Shown piece after piece: positions 1-64,000 of a stretch of 64,000 nt of DNA (position 1 is the first letter of the stretch; each line of letters begins with the position of its first letter). A program made the translations under genes and the position numbers. Origin of the DNA: an uncultured Acetobacteraceae bacterium (GTDB taxonomy: Bacteria > Pseudomonadota > Alphaproteobacteria > Acetobacterales > Acetobacteraceae). The notes beneath the pieces were generated by a model. That model worked only from the letters and a program-made list of their open reading frames with translations. It made no database searches and was not told the origin of the DNA. The DNA is taken from assembly GCA_937873095.1 (NCBI GenBank), contig CALMVI010000040.1, positions 1 to 64,000 of the forward strand. The letters are read 5' to 3'.

Positions 1-933
1 AACGGCACCATCCGCAACATCCTCGACGGCACCATCTTCCGCGAGCCGATCATCTGTCACAACGTGCCGCGCCTGGTACCGCACTGGACACGCCCGATCG
101 TGATCGGCCGCCACGCCTACGGCGACATCTACCGCGCCGTAGAGACCAGGATCCCCGGCCCAGGCCTGGTCACGATGGTGTTCCAGCCGGCCGATGGCGG
201 CGAGCCGCACGTCTACGAGCTGCACGAGTTCAAGGGGCCGGGCGTCGCCATGGCGCAGCACAACACGCGCGCGTCGATCGAGGGGTTTGCGCGCGCCAGC
301 TTCAACTACGCCCTGCTGCGCGACTACCCCGTCTACCTCTCCACCAAGAACACCATCCTCAAGGCCTATGACGGCATGTTCAAGGACGTGTTCCAGGAGG
401 TCTTCGACGCCGAGTTCCGCACCCGCTTCGACAAGCACGGCCTGAGCTACGAGCACCGCCTGATCGACGACATGGTGGCCAGCGCGCTCAAATGGTCCGG
501 CGGCTACCTATGGGCCTGCAAGAACTACGACGGCGACGTGCAAAGCGACATCGTGGCCCAGGGTTTCGGCTCGCTCGGCCTGATGACGAGCGTGCTGATG
601 AGCCCGGACGGCAAGACCATCGAGAGCGAGGCCGCCCACGGCACAGTCACCCGCCACTACCGCGAGCACCAGAAAGGCCGCGAGACGAGCACCAACCCGA
701 TCGCGTCCATCTTCGCCTGGACGCGCGGCCTGATCTATCGCGGCCGCTTCGACGCCACGCCGGACGTGACCGCCTTCGCCGAGACCCTGGAACGGGTCTG
801 CGTCGAGACCGTGGAAGCCGGCGACATGACCAAGGACCTCGCAATCCTGATCGGGCCTGACCAGCCCTGGATGAACACGCAAACCTTCCTGGCCAAGATC
901 GACGAGGGCCTGAGACTCGCGATGAAGATGTAG
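1..933 (+). CDS. icd: NADP-dependent isocitrate dehydrogenase, 5' truncated by window edge
   Basis: Open frame from base 1 ([42 protein letters not shown]...) with typical IDH motifs [36 protein letters not shown]. Confidence 0.95.
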
Positions 934-1013
934 TCCCGACCTTGCGCCCCGGCGCGACGGGCGCGCCTGACCGGCCTTGGCGCGCGCCCGCAACCACCAG
1001 ATTGGAGCTATCC

Positions 1014-1841
1014 ATGGGCATCAACCGCCGCGTCTTCCTGATGACCACGCTGATGACCGGTTTCACCACGGCGGTGGCTCGCGCCCAGACCGCGCCGATC
1101 CACACCGACGCGGAGGGGCTGGACGCCGGGCAGGCGCAGATCCCGGTGGCGGACGGCCGCCTGCCCGCCTATTACGCGCGCCCTGCCGGCGCCGGCCCGT
1201 TCCCCACCATCCTCGTCATCGAGGAAATCTTCGGCGTGCACGAGTACATCCAGGACGTCTGCCGGCGCCTGGCCAAGCTCGGCTACCTTGCGGTCGCACC
1301 GGAGCTCTACGCCCGCCTGGGCGACCCTGGGAAATACACCGACCCGAACGAGATCGTGGCCAACATCATATCCAAGGCGCCCGACGCGACCATGCTGTCC
1401 GACCTCGACGGCACGGCGGCCTGGGCCGCGGCCAACCGGGGCGATCCGCAGCGGCTGGGCGTCACCGGCTTCTGCCGCGGCGGACGCGATGCCTGGCTGT
1501 ATGCCGAGCATAACCCGAAGCTGAAGGCCGCGGTCGCCTGGTACGGGCCGGTGAAGGGTCCTGTGTCCACCATCCAGCCGCACACGCCGACGGACGAGGC
1601 GGCCGCACTGCGCTGCCCCTTGCTCGGCCTCTACGGCGGCAAGGACGGCAGCATCAACCCGGCCGACGTGCAGTACGCGGCGCAGGTCGCGCGTGATGCC
1701 GGCCACATCGTGCAGATCCACATGTTCCCCGAGGCGGGCCACGGCTTTCATGCCGATTACCGGGCCACCTACAACAAGGACGCGGCCGAGCAGGGCTGGG
1801 CCGAGGCGGTCGCCTGGTTCAAGGCGCACGGTGTGGCGTGA
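1014..1841 (+). CDS. Dienelactone hydrolase family protein with Tat-like signal (NRRVFLMT)
   Basis: DLH-fold motifs EEIFGVHEYIQDVCRRLAKLGY, GFCRGGRDAWLYA, PEAGHGFHADYRATY. Confidence 0.88.
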   Translation: MGINRRVFLMTTLMTGFTTAVARAQTAPIHTDAEGLDAGQAQIPVADGRLPAYYARPAGAGPFPTILVIEEIFGVHEYIQDVCRRLAKLGYLAVAPELYARLGDPGKYTDPNEIVANIISKAPDATMLSDLDGTAAWAAANRGDPQRLGVTGFCRGGRDAWLYAEHNPKLKAAVAWYGPVKGPVSTIQPHTPTDEAAALRCPLLGLYGGKDGSINPADVQYAAQVARDAGHIVQIHMFPEAGHGFHADYRATYNKDAAEQGWAEAVAWFKAHGVA

Positions 1842-3346
1842 GTGACACCGTCCGGTCGCCGGAACCCGCTACGACGTCGAGCTATGCCAGCCCGCGCGAG
1901 GTCATCAGGGCCATCTCCGGCCTGATGCTGGTGCTGGCGCTCGCGTCGCTGGACGGCAACATCGTGGGGCCGGCGCTGCCCCGCATCGTCAGCGATTTGG
2001 GCGGGCTCGCGCACCTGTCCTGGGTAGTCACCGCCTTTGCCGTGGCTTCGACCGCAACGACGCCGCTGTATGGCAAGCTGTCGGACCAGTTCGGCCGGCG
2101 GCCGGCGTTCTTCGTGTCCATCGGCGTGTTCCTGCTGGGGTCGGTGCTGTGCGGCGCCGCCCACAGCATGGCCATGCTGATCGGCAGCCGGGCGCTGCAG
2201 GGCGTGGGCGCGGGCGGGCTGATCGTGCTGTCCCAGGCGACCATCGGCGACCTCGTCTCCCCCAGGGAGCGCGGACGCTACCAGGGCATGATCGCGGCGG
2301 TGTTCGCGCTGTGCAGCGTCGCCGGCCCGCTGCTGGGCGGGGTCATCACCGACCTGCTGTCCTGGCCGTGGATCTTCTACATCAACCTGCCGCTGGGCCT
2401 GGCGGCGCTCGTCATCCTCAGCCTCTCGCTGCCGGCGCAGACGCCGCGGCCCGCCGGGCGGATCGACTTCGCCGGGTTCGCCCTGCTGATCGGCGCCACC
2501 TGCACCGCGCTGCTGCTGCTCAGCTGGGGCGGCGTGGTCTATCCCTGGCGGTCGGCGCCCATCATCGGCCTGGGCGCCACAACGGCGGTGTTCCTGGCGC
2601 TACTGTGGCCGGTGGAACGCGCGGCCGCCGAGCCCGCGCTGCCGCCGCGCCTGTTTGCCGACCGGGTGTTCGCAACCGGCGTCGCCGGGATCACCCTGAC
2701 GGTGACGGCGCTGTTCGGCAGCCTGGTGTTCGTGCCGCTGTTCTTCCAGGCGGTGCTCGGCCTGTCGGGGACCGAGGCCGGGTTGCGCATGGCCCCTTTG
2801 ATGGGCGGGCTGATCGTCAGCTCGGTGCTGGGCGGCCGCAGCGTCACGCGCACCGGCCGCTACAAGCCGTTTCCCGTGGCGGGTCTCGCGATCGCGGCAC
2901 TCGCCTACCTGGCGCTCGCCTGGGCCGCGTCGCACGGCGTCGGCGCCAACGCGATGGACGGCCTGCTGGCCGTGCTCGGCCTCGGCATGGGGCTGGTCAT
3001 GCCGAACGTCACCACCGCGGTGCAGAACGCGGTCGCTCGGGTCGACCTCGGTGTGGCAACCGCGACGCTCGGGTTCTTCCGGTCGCTGGGCGGGGCGTTC
3101 GGGGTCGCGGCATCGGGGATGATCCTGTCGGCAACGTTGCGTGCGTCCCTGCCGGGAAGCGCGGGGCGCGCGGTCCTCGATGCAGGGCTCAGCCAGATCG
3201 CCCGTCTGCCGGCGGCCGAGCGCACGGCGTTGCTGGGCGCCTACGGTCACGCGCTCGGCACCACCTTCGCGGCGGCCGCCTGCGTCAGCGCGTTGGCGTT
3301 CGGCGTGCTGCTGTTCATGCCGGACCGGCCGCTGCGCACACGTTAG
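1838..3346 (+). CDS. MFS transporter, DHA2/EmrB-QacA-type drug:H+ antiporter
   Basis: About 14 hydrophobic segments, GKLSDQFGRRPAF motif, LDGNIVGPALPRIVSDLG. Confidence 0.9.
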   Translation: MSDTVRSPEPATTSSYASPREVIRAISGLMLVLALASLDGNIVGPALPRIVSDLGGLAHLSWVVTAFAVASTATTPLYGKLSDQFGRRPAFFVSIGVFLLGSVLCGAAHSMAMLIGSRALQGVGAGGLIVLSQATIGDLVSPRERGRYQGMIAAVFALCSVAGPLLGGVITDLLSWPWIFYINLPLGLAALVILSLSLPAQTPRPAGRIDFAGFALLIGATCTALLLLSWGGVVYPWRSAPIIGLGATTAVFLALLWPVERAAAEPALPPRLFADRVFATGVAGITLTVTALFGSLVFVPLFFQAVLGLSGTEAGLRMAPLMGGLIVSSVLGGRSVTRTGRYKPFPVAGLAIAALAYLALAWAASHGVGANAMDGLLAVLGLGMGLVMPNVTTAVQNAVARVDLGVATATLGFFRSLGGAFGVAASGMILSATLRASLPGSAGRAVLDAGLSQIARLPAAERTALLGAYGHALGTTFAAAACVSALAFGVLLFMPDRPLRTR

Positions 3347-3447
3347 AGTATGCTTTGTTCTCTCGCGTTCACTCCACAGGCTCTAGCTCGGTGTTTTACG
3401 AGCATCCTCATCCGGTCAGACGATTCCGTCTGGCCGGGATCTGCTCT
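3345..3447. repeat. Palindromic interspersed repeat, family I copy 1
   Basis: Near-identical to 10207-10309 (gcgttcactccacaggctctagctcg..gttttacgagcatc..cccgrtcagacgattccgtctg); contains imperfect dyad cggtcagacgattccgtctggccg. Confidence 0.85.
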
Positions 3448-3647
3448 GGCCGTCCGGGAAGCGATCGGCCTGTTGTAGACGCCTGGGATAGTTCCTCGAC
3501 CAAGGCGGCGTTTCTACTCAGGGCTTCACACGATTGCGTGATACAGCTGCAACGCCGCTTAACATAACGTTACAGATCGGCCATTCCCTCGGGCGGGATT
3601 AGGAGCCGCGACAGGCTTCCAGCCCAGGTCATGTCCAGGAGAAATCA

Positions 3648-4925
3648 ATGCCGCGAACCATGATCGCCGCCCTTGTGGCGTGCCTGGCACTTCCTTGCGC
3701 CGGCCACGCCAAGGCGGTCTCGCAGGTGGGCCAATGCAAAGGCAACACCGTCCTGCATTTTACAACGATCGGGGCGGCCTTGGCGGCCCAGTCCTCGGCC
3801 GGCTCCACCATCTACCTGTGCCCGAACGTCTATGCCGAACAGCTGACGATCACGAACCCCACAAACCTGATCGGGGTGAATGACGGAACATCCTCTGGCG
3901 CGATCCTGACTGCGCCGGCGTCCGGGCTGGTTGCGAACGCTCCGGGTTCCGATCCGAACGTCCCGTATGCGGCACAGATCGCCGTCATCGGCGCCGGCAC
4001 GGTCACCATCAGCAACGTGACGGTCGATGGCACCAACAACCAGATCGACGGCTGCGCGCCCATCCTGGTGGGCATACTCTACCAGAACACCAGCGGCACG
4101 GTGCAGAACAGTCGTGTGATCAACCAGGCTCTGGTCAACGGACAGAACGGTCTGGGCGGCTGTCAGAGCGGCAACGCGATCGAGCTTCTCGGCAGCGGCA
4201 GCCAGACCGTGAACGTGGTTGGCAACGACGTGACCGGCTTCCAGAAGAACGGCATCACCGTCGACTCTGTTGTGGCAACCATCACCGGCAACACGGTGAC
4301 CGGGCAGGGCGCCACGTCCGCGATCGCGCAGAACGGCATCGAAACAGACTCGTCGCCAGGCGTCCTGATCTCGCAGAACGTGGTGTCTGACCTGGTCTAT
4401 ACCGGACAGTATGGCGGCGCGACCGGCATCCTGATCTATGACAGCGCGCAAGCGCAGGTGAAGTCCAACACCGGCACCAACACGCAGGGGGTGATCTACG
4501 ACTTCGCCGACGAGACGGGGGCGTCCGACGCACCCACGATCACGTCCAACAGGATACAGGCGACGCATACGTTCGACGGCATCGACGTGTGCGGGGTTGG
4601 CAGTGCAGTGATCAGCGGAAACACCGTCAACGGTTCCGATGAATCCGCGGTCCACCTGGACAGCGAGTGTGTCGCCTACAACAGCGACGGCAGCACGACG
4701 CGGCTGTATAGCAGTGCTACGGTTTCGAACACCAAGGTCAACGGCGCCTGCGTGGGCATCCTCGTCGGTTCGGGGTCGACCCTATCTTCCAAATCCGGGA
4801 CGAACAGCCTCTTCAGCACAATCAGCAATACGCTGCTTGGGTCCGATACCTGTCCGGGCACGGCTCCACAGTTCGCCGTGCATGCGGGCGGCCGCAAGGC
4901 GAAGCGGGTAGCACCGCTTCGCTGA
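3648..4925 (+). CDS. Secreted right-handed parallel beta-helix repeat protein
   Basis: Signal peptide MPRTMIAALVACLALPCAGHAKA; repeated N-x-V/I beta-helix rungs (ITISNVTVDGTNNQI, VVGNDVTGFQKNGITVDSVVATITGNTVTG). Confidence 0.8.
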   Translation: MPRTMIAALVACLALPCAGHAKAVSQVGQCKGNTVLHFTTIGAALAAQSSAGSTIYLCPNVYAEQLTITNPTNLIGVNDGTSSGAILTAPASGLVANAPGSDPNVPYAAQIAVIGAGTVTISNVTVDGTNNQIDGCAPILVGILYQNTSGTVQNSRVINQALVNGQNGLGGCQSGNAIELLGSGSQTVNVVGNDVTGFQKNGITVDSVVATITGNTVTGQGATSAIAQNGIETDSSPGVLISQNVVSDLVYTGQYGGATGILIYDSAQAQVKSNTGTNTQGVIYDFADETGASDAPTITSNRIQATHTFDGIDVCGVGSAVISGNTVNGSDESAVHLDSECVAYNSDGSTTRLYSSATVSNTKVNGACVGILVGSGSTLSSKSGTNSLFSTISNTLLGSDTCPGTAPQFAVHAGGRKAKRVAPLR

Positions 4926-5029
4926 CCCACGACGGCCGGCGTCGCACACCGATGCGATGCCGGCCACCGTCCTGTGCGGCGGACAGCGGCGTTGGTCCGG
5001 TCGGCAGCTGTCCGCGACAACGAGGTGGT

Positions 5030-6622
5030 CTAACGACTAAGAGGTACGTATCCGGCGGCGGGCTGCCCGTTGCCGGCCGAGAATATCGTGTAGACGCCGC
5101 CATCCCCGAGTGGTGCCGGACCATGGATCAGCGTTGTCCTGGGCCCTGGCAGAGTGCCGCTCCAGGCCAGGGCACGGGGCAGGCAGTCGGGGGCGTTGGG
5201 GGACAGGCAGACCAGGGTGAACGGCCTGCCGGACTGCAGCAGCCCGCTGATGTCGGGTCTCATCGGCTCCCAATGGATGACGGCGGCGTAGCTGGCCGAG
5301 CCGCCTTTCCGCGCCAGCCTGGCAAAGACCAGCGGCACCGCCGTCCAGTATTTCCCGACGGCGATCATGGGCAGTCCGGGCGGCACGTGTGACAGGATCG
5401 CCGACACGTCCGCGTTGACGGCCAGGGGGTCGGGCCTGGCCTCGGTCACGAAGGTGAGCTTGCCCGGCGGCCCGGCATCCAGCGCCACCGCCACCAGGGC
5501 GGCCGCCGGCAACGCGAAGCGCCACCCCGGCATCCAGGCCCGAACCGTCGCCGGCCGGACCGTCCCGAACAGCGATGGCCCGAGCCGTGCTGCGCTGCAC
5601 AGCATGTTCCACGACCAGCAGGCCGGCAGCACCACTGCGAAGAGCTGGATCACGTTGAAGTAGCGCGACCCGTTCAGGTTGAGCTGCACCCAGTCGGTGT
5701 CGGCATAGACGACGGCCGTGAACACCACGGCGGCGGACAGGGCGAGCTGCTGGACCGGTATCGCCACGTCGCCCTGCCGTCCCATTTCGGTCGCTGGCCC
5801 GCAGCGCCGCAGGATGGCGGCGATGATTCCCGCGCCGACCAGCACCATCGCCAGCGCGGTCAGGTCGATCTCGCTCGCCACGGCGCCTGCCGCCACGTTC
5901 AGGGCATCCCAATGCGGACTCAATCCCGTGGGGGTTACCGGAACGAACCGCCGGGCGTGAAGCCATGCAAGGGCGAAGGCCAGGACCATGGCGGCGCAGC
6001 TCGCGCGGTTGCCGAGCGGCGAGGGGAGGCCGAGCAGCCAGCATCCGAAGCCGAGCGGCAGCACCAGCGCCACCAGGGAGAGGTTCACGAAGAACGCGAC
6101 CCAGAACACCGCCGTGACGGCGGCCCATACGCCCAGCCGGGCGATGGCGTTCCCTCCCGAGCGTTCCGCCAGCCACAGACCGAGGACGAACACCGCACAG
6201 GAGACCGGCTGTGACACCGCGGGGTTGAAGAAGGCGCCGGTGAACCGGTCCGCGGCGAACAGCATGGTCAGCACGGCCACGAAGAACTGCTCGTAGTGGC
6301 GCGCACGGTCGCCGGCCAGGGCCAGCACCATGGACACCGACAGGAAGCCGCAGACGTGGCGCAGGTACACCTGCAGGTAGAAGTTTGCCTTGATGCCGCG
6401 CACCGGGCTGGCCAGGAACGGCAGCAGGTTGCCGAAGCGGTTCTGGCTCCAGTAGTACCAGGTCAGCTTCTTGATCGACATGACCGCCGGCAGAAGCGAA
6501 TCGGCGTCATGCACCTGATGGCTGGTGCCGAACGTCATCATGGCCGAGGCGACCAGGATGAAGCCCGTCAGTATCACCGGGCGCGGCAGTGAAATCCGTA
6601 TAGCGGGGGTCTGAGGTTTCAA
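5030..6622 (-). CDS. Polytopic membrane protein of unknown function (start uncertain, TTG)
   Basis: Multiple hydrophobic segments; no recognised catalytic motif. Confidence 0.7.
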   Translation of the reverse strand: MKPQTPAIRISLPRPVILTGFILVASAMMTFGTSHQVHDADSLLPAVMSIKKLTWYYWSQNRFGNLLPFLASPVRGIKANFYLQVYLRHVCGFLSVSMVLALAGDRARHYEQFFVAVLTMLFAADRFTGAFFNPAVSQPVSCAVFVLGLWLAERSGGNAIARLGVWAAVTAVFWVAFFVNLSLVALVLPLGFGCWLLGLPSPLGNRASCAAMVLAFALAWLHARRFVPVTPTGLSPHWDALNVAAGAVASEIDLTALAMVLVGAGIIAAILRRCGPATEMGRQGDVAIPVQQLALSAAVVFTAVVYADTDWVQLNLNGSRYFNVIQLFAVVLPACWSWNMLCSAARLGPSLFGTVRPATVRAWMPGWRFALPAAALVAVALDAGPPGKLTFVTEARPDPLAVNADVSAILSHVPPGLPMIAVGKYWTAVPLVFARLARKGGSASYAAVIHWEPMRPDISGLLQSGRPFTLVCLSPNAPDCLPRALAWSGTLPGPRTTLIHGPAPLGDGGVYTIFSAGNGQPAAGYVPLSR

Positions 6623-7503
6623 ACCCCAGCTTGGTCCAGGGGCGTCGTGCGAAGCACGCTAGCGCGTGACGCCCCTGGCCTCATCAGGGCGTCCTGCAAT
6701 CGCCGGAAACTGTCCTGGTCCGGCGTGCAGATCAGCCCGCCCTCGACGATGCCCGGGCGGTATTGCGACCCGTCGAACTGCGCCGCGTAGCCGCCCGCCT
6801 CGCGGTGCAGCAGCCAGCCGGGCAGGTGGTCCCACGGCATCAGCCGGTTGAACAGCAGGAAGTGGCAGTGCCCGGCGGCCAGCATCCGATACTCGTGCGC
6901 GGCGCAGCGGAAATCGTAGATCTGCGCCGGTCGCCGCAGGTTCTGCAGCACGATGTCGCGCAGCGCGGGCGGCAGGTAGCGCCAGGATGCGGCGCCTGTC
7001 ATGCGGTCGACCGGGACGGGCGCGGCCACGCGCAGCGTGTGACGCTTGCCGTCCGAAGACTGCTCCCACGCGCCTTCGCCGCGCACAGCGATCGAGGACG
7101 AATCGACCACAGGATCGTGGATCACGGACGCTGCCACCTCGCCGCTCACGATCGCGGCCGCCATCGTGCCGAACAGCGGCAGCCCTGCGGCGTAGTTCGA
7201 CGTGCCGTCGACCGGATCGACGACGAAGGCGAGTTCGGCGCCTGCCAGGCGGTCGAGCAGCGCGGGATCGCCGGCGGCCGCCTCCTCGCCCACCACGAGG
7301 CAGCCGGGGAACAGCCGGGTCAGGCCGTGCGCGATCATCGCCTCGGCCGCCTCGTCGGCGTCGGTGACCAGGTCGAGCGGGCCGGATTTGGTGCGGATGG
7401 AATGCGTGCCGAGCTTGCGGAAGCGCGGCATGATTTCCGTGCGGGCGGCCGCGCGCAGCAGCAGGTCCAGCTCGCAAGCCTGGCCGACGGTGAAGACTGT
7501 CAA
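6619..7503 (-). CDS. Inositol monophosphatase family protein
   Basis: VTDADEAAEAMI, GEEAAAGDPALL, VVDPVDGTSNYAAGLPLFGTMAA motifs. Confidence 0.92.
   Translation of the reverse strand: MTVFTVGQACELDLLLRAAARTEIMPRFRKLGTHSIRTKSGPLDLVTDADEAAEAMIAHGLTRLFPGCLVVGEEAAAGDPALLDRLAGAELAFVVDPVDGTSNYAAGLPLFGTMAAAIVSGEVAASVIHDPVVDSSSIAVRGEGAWEQSSDGKRHTLRVAAPVPVDRMTGAASWRYLPPALRDIVLQNLRRPAQIYDFRCAAHEYRMLAAGHCHFLLFNRLMPWDHLPGWLLHREAGGYAAQFDGSQYRPGIVEGGLICTPDQDSFRRLQDALMRPGASRASVLRTTPLDQAGV
6636..6678. repeat. CCAGGGGC-type inverted repeat
   Basis: ccaggggcgtc...gacgcccctgg, 11-bp perfect arms; lies inside the 3' end of the IMPase ORF. Confidence 0.75.
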
Positions 7504-7504
7504 C

Positions 7505-8941
7505 TCAGTGCGGGCGTTCGAAACGCGCGCGGTCGGCGGGCAGCAGGCGCACGGTCACGCGGGCCGCATCCTCCTTGTCCTCGCGGCCGATCACCTCGCC
7601 ATGCTCGTACAGCCAGGCCAGGCGCGCCCCGTCCTGATGGCCGATGTCGTATTCCGCCTGTTCCATGCCGGCGGCCAGACGTGCGTCCAGCATGGCGAGC
7701 AGCGCGGGCAGCCCCTCCCCGGTCAGGGCGGACACCGCGACCGATCCCTGGTTGACGGCCGCGGCGCCGACGCCGCCGAGCAGGTCGGCCTTGTTCAGCA
7801 CCTCCATGGTGCGGCGCTGGTAATCCTCGTCCAGCGTGCCGTCGCGGGCCATGCCGTCCAGCACCGACAGCACGTCGGCGCGCTGGGCGGCGCTGTCCGG
7901 ATGGGCGGCATCGCGCACGTGCAGGATCAGGTCGGCTTCGGCCACCTCCTCTAGCGTGGCGCGGAAGGCTGCGACCAGCTCGGTCGGCAGTTCGCTGATG
8001 AAGCCCACCGTATCCGACAGGATCGCCTGCCGGCCGCTCGGCAGCCGCAGGCCGCGCATGGTGGGGTCCAGCGTCGCGAAGAGCTGGTCCTGGGCGTGGA
8101 CGTCGGCGCCGGTCAGGGCGTTGAACAGGGTGGACTTGCCGGCGTTGGTGTAGCCGACCAGCGCGATGATGGGGTAGGGCACGCGCTTGCGCGCGCTGCG
8201 GTGCAGGCCGCGGGTGCGCCGCACCCCTTCGAGCTCGCGCTTGAGGCGGACGATGCGGTCGGTGATCAGCCTGCGGTCCGCCTCGATCTGCGTCTCGCCC
8301 GGCCCGCCCAGGAAGCCGAAGCCGCCGCGCTGCCGTTCCAGATGGGTCCAGGACCGCACAAGGCGCGAGCGCTGGTAGTCCAGATGGGCGAGCTCGACCT
8401 GCAGCGACCCCTCGCGCGTGGCCGCGCGCTCGCCGAAGATGTCCAGGATCAGGCCGGTGCGGTCGATCACCTTGCAGCCCCAGCCGCGCTCCAGGTTGCG
8501 CTGCTGAACCGGGCTGAGCGCCGCATCGACGATGGCGACGGTGACGTGCCCCGATTCGAGCTGCCCCTTCTCGCTCTCCATCTGCCCGGCGCCGAGCAGG
8601 GTGGAGGGCCGCCGGGTCCGCAGCGGCAGGATGGCGGTGTGCACCACGGCCAGGCCGATCGACCGGGCCAGGCCGACCGCTTCGTCCAGCCTGGCCTGGG
8701 CGGCGCGCGACGGGTCCACGCCGTGGCGCTCGGCAGGGTGCGGACGCTCCCAGGGCAGGATGATGGCGGCCCTGGTCGGCGACGCACCGGAGCCACCGCG
8801 TGGCGCGGCCGCGGTCGCCCGGTCGGGGTCCTCAGCTGTCGGCGTCTGCAGAGACGACCTCCTTGTCGGGCGCACCCGCGTCTCGAGCCTTGTCGGAGGC
8901 AGCGGCTTCGCGCGCGGGATCGAAGAGCTGGATCGGCGCAC
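7505..8941 (-). CDS. hflX: GTPase HflX (start uncertain; overlaps hfq)
   Basis: [59 protein letters not shown]. Confidence 0.93.
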
Positions 8942-9143
8942 CCGGCATCACCGTGCTGATGGCGTGCTTGTAGACCAGCTGAGTGTGCCCGTCGCGTCGC
9001 AGCAGCACCGAAAAATTGTCGAACCAGGTGATGATGCCCTGCAGCTTCACCCCGTTGATCAGGAACACTGTGACCGGAGTCTTGGCCTTGCGCACGTGGT
9101 TCAGGAACACGTCCTGCACGTTCTGCGTCTTCTCAGTAGCCAC
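8832..9143 (-). CDS. hfq: RNA chaperone Hfq
   Basis: [59 protein letters not shown]. Confidence 0.98.
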
Positions 9144-9289
9144 GAAGTTGACCCTTCATTCTTGGCACAGCCCTGCGTTGGTGCGGGCCGTATCCGCTCG
9201 TCTGCACGGTCGCGCAGGACGCCATGCAGCGAACCTTGCAAGCGGCATGCCGACGCGGGACGCAGGCATGCGATTGCAGTCACGGTTAT

Positions 9290-10195
9290 CTAGCTTGCCC
9301 CTGGCCGCAAACCAGGGGGGCCGTTATCGCCGCCCTGCACCCGCCTGGCGAACAGGGCGAACAGTCGCCGGCCGACCGGACCGACCGTGCCCCCGCCCAC
9401 CGGCTGCCCGTCCAGCGCCAGCACCGGTTTGACGAAGGTGGTCGCGGCCGTGATGAAGACTTCGCGCGCCTTGCGCAGCTCGTCGAGCGAGAAGGCGCGC
9501 TCCTCGACGGCGACGCCGTGGCCGGCCAGTTCGGCCAGCAGGGCGGCGCGCGTGCAGCCGGGCAGGATGGCGTGGCTGAGCGGCCGTGTGCGCAGCACCC
9601 CGCCCTCGTCCACCATCCAGACCGACGTCGAAGCCCCCTCGGTGATCATTCCGCTGCCGTCGAACAATATGGCTTCGGTGGCGCCCCGTTCGCGCGCGGC
9701 CTGGCGCGCCAGCACGTTGGGCAGCAGCGCCACGGACTTGATGTCGCAGCGCGCCCAGCGCTGGTCGGGCAGGGTGATCGCGGTTGCCGTCCAGCCATCC
9801 GGGGCAGTGGGAAAGGGCGGCAGCCGCCGTGCGGTGACGACCAGGGCCGGGCGCGTACCGGGCTTGGGAAAGGCGTGATCCCGTCGGGATACGCCCCGCG
9901 TGACCTGCAGGTAGACCATGCCGTCCCGGCCGAAGGGTGCGGCCAGGCGGTTGCGCGCCGCCACCTCGCGCAGCACCGTCGCCAGCGCGGCGCGCCCGAT
10001 CGGTGCCGCGATGCGCAGCTCCCCCAGCGACCGGTCCAGCCGGTCGAGGTGCAGGTCGCAGTCCACGAACCGGCCGCGATGCAGGTGGACGACCTCGTAC
10101 ACCCCGTCGGCGAACTGGTAGCCGCGGTCCTCCACGTGAACCAGCGCCCGGAGGTGCGGAACGTAGCGCCCGTTGACGTAGGCGATGCGGCTCAC
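9290..10195 (-). CDS. D-amino-acid aminotransferase / class IV aminotransferase
   Basis: YVNGRYVPHLRALVHVEDRGYQFADGVYEVV; CDIKSVALLPNVLARQAARERGATEAI; likely GTG start. Confidence 0.9.
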   Translation of the reverse strand: MSRIAYVNGRYVPHLRALVHVEDRGYQFADGVYEVVHLHRGRFVDCDLHLDRLDRSLGELRIAAPIGRAALATVLREVAARNRLAAPFGRDGMVYLQVTRGVSRRDHAFPKPGTRPALVVTARRLPPFPTAPDGWTATAITLPDQRWARCDIKSVALLPNVLARQAARERGATEAILFDGSGMITEGASTSVWMVDEGGVLRTRPLSHAILPGCTRAALLAELAGHGVAVEERAFSLDELRKAREVFITAATTFVKPVLALDGQPVGGGTVGPVGRRLFALFARRVQGGDNGPPGLRPGAS

Positions 10196-10206
10196 GCCAG
10201 GCCTCC

Positions 10207-10309
10207 AGAGCATGTCTCGTTCACTTGCGTTCACTCCACAGGCTCTAGCTCGTTGTTTTACGAGCATCTTCACCCGATCAGACGATTCCGTCTGACCGGG
10301 ACCTGCTCT
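10207..10309. repeat. Palindromic interspersed repeat, family I copy 2
   Basis: See copy 1; dyad cccgatcagacgattccgtctgaccggg. Confidence 0.85.
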
Positions 10310-10808
10310 AGGCTGCAGGTTCCTCGGTAAGCGCATCGGGCTGGTCGCCGTAGCCGGGGGCCGGGCCGTTGGCCATCGGCGGCGCCTCGTCCTGCTGCTC
10401 GCCCGGCGCGTCGCGCCGCTGCTGGCCGTTGTACTGGCTGGACTGGCCGCCATGCTGTCCAGGCTGGCCGTTGTACTGGCCGCCGTTCTGCCCGTGGCCC
10501 TGCTGCGGCTGCTGCTGGCTCGCCTGGTTGATGGCGTTGAGGATGCGGAAGTAATGCTCGGCATACTGGAAGTAGCTTTCCGCCATCACCCGGTCGCCCG
10601 AGCCGGTCGCATCGCGTCCGAGCTGCAGGTATTTCTCGAACAGCTGCTGGGCCGTGCCGCGGATCCGCAAGTCCGGGCCGCTGCTGTCGAAGACGTGGTT
10701 CCTGTTGAGCGGAACGTTGCCGCCATATTGGCGGGGAGATCCGCCTCCGCCGCCGCCCCCGCCCCCGCCGCTGCGATGGGACCGTCCGCGCATGCGTTTC
10801 ATGTTCAT
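10308..10808 (-). CDS. DUF4167 domain-containing protein, Gly/Gln-rich
   Basis: RTAQQLFEKYLQLGRDA..SGDRVMAESYFQYAEHYFRILN-type core (here RGTAQQLFEKYLQLGRDATGSGDRVMAESYFQYAEHYFRILNAI). Confidence 0.9.
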   Translation of the reverse strand: MNMKRMRGRSHRSGGGGGGGGGGSPRQYGGNVPLNRNHVFDSSGPDLRIRGTAQQLFEKYLQLGRDATGSGDRVMAESYFQYAEHYFRILNAINQASQQQPQQGHGQNGGQYNGQPGQHGGQSSQYNGQQRRDAPGEQQDEAPPMANGPAPGYGDQPDALTEEPAA

Positions 10809-11057
10809 CCGATGCTACTATGCTTCATCACTGTGCTTTCCTGGCGAGCCGCTTCGCAGGGATCGTCGCCAGGCCGGAGCCGTGCGCACGATGCGAAGTC
10901 CTGGCCGAGAGTTCACGCCATCTGGCTGCGGGCCGACCGCCGATCCGTCCGAGCTGGGCGGACACTCCGCAGCTTTCCCGATTCGGGACAACCCGCGGCG
11001 GATAGCGGCCCTCCGGCGCAGCCGGACACCATCCGTGCCGTTTGGCGCAGCGAAACC

Positions 11058-11954
11058 CTACCCGCCTGAGCGGCCGCTGCCAAACGTTTTCTGCCGGGCG
11101 CCCACGCTCGCTACCAGCGCGCGGGGAACGCCCGCCAGATCGTCCTGGATTCCGACATGGGTGAGCCCGGCGCGCCGGGCAAGGGCCGCCACGTCGGCGG
11201 CCTGGCCGGCCCCCAGCTCCAGGATCGCCACCCCCTGCCGGCCGAGCAGCGCGGGCAGCGCGGGCAGCAGCCGGGCGTAGCAATCGAGCCCGGACGGTCC
11301 GCCATCGAGGGCGCCCCGGGGCTCGTGGCCCAGTTCGGGCATCAGCGCGGCGAGGTCGGCCGAGGCGATGTAGGGCGGGTTGCACAGGACGAGGTCGAAC
11401 GGATGGCCGACGGAAGCGGCCCAGTCGCCGACGACGAAGGCCGCCCTGGCCGACAGGCCGCAGGCGCCTGCGTTGCGGGCGGCCAGGCGGGCAGCCGCCG
11501 GCGAGATGTCCACCCCCACCCCGAACGCTCGATGGAACTCGCTGAGTGCGGCCAGCAGCAGGCAGCCCGTGCCGGTGCCGAGGTCGAGTATGGCGCCGAC
11601 CGAGTCGCGGTGCGGGAACGCCGCCAGCGCCGCCTCGACCAGCGTCTCGCTGTCCGGGCGCGGCACCAGCGCGTCCGGCCCGGCCGAGAGGTCCAGCGTC
11701 CAGAAGCCGCGGCGTCCGGTGATGTAGGCCAGCGGCTCGCGCGCCGCCCGGCGAGCGACCAGTGCCGCCAGGGCGCCTGCGTCCAAGGGCAGGTCGCGCG
11801 CGGTCAGCGGTGTGACAGTGAAGCCGAGCAGATGCGAGGCCAGCAGCCTGACTTCCCGGGCAGGCGCTTCCACCCCGCCCGCCTCGAGCCGGCGGCGAGC
11901 CCACGCCAGCGCTTCGCCCAGCGTCGCGGGCGCGCTATCTTCTGGAGGCAGCAT
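11058..11954 (-). CDS. prmC: Peptide chain release factor N5-glutamine methyltransferase
   Basis: ILDLGTGTGCLLLAAL, LVLCNPPYI, REPLAYITGRRGFWTLDL; alternative ATG at 11975. Confidence 0.93.
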   Translation of the reverse strand: MLPPEDSAPATLGEALAWARRRLEAGGVEAPAREVRLLASHLLGFTVTPLTARDLPLDAGALAALVARRAAREPLAYITGRRGFWTLDLSAGPDALVPRPDSETLVEAALAAFPHRDSVGAILDLGTGTGCLLLAALSEFHRAFGVGVDISPAAARLAARNAGACGLSARAAFVVGDWAASVGHPFDLVLCNPPYIASADLAALMPELGHEPRGALDGGPSGLDCYARLLPALPALLGRQGVAILELGAGQAADVAALARRAGLTHVGIQDDLAGVPRALVASVGARQKTFGSGRSGG

Positions 11955-11973
11955 CTGATGCCCGGGATCTTCC

Positions 11974-12411
11974 ATGCGCCTGCCAACCGTCCTCCTGCTC
12001 TGCCTCGCAGCCCTGCCGGCCTCGGCGGCGATGGTCAGCTTCCATGTGACCGACCAGACCGACCCCCTGGAGGTCACCGAGGCCACCACGGTGTTCGTCA
12101 ACGGGCATCTGGTGGCGCATTTCGAGCTGAGCGCCGAGCACCCGTTCGCCGACATCGCCGTCAGCATGCCTGCGGCCGACCGCTACGAATACGCGCTGTG
12201 CGGCCGTATCACCATCCGCGCGCCCGACGGCCACAGCGAGACGCACGTGCTGGACGACGGTGCGTCGATGCCCGACCCGAACGGCCGCCGCCTGGAAGCG
12301 CTGGCGGCGGACGGGTTCACGACGTTCTTCCTGGCCGAGCGGCGGGGGGAGCAGGCGCCGGCGCCGGCGGATCTGCACAAGACGAATGTTTGTAGTGTTC
12401 CGACGTCCTGA
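11974..12411 (+). CDS. Hypothetical secreted protein
   Basis: Signal peptide MRLPTVLLLCLAALPASAA; complete ORF between prmC and prfA. Confidence 0.6.
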   Translation: MRLPTVLLLCLAALPASAAMVSFHVTDQTDPLEVTEATTVFVNGHLVAHFELSAEHPFADIAVSMPAADRYEYALCGRITIRAPDGHSETHVLDDGASMPDPNGRRLEALAADGFTTFFLAERRGEQAPAPADLHKTNVCSVPTS

Positions 12412-12422
12412 GAAAGAAAGGC

Positions 12423-12444
12423 CTGCTTTTTTGAAAAAAAGCAG
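12423..12444. terminator. Stem-loop, divergent member of GTTCTTT hairpin family (R1)
   Basis: ctgctttttt-ga-aaaaaagcag perfect 10-bp stem followed by caaaaaacttttgttcg. Confidence 0.6.
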
Positions 12445-12499
12445 CAAAAAACTTTTGTTCGCTTGCGCGGCACTGAGTTCCAACGCGCGCCCCAACAAT

Positions 12500-12534
12500 C
12501 AAAAGCTTTTTGGTTCTTTTTCTCGAAAAAGAAC
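12500..12534. repeat. GTTCTTT hairpin repeat R2
   Basis: caaaagctttttggttctttttctcgaaaaagaac; 35 bp identical to 22251-22285. Confidence 0.85.
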
Positions 12535-12542
12535 ATCCGTTC

Positions 12543-13604
12543 TTAAGTCTCCGCTGCCAACCTCGCCGCCTGATCCTCCTCCGTCAGCGCGTCGACGAAC
12601 TCGTCGAACTCGCCCTGCATCACGCGGTCGATCTTGTGCGAGGTCAGGTTGATGCGGTGGTCCGAAACCCTCCCCTGAGGAAAGTTATAGGTCCGTATCC
12701 GCTCGCTGCGGTCGCCGGTCCCCACCTGGCTGCGGCGATCGGCCGAGCGGGTGGTGTGCAGGGCCGAACGCTGCGCCTCGTACAGGCGTGACCGCAGGAT
12801 CTTCATCGCCTTGGCGCGGTTCTTGTGCTGGCTGCGCTCCTCCTGCATCGCGACGACGACGCCGGTCGGCAGGTGGGTGATGCGCACCGCACTTTCCGTC
12901 TTGTTCACGTGCTGCCCGCCCGCGCCAGATGCGCGGTAAACGTCGATGCGCAGATCGCTCTCGCTGACCTGCACGTCCACCTCCTCGGCTTCGGGCAGCA
13001 CGGCCACGGTCACCGTGCTGGTGTGGATCCGGCCCTGGGTCTCGGTGGTGGGCACGCGCTGCACGCGGTGCACGCCCGATTCGTATTTCAGCCGCGCGAA
13101 TACGTTGCGGCCGGTGATCTCGGCGATGCCCTCCTTCAGGCCGCCGAGCTCGGTCTCGTTGAACTCAAGCACCTCGAACCGCCAGCCGCGCAGGGCCGCG
13201 TATTTCTGGTAGGCGGCGAAGAGCTCGGCGGCGAACAGGCCCGCCTCGTCGCCCCCCGCGGCTGGACGGATCTCGAGGATGGCGCTGCGCTCGTCCGCCT
13301 CGTCGCGCGGCAGCAGGGCCATCTGGATTTCACGCGCCAGGCCAGGAATGCGCGCGCGCAGCTGCCGCAACTCCTGCTCGGCCATGTCGCGCATCTCCGG
13401 GTCGTCGAGCAGGGTTTCCGCTTCCCGCTCCTCGGCCTGGGCGGCACGCCACTCATCGATCCGGGCGACCAGCGGCTCCAGCTCCGCCAGCTCCTTCGAG
13501 GCGCGCGAGAACGCGTCGCCGGTCAGGCCGCCCGACAGGTCGCTGCGAAGTTCCTCGGCGCGCAAGACGATGCGGTCGAATTTCTGACTGAGGTCGGTGG
13601 ACAT
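12543..13604 (-). CDS. prfA: Peptide chain release factor 1
   Basis: [44 protein letters not shown]. Confidence 0.98.
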
Positions 13605-13606
13605 GA

Positions 13607-14890
13607 TCAGCGCCCCAGGCTCTCCGCCAGCTCAGCGAGCCTGACCTCGGTCTGCGTGCCGGTCACCAGGTCCTTCACCCGGGCGACGCCGCGGGCGAGC
13701 TCGTCATCGCCCAGGATGACGGCGGCGCGCGCGCCGATCCTGTTGGCGCGTTCCAGCCGACGCTTGAAATTGCCGCGATAGGCGACCTCGGACCGCAGCC
13801 CGGCGCGGCGGAGCGCTTGCAGGATGTCGAGCGCGGCAGCCTCGGCGGCCTCCCCCAGCGGGACCACGGCGATCGGCCGGGGGGCGGGCGGCGTGTCGTC
13901 CAGCAGCATCGACAGGCGTTCGATGCCTGCGGCCCAGCCTACCGCGGGCGTCGGCGGGCCGCCCATTTCGGCCACCAGCCCGTCATAGCGTCCGCCGGCC
14001 ATGACCGTGCCCTGCGCGCCGAGGCGCCTGGTGACGAACTCGAAAGCGGTGTGGCTGTAGTAATCGAGGCCGCGCACGATGCGGGGGTTCTCGACGAACG
14101 GCACCCCGAGGCGGCCGAGCTTGTCCTGAACCGCCGCGTAGAAGTCTTTCGATGCGTCCGACAGGCAGGAGCCGATGGTCGGCGCGTCGGCTATGACCTT
14201 GCGGTCGTCCTCGTCCTTGCTGTCCAGTATCCTCAGGGGATTGCTCCCTAGGCGCCTGAGGCTGTCTTCGGACAGCTGGGGCGACCTGTCCTGGAAGTAG
14301 CGGACCAGTTCGGCGCGGTAGATCGTCCGGTCGGCATCGCTGCCGAGCGTGTTCAGCTCCAGCACCACGTCGCCGGCGATGCCGAGCGTGTTCAGGATGT
14401 CCCAGCCGAGTGCCATGATCTCCGCATCGGCCAGCGGCTCGGCGGAACCCACCAGCTCGGCGCCGATCTGGTGGAACTGGCGGTAGCGGCCTTTCTGCGG
14501 CCGCTCGTAGCGGAACATCGGCCCGGCGTAGAACACCTTCTGCGGCAGCGCCTGGGTCAGCCCGTTGGTCACCAGCGCGCGGCAGATGCCGGCGGTGTTT
14601 TCGGGGCGCAGCGTCAGGCTGTCGCCGCCGCGGTCTGCGAAGGTGTACATCTCCTTGGTGACGACGTCGGAGGTGTCGCCCAGCGTGCGGGCGAAGACGC
14701 GCGTGTCCTCGAAGATGGGTGTGGACCACTCATCGAAGCCGTAGAGCGATGCGGTGGCGCGCGACGTGCCGACGACGTGGGCGTGTCGGCGCTGGTCCTC
14801 GCCGATGATGTCCCTGGTGCCGCGAACGGGCTGGAGCGCTTCCAAGTCTGTGGTCCGAAAGGGGAGGCGGCATCTACCACGTCCGGCCAA
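13607..14890 (-). CDS. hisS: Histidyl-tRNA synthetase
   Basis: [49 protein letters not shown]; start uncertain. Confidence 0.96.
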
Positions 14891-14921
14891 CCGCGCCAGC
14901 CCGGCCGTCGCTGAGGTTTCG

Positions 14922-15071
14922 CTAGCGCAGCAGCCCGGGAAACAGGCCGAGCAGGCCGATGGCGATGAGGTACACGGCCACGATCAGGTTCAGCAGCCTG
15001 GGGACGAGCAGGATCAGCACGCCGGCCAGCAGGGAAGCGAGCGGCGTCAGGTAGACGGTGTGAAAGTTCAT
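14922..15071 (-). CDS. DUF3096-like small membrane protein (49 aa, absent from supplied ORF track)
   Basis: Manual translation [49 protein letters not shown]. Confidence 0.75.
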
Positions 15072-15126
15072 GGGCGCGGTCTCCTGCTGCGCGGAACGGC
15101 TGGTTAGGGCGGTGCTTGGGCCCGAC

Positions 15127-16866
15127 TCAGGACGGCGGGGAGCGGACCAGGATGGTCCTGACGCGGTCGGCCAGGGCGCCCATGCCGAACGGCTTGGTCA
15201 TCACCTGCATGCCCGGCTCCAGCTGGCCGTTGCCGACCACTGCGTTGTCGGCGTAGCCGGTGATGAACAGCACGCGCAGGTCCGGCCTGGTCAGCCGTGC
15301 CGCGTCGGCCACCTGCCGACCGTTCATGCCGCCGGGCAGGCCGACATCGGTGATCAGCAGGTCGATCCGCGTGCCGGACTGGACCAGGCGCAGGCCGGAC
15401 GCGCCGTCCACCGCCTCCAGCGTGCGGTAGCCGAGCTCGCCCAGCACGTCGGATACCAGCATGCGCACCGTCGGCTCGTCGTCGACCACCAGCACCGTTT
15501 CGTTGTTGACTGCCGCGGCCGGTTCGGGCTCCTGCACGAGCTCGGCCTCCTGCACCGGGGCGACGGTGTGGCGCGGCAGGTAGATGCGCACCGTGGTGCC
15601 ATGCCCGGCCTCGCTGTAGATGCGCGCCTGGCCGCCGGACTGGCGGGCGAAACCGTAGATCATCGACAGGCCGAGCCCGGTGCCGAGCCCGATCGGCTTG
15701 GTGGTGAAGAACGGATCGAACGCACGGGCGGCGACCTCCGGCGGCATGCCGGTGCCGGTGTCGGTCACGCACAGCGCCACGTACTGGCCGGGCGCCATGT
15801 CGCGTTCGCGCGCGCCGCGCTCGTCGAGCCAGACATTGGCGGTTTCCACCGTCAGCCGGCCGCCATCGGGCATCGCGTCGCGGGCGTTGATGCACAGGTT
15901 CAGAAGAGCGTTTTCCAGCTGGTTCGGGTCGCACAACGTCGGCCACAGGCCGACCGCGAGCACCGTCTCCATGGTGATCTGCGGCGTCACGGTGCGGGCG
16001 AGCAGCTCGGCCATGCCGGCGATCAGCCGGTTCATGTCGGTCGCGCGCGGGTCCAGCGTCTGGCGGCGCGAGAACGCCAGCAGGCGGTGGGTCAGGGCGG
16101 CCGCCCGCGCGGCTGCTCCCTGGGCGGCCGTCAGGTAGCGGTCCAGGTCGCCTGTGCGGCCCTCCGCCACCCGCATCTTCAGCATCTCCAGGCTGCCGGT
16201 GATGCCGGTGAGGAGGTTGTTGAAATCGTGCGCCAGTCCGCCCGTCAGCTGGCCCACCGCCTCCATCTTCTGCGACTGGCGCAGCGCGTCCTCGACCCGT
16301 TCACGCTCGGCCTGTTCGGCCAGCAGCCGGTCATGGGCGTGGGCCAGGGCGTGTATGTGGGCTTTCTGCGCCCGCAGGTCGGTCAGCACGCCGCATAGCA
16401 GCACGTCGCCCTCGCGCTGGTGCAGCAGGCTGAGGGAGATTTGCACCGGCAGCATCCCGGCGGCGGTGTGCAGGCTGAACTCGTCCCTGGCGCTTGCGGT
16501 GCGGGCCTCGATCAGCGCCGCCTCGAAGCGTTCGGCGTCGGCCGGCGGCATGAACGGCTGCAGCGCGCGCCCGATCGCGCGCTCCTGCGGGATGCCGAGC
16601 ATCGCCGCCAGGCAGCGGTTGCAGTAGAGCACGGTGCCGTCGCCGGCCAGCGTGACCGCGCCTTCCTGGATCTGCTCGATCAGCACGCGATAGGGGTGGT
16701 CGCTGCTCTCCAGCGTGTAGACGCGGTGGTCGCCCGCCCCGGCCGCCACCACCAGCGCGTCGACCTCGCCGCGGCGGATCGCCTCGAGCGTCTCCTCGCT
16801 CTCCTCCAGCCGCGCCTGCAGCTCGGCGATGCGGGCGAGGTCGGCGTCGCGGCCGGAGCTGCTCAC
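15127..16866 (-). CDS. Hybrid sensor histidine kinase (PAS-HisKA-HATPase-REC), Kai-operon associated
   Basis: GGLAHDFNNLLTGITGSLEML H-box; NLCINARDAMPDGG; GTGLGLSMIYGF; C-terminal VLVVDDEPTVRML receiver. Confidence 0.93.
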   Translation of the reverse strand: MSSSGRDADLARIAELQARLEESEETLEAIRRGEVDALVVAAGAGDHRVYTLESSDHPYRVLIEQIQEGAVTLAGDGTVLYCNRCLAAMLGIPQERAIGRALQPFMPPADAERFEAALIEARTASARDEFSLHTAAGMLPVQISLSLLHQREGDVLLCGVLTDLRAQKAHIHALAHAHDRLLAEQAERERVEDALRQSQKMEAVGQLTGGLAHDFNNLLTGITGSLEMLKMRVAEGRTGDLDRYLTAAQGAAARAAALTHRLLAFSRRQTLDPRATDMNRLIAGMAELLARTVTPQITMETVLAVGLWPTLCDPNQLENALLNLCINARDAMPDGGRLTVETANVWLDERGARERDMAPGQYVALCVTDTGTGMPPEVAARAFDPFFTTKPIGLGTGLGLSMIYGFARQSGGQARIYSEAGHGTTVRIYLPRHTVAPVQEAELVQEPEPAAAVNNETVLVVDDEPTVRMLVSDVLGELGYRTLEAVDGASGLRLVQSGTRIDLLITDVGLPGGMNGRQVADAARLTRPDLRVLFITGYADNAVVGNGQLEPGMQVMTKPFGMGALADRVRTILVRSPPS

Positions 16867-17168
16867 GGCCCGTCCGCGGGCAGGTCGAGGCCGCGCAGCA
16901 CGCGCGCCGTCTGCGACAGGTCGCCGATGATGCGGCGGACCGGCCCTGGCGCCAGCTTCATCAGGGTCGGCGCGGCGACCACCTGGTAGCGCGCGGCAAG
17001 TTCGGGCTGCTGATATATGTCGACTATCTCGAGGTCGTATCGGCTGGGCATCCGCTCGGCGCAGAACCGCCGCAGGTTCTCGATCGCGCGCTGCGACAGG
17101 CCGTTGGTGCCGGCCACGAACAACCGCAGCTGATAAGTGACCGCCGCATCGTCCTGCGTCCCGGTCAA
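16863..17168 (-). CDS. KaiB family protein, divergent paralog
   Basis: [78 protein letters not shown]. Confidence 0.9.
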
Positions 17169-17488
17169 GCCGGCCCGGCGGGCGTCTTGGGGCAGATGTC
17201 CAGGCCCACCAGCACCTTCTCCGTGTCGGACAGGTCTCCGATCAGGCGCTTGAGCGGTGCGGGCAGCCGCCGGACGAGAGTGGGGATCGCCAGGATCTGG
17301 TCGCTCGCCGCACGCTGCGGGTTCTGGGCCAGGTCGATCACCTCGACGTCGTAGCGGCCCGCCAGATGCTCCTCGCAGACCCGCTTGAGGTTGGCGATCG
17401 CGGCCAGCGATTTCGCGGTCTGCCCGGCGACGTAGAGGCGCAGGTGATACTGTCCGTCCGCCTCGGCCTCCTGGTCCTGCGGGGTCAT
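17165..17488 (-). CDS. kaiB: KaiB, canonical-like paralog
   Basis: [85 protein letters not shown]. Confidence 0.93.
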
Positions 17489-19224
17489 CCCTGGCTCACG
17501 AAGCTGCGCCGCGCGGCCATGGCGTCGCGGTTCCTGGCGATCGCCGCATCGGTCTCGGCGGCTTCGGCCAGCAGCGCGGCCACCTCCTCCTCCTCCTGCT
17601 CCAGCGTCATCCGCAGCTCCTCGATCTGCCGCTCCACCGCCTGGCGCCGCCGCTGGTGCTCGCGCCGGCGCTGCTCGATCGCGCGGAGCCGCCGCGTTCC
17701 CTCGGCACGCTCCATCGCCTCCTGCGCCTCGCGCGCGGTTCCGGTCAGCACGCCGGCGGGCCCGACATAGGCGCTGGTCAGGACCACGCCGCGGTCGGTG
17801 ATCCTGTACTCGCGCATCTGGTTGGAGTGGTTCATGCCCCTGGACTTGATGATGTAGAGGATGCGGTCGCGCTCCCCGTTGGCTTCCACGTCCAGCAGCT
17901 TGATCCAGGCGTCCATCAGCGAGGAGAGCCCCTGGTCGGTCGCTTCGGCGATCGACCCGTCGGTGCGCAGGCTGGTGAACAGGCCGGTGATGCCGCGCGC
18001 CTTGAGCATGTCCACCATGCGAAGCAGCGTCGCATGCACCTGGACGGCCGGGCCGCGGAAGGCGGAGAGCGGATCGATGACGACGGTCGTCGGGCGGAAC
18101 CGCTCCAGCGCGCGATACATGCGCGCCAGATGCATCTCCAGCCCGAACAGGCTCGGACGGGCCGGCTCGAATTGCAGCAGCCCCTGGTCGGCACGCTGCC
18201 TTAGGTCGATGCCGACCGAACCGGCATTGCGGCAGATCTCGCGCGCGCTCTCCTCCAGGACGAAATACAGGCAGCGCTCGCCGCGTGCGCAGGTCGCCTC
18301 GGCGAAATGGGAGGCCAGCGTGGTCTTGCCGGTCCCCGCGACGCCGGACAGCAGGATGCTCGACCCGCGATAGAACCCGCGATGCTGGAGCATGTCGTCC
18401 AGACCCGAGATGCCGGTGCCGACAACCGTCGAGTCCACGTCGCGCTCCAGGCCGGACGAGGTGATCGGCAGGACGCTGATGCCGAGGTCGTCGATCAGGA
18501 ACGGATACTCGTTGGTGCCGTGCGCCGAGCCGCGATACTTCACCACGCGCAGCCGCCGGGTGGTGATCTGGTCGTCCACCCGGTTGTCGAGCAGGATGAC
18601 GCAGTCCGAGACGTATTCCTCGAGCCCGTGGCGGGTCAGCTGGCCTTCGCCGCGCTCGCCCGTGATGACGGCGGTCAGGTTGCGTTCCTTCAGCCAGCCA
18701 AACAGCCGGCGCAGCTCTGCCCGCAGGATCGAAGGGTCGGTGAAGCCGGAAAACAGGGTCTCGATGGTGTCGAGCACGACGCGCCTGGCGCCTATGCTGT
18801 CGACCGCAAAGCCCAGGCGGACGAACAGTCCTTCGAGGTCGTACTCGCCCGATTCCTCGATTTCGGACCGTTCCACCCGCACGTGGTCGATGGCCAGGCG
18901 GCGCGAGGCGACCAGGCCCTGCAGGTCGTAGCCGAGCGAGGCGACGTTGGCTTCGAGATCCTCGACCCGCTCCTCGAAGCTCATGAACACGCCCGGCTCG
19001 TCGTGCAGCGTCGCCCCGTTGACCAGGAAGGTGGTGGCGAACAGCGTCTTGCCGCAGCCCGCGGCGCCGCAGACCAGGGTGGGCCGGCCGGCCGGCAACC
19101 CGCCCAGCGTGATCTCGTCGAAGCCCAGTATGCCGGTAGGCGCCTTGAGCAGCCCGGCACGGTATGCCTGGGGTGAGCGGTCCTCGGTCATCGGTCGGAG
19201 CAGCACCTTGATTGCCTCCGCCAC
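17485..19224 (-). CDS. kaiC: Circadian clock-type ATPase KaiC (SS-type, C-terminal coiled-coil extension)
   Basis: Two RecA-like domains: [15 protein letters not shown] and [62 protein letters not shown]; Arg/Glu-rich coiled-coil tail. Confidence 0.93.
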
Positions 19225-19377
19225 GTTGTAGAGGTTTCCCTAGGCGGCGCCAGCGCTGCCCGGCGAAAACGCCGATTGTGTCCGAAGACGAGGCATGGTC
19301 TGCTTCGTGGTGCGCTCGACGCGACCGCACCGGATGGAGCACAGGCCGTTGCGGCTGCAGAGCGGGCATCGCACCAC

Positions 19378-19437
19378 ATGAGCGCGCGAGTCATATGAGC
19401 GCGGGCGTCACATGAGCGCGGGCGTCACATGAGCGCA
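19378..19437. repeat. 17-bp imperfect tandem repeat, about 4 units
   Basis: ATG at 19378, 19395, 19412 and 19429; unit (c/t)atgagcgcgggcgtca. Confidence 0.8.
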
Positions 19438-19686
19438 AGCGGGGCCGCGGAGCGGATGGCGGAGCTGGAAAAGCTTATCTCCAGCGTCCGTCACGACGTG
19501 TGCGGCGCGCTGACCCCGGCGCTGATGGTGGCGGACAGCCTGCAGTCGCACGCCGACCCCGCCGTGCAGCGTGCGGGGGCGAAGATCGCCCAGTCGATCA
19601 TGCGGGCGACGACGATGCTGAAAGCCACGCGCGAGGCCGTGCCGCCGATGCGGCACGCGGCGGGGGCGGACCGGCCGGGCGGGTAG
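19429..19686 (+). CDS. Small orphan histidine-kinase DHp-like protein (no ATPase domain)
   Basis: MAELEKLISSVRHDVCGALTPALMVADSLQSHADPAVQRAGAKIAQSIMRATTMLKATRE resembles HisKA H-box helical hairpin. Confidence 0.6.
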   Translation: MSASGAAERMAELEKLISSVRHDVCGALTPALMVADSLQSHADPAVQRAGAKIAQSIMRATTMLKATREAVPPMRHAAGADRPGG

Positions 19687-19723
19687 CGCGTCTGGCGGGA
19701 GGGCTGCATGATGCAGCCGGCCC

Positions 19724-21307
19724 ATGACCCCGCTTGAACGCCAGATCATCGACGAGCACCGCGCCGGACGGCTCAGCCGCAGGATGTTCCTCCGGCACGC
19801 GTCCAGGATCGGCCTGCTCGCGGCACTGCCTGCACCTGCGGCGGCGCTGGGACGGCCGGGTGCCACCGTACGCGTCGCCTCCCAGGTGCCGTCGGGCGCG
19901 CTCGAGCCGTTGACGGTCTCCGAGATCGGCGGCCTGGCGATGCTGTGCCAGACCGGCGAGTTCCTCATCTTCGACGGTTCGGACCTGGTCCTGCGCCCGT
20001 CGCTTGCGACCGGCTGGACGCCCGATGCCGATTGCTCGACCTGGACGTTCACCCTTCGCCCGGGCGTGAAGTTCCATGACGGCCAGGCGTTCGGCGCGGC
20101 CGACGTGGTGGCGACGATGGACCGTCTCTGCGACCCGAGGCAGGGATCGAACGCGCTGTCGGTGCTGCGCGGCGTGCTCTCGCCAGGCGGCACCAGGCGC
20201 ATCGACGAGCTGACCGTGCGGTTCGAGCTCGACGCGCCGAACGGCAATTTTCCGTATTACGTGTCGTCGGACAACTACAACGCGATCATGCTGCCGGCGA
20301 ACTACGCGGGCGATTTCGAGGCGAACTTCAACGGCACGGGACCGTTCCGGTTGGAGCGCTACGCGGCCAAGCAGGGAGCGAGCTTCGTCCGCAACCCGGC
20401 CTATTGGGGCCGCGCGGCCCTGCCGGCGCGGACCGAGTTCACGTTCTTCACCGACCAGCAGCCGCAGATCCTGGCGCTCGAGGACGACCAGGTGGACGCG
20501 ATCGTGCAGATCTCGGTGCAGGGGGCGCAGGGCCTGCTGCGCGACCCGGACGTGCGGATCATCGACATCCCCGCTTCCACCCACCGGCAGATACACCTGC
20601 GCTGCGACCAGGGCCCGCTCGCCGACAGGCGGGTAAGGCAGGCGATCGCGCTGTGCCTGGACCGGCCTGGCATCCTGCACGGGCTGTTCCAGGGGCGCGC
20701 CCGTCTCGGCAACGACTCGCCGTTCGACCCGATGTTCGCCTCGACCGACCGTTCGGTGCCGCAGCGCAGGAAGGACCTGTCGCGGGCCATGGCGCTGATG
20801 AACGAGGCGGGGCATGCGGACGGGTTCGAGACGACCCTGACCACCGAGCGGCAGCAGGAGATACCGGACCTGGCCGTGCTGGTGCAGAACGCCTGCGGGC
20901 AGATCGGCATACGGGTCGGGCTGCGCATCGAGGACCCCGGCACCTATTACGGCACCGCGCAGTTCGGCCGGTCGGACTGGCTCGACAGCGCGATCGGCAT
21001 CACCGATTACGGGCATCGCGGCGTGCCCAACGTCAACCTGGCGGCGCCCTATCTCAGCAACGGCGCCTGGAATGCCGCGCATTTCCGCAGCGCAGAGTAC
21101 GACCGGCTGGTGGCCGGCTACATCGCGGCCACCGACCTGTCGGCACAGCGCGTGCTTGCGGGCAGGATACAGACCCTGCTGCTGGACGAGACGCCGGTGA
21201 TCATTCCGTATTTCTACGACTACATCTGCGCCACCGGCCCGACCGTCACCGGCGTCGCCGTCAGCGGCCTGTCGCAGATCTTCCTGCAGGACGCGGCGCT
21301 GTCCTGA
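19724..21307 (+). CDS. Peptide/oligopeptide ABC transporter substrate-binding protein (SBP family 5)
   Basis: WTFTLRPGVKFHDGQAFGAADVVATMDRL; LTTERQQEIPDLAVLVQNACGQIGI; N-terminal Tat-like SRRMFLRHASRIG. Confidence 0.93.
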   Translation: MTPLERQIIDEHRAGRLSRRMFLRHASRIGLLAALPAPAAALGRPGATVRVASQVPSGALEPLTVSEIGGLAMLCQTGEFLIFDGSDLVLRPSLATGWTPDADCSTWTFTLRPGVKFHDGQAFGAADVVATMDRLCDPRQGSNALSVLRGVLSPGGTRRIDELTVRFELDAPNGNFPYYVSSDNYNAIMLPANYAGDFEANFNGTGPFRLERYAAKQGASFVRNPAYWGRAALPARTEFTFFTDQQPQILALEDDQVDAIVQISVQGAQGLLRDPDVRIIDIPASTHRQIHLRCDQGPLADRRVRQAIALCLDRPGILHGLFQGRARLGNDSPFDPMFASTDRSVPQRRKDLSRAMALMNEAGHADGFETTLTTERQQEIPDLAVLVQNACGQIGIRVGLRIEDPGTYYGTAQFGRSDWLDSAIGITDYGHRGVPNVNLAAPYLSNGAWNAAHFRSAEYDRLVAGYIAATDLSAQRVLAGRIQTLLLDETPVIIPYFYDYICATGPTVTGVAVSGLSQIFLQDAALS

Positions 21308-22248
21308 TGGGCCGCAAGCTGCGCATGGTGGCGGTCCGCTGCGCGCTGAGCGGGCTGACGCTGCTGCTGCTGAGCGCCGTGGTGTTCGCGGCCGGCCAGG
21401 TGCTGCCGGGCGATGTCGGCCGGTCCATCCTCGGTCCGCTGGCCGACGCCCGGGCGGTCGCCGCACTCGACCACCAGCTCGGCGCGGACGCGCCGCCGCT
21501 GCTGATGTATGCGCGCTGGATCGGCCACCTGCTGCAGGGCGACATGGGGGTGTCGTACGCCTATCGCAGCCCGGTCGCGCCCTTCATCGTCCGCGCGCTG
21601 GGCAAGTCCTCGGCCCTGGCCGCGGTTACGCTGGCGCTCGTCGTTCCGCTGTCGGTGGGCGCGGGCATCCTGGCCGCGTCCAGGCGCGGGCGCTGGCAGG
21701 ACCGGCTGGTCAACCTGGGCGGCCTGTCGCTGACGGTGGTGCCGGAGTTCGTCTCCGGCATCCTGCTGATCCTGGTGTTCGGCGTGTGGCTGCGCTGGCT
21801 GCCGATCTCGGCCAACACGAGGCCCGGCACCGGCGCGCCGGAACAGCTCCGCCACCTGATCCTGCCGGCGCTGCCGCTGGTGCTGGTGCTGTTCGGCTAC
21901 ATCGCCCGCATCACCAGGGCCGGCATGATCGAGGCGCTGGACGCCGACTACACGCGAACCGCGACACTGAAGGGCCTGCGCCGAAGCCAAGTGATCCTGC
22001 GCCACGTGCTGCGCAACGCGCTGCTGCCGACCATCACCGTCATCGCCGCCCAGACGAGCTACCTGCTGGGCGGCCTGGTGGTGGTCGAGACGCTGTTCCG
22101 CTACCAGGGCATCGGCAGCCTGATCCTGACCGCCGCGCACGGCAAGGACTACCCCATGCTGGAAGCCGGCATTCTGACCGTGGGCGCCGCCTACATCCTG
22201 TCCGCCATCCTGGCCGACGCCCTAGTCGCCATGCTCGACCCCAGATGA
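21307..22248 (+). CDS. Peptide ABC transporter permease (DppB family)
   Basis: ATG overlaps upstream TGA; FGYIARITRAGMIEALDADYTRTATLKGLRRSQVILRHVLRNALLPTITVIA. Confidence 0.95.
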   Translation: MGRKLRMVAVRCALSGLTLLLLSAVVFAAGQVLPGDVGRSILGPLADARAVAALDHQLGADAPPLLMYARWIGHLLQGDMGVSYAYRSPVAPFIVRALGKSSALAAVTLALVVPLSVGAGILAASRRGRWQDRLVNLGGLSLTVVPEFVSGILLILVFGVWLRWLPISANTRPGTGAPEQLRHLILPALPLVLVLFGYIARITRAGMIEALDADYTRTATLKGLRRSQVILRHVLRNALLPTITVIAAQTSYLLGGLVVVETLFRYQGIGSLILTAAHGKDYPMLEAGILTVGAAYILSAILADALVAMLDPR

Positions 22249-23069
22249 CCCAAAAGCTTTTTGGTTCTTTTTCTCGAAAAAGAACGTCCTTTCTTTTTGG
22301 CCTGCTCGTACTGGCTTTCTGGGTGGCCTGCGCGTTCGTCGGTCCGTTTGTCGTCCCGCAAGACCCCTATGCCGACGACCTGATGAACGCGCTAGCCCCG
22401 CCCTCCGCCGAGCACTGGTTCGGCACCGACCAGATCGGCAGGGACGTGTTTTCCCGGGTCATCGCCGGCGCCAGGCCCATCCTGTCGGTCGCACCCGCCG
22501 CGACCTTCCTTGCGGCCCTGTGCGGCACCATGCTCGGCCTGGTCACCGGCTATGCCGGCGGCTGGGTGGACACGGTGCTGAGCCGGCTGGTCGAGGTGAT
22601 CCTTGCGCTGCCGCTGATCGTGGTGGCGTTGCTGGTGCTGGTGGCGCTGGGACCGTCCTCGCTGAACGCGACCCTGGTGATCGCGCTGGTGTTCACGCCG
22701 ATCATCGCGCGCACGGTGCGCAGCGCGGTGCTGGCCGAGTGCAAGCTGGACTACGTTCCGGCGGCCCAGCTGCGCGACGAGACGGCGCTGCACATCATGT
22801 TCGTGGAAATCCTGCCCAACGTCCTGCCGCCCATCGTGGTGGAGGTCACCGTGCGGCTGGGATACGCCATCTTCACGGTGGCCTCGCTGAGCTTCCTGGG
22901 CTTCGGCATCCAGCCGCCCTCTCCCGACTGGGGGCTGTCGATCGCCGAGAATTACGGGCTCATCGTCGGCGGCTATGGCTGGACGGTGGGCTTCGCCGCG
23001 CTCGCCACCGCGTCGCTGGTGATCGGCGTGAACCTGGTGGCCGAGGGTCTGCAGGACGCGGCACGGTGA
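22245..23069 (+). CDS. Peptide ABC transporter permease (DppC family), N-terminus encoded by a repeat
   Basis: EHWFGTDQIGRDVFSRVIAGARPIL; ATGA overlap with dppB-like gene; N-term MTQKLFGSFSRKRTSF from hairpin repeat. Confidence 0.94.
   Translation: MTQKLFGSFSRKRTSFLFGLLVLAFWVACAFVGPFVVPQDPYADDLMNALAPPSAEHWFGTDQIGRDVFSRVIAGARPILSVAPAATFLAALCGTMLGLVTGYAGGWVDTVLSRLVEVILALPLIVVALLVLVALGPSSLNATLVIALVFTPIIARTVRSAVLAECKLDYVPAAQLRDETALHIMFVEILPNVLPPIVVEVTVRLGYAIFTVASLSFLGFGIQPPSPDWGLSIAENYGLIVGGYGWTVGFAALATASLVIGVNLVAEGLQDAAR
22251..22285. repeat. GTTCTTT hairpin repeat R3, in-frame inside DppC ORF
   Basis: 35 bp identical to 12500-12534; gttctttttc-tc-gaaaaagaac stem. Confidence 0.9.
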
Positions 23070-25036
23070 GCCCGCCCGCCCTGTCGCTGGCAGGCCTGTC
23101 CGTGTCCTACGGCCGGACGCCCATCCTGCGCGGGCTGTCGTTCGAGATTGCGCCCGGCGCGTGTTTCGGCCTGGTGGGCGAGTCCGGCTGCGGCAAGTCC
23201 ACCGCGGCGTTCGCAGCGTTGCGCGCGCTCCCGCCGGCGGGACGGGTCACCGCCGGCCAAATCGGCATCGACGGGCAGGACGTGCTCTCTCTCTCACGCG
23301 CGGGGCTGCGGCAGCTTTGGGCACGGCGCGTGTCGATGGTGTACCAGGACCCGAGCCGCGCGCTGAACCCCACGCTGACGGTCGGCGTCCAGCTGGCCGA
23401 GGCGTTCACCGTGCTGGGCGCGCCAGACCCGATGGCGCGCGCGGAGGCCATGCTGGCCCGCGTGCAGGTGCCCTCGCCGCGCCGGCTGCTGGCGGCCTAC
23501 CCGCACCAGCTGTCGGGCGGCACGCAGCAGCGCGTGGTGATCGCGATGGCGCTGGCCAAGAACCCGTCCCTGCTCGTCCTGGACGAGCCGACGACGGGGC
23601 TGGACGCGACGGTGGAGGCCGAGATCCTGGACCTGGTGGACGCGCTGCGCCGGGAGCAGGGCACCGCCGTGCTGCTGATCAGCCACAACCTGCCGATGGT
23701 GGCGCGCATGTGCGACCGGATCGGCGTGCTCTACGCCGGCATCCTGGTGGAGCAGGGCGAGGCCGGCGAGGTGCTGGGCGCGCCCTCGCACCCCTACACC
23801 GCGCGGCTGGTCGCGTGCCTGCCCGGCGCCGGGCGACGCAAGCGGGACGGCCCGCTGCAGACCATCGCGGGCGGGCTGCCCGCGCCCGGCGCGGCGCTGG
23901 CCCCTTGCGCGTTCGCGCCGCGCTGCGACCGGCGCGAGGCTGTGTGCCTGTCCACCCCGCCGCCCGAACGCTGGACCGGCCTGCACATGGCGCTGTGCCA
24001 TTTCACCCCGCCATTCCCGGCGCCGCCCGGCCTGTCCGCGGGCGCGCCCGCGGAGGCCGGCGCGCGGCCGGTGCTGGCGGCCCGCCACCTGTCGAAGACC
24101 TATGCCGGCCCGGGCGGAGCGGTGCGCGCCGTGGACGATGCCAGCCTGACGCTGGCGGCGGGCGAGACGCTGGGCCTGGTGGGCGAGTCGGGCAGCGGCA
24201 AGACCACGCTCGCCCGTCTCCTGCTTGGCCTGACCGCGCCCGACCCGGGCGGGACGCTGACGCTGGACGATGCGGCCCTGGGCCCGACCATACGGTCGCG
24301 CAGCCGGAACGACCGGCGCGCCATCCAGATCATCTTCCAGAACCCCGACTCCGCGCTGAACCGCGCGCAGCGCGTGCGGTCCATCCTGACCCGTCCGCTG
24401 GTCCGGCTCGCAGGCCTGTCCGGCCGCGCGCTGACGGCGGCGCTGTCGGAGCTCGCCCAGGGCGTCCGGCTGGGGGAGGCGCACCTGGCCATGCGCCCCC
24501 GCGCGCTGTCGGGCGGGCTGAAGCAGCGGGCGGCCATCGCGCGCGCCTTTGCCGGACGGCCGCGGGTGGTGATCTGCGACGAGCCAACCTCGGCGCTCGA
24601 CGTGTCGGTGCAGGCCGCCATCCTCAACCTGCTCGCCGGGCTGCAGGCGCGCGACGGCGTGTCCTACGTGTTCATCTCGCACGACCTGGCGGTGGTGCGC
24701 TACCTGGCCGACCGGATCGCGGTCATGTACCTGGGCCAGATGCTGGAGGTCGGTCCGGCGGAGGACGTGCTGGCCGGGCCGCACCATCCCTACACCGCGG
24801 CCCTCGTATCGGCATCCACGGCCGCGACGCGCATCCGCCTGAAGGGCGAGATGCCGGCTCCCGGTGCGGTGCAGGCCGGGTGCGTGTTCCAGGCGAACTG
24901 CCCACGCAAGATCGGACCGGTCTGCGAGAATGTGCGGCCGCCCTTCGATCCGGACGCCGTGCACCCGGTCCGCTGCCATCTGCCGGCGGGCGAGCTGCCG
25001 AGGGTCGACCGGCGGCTTGCGGGAGCGAATAGCTAG
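23066..25036 (+). CDS. Fused dipeptide ABC transporter ATP-binding protein (DppD-DppF type)
   Basis: Two Walker A (GESGCGKST, GESGSGKTT) and two signature/Walker B sets; GTG start overlaps upstream TGA. Confidence 0.95.
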   Translation: MSPPALSLAGLSVSYGRTPILRGLSFEIAPGACFGLVGESGCGKSTAAFAALRALPPAGRVTAGQIGIDGQDVLSLSRAGLRQLWARRVSMVYQDPSRALNPTLTVGVQLAEAFTVLGAPDPMARAEAMLARVQVPSPRRLLAAYPHQLSGGTQQRVVIAMALAKNPSLLVLDEPTTGLDATVEAEILDLVDALRREQGTAVLLISHNLPMVARMCDRIGVLYAGILVEQGEAGEVLGAPSHPYTARLVACLPGAGRRKRDGPLQTIAGGLPAPGAALAPCAFAPRCDRREAVCLSTPPPERWTGLHMALCHFTPPFPAPPGLSAGAPAEAGARPVLAARHLSKTYAGPGGAVRAVDDASLTLAAGETLGLVGESGSGKTTLARLLLGLTAPDPGGTLTLDDAALGPTIRSRSRNDRRAIQIIFQNPDSALNRAQRVRSILTRPLVRLAGLSGRALTAALSELAQGVRLGEAHLAMRPRALSGGLKQRAAIARAFAGRPRVVICDEPTSALDVSVQAAILNLLAGLQARDGVSYVFISHDLAVVRYLADRIAVMYLGQMLEVGPAEDVLAGPHHPYTAALVSASTAATRIRLKGEMPAPGAVQAGCVFQANCPRKIGPVCENVRPPFDPDAVHPVRCHLPAGELPRVDRRLAGANS

Positions 25037-25042
25037 CCGCGG

Positions 25043-25306
25043 TCACACCCATTGCCGCCGAAGGTCGACCAGGTGCAGCACCAGCGCGCCGAGCAGGCCG
25101 CCCGAGACGAACCCCCACCACGCGCCGCCGAGCGCGAGACGCATCGCCAGCACCAGGCATAGTCCCGAGCCGAGGTTCCACACCAGCCCGGACGGCGCCA
25201 CGCCGCGCCCGCGCACCCGAAACAGCAGCACCAGCGCCATCCCCTCGCACAGCATGCCGGCCAGGATGAAATCCAGCACCCGGCCATGCGCCATCAGCGC
25301 CGTCAC
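25043..25306 (-). CDS. Small membrane protein, bchO-coupled, unknown function
   Basis: 87 aa, about 3 hydrophobic helices; start overlaps bchO stop. Confidence 0.65.
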   Translation of the reverse strand: MTALMAHGRVLDFILAGMLCEGMALVLLFRVRGRGVAPSGLVWNLGSGLCLVLAMRLALGGAWWGFVSGGLLGALVLHLVDLRRQWV

Positions 25307-26205
25307 GCCGCCCCCACCGAACGCGCGAACGCCTCGACCGCCGCCGCTGCGCGTTCCGGCGCCTCCTCATGCGCGAGGTGCCCCAGCCCCGCCCAGTGGA
25401 TCACGCGCGCGTGCGGCACCAGCGCCGCCACCCGGTCCGCGTCGCGGGGCGGGATGGCCCTGTCGTTGTCAGCCGCCACCAGCAGCAGAGGGGTCGCCAG
25501 CCGCGGCAGGTCCCTGACGACCGGAACGAGGTCCCAGTTCGCCATCATCCGCAGCGCGCCCGCCGCATGCCCGGGCTCGCGCACCAGCCGCGCGTAGTAT
25601 CCGACGCCCGCCGCATCGAGCCGCGACCCGGTGCCGGCCAGCAGCCGCTCCACCACGCGGGGGTCGCCCGCCCGCCAGGCAAACAGCTGCGGCAGCACCG
25701 GCAGCCCCACCAGCAGGCGCGCGAGCGGCGCGAACACCTGGCCCGCCGGCCCGGCCAGCGGCATGAACGCCCCGTTCAGGCTGACCAGCCCGGCCGGCGC
25801 GATCATCCTGTCGATGCACATGCGCGCGAGAACCGCGGCCCCTGCCGAATGTCCCACGGCCAGCGCCGGCTCGCTGCCGATCGCGTCCAGCAATCCCGCA
25901 AGATCCCTCGCCATCGCCGGCAGCGACAGGCGGTGCCCGCCCGGAACGCTGGTGAAGCCGTGCCCGGGCAGGTCGGGCGCCACCACCCGGAAGTGCCGCA
26001 CCAGATACGGCCAGACGCCGCGCCAGGAATGGGTGGACGCGCCGGTCCCGTGCAGCAGCAGCATGACGGGTGCCGTGTCCGCGCCGCCGACCTGCACGTG
26101 CCATGTCAGCGGCCCCACGCGCAGGAACCGGCTCGCGTCGCGGTTCGGCCAGTCCGCCGCCTGCGCCCAGCGCGCGGGCGGGGCCGCATCGCCGGCCGGG
26201 TTCAC
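25303..26205 (-). CDS. bchO: Mg-chelatase-associated alpha/beta hydrolase
   Basis: MLLLHGTGASTHSWRGVWPYLVRHFRVVAPDLPGHGFT, GHSAGAAVLARM; position next to bchD. Confidence 0.9.
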   Translation of the reverse strand: MNPAGDAAPPARWAQAADWPNRDASRFLRVGPLTWHVQVGGADTAPVMLLLHGTGASTHSWRGVWPYLVRHFRVVAPDLPGHGFTSVPGGHRLSLPAMARDLAGLLDAIGSEPALAVGHSAGAAVLARMCIDRMIAPAGLVSLNGAFMPLAGPAGQVFAPLARLLVGLPVLPQLFAWRAGDPRVVERLLAGTGSRLDAAGVGYYARLVREPGHAAGALRMMANWDLVPVVRDLPRLATPLLLVAADNDRAIPPRDADRVAALVPHARVIHWAGLGHLAHEEAPERAAAAVEAFARSVGAA

Positions 26206-27929
26206 GATCGCGCCGCCGCCCGCACCGCCTGCGAGAGGCCGGCGGCATCGGCGTAGGGCAGGGGAACGTAGAGCGCGCCCATGGCCTGGGCCAACGCGCC
26301 CGCCTCGGCCCCAGGACGCGGCGACGTGTCCAGGACCAGCGCCGACACGCCGCCCGCCCGCAGCCGGCGCGACGCCGCCAGGGCGTCCTGCGCGGCCTGC
26401 GCTCGCCCGGCCGCCCCCGCCCGCGTCACGTTCGCCCGGCCGTCGGTCAGGAACACGAGCGTCGGCGCGCAACCGCTCCGGCGGAGCGTCTCGGCCAGCA
26501 GGAAACCGGCGTCGATGCCGGCGGCCAGAGGCGTGCCGCCGCCGCCGGGCAGGGCCGCCCGGCTGCGTTTGGCCCGCACCAGAGAGCGCGTCGGCGGCAG
26601 CAGCACCTGCGCCCCGCGGCCGCGGAACGCCAGCACGGCCACCTCGTCGCGGCGCCGGTAGCATTCGGCGAGCAACAGCTCCACCGCGCCCTTCGCCTCG
26701 GCAAGGCGGTTCAGCGCGGACGACCCGGACGCGTCCACCACGAACACCGTGGTGCTGCGCGTCCGCTGCTCGCAACGCGTCACCCGGAAATCCTCCCGCC
26801 GCAGCCTGATGCGCCCGTCATTCGGGGCCGCCTTGTCCTCGGCCGCCCGCACGCGCTGCCAGGGCGCTGCGGCGCGCAGGGTTTCCAAGAAGTTCAGCCG
26901 CATTCCCGGACCTGGCGCCGCCGCGCGCACGCCCACCGGCCGGCCCCTCGGTGCAGCTTCGCGCGCTTTCTGGCGCGCTCCCTCACTCCCCTGCGACCGC
27001 GAGGTGCTGCGAAAATCCTTCGCCTGCAGCCGGGCCAGCAGACCCGGCGGGATCGCGGCACGCGCCGCCTCCAGCACGATCTCCGAGCCGGAGGCCCGCT
27101 CGGCCTCGCCCGACCCCGCATCCGCCGGCGCGTCGCCCGGCTGGGACGGGGCCTCAGCCTCCGCCGCCTCGCCGGGCGGGGATGCCGGCGCTTGCGTGGC
27201 CCGCGGCGCCAGCACCAGCCGCGCCGCTGCGGCGGCGTCCTGCATCGTGGCCACGCCGCGGCCATCCAGCGCGGCCACGCCATGCGCCGCTCTGAGCGCC
27301 AGCAGGACGGCCCGCGGCGAACCGATGCCGAGTGCCACGGCCGCCGCACACACCGCTTCCAGCACGCCCGGCTCGGCCGCGACCTCGGGCAGCATCCGGC
27401 GCGCCGCGTCGATGGCGCCGCGTTGGGGGAGCCCGGCGCCGGCCGCGCGATGGCTCACGCCGGACAGATCGAGGTGGAAGGCCAGGCGGTCGGCCAGGGC
27501 AGGCATGGTCCGCTCGTCTTCGGTCGCGCCCTCGTCGAGCGCCACGATGCCGATGCCGGCCCCGCTATCCAGCGCCGCGGCCAGCCGGGCGGCCAGCGCC
27601 GCCGTCATCCGCTCGGCCATCGCGGCGAGCAGGGTGCCGCCACGCGCCTCTGCCAGCAGCCCGCGCGAGCGGACCGGACGCCCGGCCCGCAGCGTTGCGG
27701 CCAGGTCGAGCCCGCCGAGCAGCGCGTCGTCGGCGATGCTGGCCGGCATGCGCCGCATCGGCCCGGCGATCAGCGCCAGGAACCGGTCGCGCACCGGGCC
27801 CGCCTGCGCCCGCACGGCAATGCCCCCCGTTCCGACCGGGTCGACGCTGTAGAGCGCCGCCGACTGCACCGCGTCGTCCCAGACCGACGGGTCCAAGCCG
27901 GGCCGGTCCGAGGCGGACGGGTCGGTCAA
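26202..27929 (-). CDS. bchD: Magnesium chelatase subunit D (likely TTG start)
   Basis: [43 protein letters not shown]; Pro/acidic linker; next to bchI. Confidence 0.93.
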
Positions 27930-28996
27930 GCCGCCGCACCGAGGATGGGGGGATGCGTGGGTGTGGGCGCGGGCTCCGCCCCGCTTCTGCCCGCCAGCTG
28001 CAGGATCGCCCGCTCCACCCTGACCGTCGACCCGGCCTCGTCCAGCGGGTCGCGCCGCAGGCGGTGCCGAAGGGCCGACGGCGCCACCTGTTCGACCTGG
28101 CGGACCGACGCCGCGGTCTCGCCGTCCAGGCAGGCCAGGGCGCGCGCGGCCCGCAACAGGGTCAGCTCCGCCCGCAACCCGTCCGTGCCCAGCGCCATGC
28201 ACAGGCGTGCGGCGTGTTCCAGCACGGCGTCCGGCACGTCCACCGACGGCAGCAGGGCGCGCGCCGCCTCGATCCGCGCGCGCAGGCGCTCGTCCTCGCC
28301 CTGCCAGCGGGCGCAGAAGGCGGCAGGATCGCGCTCATAGGCGTCGCGCCGGCGCACGATGTCGATCCGCTCGGCGATGTCGGTCGGCGTGCCGACCTCC
28401 ACCGACAACCCGAACCGGTCCAGGAGCTGCGGCCGCAGCTCGCCCTCCTCCGGGTTGCCGCTGCCCACCAGCACGAAGCGGGCAGGGTGGCGCACGCTCA
28501 GCCCTTCGCGCTCGACCACATTCTCGCCCGAGGCGGCGACGTCGATCAGCAGGTCGACGAGGTGGTCTTCAAGCAGGTTCACCTCGTCGATGTAGAGGAA
28601 GCCCCGGTTGGCGCGCGCCAGCAGGCCCGGCTCGAACGCCCGCTCACCGCGCGTCAGCGCGCGCTCCAGGTCCAGCGCGCCGACCACGCGGTCCTCGGTC
28701 GCCCCGAGCGGCATGTCGACCACGGCGACCGGGGCCAGCCGCTCGCCCCTGGGCTCCGGCCGCGCCAGGCACTCGTCGCACAACGCGCCTGCGGGGTCGC
28801 AGGCGTAGCGGCATCCATCCACCACGCGCATCGGCGGCAGCAATGCCGCCAGCGCACGCACGGCGGTGGACTTGCCCGTGCCGCGGTCGCCGAACACCAG
28901 GACGCCGCCGATCGTCGGGTCGACCGCCGCGACCAGCAGCGCCCGCTTCATCTCCTCCTGACCAACGATCGCCGAGAACGGAAATGCCTGACGCAT
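27926..28996 (-). CDS. bchI: Magnesium chelatase ATPase subunit I
   Basis: [95 protein letters not shown]. Confidence 0.97.
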
Positions 28997-29034
28997 GCGC
29001 AAACCCCAGACCCCCAACTTCTCTATGAGGATTT

Positions 29035-29076
29035 CAAAGGCTTGCCTTTGATGGGGTCCAGGGGCAAGGCCCCTGG
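29035..29076. repeat. Twin perfect stem-loops upstream of bchI (CCAGGGGC family)
   Basis: caaaggc-tt-gcctttg and ccaggggc-aag-gcccctgg. Confidence 0.75.
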
Positions 29077-29086
29077 CCTTCGTTCG

Positions 29087-29329
29087 CTACTGTGCCTCCG
29101 GCACAACCCCGTAGCTACTGAGATAGACCGGGTCGTCGTAATCGCCCAACGCCTCGTCGGCACTGATCTGCACAACGTGCGCGCCGACCACCGATCCTGC
29201 GGCCATCGCCTTTTCCGCCCGCCGCTCCCCCTCGGCCGCGTCGCGGCACGGCACCGGCGCACCGGCTGTCAGTCCGCCCCGCCGCCCGCGCGCATACGGC
29301 ACGAACACGACACGCTCGATCTTCGCCAT
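29087..29329 (-). CDS. Hypothetical 80-aa protein
   Basis: MAKIERVVFVPYARGRRGGLTAGAPVPCRDAAEGERRAEKAMAAGSVVGAHVVQISADEALGDYDDPVYLSSYGVVPEAQ. Confidence 0.55.
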   Translation of the reverse strand: MAKIERVVFVPYARGRRGGLTAGAPVPCRDAAEGERRAEKAMAAGSVVGAHVVQISADEALGDYDDPVYLSSYGVVPEAQ

Positions 29330-29582
29330 GCCCCGGCATCCCGCACCCGGCGCCATGCCGGTCGGACGATGCTTAGCAGCACGCGCGAGTCGCGACACGC
29401 TCCGGCACGCGCATCCGTCGGGTCCGCTCGGACACGGGATGAGACAGGCGACACGCGGAATTCGGCTTGCCAGCCTTGCCGGCCTGCTGGCATAAGCCCC
29501 CACCCCGCCCAGGACAATCCAAGCGAGCCGCCCATATGATGGGACGGCGCCCCTGGCGCTACCGATCCAGGAGTTTTCGTCA

Positions 29583-30008
29583 GTGTCTCAGCCTTCGCTC
29601 AGGATCACGCATTTCGAAGCGCGCATGCCGCCATCCGACTACGTCTTCGAGGTGTGGAACCCGCTCGACGGCGCCTACGAGACCGCCGCCAGCTTCGAGG
29701 CGGCCATGGACCGGGTGCAGCGCATCGCGCAGACGGTGCGCGAGATGTGGGTGTCCAAGGACGCGGCCCTGGACACGCTGGACGGTCCGCCCGCCCCGGT
29801 CGCCGATGCCGAGTTTGCCGAGTTCCGCATCACCGCGCAGGCCCAGCGCAGCTACGACATCCGCAGCTTCGACAGCCCCGAATGGACCCATTTCCGCGGC
29901 TATATCAGCCAGGCGGCCGAGCGCATCAGCGGCGAGGTCGGGTTTGTGCTGGCCCCCTCGCTGGTCCCCGCACCGCCGGCGCAGCGGCTCCAGGCGCGGT
30001 CCGCCTGA
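29583..30008 (+). CDS. Hypothetical protein
   Basis: Complete 141-aa ORF with non-random composition, intergenic boundaries consistent. Confidence 0.6.
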   Translation: MSQPSLRITHFEARMPPSDYVFEVWNPLDGAYETAASFEAAMDRVQRIAQTVREMWVSKDAALDTLDGPPAPVADAEFAEFRITAQAQRSYDIRSFDSPEWTHFRGYISQAAERISGEVGFVLAPSLVPAPPAQRLQARSA

Positions 30009-30042
30009 GCGCAGGCGAGCCGCCTGAGCGAAAGGAACGCGC

Positions 30043-30363
30043 CTAGCCTTGCCTGGCGGGCGTTTTGACGATCAGGCCGTCCAGCTCGGCGGTGACGTCG
30101 ATCTGGCATGACAGCCGCGACGTCGTTTCCAGGTCGCTCACCAGGTCGAGCATGTCGTTCTCCGCCGATGTCGGCGCGGGCAGGCGGTCCGCCCAGGCGG
30201 GGTCGACGAACACGTGGCACGTGCCGCAGGCGCACGAGCCGCCGCAATCGGCGTCGATCCCTGGGACGCCGTTCGTCACCGCCGCCCGCATCACGGTCAT
30301 GCCGATTGCGGCGTCCACGCTGCGCGACTGTCCGTCATGCGAGACATAGGTGATCCTGGGCAT
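30043..30363 (-). CDS. [2Fe-2S] ferredoxin (adrenodoxin type)
   Basis: IDADCGGSCACGTCHVFVDPAWADRL...RLSCQI cysteine pattern. Confidence 0.94.
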   Translation of the reverse strand: MPRITYVSHDGQSRSVDAAIGMTVMRAAVTNGVPGIDADCGGSCACGTCHVFVDPAWADRLPAPTSAENDMLDLVSDLETTSRLSCQIDVTAELDGLIVKTPARQG

Positions 30364-30445
30364 CGGGCACTCCACAAAACAGCACGCGCCTGCGCGACGA
30401 GGGCAGCCAAAGGCCTCTGCGTGCAACACCCCGGACTGTCAACCG

Positions 30446-30549
30446 GACGGGTGCACGCGGTCCCGCATCGGGACGGGCGCACGCGGTCCCGCATCGGGAC
30501 GGGTGTACGCGGTCCCGCATCGGGACGGGCGCACGCGGTCCCGCATTGG
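30446..30549. repeat. 26-bp tandem repeat, 4 units, operator-like
   Basis: gacggg starts at 30446, 30472, 30498, 30524; contains palindrome GTCCCGCATCGGGAC at 30460, 30486 and 30512. Confidence 0.88.
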
Positions 30550-30602
30550 TCTCCGCCACTTGGGCTGCTAAGCCCCGGTCAGCATAGCTGGACGACATTT
30601 CG

Positions 30603-31331
30603 ATGCGCGACACCGCCGGCCCGTCCGACACCGAGCAGCACACGCCGCCTGGCATCGACAGCAGAGCGTTCCGCAACGCTCTCGGCAGCTTCGTCACCGG
30701 CGTCACCATCATCACCACGCTCGACGAGCAGGGCCGGCCGGCCGGCCTCACCGCAAACAGCTTCAACTCCGTCTCGCTCGACCCGCCTATGGTGCTGTGG
30801 AGCCTGGCGCTGGACAGCACCTGCCTGTCCGCCTTCCGCCAGGCCGGCTGGTGGGCGGTCCACGTGCTGGCCACCGGACAGGAGCAGCTCTCCAACCAGT
30901 TCGCCCGACGCGACGCCGACAAGTTCCAGGGCGTGCCGACCATGCCCGGCCCAGGCGGCATCCCGCTGCTGGACGGCTCGGCCGCCCGTTTCGTCTGCCG
31001 CGCCGCTTTTGAGTACGAGGGCGGCGACCACGCCATCTTCCTGGGCGAGGTGCACAGCTTCGAGCAGAGCGGCCAGGCGCCCCTCGTCTACCACCAGGGC
31101 CGCTACGCCTCCGTCACCGCCCAGCCCGGCCAGCAAGCCGGTGGTGGGCCAATCTCCGGACTGGCGGGGCTTGAACGGTATGGCCTGGTCGCCGCCGCAG
31201 CCGCAGGCGGCAAGGCGCTGACCGCCACCGGACGTGAACTGACCGAAGAACTGGTCGCCCTGGCCGGCCAACGCTCGATGCCCGACCACGACATCTCCAC
31301 CCTGCGCAGGCTGCTGGGGCTACTGGGTTAG
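30603..31331 (+). CDS. Flavin reductase family protein
   Basis: FRNALGSFVTGVTIITTLDEQGRPAGLTANSFNSVSLDPPMVLWSL. Confidence 0.93.
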   Translation: MRDTAGPSDTEQHTPPGIDSRAFRNALGSFVTGVTIITTLDEQGRPAGLTANSFNSVSLDPPMVLWSLALDSTCLSAFRQAGWWAVHVLATGQEQLSNQFARRDADKFQGVPTMPGPGGIPLLDGSAARFVCRAAFEYEGGDHAIFLGEVHSFEQSGQAPLVYHQGRYASVTAQPGQQAGGGPISGLAGLERYGLVAAAAAGGKALTATGRELTEELVALAGQRSMPDHDISTLRRLLGLLG

Positions 31332-32824
31332 GCGACGAGGCGCAGGCGTCCGCGCCGCGCGGCCGCCTGCGGCAGGTCCAGCGGCAGAAGTGGTGCGGCG
31401 GCGGGCGGGGCAGCCGGCGCCTGGGCAAGCTCCGGCACGGGCAGCACGCGCCCGAGATACTCGGCGGCCAGCGCGCGGAACACGTAGTCCAGCACCGAGG
31501 TCGCGCGTTCGACCTCCGGGTCGCCCTCGACCGTGCCGGCAGGCCCGAACCGCGTCAGGGTGAACGCTTCGACGAACGCGTCCAGCGTCACCCCGTGCTG
31601 CAGGCCGAGGCTGACGGCCTGCGCGAAGCAATCGGCCAGGCACCGCACCGCCGCGCTCTCGCGCGGCAGCGCCAGGCTGATCTCGCCAAGCCGCCCGTCG
31701 GCATACTCCGCCGTGCGCAGGAACACCCGGTGACCGCCGACCGATACCTTTCGCGTCAGCCCGCCATGGCGGGCAGGCAGGCCTTCGTAGCCGCCACGCT
31801 GCCCCCCGTCCGCCGGCAATGCCTGGGCCGGGTCTGGCGAGGGCAGGCCCGCCGGCACCGGCGGCATCACCGGCAGGTAGGCGGCCACCGCCCGGTGCAT
31901 CGCCTCGTGCGACAGCAACCCGGCCACGGGCAGCGGCACGTCGCCCGCCAGCACGGCGGCCAGTGCCGCTTCGGGCGACATCGCGGCCGCCGCCAGCCGG
32001 TCCAGCGCCGCGCGGGTCAGATGCTGGTCGCGTACCGGCGAGAAGGCGGGCGCGATCCCGCCGGTTTCCACGCCGAGCAGCGCGTCGGCCGGCCCCGCCG
32101 CGAACACGCCCGCCGCCGGAACTGGCCCAGGCGTCCCGGCAACCCTCGCCCGTGCGGCCGCGGCCGCTTCTGCCAGCCCTGGCAGCACGCAACGGGCGGG
32201 CGGTGCCGGCCAGGCTGCGCCCGTCGCCAGCAGGTCGCGCTGGTCGCCCTCCAGACCGTGTTCCACCGCGCCGCGCAGCACGGCGGCCAGGCATCCTGCC
32301 ACCTCGCGCGCCGCTCGGCTGTCATAGGCGAGCCCGGCGCAGGCCAGCAGGTCATCAAGGCCCGTCAGCCCGATCTCGTAGCGTTCCGCACCAGGGGCCA
32401 GCAGCCGGCAGGCCTGTGTTGCCAGGCCTGCCGCGCGCGCGAAATCCAGGGCAGCATAACCCGCGCCGGGCTGGTAGAAGCCCGCCACGTTCAGCCTGAA
32501 GCCGGGAACGCCGCCCGCATCGCCCATGCGCCAGACCCACTCGTTCGGCGCCGCCTGGCGGCGCTGCAGCAAGGTCAGCAGGCAAGCAGCGATCGCGTCG
32601 CTCTGCCCAGCCTGTCGGGCTCGCGACGCTATGGCGCCGAGCCACGTGGCCGAGGCGGACGCGACGTTGACGGCGTCCGCTCCGGGCACGAGCTGCGCCA
32701 GCGCGTCGGCCGCGCGGTCGTCCCAGGCGGCCGGCATTCGCACCAGCCGGGCCCGCTGGTCGGCATCGGCCCTGGCCGACACCTGCCGCATCCTGACGCC
32801 CTGCCACAGCCGCAATGCTCTCAT
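31328..32824 (-). CDS. Degenerate class II (B12-dependent) ribonucleotide reductase-like protein
   Basis: C-terminal LTRKVSVGGHRVFLRTAEYADGRLGEISLAL...TLDAFVEAFTLTRFGPAGTVEGDPEVERATSVLDYVFRALAAEYLGR matches NrdJ C-terminal region; no obvious active-site NPCxE motif. Confidence 0.75.
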   Translation of the reverse strand: MRALRLWQGVRMRQVSARADADQRARLVRMPAAWDDRAADALAQLVPGADAVNVASASATWLGAIASRARQAGQSDAIAACLLTLLQRRQAAPNEWVWRMGDAGGVPGFRLNVAGFYQPGAGYAALDFARAAGLATQACRLLAPGAERYEIGLTGLDDLLACAGLAYDSRAAREVAGCLAAVLRGAVEHGLEGDQRDLLATGAAWPAPPARCVLPGLAEAAAAARARVAGTPGPVPAAGVFAAGPADALLGVETGGIAPAFSPVRDQHLTRAALDRLAAAAMSPEAALAAVLAGDVPLPVAGLLSHEAMHRAVAAYLPVMPPVPAGLPSPDPAQALPADGGQRGGYEGLPARHGGLTRKVSVGGHRVFLRTAEYADGRLGEISLALPRESAAVRCLADCFAQAVSLGLQHGVTLDAFVEAFTLTRFGPAGTVEGDPEVERATSVLDYVFRALAAEYLGRVLPVPELAQAPAAPPAAAPLLPLDLPQAAARRGRLRLVA

Positions 32825-32980
32825 GGCGAGCACGTAAGCATGGAACGCGCGACTCGAAAACCTAGATGCGGCGGATAAAACGCAGGTTGACCACACTATC
32901 TTGTGGACAACGCCGTCGGACACCCGTTTGCGCTAATGTCTGAGTCCAAAGTCTGCTTCGGGTGGGAACCGCTTCGAGCT

Positions 32981-33196
32981 CTACACGGAGCGAGTAGCCG
33001 TGCTCGTGTCTGAGCCGTCGCCCATGAACACGGCGTCGGCCGCGTAGTCGGCGACGTAAGTCCATACGGTGCTGCGTACCATCGGTGAGGACGGCAGCCG
33101 TTCAATCGAGCCCTAACGCCGTCAGGCACCGGCGACGCTCGGCCGATCGGGCGCATCGAACGCGCCGGCGGGCGAGTGGATGCTGAGCTTCGGCAT
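32981..33196 (-). pseudogene. Tautomerase-family pseudogene
   Basis: MPKLSIHSPAGAFDAPDRPSVAGA / LTALGLD / ERLPSSPMVRSTVWTYVADYAADAVFMGDG in successive frames, with in-frame stops. Confidence 0.55.
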
Positions 33197-33253
33197 GGCG
33201 CGTCGCCTCCGGTATGAGCGCAAGTGCCGCTCTGCGGCACCCGCCAATAGACG

Positions 33254-34009
33254 TCAGATCGTCTGGCCGCCCGACACCTCGATGCGCTGGCCGTTCACCC
33301 ATCGGTTGTCGGGGCCGAGCAGGCTTGCGACCATCGGGCCGATATCGTCGGGCAGGCCGACGCGGCCGAGTGCGGTCATGCCGGCGAAGGTGGTGTTGTA
33401 GTCGGGGATGTCGCGCACCGCGCCGCCCAGGAAGTCGGTCTCGATCGCGCCGGGTGCGACGGTGTTTGCGGTGATGCCGCGCGCGCCCAACTCCTTTGCC
33501 ATGTAGACGGTCAGGATTTCCACCGCGCCCTTGGCGGCCGAGTAGGCCGAGAAGCCGGGGAACGACACGCGGGTCAGGCCCGACGAGAGATTGATGATGC
33601 GCCCGCCATCGGCCAGCATCGGCAACAGCGCCTGGGTCAGGAAGAACACGCCCTTGACGTGGACGGCGAACAGCTTGTCGAACTGGTCCTCCGTCGTGGC
33701 GGCGAAATCCACCATTTCGCCATGGCCGGCATTGTTGACCAGGTGATCGATCGTGTCGCGGTTGAAGGTGTCGGTCAGCGCGCGGCGCAGGGTGTCGGCG
33801 AAGGCGGGGAAGGTCGACACGGTGCCGGTGTCGAGCTGCAACGCCGCTGCCTTGCGGCCCAGCGCCTCGATCTCGGCCACGACGGCATCAGCATCATCCT
33901 TGCCGCTACGATAGGTGAGGATCACGTCGCCGCCACGGCGGGCGATGCTGATCGCGGTGTTGCGGCCGAGGCCACGGCTGCCGCCGGTCACTAGGGAAAG
34001 GGTGGTCAT
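33254..34009 (-). CDS. SDR family oxidoreductase
   Basis: LVTGGSRGLGRNTA, NNAGHGEMV, YSAAKGAVEILT. Confidence 0.95.
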   Translation of the reverse strand: MTTLSLVTGGSRGLGRNTAISIARRGGDVILTYRSGKDDADAVVAEIEALGRKAAALQLDTGTVSTFPAFADTLRRALTDTFNRDTIDHLVNNAGHGEMVDFAATTEDQFDKLFAVHVKGVFFLTQALLPMLADGGRIINLSSGLTRVSFPGFSAYSAAKGAVEILTVYMAKELGARGITANTVAPGAIETDFLGGAVRDIPDYNTTFAGMTALGRVGLPDDIGPMVASLLGPDNRWVNGQRIEVSGGQTI

Positions 34010-34139
34010 GGAAGCACTCCGGTTGCTGTTGCCGATCCTATGCATCGAACTGCACCGCCGAAGTTACGCGATCAGCCGCGAGACTTGCCTGATTGTCCAA
34101 TTTCGTTGTTGGATCGTCGCGTCTCCTTATCTGGAGCGC

Positions 34140-35030
34140 ATGACCGATCAGCTTCTCGACTGTGCCGGGCGCTACGCCGATGCCCACGCCGACCGGACGG
34201 GGGTCGCGACGACCCCGATCGATGGATTGGTGATCCTGCGCGAGACAGCGCCGAGCATGCTGCAATACGCAGTGTCGAAGCCGCTGGTGGCGCTGGTGCT
34301 GCAAGGCCGCAAACGCGTGACGATGGGCAACCAGACCTTCGACTTCGGCGCGGGCGAATCCTTGCTCATCACCACGGACGTGCCGACCGTCAGTCAGATC
34401 ACGAAAGCCAGCCGCGTCTTGCCTCATTACTCCCTCGTTCTCGGACTCGATCCGATCACCATTGCCGGGCTAGTGGGCGAGATCGGCCTGGTTCCGTTTG
34501 AGGCGGACCGTCCGGTCAGGGTCGATCCGACCGAGGCGGAGGTCGCCGACGCGGCTTTTCGCCTGCTCCGATTGCTCGACCGCCCCCGCGCGCTGGCAGT
34601 TCTGGGACCTCAGCTCAGCCGCGAGCTGCATTATTGGCTGCTCAGCGGGCGGCATGGCGGCGCGATCCGAACTTTGGGCGTCACCGGCAGCCACGCCCAG
34701 CGGGTGGCACGGGCCGTCACCATGCTTCGCGCGCGCTATGCCGAGCCGGTGAAGGTTGAAACATTGGCCGAGGCGGCCGGCATGAGCCTGTCGGCTTTCC
34801 ACGTCCATTTCCGCAGCATCACCTCGCTGTCGCCTTTGCAGTTCCAGAAGCAGCTCCGCCTCATCGAGGCCCGGCGCCGAATGCTGGCGCTGGGCGAGGC
34901 GATCAGCGACGCCGCCTACGGCGTGGGATACGAAAGCGTGCCGCAGTTCACGCGTGAGTACGGCCGCATGTTCGGGCTGCCCCCCGCCCGCGACGTTCGA
35001 CAGGCCCGGACGCAAGTGAACGCCGCCTAG
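34140..35030 (+). CDS. AraC family transcriptional regulator
   Basis: N-terminal AraC_N-type domain and C-terminal ETLAEAAGMSLSAFHVHFRSITSLSPLQFQKQLRLIEARRRML HTH. Confidence 0.94.
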   Translation: MTDQLLDCAGRYADAHADRTGVATTPIDGLVILRETAPSMLQYAVSKPLVALVLQGRKRVTMGNQTFDFGAGESLLITTDVPTVSQITKASRVLPHYSLVLGLDPITIAGLVGEIGLVPFEADRPVRVDPTEAEVADAAFRLLRLLDRPRALAVLGPQLSRELHYWLLSGRHGGAIRTLGVTGSHAQRVARAVTMLRARYAEPVKVETLAEAAGMSLSAFHVHFRSITSLSPLQFQKQLRLIEARRRMLALGEAISDAAYGVGYESVPQFTREYGRMFGLPPARDVRQARTQVNAA

Positions 35031-35221
35031 ACGACCCAGAGCTTCCCGAACCTCTGCTTTGGTGGTTTCGGCAAGGCATCCGCGTTCCTGATCAGCCATC
35101 CTTTTCAGCAAAACTTGGACGATGCCGGTAGGATGGCGAGAGCCTGCTGAAGTAGTAGGCCGACATTCGAATTGAGACACGCCGGTTTGCAGCCCCGGCT
35201 ACCCGGCCGTATAACTCCCGC

Positions 35222-35578
35222 ATGACCATAGGCACGCGTCTGTTCACCCTGCTGCGGGGGTCGCCTGTCGGCAGCGACGCCGACGGCAACCGCTACTACC
35301 AGGACCGCAGGCTGCCGCCGCCGGGGCAGCGCCGCCGCCGCTGGGTCATGTATGGCGGCGTCAAGGAGGCCAGCGCGATACCGGCCGAGTGGCATTCCTG
35401 GCTGCACTACACCACCGACGCGCCGCTCACCGGCGCCCCTCGCCGGGCCTGGCAGAAGCCGCATCTGCCCAACATGACCGGCACGGCGCTCAACTACCTG
35501 CCGCCCGGACATGACTACAAGGGCGGCCATCGCGCGGCGGCCACCGGCGACTACGAATCCTGGACCCCGGAGTCCTGA
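35222..35578 (+). CDS. NDUFA12 family NADH:ubiquinone oxidoreductase-associated protein
   Basis: VGSDADGNRYYQDRR...RRRWVMYGGVKEASAIPAEWHSWLHYTTDAPL. Confidence 0.95.
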   Translation: MTIGTRLFTLLRGSPVGSDADGNRYYQDRRLPPPGQRRRRWVMYGGVKEASAIPAEWHSWLHYTTDAPLTGAPRRAWQKPHLPNMTGTALNYLPPGHDYKGGHRAAATGDYESWTPES

Positions 35579-36091
35579 GTGCCCCGGCATAGTGCGGCCG
35601 AAATCGCGACCGGCGCCGTTGTCCTGCTGGTGGCCGGCGGCTTCCTGGTCTACGCCCTGGCCAATACCGGCCAGAGCCTGACCCATGGCGGCTACGAGCT
35701 GCATGCCAGCTTCGACCATGTCGACGGCCTGGCCCCGGGCGGGGACGTGCGCATCGCCGGCGTCAAGATCGGCAGCATCATGTCGATCCGCCTGAACCCG
35801 AAGACCTACCAGGCGGAGGTCGCCTTCAGCGTCCAGCCCGACGTGTCGCTGACCATCGACAGCAGCGCCACCGTCGCCAGCGACGGCCTGCTCGGCGGCA
35901 AGTACCTTTCGCTGGCCACCGGCGGCGAGGACGCGACGCTGAAGCCGGGCGGCACGATCACCATCACCCAGGGATCGTTGAACCTGGAGGCGCTGATCGG
36001 CAAATACATCTTCGGCGGCACCGGCAAGGACGGCGGCGCCCCGGCCGGCAAGACGGCAGCGGCCGGTCAGGCCCAGACCGCCCCGAAATGA
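35579..36091 (+). CDS. mlaD: Outer membrane lipid asymmetry maintenance protein MlaD
   Basis: YELHASFDHVDGLAPGGDVRIAGVKIGSIMSIRLNPKTYQAEVAFSV; GLLGGKYLSLATGGE; GTG start. Confidence 0.93.
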   Translation: MPRHSAAEIATGAVVLLVAGGFLVYALANTGQSLTHGGYELHASFDHVDGLAPGGDVRIAGVKIGSIMSIRLNPKTYQAEVAFSVQPDVSLTIDSSATVASDGLLGGKYLSLATGGEDATLKPGGTITITQGSLNLEALIGKYIFGGTGKDGGAPAGKTAAAGQAQTAPK

Positions 36092-36285
36092 TCTGGCCGC
36101 AGCCGGACGGTGACCCGGTCTCGTGCCGCGAAAAGATCGAGATCCTCGACGAGAACTTCGACGAGCTGCGCCACGTCATGCAGGACGCCTTCGAGGACGC
36201 GCTGCTGATGGGCGTCGACGAGGCCGCCATGCGCGCCCTGATCGGGCAGCTCGTGGCCGGGCTGAAGGCGCCGAGAAACCGATGA
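36088..36285 (+). CDS. Small hypothetical helical protein
   Basis: MIWPQPDGDPVSCREKIEILDENFDELRHVMQDAFEDALLMGVDEAAMRALIGQLVAGLKAPRNR; overlaps neighbours by 4 nt. Confidence 0.7.
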   Translation: MIWPQPDGDPVSCREKIEILDENFDELRHVMQDAFEDALLMGVDEAAMRALIGQLVAGLKAPRNR

Positions 36286-36665
36286 CCCGCACGACGCTGG
36301 CCGTGCTGGCGGTCCTGGCGGGGCCTGCTTGGGCGGAACCGGTGACGCCGCCCACCATCTCGCCCCCCGACACCTGGCAGCCGCGCCAGACCGGCACCGT
36401 GCGGGTGCTCAACAAGATCGACTCCACGCTGCAATCATTGACGCTGCACACCGGACAGACCGTGCACCTGCAATCGCTCTCCATCACCCTGGTCGCCTGT
36501 GCGGTCCGGCCGCCAGACCTGCCGGCCGACGCCGCAGCACACCTCACTGTCGCCGACAGCCGGCCGGAGGCGCCCGGCTTCGACGGCTGGATCCTGCAGA
36601 ACGAACCGGCGGCCAACATGCTCGAGCACCCCGTGTACGACATCCAGCTCGCCTCCTGCGGCTGA
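36282..36665 (+). CDS. DUF2155 domain-containing protein
   Basis: VRVLNKIDSTLQSLTLHTGQTVHLQSLSITLVACAVRPP...FDGWILQNEPAANMLEHPVYDIQL. Confidence 0.92.
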   Translation: MTRTTLAVLAVLAGPAWAEPVTPPTISPPDTWQPRQTGTVRVLNKIDSTLQSLTLHTGQTVHLQSLSITLVACAVRPPDLPADAAAHLTVADSRPEAPGFDGWILQNEPAANMLEHPVYDIQLASCG

Positions 36666-36794
36666 CCGCGTCCGCGGTTCGCAACGGTAGCGTTTCAAAC
36701 CGAAGCTGGATGTTTCGTTTTCGTGCTCAACTCTTAACGAAGCAGCAAGTCCGCCACGGCAAACTCCGCCCACTCACACAGGGGTGGAACGAGA

Positions 36795-38060
36795 ATGGCC
36801 AACACACTTCCGGCAGACCTGGTCGCATTCAACGGACAGGGGCAGGCGACAAACTGGTCCGATCCGGCGAACTGGGTCGGCGGCACGGTCCCGACGGACG
36901 TCTCCAGCGTGGCGTTGATCCCTGTTTCGGCAACGTTGAACGCCAGCTTCACCACCGGTTCGGTCATGCTCCTCGGCAACGAGACGGTCACCGTCAACGG
37001 CACGTTGACCACGCTGTCGCCCGGCTTCTGCACCAGCTTCATGGTGTGCAACGGCGCTGTTGCCACGTTCTCGCCCACCTCCACGCTCAACGATGCGGGC
37101 GGCCTGATCGTGGGCAACATCAATGCCGGCGTGATGACGGCGCAAGGGTCCGGATCGCAGCACGCCATGCTCGCCTCGCAAAACGGCCGCATCGGCGTGC
37201 ATGCCGGCAGCAGCGGCACGGTCACCATCGACAACGCCGAGTGGACCGATCGTGGCGAGATGTTCGTGGGCCTGGCCGGCCAGGGCAGCCTGACTGTCAC
37301 CGACGGCAGTCAGATCACCGTCGGCGTCGGCCTCTACATCGGCTCGCAGGTCGGCAGCGCCGGGCACCTTGCCCTGTCGGACAACGCGCAGATCACCGTC
37401 GCCGACAACGCCAGGGTCGGCGGTGGGTCCGACGGCGACGCCGACGGGACGGGCACGATGTCGGTCGCGTCCGGCAGCACGTTCTCGGTGTCCGAGGCGC
37501 TTTGGGTCACCCAGACCGGCGCCGTTACCCTGTCGGGCGGCACGATAAACGTCACCAACTCCAACATGGGGCTTGAGGTCGCGTCCGGCGCCAGGGTGTC
37601 GGGTTCAGGCACCGTCAACGTCACCGTTCCCGCTGGCCAGTCCGTCAGCATCATCGATAACGGCACCATAGAGGCCAGCGGCGGCACCCTGGCTCTGAAC
37701 GGTTGGGTGACCGGCAACGGCGCGCTGAAGATCGACGGCGGCGCCACGCTTGCGTTGAACTCTGCCCATGTCGGCCTGCCAACCATCGGCTTTGTCGGAG
37801 CCGACGCTTCCCTGGTCCTGGCGCACGGTCTGAGCGAGCACGCGCCCATCACCGGCTTCGCTGCCGGAGACAGCATCGTCGAGTCCGGTGTCGACCACAT
37901 GAGCTTCAACGCCAGCACCGACGTGATGACGCTCAGTTCCGGCGCGACGCCGGTCGACACGCTGCAGTTTGCCGGAACCTACGCCAGCAACGCCTTCACC
38001 CTGACCCAGACCAGCGCGGGCGCAATGATCACGCTCGGCACAGCCCATACCGGGCACTGA
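36795..38060 (+). CDS. Extracellular beta-solenoid/autotransporter-strand-like protein, paralog A
   Basis: ATNWSDPANWVGGTVPTD start, Gly/Thr/Ser-rich beta repeats, shared C-terminal module with 38161-39462. Confidence 0.75.
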   Translation: MANTLPADLVAFNGQGQATNWSDPANWVGGTVPTDVSSVALIPVSATLNASFTTGSVMLLGNETVTVNGTLTTLSPGFCTSFMVCNGAVATFSPTSTLNDAGGLIVGNINAGVMTAQGSGSQHAMLASQNGRIGVHAGSSGTVTIDNAEWTDRGEMFVGLAGQGSLTVTDGSQITVGVGLYIGSQVGSAGHLALSDNAQITVADNARVGGGSDGDADGTGTMSVASGSTFSVSEALWVTQTGAVTLSGGTINVTNSNMGLEVASGARVSGSGTVNVTVPAGQSVSIIDNGTIEASGGTLALNGWVTGNGALKIDGGATLALNSAHVGLPTIGFVGADASLVLAHGLSEHAPITGFAAGDSIVESGVDHMSFNASTDVMTLSSGATPVDTLQFAGTYASNAFTLTQTSAGAMITLGTAHTGH

Positions 38061-38160
38061 CCGGCTCGCGGCCGGCAGCGAACCAGACATGCAGTAAAGC
38101 CAAGCGCTGTTCGAGAAGAGATTTTTAGTTCGTTAATCTTAGCACAGAGGACGATTAATC

Positions 38161-39462
38161 GTGTCGGCTTCAAATATTACCCCCGGAACCGTCGTCTATG
38201 ACGGGCATGGCCAGGCAGCCAACTGGTCCGATCCGGCGAACTGGGTCGGCGGCAAGGTGCCTTCGGCGGCACTGATCGCCAGGGCGCTTTTCACGTCCGA
38301 CGCTACCCTGAACACCAGCTTCACGGTCGGCGGACTGATGATGCTGGGCACCGAGGCGATCACGGTGAACGGCGCCCTGACCACCACCTCGCTCAACCAG
38401 TGCGAAGCCTTCATGATCTGCAACGGCGCCACCGTCACCTTCGCGCCGGGCGCCACGCTGAACGACGCGGGCGGGCTGGAAGTGGGCGTGCATGCCTTCG
38501 GCTCCTTCACCGCAAAAGGCAGCGGGACCACGCAATCGAAGATCGACGTGCAGTATGGCCAGGTCGGCTTCCACGCCAACAGCAACGGGGTGGTCAGCGT
38601 TGACGACGCGTCTTTCACGGTGGCGAACTGGCTCTATCTGGGCCTGAGCGGGCAGGGCAGCCTGACGGTCAGCAACGGCGGCACGGTCTCCGTCGGCGCG
38701 TTCCTGATGCTTGGCGCCGACCAGGGCGGAACCGGGAACCTCACCCTGTCGAGCGGCGCGCAGATGACGGTCGGAAGTGCTGTCACGCTCGGCGGCAACT
38801 GCGTCGATCAGGTGACACCGGCTGCCGCCGGCACGCCGATGGGCACCGGCACGCTCACCGTCGGCGCGGGCAGCAGCCTGACCGCAGGCCAGGCGGTGCA
38901 CGTCATGGCCGGCAGCGCAGTGGTGATGGCCGGCGGGACCATGTCGGTCACCAGCGCCTTTCCCGGCATCGACGTGCGCGCCGGCGGCACGCTGTCCGGC
39001 TTCGGCACACTCAACGTTCCCAACCACGCGCCAGGCCAGGTCAGCGGCCTGATGGTGTCGGGCACCGTCGAGTCCGTGGGCGGCACGCTCACCATCAACG
39101 CGCCCGTAGGTGGCACGGGCCAGGCGCAGATCGCCGATGGCAGCACGATGGTTCTCAACGGCGCCAGCGTGGCCGTGCCGACGATCCATTTCATGGGCGG
39201 CAACGGCACGCTGGTGCTCTCCCACGGCATCGACGACCGAAGCACCACGGTGACCGGCTTCACGGGGGGAGACCACATCCTGATGGCCGGCGTGGACCAG
39301 CTCGCCTGGAATCCCAGCACGGACGTGCTGACGCTCGGCGCCGGCGGCCAGACGGTCGACCACGTCCAGTTCGCGGGCAGCTACGCCAGCAACGCCTTCA
39401 CGCTGACCCAGACCAGCGCCGGTGCCATGATCAGCCTGGCCGTGACCCATACGGGGCATTAG
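38161..39462 (+). CDS. Extracellular beta-solenoid/autotransporter-strand-like protein, paralog B
   Basis: AANWSDPANWVGGKVP...YASNAFTLTQTSAGAMISLAVTHTGH; paralog of preceding gene. Confidence 0.75.
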   Translation: MSASNITPGTVVYDGHGQAANWSDPANWVGGKVPSAALIARALFTSDATLNTSFTVGGLMMLGTEAITVNGALTTTSLNQCEAFMICNGATVTFAPGATLNDAGGLEVGVHAFGSFTAKGSGTTQSKIDVQYGQVGFHANSNGVVSVDDASFTVANWLYLGLSGQGSLTVSNGGTVSVGAFLMLGADQGGTGNLTLSSGAQMTVGSAVTLGGNCVDQVTPAAAGTPMGTGTLTVGAGSSLTAGQAVHVMAGSAVVMAGGTMSVTSAFPGIDVRAGGTLSGFGTLNVPNHAPGQVSGLMVSGTVESVGGTLTINAPVGGTGQAQIADGSTMVLNGASVAVPTIHFMGGNGTLVLSHGIDDRSTTVTGFTGGDHILMAGVDQLAWNPSTDVLTLGAGGQTVDHVQFAGSYASNAFTLTQTSAGAMISLAVTHTGH

Positions 39463-39511
39463 AGCAGCATCATCCAGACTGGATCAGTCTGGGTGATAAA
39501 GCTGCTCGTCA
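39463..39511. repeat. Palindromic repeat, family II copy A
   Basis: agagcagcatcatccagactggatcagtctgggtgataaagctgctc; stem atcatccagact/agtctgggtgat. Confidence 0.75.
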
Positions 39512-39523
39512 GAACAAAATATT

Positions 39524-39566
39524 AGAGCGGGTCAGGCTGACACAGTCAGCATGAACCCGCTCTAAT
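39524..39566. terminator. Strong stem-loop downstream of paralog B
   Basis: agagcgggtcaggctgac-aca-gtcagcatgaacccgctct near-perfect inverted repeat. Confidence 0.7.
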
Positions 39567-39615
39567 CCGTCTGCGTCCCGATGGCGGTTCGGCGTCCGAA
39601 CCGCTATCGGGGAGC

Positions 39616-40368
39616 ATGGCCGCTCCGACCGAATTGCCGACGCTGTCCCGCTATGCGCTCCTGCTCGATCTGGACGGGACGCTGCTCGACATCGCGCCGA
39701 CGCCGGGCGAGGTGGTCGTGCCGCCAGAACTGCCCGACGACCTGCGCCGGTTGCGCGCCCTGTGCGGCGACGCGCTCGCCATCGTCACCGGCCGTCCGGT
39801 GGCGCAGATCGACTGCCTGCTGCCCGACATCCCGTTCGCCGTCGCGGGCGAGCACGGCGCGGCGATACGGCGTCGCCCTGGCGAGCCGGTGCTGCGTCTG
39901 CCGCTTCCAGACATGCCGTCGCGCTGGATGCCGGCGGTGTCCCGGATCGTGGGCCAGCACCCGGGCGCCATGCTGGAACCCAAGAGCCACGGCATGGCGG
40001 TGCATTACCGTGCGGCGCCCCAGGCCGGCGAGGCGCTGCGGGCCGGATTGCTGGCCCTGCTCGCCGACCGGCCGGGCGACTACACGCTGCTGCCGGCCAA
40101 GATGGCCTGGGAAATACGCCCAACCGGCATCGACAAGGGAACCGCGTTGCGCGCGCTGATGCAGCACGCACCGTTCCGGGGCCGGACCCCCGTCTTCGTG
40201 GGCGACGACGTCACCGACCAGGACGGGATTGCGGAGGCGCGCGCCCAGGGCGGCCTTGGGCTGTTCGTTCCGGAAGATTTCGGCACGCCCGCCCAGGTGC
40301 GCGCCTGGATCAGGGGGCTGGCCTCGCAGGCGGATCACGCGCCGGACATCGGGCCTGGGCCGGCTTAG
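39616..40368 (+). CDS. otsB: Trehalose-phosphatase
   Basis: LLLDLDGTLLDIAPTP, VAGEHGAAIRR, GIDKGTALRALM, FVGDDVTDQDGIAEARAQGG. Confidence 0.95.
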   Translation: MAAPTELPTLSRYALLLDLDGTLLDIAPTPGEVVVPPELPDDLRRLRALCGDALAIVTGRPVAQIDCLLPDIPFAVAGEHGAAIRRRPGEPVLRLPLPDMPSRWMPAVSRIVGQHPGAMLEPKSHGMAVHYRAAPQAGEALRAGLLALLADRPGDYTLLPAKMAWEIRPTGIDKGTALRALMQHAPFRGRTPVFVGDDVTDQDGIAEARAQGGLGLFVPEDFGTPAQVRAWIRGLASQADHAPDIGPGPA

Positions 40369-40391
40369 AGGAACCGATCTCGGACCGCCTG

Positions 40392-41468
40392 CTACTCGGC
40401 CCAGCCGGTCACGTCGTTTCCGCCGAAGACCATGCGGCGGATCATCGACGAGGTCAGGCCGGCGCTGAAGCTCGGTGGGGGCGCGCTGACCTCGTCGAGG
40501 CGCCTGGTCTGGTCTTCGCTCAGGATCACGTCGGCCGCGGCGATGTTGCTGGCAAGCTGCTCCGGCTTGCTCGCCCCGATGAGCGTGGAGGCGACCCCGG
40601 GGCGGGCCATGACCCAGGCCAGTGCCACCTGCGCGGCGGGCCGGCCGTGTTCGGCGGCGACCGAGTTCAGCACCGCCAGCACGTCCCAGTTGCGGCTGGT
40701 GAACTTGCTGTTGCCGAACGGATTGGGGCCGCTCAGCCGGCCGGAGCCGCTGGTGTCCTCGCGCCGGTACTTCCCGGTGAGGAAGCCGCCCGCCAGCGGG
40801 CTCCAGGGCATGACGCCCATGCCGGCCTCGCGGGCCGCAGGGACGTGCTCGCTCTCGACGTCGCGCGCGACCAGCGAATACTCGACCTGGATGGCGACCG
40901 GGCCTGGAACGCGCCGCTCGGCTGCGATGGTGGCGGCCTTCATCGCCAGCCAGGCGGGCATGTCGGAGAAGGCGTAGTAGCGGATCTTGCCGGCCCGCAC
41001 GAGGTCGCCCAACGTCTGAACGATCTCCTCGACCGGTGTGACGCCGTCCCAGATATGCATCCAGTACAGGTCGATGGTGTCGGTGCCGAGACGCCGGAGC
41101 GAGCCTTCCAGCGCACGATGGATGTTCTTGGCGCCCGCGCCGCCTGCGTTCGGGTTGCCAGCGCCGGCTTGCGCCGCCGCCAGCGGGCTGGCCGAGGCGT
41201 TGAACGCGAACTTGGTGGACAGCACCACCTCGTCACGCGAGCCGGTGTCCCTGATGAACTGGCCGACCAGCGACTCGCTGCCGCCGCCTGAGTAGATGTC
41301 GGCCGTGTCGATGAAATTGCCGCCGGCTTGACGGTAGGCATCGAAGATCGTTCGCGCCGCCGTGTCATCCGCGTTCCACCCGCCGGGCCCGAACGTCATC
41401 GTCCCGAGTGCGATGGGGCTGACCACCAGGCCCGAGCGGCCGAGCGTACGGTAGGACGTGAGCGACAT
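40392..41468 (-). CDS. Aldo/keto reductase
   Basis: YRTLGRSGLVVSPIALGTMTFG, NFIDTADIYSGGGSESLVGQFI, IRYYAFSDMPAW. Confidence 0.94.
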   Translation of the reverse strand: MSLTSYRTLGRSGLVVSPIALGTMTFGPGGWNADDTAARTIFDAYRQAGGNFIDTADIYSGGGSESLVGQFIRDTGSRDEVVLSTKFAFNASASPLAAAQAGAGNPNAGGAGAKNIHRALEGSLRRLGTDTIDLYWMHIWDGVTPVEEIVQTLGDLVRAGKIRYYAFSDMPAWLAMKAATIAAERRVPGPVAIQVEYSLVARDVESEHVPAAREAGMGVMPWSPLAGGFLTGKYRREDTSGSGRLSGPNPFGNSKFTSRNWDVLAVLNSVAAEHGRPAAQVALAWVMARPGVASTLIGASKPEQLASNIAAADVILSEDQTRRLDEVSAPPPSFSAGLTSSMIRRMVFGGNDVTGWAE

Positions 41469-41564
41469 CGAGGTTCCAGACTTCCGTAATGGATGCTATG
41501 AAACTGATGGGCCGTAATGCCGGCCAGGTCAACCCATTTCATAGTGCGCGTTATGGAAGTCTCG

Positions 41565-42230
41565 ATGGATACCCCGCCCCGCCGGACTGGCCGGCCGCTC
41601 TCCTTCGACCGGAACGCGGCCTTGCAGCAGGCCATGCTGACGTTCTGGCATCATGGCTACGAGACCACCTCGGTGGCCGAGCTGACCGCGGCGATGGGGA
41701 TCAGCGCGCCCAGCCTGTACGCGGCGTTCGGGGACAAGAAGCAGTTGTTCCTCCAAGCCGTGCGGCTCTACGCAGGCGACCCGGCCGACGTAGAGCGCGC
41801 GATTGCCGGTGCGCCGACCTCGTTCCACGCCGCGCGCGCGCTGATGACCGGTGCGGCCACGACCTACACGGGGGAGGCCACCCCCAAAGGCTGCCTGCTC
41901 GCCAGCGCGACCGCGAGCGGCTCGGCGGCGGCCGCCGACGTGCAGGACGCCGTGGCCGCGCTGCGCCGTGGCATCGAAGCCTGCCTGCGGGTGCGGATCG
42001 AGCGCGACATCCAGGAGGGGGTCCTGCCACCCGGATCGCAGGCCGCCCCGCTGGCAGGGCTGGTCCTGGCGGTCACGCAGGGCATGTCCGTCCTCGCCCG
42101 GGAAGGCGCCTCGCGCGCGTCGCTGCTGGCCGTGGTCGAAGCCGCGCTACGCGCCTGGCCGGGCAGCAAGGCCGAGGACGCGCGCCGAGGCGATGGGACG
42201 GCGGCGAACGCGGCGGAGCACAGTGCGTGA
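41565..42230 (+). CDS. TetR/AcrR family transcriptional regulator
   Basis: GRPLSFDRNAALQQAMLTFWHHGYETTSVAELTAAMGISAPSLYAAFGDKKQLFLQAV. Confidence 0.94.
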   Translation: MDTPPRRTGRPLSFDRNAALQQAMLTFWHHGYETTSVAELTAAMGISAPSLYAAFGDKKQLFLQAVRLYAGDPADVERAIAGAPTSFHAARALMTGAATTYTGEATPKGCLLASATASGSAAAADVQDAVAALRRGIEACLRVRIERDIQEGVLPPGSQAAPLAGLVLAVTQGMSVLAREGASRASLLAVVEAALRAWPGSKAEDARRGDGTAANAAEHSA

Positions 42231-42441
42231 CGCGGCGACGGCGGGTCAGCCGGTGTCGGGCGGCCGATCGGGATGGCTGGCGGCAGGGTCCAGGGGTCGG
42301 CGCCGGGGTTCCGGGGAGACAGGGCCGGGGTAGGCCCAGAATCTTGTCGGTAGGGCAGAGGGGCTGGGGGCGATACCCGGTCGTCGGCGATGGCGGCCGG
42401 CTGCAACGTGGTCGCACCTTATCAGCCCTCGCCGTAACTGC

Positions 42442-42879
42442 TCAGAGTCCCTCTTGGCGGTAGCGCGTCAGCCAAAGCAGCGCGAGGGGTTGGCAGAGGA
42501 CGGCGAGGATGGACGAGCCTATCGGCAGGTCGGTGTGGTGCGTAGCAGGCGGGAGTTGCCAGGCTAGGATCAAACCCAGTAGCGCGAGTGGAACACCAAG
42601 GGCGATGATGACAGTAATGGCCGCTCGCACGAGAGTGCGCACACTTGGCGGGACAGGCGGCCAGAATATTAGGCGCATTGAAAACACGATGACGAAGCTG
42701 AAAATGAACATGACGAAACCGTCGACATTCACGGCGTCATCTGGATTGCCGCCACCGCGCCCGATGAGGGCGCCCCCGAGTCCGACGGCCATGAAAGTCA
42801 GGCCGACACACCCCATGGCCAGGGAAAAAAGATACCAGGCACTAGGGCGAGTGGACGACTTATCGGTTGATATCGTCAT
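42442..42879 (-). CDS. Hypothetical multi-pass membrane protein
   Basis: 145 aa with about 4 hydrophobic segments; start overlaps stop of upstream ORF. Confidence 0.65.
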   Translation of the reverse strand: MTISTDKSSTRPSAWYLFSLAMGCVGLTFMAVGLGGALIGRGGGNPDDAVNVDGFVMFIFSFVIVFSMRLIFWPPVPPSVRTLVRAAITVIIALGVPLALLGLILAWQLPPATHHTDLPIGSSILAVLCQPLALLWLTRYRQEGL

Positions 42880-43961
42880 GCGTGAACCGCTGTGCAGTGC
42901 ACCTGCAAGTAGCTGAAAAACTGATGTAGCAACGACTTGTCTGTTTGTATTTCTTCTCGGACAAGCAGACCAACCGAGCCGGCGCCGGCAGCTTTGCCGG
43001 TCGCTTCCAACCTCAAGGCTGCTGATATCTGTTCGGTTCGTACCTGTGCGCGCAAGTTGGCGCGTGCGGCAATTTGATGCAAGCGCTCGGCGCGGGCAGC
43101 GTTTGTCGTCCGGGCGCTCATGTTAGTGGCAGCCTGGGCGGTTATACGATCCATCGCGCGCAGTTCGCGTATCTCGACCAGCTCCTTCACGAGTTTCACC
43201 CCGCCATACGCGACGTCGGGCAGCGTCATGACCGTCGCAACGATGCGAAACCGCTCAGTCTGCTTCTTGAAGTTCTCTGCGCGCTCGTCCTCTCCACCGA
43301 GTTCCATTGCGTAAGCGCCACCATCGGCGCCCAAAAGGATGACGCCGCCGACCAAACCAACCGCGCCCAACACGCCCAATCCGGTCGGCAGAAGGGCGAC
43401 GGACAGAGCAATGCAAAGAATGTCGAGGGCGACCCCTACTCCATCATCCTTGTGCGCGGTAAACATGCGGTTGAGGACGTTTCCCATGGCCTGGCTCATG
43501 GCGAGGCTGGCTTGGCTTTCCTGGAGGGCGGCCTTGCCTTGGGCTTCGAGGGCGTCGCGGATGAAGGTCTTCACCTTGCCCAGAAAGCCGGAGGGCGGCT
43601 TGGGTGGAGGTGGAGGTTTGTTCCATTCGAAGATGGAGACGGCGCCAATGCCTTCGCCGTCGCGTTTGGGCGCGCGGAAGGGGTAGAGGTTGCCGTTGGC
43701 GGTCCAGACGATGCCCGTGTCGGGTCCGCAAGCGCGGTCAACGAAGCGGGTCAGGCAAGTACGGGCCTCGTTCTGGTCGGCGTACGGGCCCCATTCCGGG
43801 GTCAGCATGAGCGTCACTTGGGTCTCCGTCTGCCGGCGGCGCATCGTATCTTGAAACGAGAGGGTTATCCAACCGTGAAAAGCCGCCGAGGCGTCGGCGA
43901 AGACGATCGGGTAAACCGGGTTGGGAACGTGCCGGGACTCAGTCTCGTGAACGGGCATCAT
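42876..43961 (-). CDS. Hypothetical protein with central hydrophobic region; possible toxin/effector
   Basis: GVALDILCIALSVALLPTGLGVLGAVGLVGGVILLGADGGAYAMELGGE followed by helical domain; lower GC than surroundings. Confidence 0.6.
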   Translation of the reverse strand: MMPVHETESRHVPNPVYPIVFADASAAFHGWITLSFQDTMRRRQTETQVTLMLTPEWGPYADQNEARTCLTRFVDRACGPDTGIVWTANGNLYPFRAPKRDGEGIGAVSIFEWNKPPPPPKPPSGFLGKVKTFIRDALEAQGKAALQESQASLAMSQAMGNVLNRMFTAHKDDGVGVALDILCIALSVALLPTGLGVLGAVGLVGGVILLGADGGAYAMELGGEDERAENFKKQTERFRIVATVMTLPDVAYGGVKLVKELVEIRELRAMDRITAQAATNMSARTTNAARAERLHQIAARANLRAQVRTEQISAALRLEATGKAAGAGSVGLLVREEIQTDKSLLHQFFSYLQVHCTAVHA

Positions 43962-44026
43962 TCAGGTTATAAGGAGGCACCTCCTGCTTACACTCAGTAT
44001 TACCGTTTTGGTTACTGGACGAGGAT

Positions 44027-44470
44027 ATGATTTCCAGAGTGAGCGTCTTTGGCGTTATGGGCTCGGTTTTCTGCGCGACTTGTGCGGCCGCGCCGGCTGC
44101 ATCTTGCGACGCGCCTGCGGCGCTGCGTTTTGCGACCGGGTCGAGTTCAGGTGAAGTTTCGGGCGGGGTGACGCAGGGGGAGTTGGCGTGCTGGACGGTG
44201 TCGGCGAAGTCGGGGCAGGTCATGACGGCGACTGTCGATAGCACGGGTCAGAACGCGGTGATGCAGGTTTACCAGCCGGGTTGGAAAGTGGCCAAGGTGG
44301 ACGGGGATTATCGGTTTACAGGCAAGGCGCTGAAAGGTGCGGCGGAGGGGGATGACGCGATGAAGTGGTCGGGCGCGCTGCCGAAGACGGGGTCGTTCCT
44401 GCTTGTGGTGGGCGCCAGCAGGGGTGGCAGCAACTACAAGCTGGACGTGGAAATCACGAACGGACGTTAG
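44027..44470 (+). CDS. Hypothetical secreted protein, PPC-domain-like beta fold
   Basis: Signal peptide MISRVSVFGVMGSVFCATCAAAPAASC; GELACWTVSAKSGQVMTATVDSTGQNAVMQVYQPGW...GSFLLVVGASRGGSNYKLDVEI. Confidence 0.65.
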   Translation: MISRVSVFGVMGSVFCATCAAAPAASCDAPAALRFATGSSSGEVSGGVTQGELACWTVSAKSGQVMTATVDSTGQNAVMQVYQPGWKVAKVDGDYRFTGKALKGAAEGDDAMKWSGALPKTGSFLLVVGASRGGSNYKLDVEITNGR

Positions 44471-44505
44471 AGCCGCCCCCCTCCCGCCGGCCGGGAGAGG
44501 GAAGC

Positions 44506-44542
44506 AAAAGTTCTTTGGTTCTTTCTTTCAAGAAAGAACTGC
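44506..44542. repeat. GTTCTTT hairpin repeat R4
   Basis: aaaagttctttg-gttctttctt-tc-aagaaagaac. Confidence 0.85.
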
Positions 44543-44550
44543 TTGCTGAC

Positions 44551-45987
44551 TTACTCCGCCGCAATCGCCCCATATCCAATCTCCGCCTTGGTCTCCAAGA
44601 ACTCGCCAAACGCAAGGTCGCCCCACTCGCGGCCGTTGCCGGATTGTTTGTAGCCGCCGAAGGGGGCCATGATGTCCATTCCGGCGCCGTTTATGTTGAC
44701 CTGGCCGGCGCGGAGGCGGGAGGCGACGTGGCGGAGCTGGGCTGGGTCGCGGCCCTGGACGTAGGCGGCCAGCCCGTAGGGGGTGTCGTTGGCGATGGCG
44801 ATGGCTTCGTCCACCGTGTCGTAGCCGAGGATGGCGATGACGGGGCCGAAGATTTCCTCGCGCGCTATTGTCATGTCGTTCGTGACTTGGGCGAATACTG
44901 TGGGGCGAACGTAGTAGCCGACCTCCAGGCCTTCCGGGCGGCCTGGACCGCCGGAGACGAGTTTGGCGCCTTCTTCGATGCCGCGGTTGATCAGGCCCTG
45001 TATCTTGGTCCATTGCGCCTCGCTGACGACGGGACCGAGCTCGGCGTTGCCTTGCGGGTCGCCGACGGTCGTGGCGTCGGCCGCGGCGCGGGCGATGTCG
45101 ATCACCTGGGGCATCAGCGTGTGCGGGGCGAGCATGCGGGTGGGGGCGTTGCAGGACTGGCCGGTGTTCTGCATCACGTGCTTGACGCCGCGGGTGACGG
45201 CCGATTGCAGGTCGGCGTCGGGCAGGATGATGTTGGGGGATTTGCCGCCGAGTTCCTGGTGGACGCGCTTGACGGTGGGGGCCGCGGCGCGGGCAACCTC
45301 GATGCCGGCGCGGGTGGAGCCGGTGAAGCTGACGAGGTCGATTTCGGGGTGGGCGCTGATCGCGGCGCCGACGCCTGGGCCGTCGCCGTTGACGAGGTTG
45401 AAGACGCCTGGGGGAACGCCGGCCTCGTGGAGGATTTCGGCCAGGATGATGCCGCTGAACGGGGCGATTTCGCTGGGTTTGAGGATCATGGTGCAGCCGA
45501 CGGCCAAGGCGGGGGCCACCTTGCAGGCGATCTGGTTGATCGGCCAATTCCAGGGGGTGATGAAGCCGCACACGCCGATGGGCTCGCGGGCGATGAGCGT
45601 GGTGCCGCGCATCTCCTCGAACACGTAGTTGGCGAGGATGCCCTGGGCGGCCTGGAAGTGGCCGATGCCGATGGCGGCTTGCGCGTTCTGGCTGAGGCTG
45701 ACCGGGGCGCCCATCTCCTCGGTGATGGCGGCTGCCATGTCGTTGTAGCGGGATTTGTAGACGTCGATGATGCGGCCGAGCAGGGCCAGGCGGTCGTCCC
45801 GGGTGGTGCGGGAGAAGGATTCGAAGGCGCGTAGGGCGGCGTGGGCCGCGCGGTCGACATCGGCCCCTGCCCCGAGCGAGATCCGGCCGCAGGGGCGTTC
45901 GGTGGCGGGGTTGATGACGTCGAGGGCTTTCGGGGCGGCGGGGTCGACCCAGGCGCCGTCGATGTAGAACTGTGTGTAGTCGCGCAT
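44551..45987 (-). CDS. Aldehyde dehydrogenase family protein
   Basis: GFITPWNWPINQIACKVAPALAVGCTMILKPSE, FTGSTRAG, QELGGKSPNIILPDAD, GQSCNAPTRML. Confidence 0.96.
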   Translation of the reverse strand: MRDYTQFYIDGAWVDPAAPKALDVINPATERPCGRISLGAGADVDRAAHAALRAFESFSRTTRDDRLALLGRIIDVYKSRYNDMAAAITEEMGAPVSLSQNAQAAIGIGHFQAAQGILANYVFEEMRGTTLIAREPIGVCGFITPWNWPINQIACKVAPALAVGCTMILKPSEIAPFSGIILAEILHEAGVPPGVFNLVNGDGPGVGAAISAHPEIDLVSFTGSTRAGIEVARAAAPTVKRVHQELGGKSPNIILPDADLQSAVTRGVKHVMQNTGQSCNAPTRMLAPHTLMPQVIDIARAAADATTVGDPQGNAELGPVVSEAQWTKIQGLINRGIEEGAKLVSGGPGRPEGLEVGYYVRPTVFAQVTNDMTIAREEIFGPVIAILGYDTVDEAIAIANDTPYGLAAYVQGRDPAQLRHVASRLRAGQVNINGAGMDIMAPFGGYKQSGNGREWGDLAFGEFLETKAEIGYGAIAAE

Positions 45988-46169
45988 GTTGGCCTCGTGG
46001 TTGTTGGGCGTCCCGGGCGGCACCCTATGGGGTTCGGGGCGGACGTGCCAGGGTGGGCGTCAACGGGGACGAAGGTTCTATCGCGCGGTGGGGCGTGGGA
46101 TGGGATGGCAGGCCGGTGCGGGTCCACGCCGACTGTGTCGGCCAGACCCGCTCTGGTCTTGGTTCTGGC

Positions 46170-46217
46170 GAGCGGCTTTCCTGCCCAGGCTGATTCCAGT
46201 CCGGACGGGGCTGCTCT
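46170..46217. repeat. Palindromic repeat, family II copy B (degenerate)
   Basis: gagcggctttcctgcccaggctgattccagtccggacggggctgctct. Confidence 0.55.
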
Positions 46218-46237
46218 GGGGTTTTGGGAGAGAGAGC

Positions 46238-47347
46238 ATGGATGTTCGCGCGGCCGTTGCGTTCGAGGCGGGAAAGCCGCTGACGATCGAGACCGTTCAG
46301 CTGGAAGGCCCGAAGGCGGGGGAGGTTCTGGTCGAGATCAAGGCAACGGGCATCTGCCACACGGACAAGTACACGCTGTCCGGCGCGGATTCCGAAGGGC
46401 TGTTTCCGTGCATCCTGGGACATGAGGGCGCGGGCGTGGTGGTCGATATCGGGCCGGGGGTGACGGCCCTGAAGAAAGGCGACCACGTGATTCCGCTGTA
46501 CACGCCGGAGTGCAGGCAGTGCAAAAGCTGCCTCAGCCGGAAGACCAATCTGTGCACGGCGATACGAGCTACGCAGGGCCGCGGCGTGATGCCGGACGGG
46601 ACGAGCCGGTTCAGCTTCCAGGGCAAGCCGCTGTATCATTACATGGGCTGTTCGACTTTTGCGAACTTCACGGTGCTGCCGGAGATCGCGCTGGCCAAGG
46701 TGCGGGAGGACGCGCCGTTCGAGAAGATCTGCTACATCGGCTGCGGTGTGACGACAGGCGTGGGGGCGGTGATCTACACGGCGAAGGTCGCGCCCGGCGA
46801 CAAGGTTGTGGTGTTCGGGCTGGGCGGAATCGGGCTGAACGTGTTGCAGGGCGCGCGGATCGCAGGGGCCGACATGATCGTGGGCGTGGACGTCAATCCA
46901 GGCCGCAAGGAACTCGCCGAAAAATTCGGCATGACGCATTTCGTCAATCCCAAGGAGGTCGAGGGCGACATCGTGCCGCATCTGGTGGCGCTGACCGATG
47001 GCGGGGCGGACCATAGTTTCGAGTGCGTGGGCAACACCACGCTGATGCGGCAGGCGCTGGAATGCGCGCATCGCGGCTGGGGCAAGAGCACCATCATCGG
47101 CGTTGCTGCGTCCGGCCAGGAGATCTCGACACGGCCGTTCCAGCTGGTGACGGGGCGTGTGTGGCAGGGCAGCGCGTTCGGGGGCGCGCGGGGGCGGACG
47201 GACACGCCGAAGATGGTCGACTGGTACATGGACAAGAAGATCAACATCGACGACCTGATCACGCACATCCTGCCGCTGGAGAAGATCAACGACGGGTTCG
47301 ACCTGATGACGCGAGGCGAGAGCATCCGCAGCGTGGTCGTTTACTGA
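46238..47347 (+). CDS. S-(hydroxymethyl)glutathione dehydrogenase / class III alcohol dehydrogenase
   Basis: GICHTDKYTLSGADSEGLFPCILGHEGAGVVVDIG, YTPECRQCKSCLSRKTNLCTAIRATQGRGVMPDGTSRFS. Confidence 0.97.
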   Translation: MDVRAAVAFEAGKPLTIETVQLEGPKAGEVLVEIKATGICHTDKYTLSGADSEGLFPCILGHEGAGVVVDIGPGVTALKKGDHVIPLYTPECRQCKSCLSRKTNLCTAIRATQGRGVMPDGTSRFSFQGKPLYHYMGCSTFANFTVLPEIALAKVREDAPFEKICYIGCGVTTGVGAVIYTAKVAPGDKVVVFGLGGIGLNVLQGARIAGADMIVGVDVNPGRKELAEKFGMTHFVNPKEVEGDIVPHLVALTDGGADHSFECVGNTTLMRQALECAHRGWGKSTIIGVAASGQEISTRPFQLVTGRVWQGSAFGGARGRTDTPKMVDWYMDKKINIDDLITHILPLEKINDGFDLMTRGESIRSVVVY

Positions 47348-47348
47348 C

Positions 47349-48188
47349 ATGGCGCTGGAGAAGCGCAGCGAGAGCGCGTGTTTCGGCGGACGGCTGGGGG
47401 TGTACAGCCACCAGTCGCGGGAGACCGGGACGGAGATGGCGGTGTCGGTGTTCCTGCCGCCAGCGGCCGCGTCCGGGGCGTGTCCTTTGCTGTATTACCT
47501 GGCCGGACTGACCTGCACGCAGGACACGTTCGTGCAGAAGGCCGGGGCGCAGCGGGTGGCGGCCGAGCTGGGGCTGATCCTGGTCGCACCCGACACGAGC
47601 CCGCGCGGGGCGGGCATCCCAGGCGAGGACGCGGACTGGGATTTCGGCACCGGCGCCGGGTTCTACCTGGACGCGACGCAGGCGCCCTGGTCGAAGAACT
47701 ACCGCATGGGCAGCTACGTCAACGAGGAGCTGCCTGCGCTGATCGCCGAGGCGTTTCCGGTGAAGGCAGGGGCGGCCGGCATCATGGGCCACTCGATGGG
47801 CGGGCATGGCGCGCTGGTTTCGGCGTTACGGCATCCCGGCAAGTGGCAGTCGGTCTCGGCCCTGGCGCCAATCTGTCATCCGGTCGACGTGCCGTGGGGG
47901 CACAAGGCGTTCGGCAACTACCTGGGACCGGACCGCGCTGCGTGGGACGAGTACGACGCCAGCGTGCTGATGGCGCGCCGCGCGTTTCCGGGGCCGGTGC
48001 TGGTGGACCAGGGATTGGCGGACCAATTCCTGGCGGTGCAGCTGCGGCCCGAGGCCTTGGAAGCGGCGGCCGAGAAATCGGGGCAGGCGCTGACTCTGCG
48101 CAGGCATGACGGTTACGATCATTCCTACTGGTTCATCCAGACCGTGATCGAGGACCATCTGCGCCACCATGCGGATGCCCTGACGTGA
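47349..48188 (+). CDS. fghA: S-formylglutathione hydrolase
   Basis: YYLAGLTCTQDTFVQKAGAQRVAAELGLILVAPDTSPRG, GHSMGGHGALVSALRHPGKWQSVSALAPICHP. Confidence 0.97.
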   Translation: MALEKRSESACFGGRLGVYSHQSRETGTEMAVSVFLPPAAASGACPLLYYLAGLTCTQDTFVQKAGAQRVAAELGLILVAPDTSPRGAGIPGEDADWDFGTGAGFYLDATQAPWSKNYRMGSYVNEELPALIAEAFPVKAGAAGIMGHSMGGHGALVSALRHPGKWQSVSALAPICHPVDVPWGHKAFGNYLGPDRAAWDEYDASVLMARRAFPGPVLVDQGLADQFLAVQLRPEALEAAAEKSGQALTLRRHDGYDHSYWFIQTVIEDHLRHHADALT

Positions 48189-48318
48189 ACGGCGAAGGGT
48201 GATGCGTGCGCCGCGCGACGCTGCCGGCGCCGTTCGCGGCCGTTAACGATCGGCAGCGCGGCGCGACAGAATTGAGGGGCGCCTTGCCGGGCCGGTGCCT
48301 CGCCTCACATCAGGCGCC

Positions 48319-50088
48319 ATGCCCGATTCCGTGAAGCCGCACGCCAACCCAGCCTCGCTCCGGCTGCTGCTGCCCTACCTGCGGCCCTATGCCGGGCACA
48401 TGGCCGGTGCGAGCGTGGCGTTGCTGGCGGCGGCGGGGCTGGTGCTGGGCATCGGGCAGGGATTGCGGCGCCTGATCGATGGCGGGTTCGGCAGCCACAG
48501 CGCCGCGTCGCTGAACGGCGCCGCACTCGGCATGTTCGGCGTGGTCGCGGCGCTGGCGGTGGCGACCTACGCACGGTTTACGCTCATATCCTGGCTCGGC
48601 GAGCGCGTGGGCGCCGACCTGCGGCGGGCGCTGTTCGACCACGTCATCACGCTCTCACCAGGCTATTTCGAGACCGCGCGCACCGGCGACATCCTCAGCC
48701 GAATGACGGCCGATGTCAGCGTGCTGCAGACGCTGGTGGGCTCGGCGATCTCGATGTGGGTGCGCAGTGCGCTGACGGCGGTGGGTGCGCTCGTTCTGCT
48801 GGTGGCGACCAGCGCCAAGCTGGCGGGGATCATCGTCCTGGTGGTGCCGCTGGTGGTGGTGCCGCTGATCGTGTTCGGCCGGCGCGAGAAGAGGCTGTCG
48901 CGCATCGCCCAGGACAGGGTTGGCGACCTCGGCGCCTATGCCGAGGAGACGCTGTCCGCCCTGCCGACGGTGCAGGCCTTCACCCACGAGCCGGTCGACC
49001 GCGTCCTGTACTCCACCCGGATCGAGCAGTCGGTCGCCGCCGCCGTGCGCCGCATCCGGACGCGCGCGTTGCTGATCCTGGTGGTCATCCTGCTCGGGTT
49101 CGGGGCGATCACCTTCAGCCTGTGGGTCGGCGGGCGCGACGTGATCGCCGGGCGGATGACGGGCGGGGATCTGGCCGCCTTCGTGTTCTACGCGGTCATG
49201 CTGGCGGGGGCGGGGGGCACGCTGAGCGAGCTGTGGGGCGAGATGCAGCGGGCCGCCGGTGCTGCAGACAGGTTGGCCGAGCTGCTGGCCGAGCGGCCGG
49301 CGATCGCCGCCCCCGACCGCCCGGTGCCGCTGCCGGCCCCCGGGCCAGGCGCGGTGCGGTTCGACGACGTGGTGTTCCGCTATCCGTCACGGCCCGATGC
49401 CCCAGCGCTGGACGGCGTGTCGCTGCAGGTGGCACCCGGCGAGACGGTGGCCCTGGTCGGACCGTCGGGTGCGGGCAAGACCACGGTGTTCCAATTGCTG
49501 CAGCGGTTCTACGACGTGCAGTCCGGCCAGGTTGTGGTCGACGGGGTGGATGTGCGCGACGCCGACCCGGCGGTGCTGCGGCAGCGTCTGGCGGTGGTGC
49601 CGCAGGACCCGGTGATCTTCTCGGCCAACGCGTGGGAGAACATACGCTACGGACGGCCGGATGCGACCGACGAGGAGGTCCGCCGGGCGGCCGAGACGGC
49701 GGCGGCCGACTTCCTGTTCGAGTTGCCGGACGGGCTGGACACGTTCCTGGGCGAACGCGGGGTGCGGCTGTCCGGCGGCCAGAAGCAGCGTGTGGCGATC
49801 GCGCGCGCGGTGCTGCGCCGTGCCCCCATCCTGCTGCTGGACGAGGCGACCAGCGCGCTGGATGCCGAAAGCGAGCAGGCGGTGCAGCACGCGCTGACGG
49901 TGCTGGGGCGCAACCGCACCACTCTGGTGGTGGCGCACCGGCTGGCGACGATCAGGCGGGCAGACCGCATCGTGGTGATCGAGCGCGGGCGCGTGGTGGC
50001 CCAAGGGACGCATGACGCCTTGGCGCGCGAGGGCGGGCTGTATGCACGACTGGCGGCGCTGCAGTTCGGTGCTGCGGCGGCGGCGTAA
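48319..50088 (+). CDS. ABC exporter, fused permease/ATP-binding (MsbA-like)
   Basis: TM domain plus GPSGAGKTTVFQLLQRFYD, LSGGQKQRVAIARAVLRRAPILLLDEATSALDAESE. Confidence 0.94.
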   Translation: MPDSVKPHANPASLRLLLPYLRPYAGHMAGASVALLAAAGLVLGIGQGLRRLIDGGFGSHSAASLNGAALGMFGVVAALAVATYARFTLISWLGERVGADLRRALFDHVITLSPGYFETARTGDILSRMTADVSVLQTLVGSAISMWVRSALTAVGALVLLVATSAKLAGIIVLVVPLVVVPLIVFGRREKRLSRIAQDRVGDLGAYAEETLSALPTVQAFTHEPVDRVLYSTRIEQSVAAAVRRIRTRALLILVVILLGFGAITFSLWVGGRDVIAGRMTGGDLAAFVFYAVMLAGAGGTLSELWGEMQRAAGAADRLAELLAERPAIAAPDRPVPLPAPGPGAVRFDDVVFRYPSRPDAPALDGVSLQVAPGETVALVGPSGAGKTTVFQLLQRFYDVQSGQVVVDGVDVRDADPAVLRQRLAVVPQDPVIFSANAWENIRYGRPDATDEEVRRAAETAAADFLFELPDGLDTFLGERGVRLSGGQKQRVAIARAVLRRAPILLLDEATSALDAESEQAVQHALTVLGRNRTTLVVAHRLATIRRADRIVVIERGRVVAQGTHDALAREGGLYARLAALQFGAAAAA

Positions 50089-50121
50089 GGTCGGGTAGGC
50101 TGTCGGCCGGAGGAACTTGTC

Positions 50122-50604
50122 ATGCCTGACGGTCTGTACGAGCAGGATGCGCTGGCCTGGTCCGAGCGGCAGGCGGCGCTGTTGCGTCGGTTGGCGGCGG
50201 GCGAACGGGTGAACGAGTCGGTGGACTGGGCCAACGTGATCGAGGAAGTCCAGGACGTGGGTCTGTCGGAGTTGCACGGGTGCGAAAGCCTGCTGGAGCA
50301 GGCGTTGCGGCATCTGCTGAAGCTTCATGTCTGGCCGGACAGCCAATCGGCGGCGCATTGGCGCGGCGAGATCGTCGTCTTCCTCGGCAGCGCTCGGCGG
50401 CGTTTTTCTCCCTCGATGAGGCAGCGCATCGACCTGGCCGGCATCTACGCGGACGCGTTCAGGGCCGTCGAGACCGAACGCGGACAGACATCTGTGGCGG
50501 ACAACTTGGCCGGGACATGTCCTTTCACTCTCGACGACCTGCTGTCGAGCCGGCCTGACCTGGCAAAGTTGGTGTCTCGTCTTGGACACAGTGGATTTCT
50601 ATAG
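50122..50604 (+). CDS. DUF29 family protein
   Basis: YEQDALAWSERQAALLRRL...VDWANVIEEVQDVGLSELHGCESLLEQALRHLLKL. Confidence 0.92.
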   Translation: MPDGLYEQDALAWSERQAALLRRLAAGERVNESVDWANVIEEVQDVGLSELHGCESLLEQALRHLLKLHVWPDSQSAAHWRGEIVVFLGSARRRFSPSMRQRIDLAGIYADAFRAVETERGQTSVADNLAGTCPFTLDDLLSSRPDLAKLVSRLGHSGFL

Positions 50605-50720
50605 CTTCAGACCCGTCCAAGGCACCGGCGCGTCGCGGTCTCGGCTGACACCACGCGCTTCAAGACCACGCCGACCCCGGCTCGTGCCAGATCGCTGCCG
50701 GTAAGGGCCCCTTACACTGG

Positions 50721-51929
50721 CTACTGCGCCGGCCTGCCGAAATACTGCCGCCAAGCCGCGGCCTCTGTCGGCTTGCCGTCGGCCGCGTACGAGAATGCGT
50801 AGTTTCCGCCGGCATTGCTGTCCCAGATCCCGACGAAGCCGACGCTCAGTCCCGCCTGTATTCCGGCCGCCAGCTGCGCGCTGAGCCATTGCGGGAACGT
50901 CGCATCGTCGGTCACGTCCGTGCCTGCGTTGGAGTTGCCGGCGCCGCATTCCGGCACCGCGAACGTCTTGTGGTGCTGCAAGGCGAAATCGAGGATGCTG
51001 AGAAAGCTCTGGGCGTGTCCGGCGCTGGCGTCCAGGTCCGCGGGATAGAGTGCTGCGGGATACGTCCAGTAATGCGCGCGGTTGACCGGGTCGGCGATGA
51101 ATTGCGGCACCGTAGCGTCCTGCTGGCCGGTATCCCAATCCCAGTACGTCGCAGGCTGGGCATCGGCGTAAGGGTACATGTCGCCGTAGACGTCGACGCC
51201 GATGATGTCGACATAGTCGTCGCCCGGATACAGGGCGGTCGTGGCCGGCGCGTAGCTCCAGTTCACGGCGGCGGGGTTCCAGACGATCTCGACCCGCATC
51301 CTCGGCGTCTGCGTCGCGGCGGTGCTGCGGACCAGCGTGGAGACGTGCTGGAAGGCCGCCACCCAGTCTGCTTGCGTCTGCGCATCGCCGCCGGCGTAGT
51401 TGGGCCCGGTCAGGTTCATCTCCCAGCCGATACGGACGACGAGGTGGCGAAAGCCCTGCTGCCCCCAGGCTGCAATCACCTGGGTGACCTGCGCATCGTA
51501 GCTGCCATTGGCGAAGGCCTGGAATTGCGCATCCGGCGTGGGCGAACCGGCGGCGGTGGACGATAGCGGCAGTCCCAGCAGCGGCACCAGCTTGCTGCCG
51601 ACCGTGGATTTCCGGGTCGACCACGCCGACCATGACGACATGCTCGGCCACATGTCGACGGATTGCGTATAGTCGATATACGTCACCAACTCGGTAGCGC
51701 GCGCATGCATCGACAAGGTGAAGTTGCGGTAATCGGCGACGAACTGCGCCTCCGCGTTCGAATCGCTGCCGTTCGGGTCGCCCACGTAGACGGCGAGCGG
51801 GAAGGGCGGCTTCACCGCGGCTGCGGCACCGGCCGCAGCGGCCGGACATAGGCCAAAGGCGGCGACCATGGCAGTCGCAACTATCCGCTGTGTCGGTGGC
51901 GTAAGCATCCTCACTCCATCCAGCTGCAT
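50721..51929 (-). CDS. Secreted glycoside hydrolase, GH26-like
   Basis: Signal-like N-term; LVVRIGWEMNLTG, YVDIIGVDVYGD, FAVPECGAGNSNAG; alternative start 51908. Confidence 0.7.
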   Translation of the reverse strand: MQLDGVRMLTPPTQRIVATAMVAAFGLCPAAAAGAAAAVKPPFPLAVYVGDPNGSDSNAEAQFVADYRNFTLSMHARATELVTYIDYTQSVDMWPSMSSWSAWSTRKSTVGSKLVPLLGLPLSSTAAGSPTPDAQFQAFANGSYDAQVTQVIAAWGQQGFRHLVVRIGWEMNLTGPNYAGGDAQTQADWVAAFQHVSTLVRSTAATQTPRMRVEIVWNPAAVNWSYAPATTALYPGDDYVDIIGVDVYGDMYPYADAQPATYWDWDTGQQDATVPQFIADPVNRAHYWTYPAALYPADLDASAGHAQSFLSILDFALQHHKTFAVPECGAGNSNAGTDVTDDATFPQWLSAQLAAGIQAGLSVGFVGIWDSNAGGNYAFSYAADGKPTEAAAWRQYFGRPAQ

Positions 51930-52097
51930 TGGTGAACCTGCCTGTTCGCACGAAGCACCGCACCCTTGCATGCAGAGCGGGCTCGACATGTTAAAGAAGG
52001 ATGAAAATGCTACCTGATGTAGGCCCCGCGCTAGGGCGTTTCGTGTGTCACGCGAAACGTATCGCCAACGAACGCGGCACGTCAATTGCGCAACGTG

Positions 52098-52121
52098 CGA
52101 TGCGACGGTCGCGTCGCATCG
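52098..52121. repeat. Perfect inverted repeat
   Basis: cgatgcgacg-gtcg-cgtcgcatcg. Confidence 0.75.
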
Positions 52122-52186
52122 TGCGCGCGGTGACCAGACTTGTCTCTCGTCCCGGGGTGCCGACTCGCCCAAATGCAAGAAGAAAG

Positions 52187-52215
52187 CATGTTCGGTTCGA
52201 CTTGAACCGAACATG
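52187..52215. repeat. Perfect inverted repeat
   Basis: catgttcggttc-gactt-gaaccgaacatg, 12-bp arms. Confidence 0.85.
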
Positions 52216-52273
52216 ATCTGGAGCGGCTTCATGCGGACGGCATCAGCCCGACCGGCCCAACCTCAGCTTTGTC

Positions 52274-52322
52274 GAGCAGCTTGATCATCCAGGCTGAGTC
52301 CGGTCTCGGGTAATCCTGCTCT
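52274..52322. repeat. Palindromic repeat, family II copy C
   Basis: gagcagcttgatcatccaggctgagtccggtctcgggtaatcctgctct; similar to reverse complement of copy A. Confidence 0.7.
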
Positions 52323-52821
52323 AGGTGCCCGCGTCCTGCAGGGCGTGGTGCAGGTCTGGCGCGAAGGAGCGTTCGACGGCGATTTCGTAGCCGGTGGCGC
52401 CGAGGCGCCAGAGGCGGACGTTGAGGTGGCCGGCCCGTGTCAGCGCCAGGTCGCCCTCGCGGAACACGCGGGGATCGAGGTCGAGGGGCACGACCCTGGC
52501 CAGCACGTCCCGCACCGCCTCGCCGGACACGGCGAAGACGGCCCACATGTCGCTCTGGTCGGTGACGGCGGCCAGAGCGGCGAGGCTGCGGGCGAGGCGT
52601 GCGGGCAGGTCGGCCGCCCGGCCGCCCGACGCCAGGAAGCGGCCGGGCGCCAGGCAGGAGACCGCAACGCCGCCGGCCTGCACGCATCGCGACGGCGCCG
52701 GCAGGTCCGCGCCGAGTTCCGCGCGCAACGCCGCCGGCAGCCCTGCGCCGCCCGCGAAGGCGCCGATGCCGGCGACCGAGCGCGGCGGAGCCAGGCTGAC
52801 CGAGACCGGCGCGTCAGCCAT
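52321..52821 (-). CDS. soxG: Sarcosine oxidase subunit gamma
   Basis: Position after soxA; CLAPGRFLASGG, TDQSDMWAVFAVSGEAVRDVLARVVPLDLDPRVFREGDLALTRAGHLNVRLWRLGATGYEIAVERSFA. Confidence 0.88.
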   Translation of the reverse strand: MADAPVSVSLAPPRSVAGIGAFAGGAGLPAALRAELGADLPAPSRCVQAGGVAVSCLAPGRFLASGGRAADLPARLARSLAALAAVTDQSDMWAVFAVSGEAVRDVLARVVPLDLDPRVFREGDLALTRAGHLNVRLWRLGATGYEIAVERSFAPDLHHALQDAGT

Positions 52822-55735
52822 GCAGGGCGGCGCCAGCCGGGTCGTGGAAGACGGGTGGGACGATGTCCACCTCCGTTTCCATTTTCTGCAGCGGGTTGAC
52901 GGCGCGGAACACTTCGCCGATCCGGCGCTGGCCGCCAGCGAGAAGGCCGAGCCCGATCCAGCAGCCGAGTGTTGCGGAATAGGCGGCCGAGGTGACGTGG
53001 CCGTGGTCGTGCTCTATCCTGGCAGGCGCGCCGGCCGGCACCAGATGTGCGCCCGCCTGCAGCGTGCCCCCAGCGCGGGGGCGCAGGCCCACCAGCGCCG
53101 GCCGGTCGGCATCCTGCAACGCGGCGCGCTCCGACAGCGCCCGGCCGATGAAATCCTTCTTGCGCGACAGCATGCGGCCGAGCCCCAGATCGGCGGCGGT
53201 GGTCTGGCCGTTCAGCTCGGCGGCCACGGGATGGCCCTTTTCCAGGCGCAGCACGTTCAGCGCCTCCAGGCCGTACGGCGCCGCCCCGGCTGACTGGAGG
53301 GCGCGGGCCAGGGCCGCGCCGTGAGAGGCGCCGACGGCGATCTCGTAGGCGAGCTCGCCGGAGAACGAGATGCGGAAGATCCTGGCGGGAACGCCGCACA
53401 CGGCCGCCTGCGCCACGGCCATGAACGGCAGGCTGCGGCCGCCGACATCGCTGCCCGCCCCCACGAGTTGTTCGAGCACGGAGCGGGCATGGGGGCCCGC
53501 CAGGGCGAACTGCGCCCATTGGTCGGTGACCGGCTCCACGCAGACGTCGAGATCCGGCTTCAGCATCTGGCGGCAGAAATCCAGGTGCTGCAGCACGCGC
53601 GATGCGTTGCCGGTCGTCGTGGTCGCGACGAAATGCGTGTCCGACAGCCGGGCGACGGTGCCGTCGTCGAAGGCGAAACCGTCCTCCCGCAGCATCAGCG
53701 CGTAGCGCGCGCGACCGGGCGCCAGGCTGGAGATCGTGTTGGCGTAGACGAAGTCCAGGAACGCACCGGCGTGCGGGCCCTGCACGTCGATCTTGCCGAG
53801 CGTCGATACGTCGCAGAACCCCGCCGCCTGCCTGACCGTGCGGACTTCGCGGTCGATGCTCTGCTGCATCGTCTCGCCCACCTTGGGGAAATGCGTGGCG
53901 CGCAGCCACTCGCCCGCCTCGGTGAACGGCGCACCCTGGCTCGCCGCCCAGTCATGCGCCGGCGTGCGCCGGGTCGGCCGGTATCGCGCGCCGCGATGCG
54001 TGCCCCCCATGGCGCCGATCGCGACCGGCGTGTAGGGCGGCCGGAACACGGTGGTGCCGGTCTGCGCGATGGTCCTGCCGGTCAGGGCCGCCATCATCGC
54101 CAGCCCGGTGACGTTGGACGTCTTGCCCTGGTCAGTCGCCATGCCGAGCGTGGTGTAGCGCTTGAGATGCTCCACGTTGGTGAAACCCTCCCGCGCGGCG
54201 AGCGCCACATCGGCCGAGGTCACGTCGTTCTGGAAGTCGACGAAGGCTTTGCCGGTCGGGTTCACCACCTGCCAGAACGGCGTGACGGCGTCGCTTTCGG
54301 GGCCGGTGGACGGGACCGCACTCTCCTTACCGCCGCCTGCCTCGCTGCCCGTTCGCAGCGCGCCGCCGGTGGAGACATGCCCGGCGGCCGCACCGGCGGC
54401 GCGCATGCCGGGGGGCATCTGGCCGGGCACGAAGGCGGCCAGCGCGTCATGCCAGACCGGCCTGCCGCCGTGATGCGAGGCGAGGTGGACGGCGGGGTTC
54501 CAGCCGCCGGACATGGCGAGCAGGTCGCAGGACAGCCTGACACCGTCCGCTTTGCCGCCGAGCACGATGCTGGACAGCGCCGTGCCGCCCACCGCCTGAC
54601 GCACCGTCGATTGCTCGAACACCGGGACGCCGTGCGAGGCCGCGACCGCGCGCAGGGCGGGCGGCGTCTGCGGCCGCGGGTCGACCAGGGCCACGACCTC
54701 CATGCCGGCCTGCACGAGGTCGGCGATCGTGCCCGCGCCGTCGTCGTTGTTGGCGAACACCGCGGCCCTTGCGCCTGGACGCACGGCGAAGCGGTTGACG
54801 TAGCTGCGCACCGCGCCGGCCAGCATGACGCCGGGCAGGTCGTTGCCGCCGAACACGATGGGGCGTTCGATGGCGCCCGTCGCCAGCACCGCGCGCCTGG
54901 CCACGACGCGCCACAGGCGCTGCCTCGGCAGCGTGCCGGGCGCGGCCAGATGGTCGGCCACACGCTCCACGCCGGCATAGGTGCCGCCGTCGAACACGCC
55001 GGTGATGGTGGTGCGCGTCAGGATGCGCACGCCGGCGGCGCGCAGCCTTGCTTCCGCCTCCGCCAGCCAGGCCAAGGCGGGCCGGCCGTCGATGCTTCGC
55101 CTGTCGGACAGCAGTCGGCCGCCCAGGGCCGAGTCCTGTTCGGCCAGCACGACGCGCCCGCCCTGGCCCGCGGCAGCCAGGGCCGCCGACAGGCCGGCGG
55201 GTCCCGCGCCGATCACCAGCACGTCGGCGAACGCGGTCTGCTTGCCGTAGCGATCGGGGTCCGGCAGGCCGGATGCGCGGCCGAGGCCTGCGGCGCGGCG
55301 GATCAGCGGCTCGTACACCCGTTCCCAGAACGCGGCCGGCCACATGAACGTCTTGTAGTAGAAGCCGGCCGCGAAGATCGGCGCCAGCGCGCCGTTGATC
55401 GACAGCACATCGTGCCTGAGGCTGGGAAAGCGGTTCTGGCTTCTGGCCGACAGCCCGTCGAACAACTCGGCCACGGTGGCGCGCGTGTTGGGTTCGCGCG
55501 CCGCGCCCTCGCGCAGCTCGACCAGCGCGTTCGGCTCCTCGGGTCCGGCCGAGAGTATGCCGCGCGGGCGATGGTATTTGAACGACCGGCCAACCAGGCG
55601 CACGCCGTTGGCGAGCAGGGCGGAGGCGAGCGTGTCGCCCTGGTAGCCCTGCAGCCGCCTGCCGTCGAAGCTGAACGCGACCGGCCTGGCGCGGTCGATC
55701 AGGCCGCCCGTCTCCTGGCGGAACGCCTGCATCAT
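52814..55735 (-). CDS. soxA: Sarcosine oxidase subunit alpha
   Basis: N-term FSFDGRRLQGYQGDTLASALLANGVRLVGRSFKYHRPRGI, FAD motif VIGAGPAGLSAALAAA, C-terminal GcvT-like domain. Confidence 0.96.
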   Translation of the reverse strand: MMQAFRQETGGLIDRARPVAFSFDGRRLQGYQGDTLASALLANGVRLVGRSFKYHRPRGILSAGPEEPNALVELREGAAREPNTRATVAELFDGLSARSQNRFPSLRHDVLSINGALAPIFAAGFYYKTFMWPAAFWERVYEPLIRRAAGLGRASGLPDPDRYGKQTAFADVLVIGAGPAGLSAALAAAGQGGRVVLAEQDSALGGRLLSDRRSIDGRPALAWLAEAEARLRAAGVRILTRTTITGVFDGGTYAGVERVADHLAAPGTLPRQRLWRVVARRAVLATGAIERPIVFGGNDLPGVMLAGAVRSYVNRFAVRPGARAAVFANNDDGAGTIADLVQAGMEVVALVDPRPQTPPALRAVAASHGVPVFEQSTVRQAVGGTALSSIVLGGKADGVRLSCDLLAMSGGWNPAVHLASHHGGRPVWHDALAAFVPGQMPPGMRAAGAAAGHVSTGGALRTGSEAGGGKESAVPSTGPESDAVTPFWQVVNPTGKAFVDFQNDVTSADVALAAREGFTNVEHLKRYTTLGMATDQGKTSNVTGLAMMAALTGRTIAQTGTTVFRPPYTPVAIGAMGGTHRGARYRPTRRTPAHDWAASQGAPFTEAGEWLRATHFPKVGETMQQSIDREVRTVRQAAGFCDVSTLGKIDVQGPHAGAFLDFVYANTISSLAPGRARYALMLREDGFAFDDGTVARLSDTHFVATTTTGNASRVLQHLDFCRQMLKPDLDVCVEPVTDQWAQFALAGPHARSVLEQLVGAGSDVGGRSLPFMAVAQAAVCGVPARIFRISFSGELAYEIAVGASHGAALARALQSAGAAPYGLEALNVLRLEKGHPVAAELNGQTTAADLGLGRMLSRKKDFIGRALSERAALQDADRPALVGLRPRAGGTLQAGAHLVPAGAPARIEHDHGHVTSAAYSATLGCWIGLGLLAGGQRRIGEVFRAVNPLQKMETEVDIVPPVFHDPAGAALHG

Positions 55736-55968
55736 GCGAGCTCGGCCGACGATATCACGTGCGTGCGCGTGTCCCGCTCCACTTTCAGGAACTGCCTGCA
55801 GGCGGCCGCGTGGTACCAGAGTTCGCTGTGCGGGCCTGCGGGGTTGTCGCGGAAATACACGTAGTCGACCCAGGCCGACAGCTCGGCGTTGGAGCCTGGG
55901 CGGGAGAGGGTGGCGTCTCCTGCATACACGAATTCTTCCAAGCCTCGCTCGCCGCAGAAGGGGCAGGT
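55732..55968 (-). CDS. soxD: Sarcosine oxidase subunit delta (start uncertain; ORF extends upstream into repeat R5)
   Basis: LRLTCPFCGERGLEEFVYAGDATLSRPG..AWVDYVYFRDNPAGPHSELWYHAAACRQFLKVERDTRTH. Confidence 0.88.
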   Translation of the reverse strand, partial: TCPFCGERGLEEFVYAGDATLSRPGSNAELSAWVDYVYFRDNPAGPHSELWYHAAACRQFLKVERDTRTHVISSAELA

Positions 55969-55985
55969 CAGGCGCAAGGAAGAGC

Positions 55986-56007
55986 GTTCTTTTCTGAAGA
56001 AAAGAAC
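55986..56007. repeat. GTTCTTT hairpin repeat R5 (soxB-soxD junction)
   Basis: gttcttttct-ga-agaaaagaac perfect stem, then caaaagact. Confidence 0.85.
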
Positions 56008-56020
56008 CAAAAGACTTTCA

Positions 56021-57277
56021 TTAATGTAGGGCCATGTTGGTGCCGCCGCCGGTTTCGTCCAAGAGTTGGCCGGTGGCGAAGCGGTCCAGGCGGTAGGCGG
56101 TGGCGACGGGGTGGGGTTCGTCCTTGGCCATCAGGTGGGCCAGGCACAGGCCTGCGGCGGGGGTCGCCTTGAAGCCGCCTATGCACCAGCCGCCGTTCAG
56201 GTACAGTCCGTCCACCGGCGTGCGGTCGATGATCGGGCTGCCGTCCATCGTCATGTCCATCACACCGCCCCAGCTTCGCAACATGCGCAGTCGGCCGATG
56301 GACGGCATGAGCGCCATCGCCTCCTCGCAGGTCTCCTCCATGCAGGGCAGGTTGCCGCGCTGTGCGTAGGAGTTGTAGCCGTCCACGCTGGCGCCGAACA
56401 CCAAACCGCCTTTGTCAGACTGGCTGATGTAGAAATGGCCCGCGCCGAAGGTGATCACGCAGTCGATCAGCGGCTTGATGCCCTCGCTCACGAAGGCGGT
56501 CAGCACGTGGCTTTCGATCGGCAGCCGCAGCCCGGCCATCGCTGCCACGCGCGATGAATTGCCGGCCACCGACAGGCCGATCTTCCTGGCGCGGATGAAC
56601 CCTCGCGAGGTCTCGGCCCCGATGACGGCGCCGTTCTCGATGCGCAACCCGGTCAGCTCGCAATGCTGCAGGATGTCGACGCCGAGCTTGTCCGCCGCGC
56701 GGGCGTAGCCCCAGGCGACCGCGTCGTGTCGCACGGTGCCGCCGCGCTGCTGCAGCAATCCGCCCATGATCGGGAAGCGCGCCGTGTCGAAGTCCAGGAA
56801 CGGCGCGCGCGCACGCACCTCCTCCCGGCTCAGCAATTGCGCGTCGATGCCGTGCAGCAGCATGGCGTTGCCGCGTCTGACCGCGGCGTCGCGCTGGCCG
56901 TCGGAATGGAACAGGTTCAGCACGCCGCGCTGGCTGATCATCGCGTTGTAGTTGATGTCCTGCTCCAGCCCCTCCCACAGCTTCAGCGATGTTTCGTAGA
57001 ACGGGATGTTGCCGGGCAGCAGGTAGTTCGACCGTATGATGGTGGTGTTGCGCCCGACATTGCCGGAGCCGACCAGGCCCTTCTCGATCACCGCGATGTT
57101 GGTCAGGCCGTAGCGCCTGGCGAGGTAGTACGCGCAGGCCAGGCCGTGTCCGCCGCCGCCCACGATCAGCGCGTCGTACTCGGCTTTCGGCGCCGGTGTG
57201 CGCCATTGCGGCGCCCAGCCTTTCTGGCCCCTCGCCGCCTGGGCGAGCAGCGCCGCGATGGAGAAGTGCCTGGTCAT
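56021..57277 (-). CDS. soxB: Sarcosine oxidase subunit beta
   Basis: YDALIVGGGGHGLACAYYLARRYGLTNIAVIEKGLVGSGNVGRNTTIIRSNYLLPGN...LYLNGGWCIGGFKATPAAG. Confidence 0.96.
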   Translation of the reverse strand: MTRHFSIAALLAQAARGQKGWAPQWRTPAPKAEYDALIVGGGGHGLACAYYLARRYGLTNIAVIEKGLVGSGNVGRNTTIIRSNYLLPGNIPFYETSLKLWEGLEQDINYNAMISQRGVLNLFHSDGQRDAAVRRGNAMLLHGIDAQLLSREEVRARAPFLDFDTARFPIMGGLLQQRGGTVRHDAVAWGYARAADKLGVDILQHCELTGLRIENGAVIGAETSRGFIRARKIGLSVAGNSSRVAAMAGLRLPIESHVLTAFVSEGIKPLIDCVITFGAGHFYISQSDKGGLVFGASVDGYNSYAQRGNLPCMEETCEEAMALMPSIGRLRMLRSWGGVMDMTMDGSPIIDRTPVDGLYLNGGWCIGGFKATPAAGLCLAHLMAKDEPHPVATAYRLDRFATGQLLDETGGGTNMALH

Positions 57278-58404
57278 GCAGGAACCAGCGCCTGCCATCC
57301 GCGGGCGGCGCGCCAGTCGGCGGGCAGGCCTGCGAACCGGCCGAGGCCGAGCTTGGCGATGTCGGCAAAGCTGCAGGCGCCTGTCGTCACGAGCTCGGCG
57401 ATGGCGCGGCCGGTGGCGGGCGACAGGCCGAAGCCGACGCTGGAGAGGGTGGCGACGGTAACGTTGTCGGGCGAGCTCAGTCGGTCGATCACCGGGCGGC
57501 CGTCCGGCGTGTTCTCGATGATGCCGGCCCAGCTTCGCAGCACGCGCGCATGCGCCGCGCGGGGGAACAGGGTGGCGAGCCGCGCCGACAGGTTGCGCAG
57601 CAGCGGCGTGGTCGGCCGCGCCGGCTGCCGGTAGGCATCGTCGTCCAGCCACTCATGCGGGCCGCCGCCATAGGCGAGGTTGCCGCGCAGCGTCTGCCGC
57701 CCGTACAGCCCGTTGCCGTCCACGCCGCCGACCGGCATCAGCGGCAGCGCCTCGGTCACGATCATTTCCGCGCGTGCTGCCGCCAGCGGCAGGTCGACAC
57801 CGAGTTGCGCCAGAAGCGGCGCGGTCTGCGGTCCTGCCGCGATGACGACCGCGTCGCAACCGTGACTGTGCCCGCCTGCAAGGATTTCAACGACGCGGCC
57901 GTTGCGGGTGACGAAACCGTCCACGCCGGTGTGCTGCAGGATGCGGCCGCCATGGTCCTGCAGCGCCCAGGCATAGGCCTGCACGGTGCGTTGCGGGTTG
58001 GCGTGGCCGCCGAAATGGAAGTACTGCGCGCTGAGCGCCTGCTCGGTGACGAGCGGCGCCAGCTCGCGCAGCTGCTTGATGTCGAGCTCTTCGGAGTCGT
58101 AGCCCATCGCGCGGGTCAGCAGGGCCATCGACCGGTAGCGTGCCTCATCCTCCTGCGTCAGGTTGATCACGATGCGCCGGCGGCGGTACTCGGTGGGGTA
58201 GCCGAGCAGCTCGTCCATCATCGGCCACAGGCGCTGCTCCTCGTGGAACAGCGGGCTTTGGTAGTGCGTGGCGCCGCCGCCGTTCCGGCCGGAGGCTTCC
58301 CAGCCGACGATGAAGCGTTCGAACACGGTGACGGGGTGGCCGGCGCGGGCGAGCCACCAGGCGGCGCTGAGGCCGGTGACGCCGCCGCCTATGATGGCGA
58401 TCAT
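57274..58404 (-). CDS. FAD-dependent oxidoreductase (DadA/HcnC/glycine oxidase-like)
   Basis: MIAIIGGGVTGLSAAWWLARAGHPVTVFERF...SPATGRAIAELVTTG. Confidence 0.9.
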   Translation of the reverse strand: MIAIIGGGVTGLSAAWWLARAGHPVTVFERFIVGWEASGRNGGGATHYQSPLFHEEQRLWPMMDELLGYPTEYRRRRIVINLTQEDEARYRSMALLTRAMGYDSEELDIKQLRELAPLVTEQALSAQYFHFGGHANPQRTVQAYAWALQDHGGRILQHTGVDGFVTRNGRVVEILAGGHSHGCDAVVIAAGPQTAPLLAQLGVDLPLAAARAEMIVTEALPLMPVGGVDGNGLYGRQTLRGNLAYGGGPHEWLDDDAYRQPARPTTPLLRNLSARLATLFPRAAHARVLRSWAGIIENTPDGRPVIDRLSSPDNVTVATLSSVGFGLSPATGRAIAELVTTGACSFADIAKLGLGRFAGLPADWRAARGWQALVPA

Positions 58405-58412
58405 GGAAGGAT

Positions 58413-58450
58413 GTTCTTTCTTGAAAGAAAGAACCAAAGAACTTTTGGTT
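58413..58450. repeat. GTTCTTT hairpin repeat R6
   Basis: gttctttctt-ga-aagaaagaac then caaagaacttttggttcg. Confidence 0.85.
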
Positions 58451-58498
58451 CGCTGTCGCGGTTCTTTCTGGCAGCGTACGCCATGGAGGAGTTCTTCC

Positions 58499-60085
58499 TC
58501 ACGCGTGCATGTTCCCGTGCAACAACGCCGCCTCGTCCGCCGTCCCGATCGCATCGTACGGCACCCACTGCGTGCGTATCCCGAACCAGACATCCCACCC
58601 GTCTTGCATGGTGTCGCCATCGGCGAGCACGCCCAGCGGCAGCGGCCTGACCGGGGCGCGGTAGCTCGCCAGAGGGATGTCGGCCGGCGACGCGCCTGAC
58701 GTCAGCGCCAGCAGCAGCGCAATCTGTTCGCGGCAGCGTCGGCCCTGGCACACGCCCATGCCGGCGCGGGTCAGCCGCTTGATCTGGTCCGGATGCAGCG
58801 GCCCGTCCCGCAACAGGGTGGCGCCGTCGCGTGCGTCCATGCGGTCGGACCGGCAGCCGAGATAGCGCGGCGGCCTGATGCCGAGCAGCTCGGCACGGCT
58901 CACCTCCTCGCACAGGCAGACCGGGGCGGACACACTCTCCTCGACCAGCAGCGCCCGCATCCAGGCCAGGCGATAGGCGGTGCCGTCTTCCCCTGCGGGG
59001 GCGAGCGACCCGCGGTGCTGCTGCGTGCCGGATGCGAGCCAATCCTGGGCAGCCTGCGCTGCGGCGGCACCCTGTTCCGTGCAGGCGCCCTCCTCTGCCA
59101 GCCCTGCGCAATCGCCGGCGCAGAAGATGCCTGCCAGCGAGGTGGCGCCCCCCGGCGCCAGGGCGGGAACGTGCCCGCCCAGGTCGCCGCGCCACGCCAG
59201 CCGGCAGCCCGCGGCACCCGCCAGCTCGATCGCCGGAACCGCGCCGATGGCCAGGCACACCGTGTCGCAGGCGATGCGGTGCTCCACCCCGTCGCGGCGC
59301 ACCACCACCGCATCAAGCGTCAGCCCGCCCGCCTCGGCGCGCAGGATGGTCGTGCCGGTCAGGACGGAGACCCCGCGCGCCGCCAGCGCGGCCGCCAGCG
59401 CCGGCGCGGCCTGGGCCTGCGGCAGCACCTCGACCAGTCCCGCCACCTCCAGCCCGCGATCCAGCGCCAGCAGCGCCGTCCGTGCTGCCAGGTCGCCGGA
59501 GCCGAGGATCAGCAGCCGTCGGCCGTCGAACGCGTCGTAGCGGTCGAGAAGGCTGTGCAGCGCGCGCGCCCCCATCACGCCGGGGATGTCCACGCCCGGG
59601 AAGCCCAGGACCAGGTCGCGCGCGCCGGTGGCCAGGACCAGCGCGTCGAAGCCGCACATCCAGCTGCGTGACCCGTCGGACAGGCCTGCGACCCGGGCGG
59701 GCAGGGCGTTCAGCGCCGCGCCGTTGGCGAACACCCCCCAGGCGGTGATGCCCAACCGCACATCCACGCCGGCGTCGAAGGCCGCCTCCAGCCCTGGCGA
59801 GGAGGCGACCAGCCGCTCCACCATGCGGGCCGGTTCCTGGACCGCGGCGGTCATGCGCTGGCCGTAGAACAGCGGCACGTCCAGGCCCATCAGCGAGGCC
59901 GAAACCGGGTTCTCGTCCAGCAGCACCACGCGCAGGCCCAGCCGCGCGCCCTCGAGTGCCGCCGCTATGCCGGCAGGGCCCGCACCCACCACCAGAAGCT
60001 GGGCGTGCTCGTCGGGAAGCGCGAACTTGCCGTCGATCGCCCAGGGGTCGGCGCCGCGCGCAGCCTCGGGAAACGCCGCGTCCAT
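58499..60085 (-). CDS. FAD/NAD(P)-binding oxidoreductase with C-terminal BFD-like [2Fe-2S] region (HcnB/opine-oxidase alpha-like)
   Basis: LLVVGAGPAGIAAALEGARLGLRVVLLDEN; C-term CLCEEVSRAELL...GMGVCQGRRCREQIALLLAL. Confidence 0.9.
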   Translation of the reverse strand: MDAAFPEAARGADPWAIDGKFALPDEHAQLLVVGAGPAGIAAALEGARLGLRVVLLDENPVSASLMGLDVPLFYGQRMTAAVQEPARMVERLVASSPGLEAAFDAGVDVRLGITAWGVFANGAALNALPARVAGLSDGSRSWMCGFDALVLATGARDLVLGFPGVDIPGVMGARALHSLLDRYDAFDGRRLLILGSGDLAARTALLALDRGLEVAGLVEVLPQAQAAPALAAALAARGVSVLTGTTILRAEAGGLTLDAVVVRRDGVEHRIACDTVCLAIGAVPAIELAGAAGCRLAWRGDLGGHVPALAPGGATSLAGIFCAGDCAGLAEEGACTEQGAAAAQAAQDWLASGTQQHRGSLAPAGEDGTAYRLAWMRALLVEESVSAPVCLCEEVSRAELLGIRPPRYLGCRSDRMDARDGATLLRDGPLHPDQIKRLTRAGMGVCQGRRCREQIALLLALTSGASPADIPLASYRAPVRPLPLGVLADGDTMQDGWDVWFGIRTQWVPYDAIGTADEAALLHGNMHA

Positions 60086-61359
60086 CACGCCGACTCCAGC
60101 GCCTGGCGCAGATCCTCGATCAGGTCGTCCTGGTGCTCCACGCCCACGGAAATGCGCAGCGAACTGTCGTCGATGCCCACATCCAGCCGGCGGGCGGCGG
60201 GCACGTTGGCATGGGTGGTGGTGGCGGAATGGCAGATCAGGGTTTCCGTGCCGCCCAGGCTGACCGCCATCTGGATCACGCGCAGCCGGTCCAGCATGCC
60301 GAACGCGGCATTCTCGCCGCCATGGATGCGGAAGGTGAAGGTGGAGCCGGCGCCGCGGCACTGGCGCGCGAACACCACGTGCGCCCGGCTGCCGGGCTGC
60401 TGGAACCCCACGTAGTTCACCGTTTCGACGGCGGGATGGCCGCGCAGGAATTCGGCGACCGCGCGCGCGTTGTGGCCGGCGCGTTCGGTGCGCAGATGCA
60501 TCGTCTCCAGCGAGCGCAGCACCATCCAGCTCGAGTGTCCGTCGAGCTGGCTGCCCAGCAGGGTGCGCAGCTGCTTCAGCGTGTGGATCGGGCCGGCCGC
60601 ACCGCTGACGCCGCCGGCGAGGCAGTCGCTATGGCCGCCCGCGTATTTTGTCAGCGACGTCATGCACAGATCGGCGCCCTGGGCCAGCGGGTTCTGCTGG
60701 AACGGTCCGAGAAACGTGTTGTCCACCACCACCAGCGGCCGGCTGCCCCGGACCCGCCCGATCTCGGCCGCAACGCGCGCGATCAGCGCGATGTCGGCGA
60801 TGCCGCTGGTGGGGTTGGCGGGCGTTTCCACCATCACCAGGGCGAGACGCCCGAGCGCTGCGGCCTGTTCGGCGGCGGCGCGGATGGCCGCCTCGTCCAG
60901 GGCGTCGTCGATGCCGAAGGGCGTGATGCCGAAGGCGGCCAGGTGGCCGTAGAGCAGCCCGTCCGTGCCGCCGTAGAGCGGCCTGGTGTGCAGCACCGTG
61001 TCGCCAGGCCGCAGGAACGCCTGGGTGATGGCATTGATCGCTGCCATGCCGCAGTTGAACACGGCCGCATCCTCGGCGCCGTCCAGCAGGGCCAGCCGCG
61101 CCTGCAGCATCGCCATGTTGGGGTGGTCCAGCCGCGCGTAGATGTAGCCCCGCTCGGCTTCAGGTTCGGCCTCCGCCTCCGGCGGCGTCGTGCGGAAATA
61201 GCGTTCGTGCACGTCCTTGGCGTGCTGCGCGCTGCGATAGGCGAAGGTGGAGGTGGCAAACAGCGGCGGCTTGATCGAGCCGTGATGCGCGGCCGGCGCG
61301 TAGCCTGCGTTCACCGTCAGCGTCTCTGGCCGCAGATAGCGATGTGCGGGGCCGTCCAT
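60085..61359 (-). CDS. PLP-dependent Cys/Met metabolism (cystathionine gamma-lyase/synthase family) enzyme
   Basis: YIYARLDHPNMAMLQARLALLDGAEDAAVFNCGMAAI, LVVVDNTFLGPFQQNPLAQGADLCMTSLTKYAGGHSDCLAGG. Confidence 0.93.
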   Translation of the reverse strand: MDGPAHRYLRPETLTVNAGYAPAAHHGSIKPPLFATSTFAYRSAQHAKDVHERYFRTTPPEAEAEPEAERGYIYARLDHPNMAMLQARLALLDGAEDAAVFNCGMAAINAITQAFLRPGDTVLHTRPLYGGTDGLLYGHLAAFGITPFGIDDALDEAAIRAAAEQAAALGRLALVMVETPANPTSGIADIALIARVAAEIGRVRGSRPLVVVDNTFLGPFQQNPLAQGADLCMTSLTKYAGGHSDCLAGGVSGAAGPIHTLKQLRTLLGSQLDGHSSWMVLRSLETMHLRTERAGHNARAVAEFLRGHPAVETVNYVGFQQPGSRAHVVFARQCRGAGSTFTFRIHGGENAAFGMLDRLRVIQMAVSLGGTETLICHSATTTHANVPAARRLDVGIDDSSLRISVGVEHQDDLIEDLRQALESA

Positions 61360-61360
61360 G

Positions 61361-62653
61361 TCAGTCCATCAGCTCCAGCGCACGCTCGGCCTGGGCGCAG
61401 TACCAGTCGGTGAAGCGGCCGACCAGCGCTTCGGCCTCCTCGGAATAGGGGCCCGGCACGTAGCCCACGGAGTTCACCCCGCGCTGGTTGTTCTCCACCA
61501 GCTCGATATCCTGCCGGTTGGTGGTCATCCACAGCGCCACCAAATTGTCCAGGTGGTAGTCGACGCCCTCGACGGCGTCCTGGTGGACGAACCACTTGGC
61601 CGTCACCAGCGTCTCCTGCGGCCCGGTCGGCTCGGCGGTGAAGACGAAGACGTGGTCGGCCACCGCGTGGCAGAAGCTGTTCGGCTCGCCCGCCCAGCGC
61701 ACCGACCCGACATCGCCCGCCTCTTGCTCGATCATCAGGCGGCGCACCGCATGCTTGCCGTCCATGGTGAGCGACACGACCCCCTCGTTGAGCGGGAAAC
61801 GTATGGCGCCCCACCAATCGCCGAGCGTCGGGCCGACCGGCAGGCCGGCGCGCGCCATGCGCGCGTTGAACCGTTCGACCCGGCCTTCCTCGTCGCCCTC
61901 GAAATGCGCGCGCACCTCGACCGGAAAGGCGACCGACAGGTCCGGGTGGCGCACGGCGCAGTGGTAGCACTCGCGCGCGTTCTCCATCACCAGCTTCCAG
62001 TTCGCACGCTCCACGAACACCGCCTCGTGCGCCAGCTTGGCGTGCGCCAGGTCGTGCGGCGCCAGCAACGGCGCCAGGCCCTCGCAGAACGCGTCGAAGG
62101 GCGGCGGGTCGTCCGACAGGCTGACATAGATGCAGCCGGCGACGTTGCGCACCTGGATCGGCAGCAGCGCGTGCGCGGACGGATCGAAATCCTCCTGCAT
62201 GCGGCGCGCGCTGACCAGGCGGCCGGTCAGGTCGTAGCTCCACTGGTGGTAGGGGCAGACCAGCACCGGCCGCTGGCTGCGTCCGGGCGGGCAGACCATC
62301 GCGCCGCGGTGCCGGCAGGAATTGTGGAAGCCGCGGATCACCCCGGCCCTGTCGCGCAGCACGACGATGGGCGACGTGCCGACGGTCAGCGCCAGTGCCG
62401 CGCCCGGCCTAGGCAGCTCCGATTCCAGGGCGGCCAGCACCCAGCTTCGCCCGAAGATCGCCCGCATGTCGAAGGCGAACGCCTCCTCGGCGGAGTACAG
62501 CGCCTGTGGCAGGGCGTGTCCGGGCCTGCGGGCGTGCAGCAACTTCCTGACCCGGCTGAAATCCGACATCGGCATCCTCGTGCGGCGGGTTCGGGCTCCG
62601 TCCGACGCCCACATGCCACAGCGCCGTGCCGCGCGATAATGCCTTATCGGCAT
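61361..62653 (-). CDS. Rieske aromatic-ring-hydroxylating-type dioxygenase alpha subunit (betaine demethylase-like)
   Basis: NSCRHRGAMVCPPG..VLVCPYHQWSYDLTGRL Rieske motif; NARECYHCAVRHPDLSVAFP mononuclear Fe site; start uncertain (MPMSDFSRVRKLL). Confidence 0.93.
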   Translation of the reverse strand: MPIRHYRAARRCGMWASDGARTRRTRMPMSDFSRVRKLLHARRPGHALPQALYSAEEAFAFDMRAIFGRSWVLAALESELPRPGAALALTVGTSPIVVLRDRAGVIRGFHNSCRHRGAMVCPPGRSQRPVLVCPYHQWSYDLTGRLVSARRMQEDFDPSAHALLPIQVRNVAGCIYVSLSDDPPPFDAFCEGLAPLLAPHDLAHAKLAHEAVFVERANWKLVMENARECYHCAVRHPDLSVAFPVEVRAHFEGDEEGRVERFNARMARAGLPVGPTLGDWWGAIRFPLNEGVVSLTMDGKHAVRRLMIEQEAGDVGSVRWAGEPNSFCHAVADHVFVFTAEPTGPQETLVTAKWFVHQDAVEGVDYHLDNLVALWMTTNRQDIELVENNQRGVNSVGYVPGPYSEEAEALVGRFTDWYCAQAERALELMD

Positions 62654-62726
62654 GAGCCGATCAGGTGCAGCCCGGCCGGGCGGTTTTGGCTGGCCGCCGG
62701 TTCTGGTATCGCTGGGCCTGGCCGAA

Positions 62727-62750
62727 GATCGTGCGATCGTGCGATCGTGC
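62727..62750. repeat. 8-bp x3 tandem repeat upstream of LysR gene
   Basis: gatcgtgc gatcgtgc gatcgtgc. Confidence 0.8.
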
Positions 62751-62765
62751 AGGAGGCTTCACCCG

Positions 62766-63683
62766 TTGGTCACCTTCGACAGGCGCTGGCTGCCGCTGAA
62801 CGCGTTGCGCGCCTTCGACGCGGTCGGGCGCCACCTCAGCTTCACCGCCGCCGCCCACGCGCTCGGCGTGTCGCAGAGTGCCGTCAGCCGCCACGTGATC
62901 GGGCTGGAGGAGCTGCTGGGACACGCGCTGTTCGAGCGGCGGCCGCAATCGCTGGTGCTGACCAAGGCGGGGGGAGCGCTGCTGCCGACGGTGCGCGGCT
63001 CGTTCGACCGGATAGAGCACGCGCTGAACGACGTGGTGCGCGACGGCGGCGGCCTGCGCACCCTGCGCCTGCAGCTGCCGCCCTCCTTCGCGCAGAAACT
63101 GGCGCTGCCAATCCTGCAGGCGTTCCGCAAGGATTTTCCGGACATCTTCATCGATTTTTCCAGCCTGGGGATCACCGGCGCGCCGCGGACGGAGACCGAC
63201 GTCGCGGTGATCTATGACCGGCCGCGCACCGGGGAGGCCGTTTCCGACCTGCTGTGGATGTCGCGCGTGACGCCCGGCTGCAGCCCTGCCCTTGCCGCCG
63301 CCCACCAGGGCAAGACGCTCGAGCGCTTCATCGCCGACAACGAGCTGCTGCACGTGAAGCTGGAGGGGGAGCCGCCGGGCATCATCTGGCAGGCCTTCTC
63401 CCGCCATTTCGGGCTCGGCGTGCGCACCAGCCGCGGCCTTGCCTTCGACACCGCGGCGCTGGCCGCGCAATACGCCGCCAGCGGCGAGGGGGTGGCGCTG
63501 CTCGACCGCGACCTGTTCGCGACCGACATCGCGGCGGGCACCCTCGTCACCCCCTTCGCCGAGACGTTCGAGGACGGCTACGGCTACTTCCTGCATCTGT
63601 CGGCCGACGACCTGGCCGACCCTGTCATCGCCGTGTTCAGGGGCTGGATGATCCGCAACTTCGCCCGCGGCGTGCCGTCCTGA
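62766..63683 (+). CDS. LysR family transcriptional regulator (GcvA-like), probable TTG start
   Basis: LPLNALRAFDAVGRHLSFTAAAHALGVSQSAVSRHVIGLEELLGHALFER; AGGAGG at 62751 nine nt before TTG. Confidence 0.92.
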   Translation: MVTFDRRWLPLNALRAFDAVGRHLSFTAAAHALGVSQSAVSRHVIGLEELLGHALFERRPQSLVLTKAGGALLPTVRGSFDRIEHALNDVVRDGGGLRTLRLQLPPSFAQKLALPILQAFRKDFPDIFIDFSSLGITGAPRTETDVAVIYDRPRTGEAVSDLLWMSRVTPGCSPALAAAHQGKTLERFIADNELLHVKLEGEPPGIIWQAFSRHFGLGVRTSRGLAFDTAALAAQYAASGEGVALLDRDLFATDIAAGTLVTPFAETFEDGYGYFLHLSADDLADPVIAVFRGWMIRNFARGVPS

Positions 63684-63694
63684 CCCGGCCCTGG

Positions 63695-64000
63695 GTGGCC
63701 GCGCTGCCGATGTACGACCTGCCGGAACTGCGCCCGGCGACCGACGCGCTGTGGTCGGCGGTGGCAGGGCGGCTGGCCGAATTCGGGGTCGAGGCGCCGG
63801 TGGAGCTGACGCGCGGGCCGACGCCGGAGGCGCTGTGGACCGACCCGCGCCTGCTGCTGGCGCAGACCTGCGGCTACCCGCTGGCGACCGCGCTGCGCGG
63901 GCGTGTCACCCTGGTCGCCACCCCCTGCTACGGTGCGGAGGGCTGCGACGGCGCGTCGTACCGCAGCGCCATCGTGGTGCGCGCGGCCGACCCGGCCGAC
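63695..64000 (+). CDS. PhnD-like periplasmic substrate-binding protein, 3' truncated by window edge
   Basis: WVAALPMYDLPELRPATDALWSAVAGRLAEFG...PRLLLAQTCGYPLATALRGRVTLVATPCYGAEGCDGASYRSAIVV. Confidence 0.75.
   Translation, partial: MAALPMYDLPELRPATDALWSAVAGRLAEFGVEAPVELTRGPTPEALWTDPRLLLAQTCGYPLATALRGRVTLVATPCYGAEGCDGASYRSAIVVRAADPAD

Follow-up and report, generated by a model that had tools for sequence, protein, structure and literature searches.

A stand-alone DHp-type mini-protein gene beside kaiC, and a predicted kinase-derived family of such proteins in Acetobacteraceae

Genes and features at the locus

The window, by which the whole analysed stretch of 64,000 nucleotides from an uncultured Acetobacteraceae bacterium is meant, carries an ORF of 85 aa that is divergent from a kaiC gene and precedes a gene for a family-5 solute-binding protein beginning at 19724 (Table 1). 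The ORF had been described in an earlier note, and its coordinates, quoted sequence and orientation relative to kaiC were all exact. The statement in that note that no HATPase domain follows the hairpin was also correct, as the ORF stops before the solute-binding protein gene. Each unit of the 17-bp tandem repeat that spans the start region forms a tiny ORF, MSA(R/G)V(I/T)-stop, whose TGA overlaps the next ATG.

Table 1. Coordinates of the mini-protein gene, its predicted elements and the neighbouring Kai genes in the window
Feature	Position	Strand	Remarks
Kai-associated hybrid kinase, PAS-HisKA-HATPase-REC	15127..16866	-	possible partner
Second kaiB	16863..17168	-	PF07689
kaiB	17165..17488	-	PF07689
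kaiC, divergent neighbour	17485..19224	-	PF06745, E 3.4e-108
17-bp tandem repeat, across start region	19375..19436	+	3.6 copies
Stand-alone DHp (HisKA-like) mini-protein gene	19429..19686	+	85 aa; same-genus ortholog 66–68 % identical, dN/dS ~0.21
Predicted helix 1, residues 3–38	19435..19542	+	bears H-box; AlphaFold2 model, mean pLDDT 72
His22-Asp23, H-box pair	19492..19497	+	His in 54/54, acidic next residue in 52/54 aligned mini-proteins
Predicted helix 2, residues 44–70	19558..19638	+	same AlphaFold2 model of the window protein, mean pLDDT 72

The GC content of the mini-protein ORF by codon position was 0.72/0.56/0.93, like that of the adjoining genes. Comparison with an ortholog from the same genus (66–68 % identity) revealed no indels across 66 codons and differences that fell mainly in third positions (14/12/34 by codon position), with a dN of 0.23 and a dS of 1.12 (NG86). 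The coding-type GC3 and the predominance of third-position changes indicate that the ORF is genuine and that purifying selection acts on it. Elsewhere in the window, at ~25300–29000 on the (-) strand, are ORFs resembling bacteriochlorophyll genes (BchD, BchI and BchO-like), as judged from their translations alone.

Identification as a DHp hairpin

The protein had been read in the earlier note as a histidine-kinase phosphoacceptor (DHp) hairpin, and this was borne out at the level of its family, which combines an invariant H-box His and matches to HisKA with the lack of a catalytic ATPase domain. The lone window sequence was not matched by HisKA in a Pfam scan, but 40 of 54 related short proteins were (best E 6.1e-6, with matches reported up to E 10), which overturns the negative result obtained with the single sequence. 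No NCBIfam match to the window protein was found either, nor any Pfam match to HATPase, and the ORF ends 15 residues past helix 2, so that the protein does not qualify as a sensor histidine kinase. In Pfam the protein matched neither the C-terminal HPTransfase domain of ChpT (PF10090), for which it is also too short, nor HPt (PF01627), and it was absent from the genome-wide Hpt matches of the window genome. A weak match to C_GCAxxG_C_C (E 0.02) was dismissed as chance.

Loss of the His in orthologs, like the lack of a HisKA match, had been named beforehand as evidence against a DHp hairpin; the His was retained in every one of the 54 aligned mini-proteins, which points to purifying selection on the H-box in proteins that have no CA domain. 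The exceptions to the acidic residue that follows it were H-N in L141 and H-G in L134, the latter being an ortholog of the window protein (3842–4204, +) in which Gly replaces Asp. An R directly before the His, giving an R-H-D motif, was present in 44/54 mini-proteins versus 0/22 kinase relatives. Among the 54 short proteins, position His+4 is G in 38, N in 12 and S in 4, and the window copy has Gly where the HisKA phosphatase motif has Thr/Asn.

The two helices of Table 1 were predicted in a single-chain AlphaFold2 model of moderate confidence, and a Foldseek search of the PDB with this model returned nothing significant, the best DHp match being CpxA (TM 0.63, E 6). Direct sequence matches in the PDB (queries A1 and A6) were at chance level only. 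On the sequence evidence, the window protein is a predicted stand-alone, soluble hairpin of the DHp (HisKA) type with neither a sensor nor an ATPase domain, a reading which holds because the family matches HisKA and not because of the single sequence.

A family of full-length kinases and reduced forms

Relatives sought in 60 related genomes were of two kinds, namely short proteins of ~60–200 aa and full-length kinases of ~500 aa (sensor/HAMP-HisKA-HATPase), in which an ATPase domain comes after the matched DHp stretch. All 22 full-length relatives matched both HisKA and HATPase_c (Pfam), and alignment of the mini-protein profile with the DHp of the full-length kinases (hhalign) gave a probability of 99.1 % (E 1.3e-18). 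The DHp hairpins of the two kinds are ~35–46 % identical and they share an H-D-L-R box and, in Acetobacteraceae, an rpmH-side locus, whereas the mini-protein lacks the sensor and ATPase domains and carries R in place of the S that precedes the His in the kinases; the window copy further differs in having C and not R at His+3. Several short members possess an N-terminal hydrophobic stretch which, judged by eye, resembles a membrane helix. No paper describing this DHp-only family was found in a literature search of partial coverage.

A class-wide search matched 139 of 289 alphaproteobacterial genomes, about half. Outside Acetobacteraceae were 136 of these 139, each with one match and with frames of at least 366 aa, save for one DHp-containing frame of 244 aa (G325:C20:10219-10380), the sole short one in this search. 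A scan of genome contigs for the DHp family gave four loci only.

At most of the fetched Acetobacteraceae loci, which were chosen and not random, the family gene is divergent from rpmH-rnpA-yidD-yidC-engB-argB, and this place is held by the DHp-only form in some loci and by the full-length kinase in others. An FAD/NAD oxidoreductase gene and a VTT-domain gene lie between the DHp gene and rpmH in some loci of both forms. Homology and synteny thus support a probable origin of the short proteins by truncation within Acetobacteraceae, at the locus divergent from rpmH-rnpA-yidC. A tree of 81 DHp domains, rough because it has few columns, was reconstructed from 22 full-length kinases, 46 short proteins from the rpmH side (assigned by the presence of rpmH, rnpA or ftsW in the fetched sequence), 12 short proteins from elsewhere and the window copy. 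Short or degenerate forms were paired with full-length kinases in this tree, L136 with L146 (96/88) and, separately, L032 with L148 (99/84), which suggests more than one reduction. The plain reading is that an ancestral single-copy alphaproteobacterial kinase was cut down to its DHp hairpin in many Acetobacteraceae, apparently more than once. The family thus appears to show recurrent shrinkage of a conserved kinase to nothing but the phosphoacceptor hairpin, with no extra C-terminal domain such as both Spo0B and ChpT have kept.

The window copy clustered with L022 (from genome G001) and L134 (from G117) with support of 100/92, and these three next joined further paralogs (98/83). None of the dispersed paralogs of this clade was found at the rpmH locus, and they had no conserved neighbours. 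The window genome also carries the rpmH-side form of the family, and the window copy is best described as a soluble, dispersed paralog of the reduced rpmH-side protein, as placed by the tree.

Some loci showed further arrangements. In L032 (4599–5234, -) the DHp is followed by ~130 residues like a degenerate ATPase domain, a form intermediate between the kinase and the bare hairpin. L040 (288–1502, -) encodes a patatin-like protein with a DHp hairpin fused at its C-terminus, and in L125 a patatin gene adjoins the DHp gene.

Proposed function and alternatives

Phosphotransfer is the most likely function of the mini-protein, and on balance we favour a truncation-derived, dispersed paralog that would act as a homodimeric four-helix-bundle histidine phosphotransferase in the manner of Spo0B and ChpT. 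As in the relays of Spo0B and ChpT, the phosphoryl group would move from a hybrid kinase's receiver domain to His22 and from there to a response regulator; self-phosphorylation is not to be expected of a DHp that has no ATPase domain. Kinases of the HisKA-HATPase-REC type are present in genomes G024, G027 and G010, and G015 and G024 had no Hpt or ChpT match above the cut-off. A ChpT-like gene is present in the window genome, so no missing phosphotransferase role needs to be filled there.

The known phosphotransferases resemble the mini-protein to differing degrees. Spo0B, which acts in Bacillus sporulation, has the box S-R-H-D-W-M-N (confirmed against 1f51) and so has the R-H-D motif in common with it; both have a DHp hairpin expected to dimerize into a four-helix bundle, and autokinase activity is not expected. 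Spo0B differs in possessing an extra C-terminal domain, and no sequence homology was detected. ChpT (PF10090), which functions as a phosphotransferase (PMC3433190) in the CckA-ChpT-CtrA relay, is likewise histidine-kinase-like, with an H-D box and no autokinase activity, but it retains an atypical Bergerat domain (PMC3433190) that is missing from the mini-protein, which derives from a different kinase family. The HPt domain (PF01627) is also a stand-alone histidine phosphotransfer module, as the mini-protein would be if its proposed function is right; most HPt domains form a four-helix bundle as monomers, whereas the mini-protein is a predicted two-helix hairpin with no Pfam Hpt match.

The main rival is a kinase modulator: the hairpin would pair with the DHp of a full-length kinase in a mixed dimer, and would either block that kinase or receive phosphate in trans from its ATPase domain. 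The model for this is the RetS–GacS pair, which is regulated through DHp contacts, although RetS is a large sensor and not a bare hairpin. It is in keeping with such pairing that DHp is a dimerization domain and that the RetS–GacS DHp complex was among the matches of the fold search, albeit a non-significant one. In CrdS, the acidic residue beside the His is required for the kinase step and not for the phosphatase step (PMC3510030), and its retention in 52/54 of the proteins lacking a catalytic ATPase domain could mean that they are phosphorylated in trans by the ATPase domain of another kinase. A pure blocker, however, would have no need of an invariant His, the H-D pair is present in the known DHp-type phosphotransferase Spo0B too, and a full-length member of the same family was not seen in most genomes with the hairpin. 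Modulation by pairing is the less probable function, with an appreciable chance of being correct, and a phosphotransferase appears the better guess. Decay of a kinase gene into a functionless remnant would account for the origin of the family by truncation, for a start codon region inside a tandem repeat and for the loss of the acidic residue in one ortholog, but it is very improbable in view of the low dN/dS, the typical codon use, the His that is invariant in 54 proteins and the occurrence of the family across many genera at one locus.

The position of the gene raises another alternative, that of a dedicated Kai output in which the mini-protein would serve the REC domain of the 15127–16866 hybrid kinase as its phosphotransferase; the earlier note had inferred a phosphotransfer or adaptor protein linked to this kinase. 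The gene is divergent from kaiC at a distance of ~200 bp or less, and a hybrid kinase with a REC domain is usually in need of a phosphotransfer partner. The adjacency was not conserved in relatives, however. kaiC was present in 32 of 300 Acetobacteraceae genomes, and among 30 kaiC loci from this family (flanks of ~1.5 kb) a DHp gene was found beside kaiC at only one, that of the window, the 29 others having none. The closest orthologs, in G001 and G117, sit elsewhere, and kaiC was not matched at the threshold used in either genome or in G002; the paralogs of the window clade, as described above, have no conserved neighbours. A link to the Kai system is not supported by these comparisons; a dedicated Kai output is therefore improbable, and dedication of the protein to the Kai kinase is unlikely; we judge the adjacency of the window gene to kaiC to be incidental. 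kaiC and the family coincide a second time in G153, where the family member is of the kinase form and kaiC is disrupted: at L144 (G153:C327, 5201–6720) two fragments of a broken kaiC, containing internal stops, separate rpmH from the full-length kinase.

Possible relation to the ChpT gap in Acetobacteraceae

ChpT has gone undetected in many Rhodospirillales (PMC2877005; PMC8116508), and stand-in phosphotransferases have been suggested for relays that lack it in one of these two studies. The DHp-only family is a candidate, and no more than that, for the phosphotransferase reported missing in Acetobacteraceae; being fixed at one locus, it is a concrete and cheaply testable one. That the reduced hairpin replaced ChpT in Acetobacteraceae, moving phosphate from hybrid kinases to CtrA, is doubtful; on this reading a widespread sensor kinase would have become a mere carrier of phosphate on more than one occasion.

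ChpT (PF10090) was found in 86 of 150 Acetobacteraceae genomes; by family state it was present in 15/48 genomes with the DHp-only form, 19/29 with the full-length kinase and 44/55 without the family, the form being deduced from the length of the frame in genomes whose locus had not been read, and absence of ChpT, as of Hpt, CtrA or kaiC, meaning no match at the stated threshold. The associations between ChpT, CtrA and the DHp family are confounded by phylogeny and profile sensitivity, and it is with this qualification that CtrA was found in 28/32 of the ChpT-negative genomes with the DHp-only form versus 4/11 of those without it (Fisher p 0.002). The CtrA query was a Caulobacter sequence, which gave matches at 43–62 % identity. 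Counted by genus, the ChpT-negative set contained CtrA in 21/23 versus 4/8 (p 0.026).
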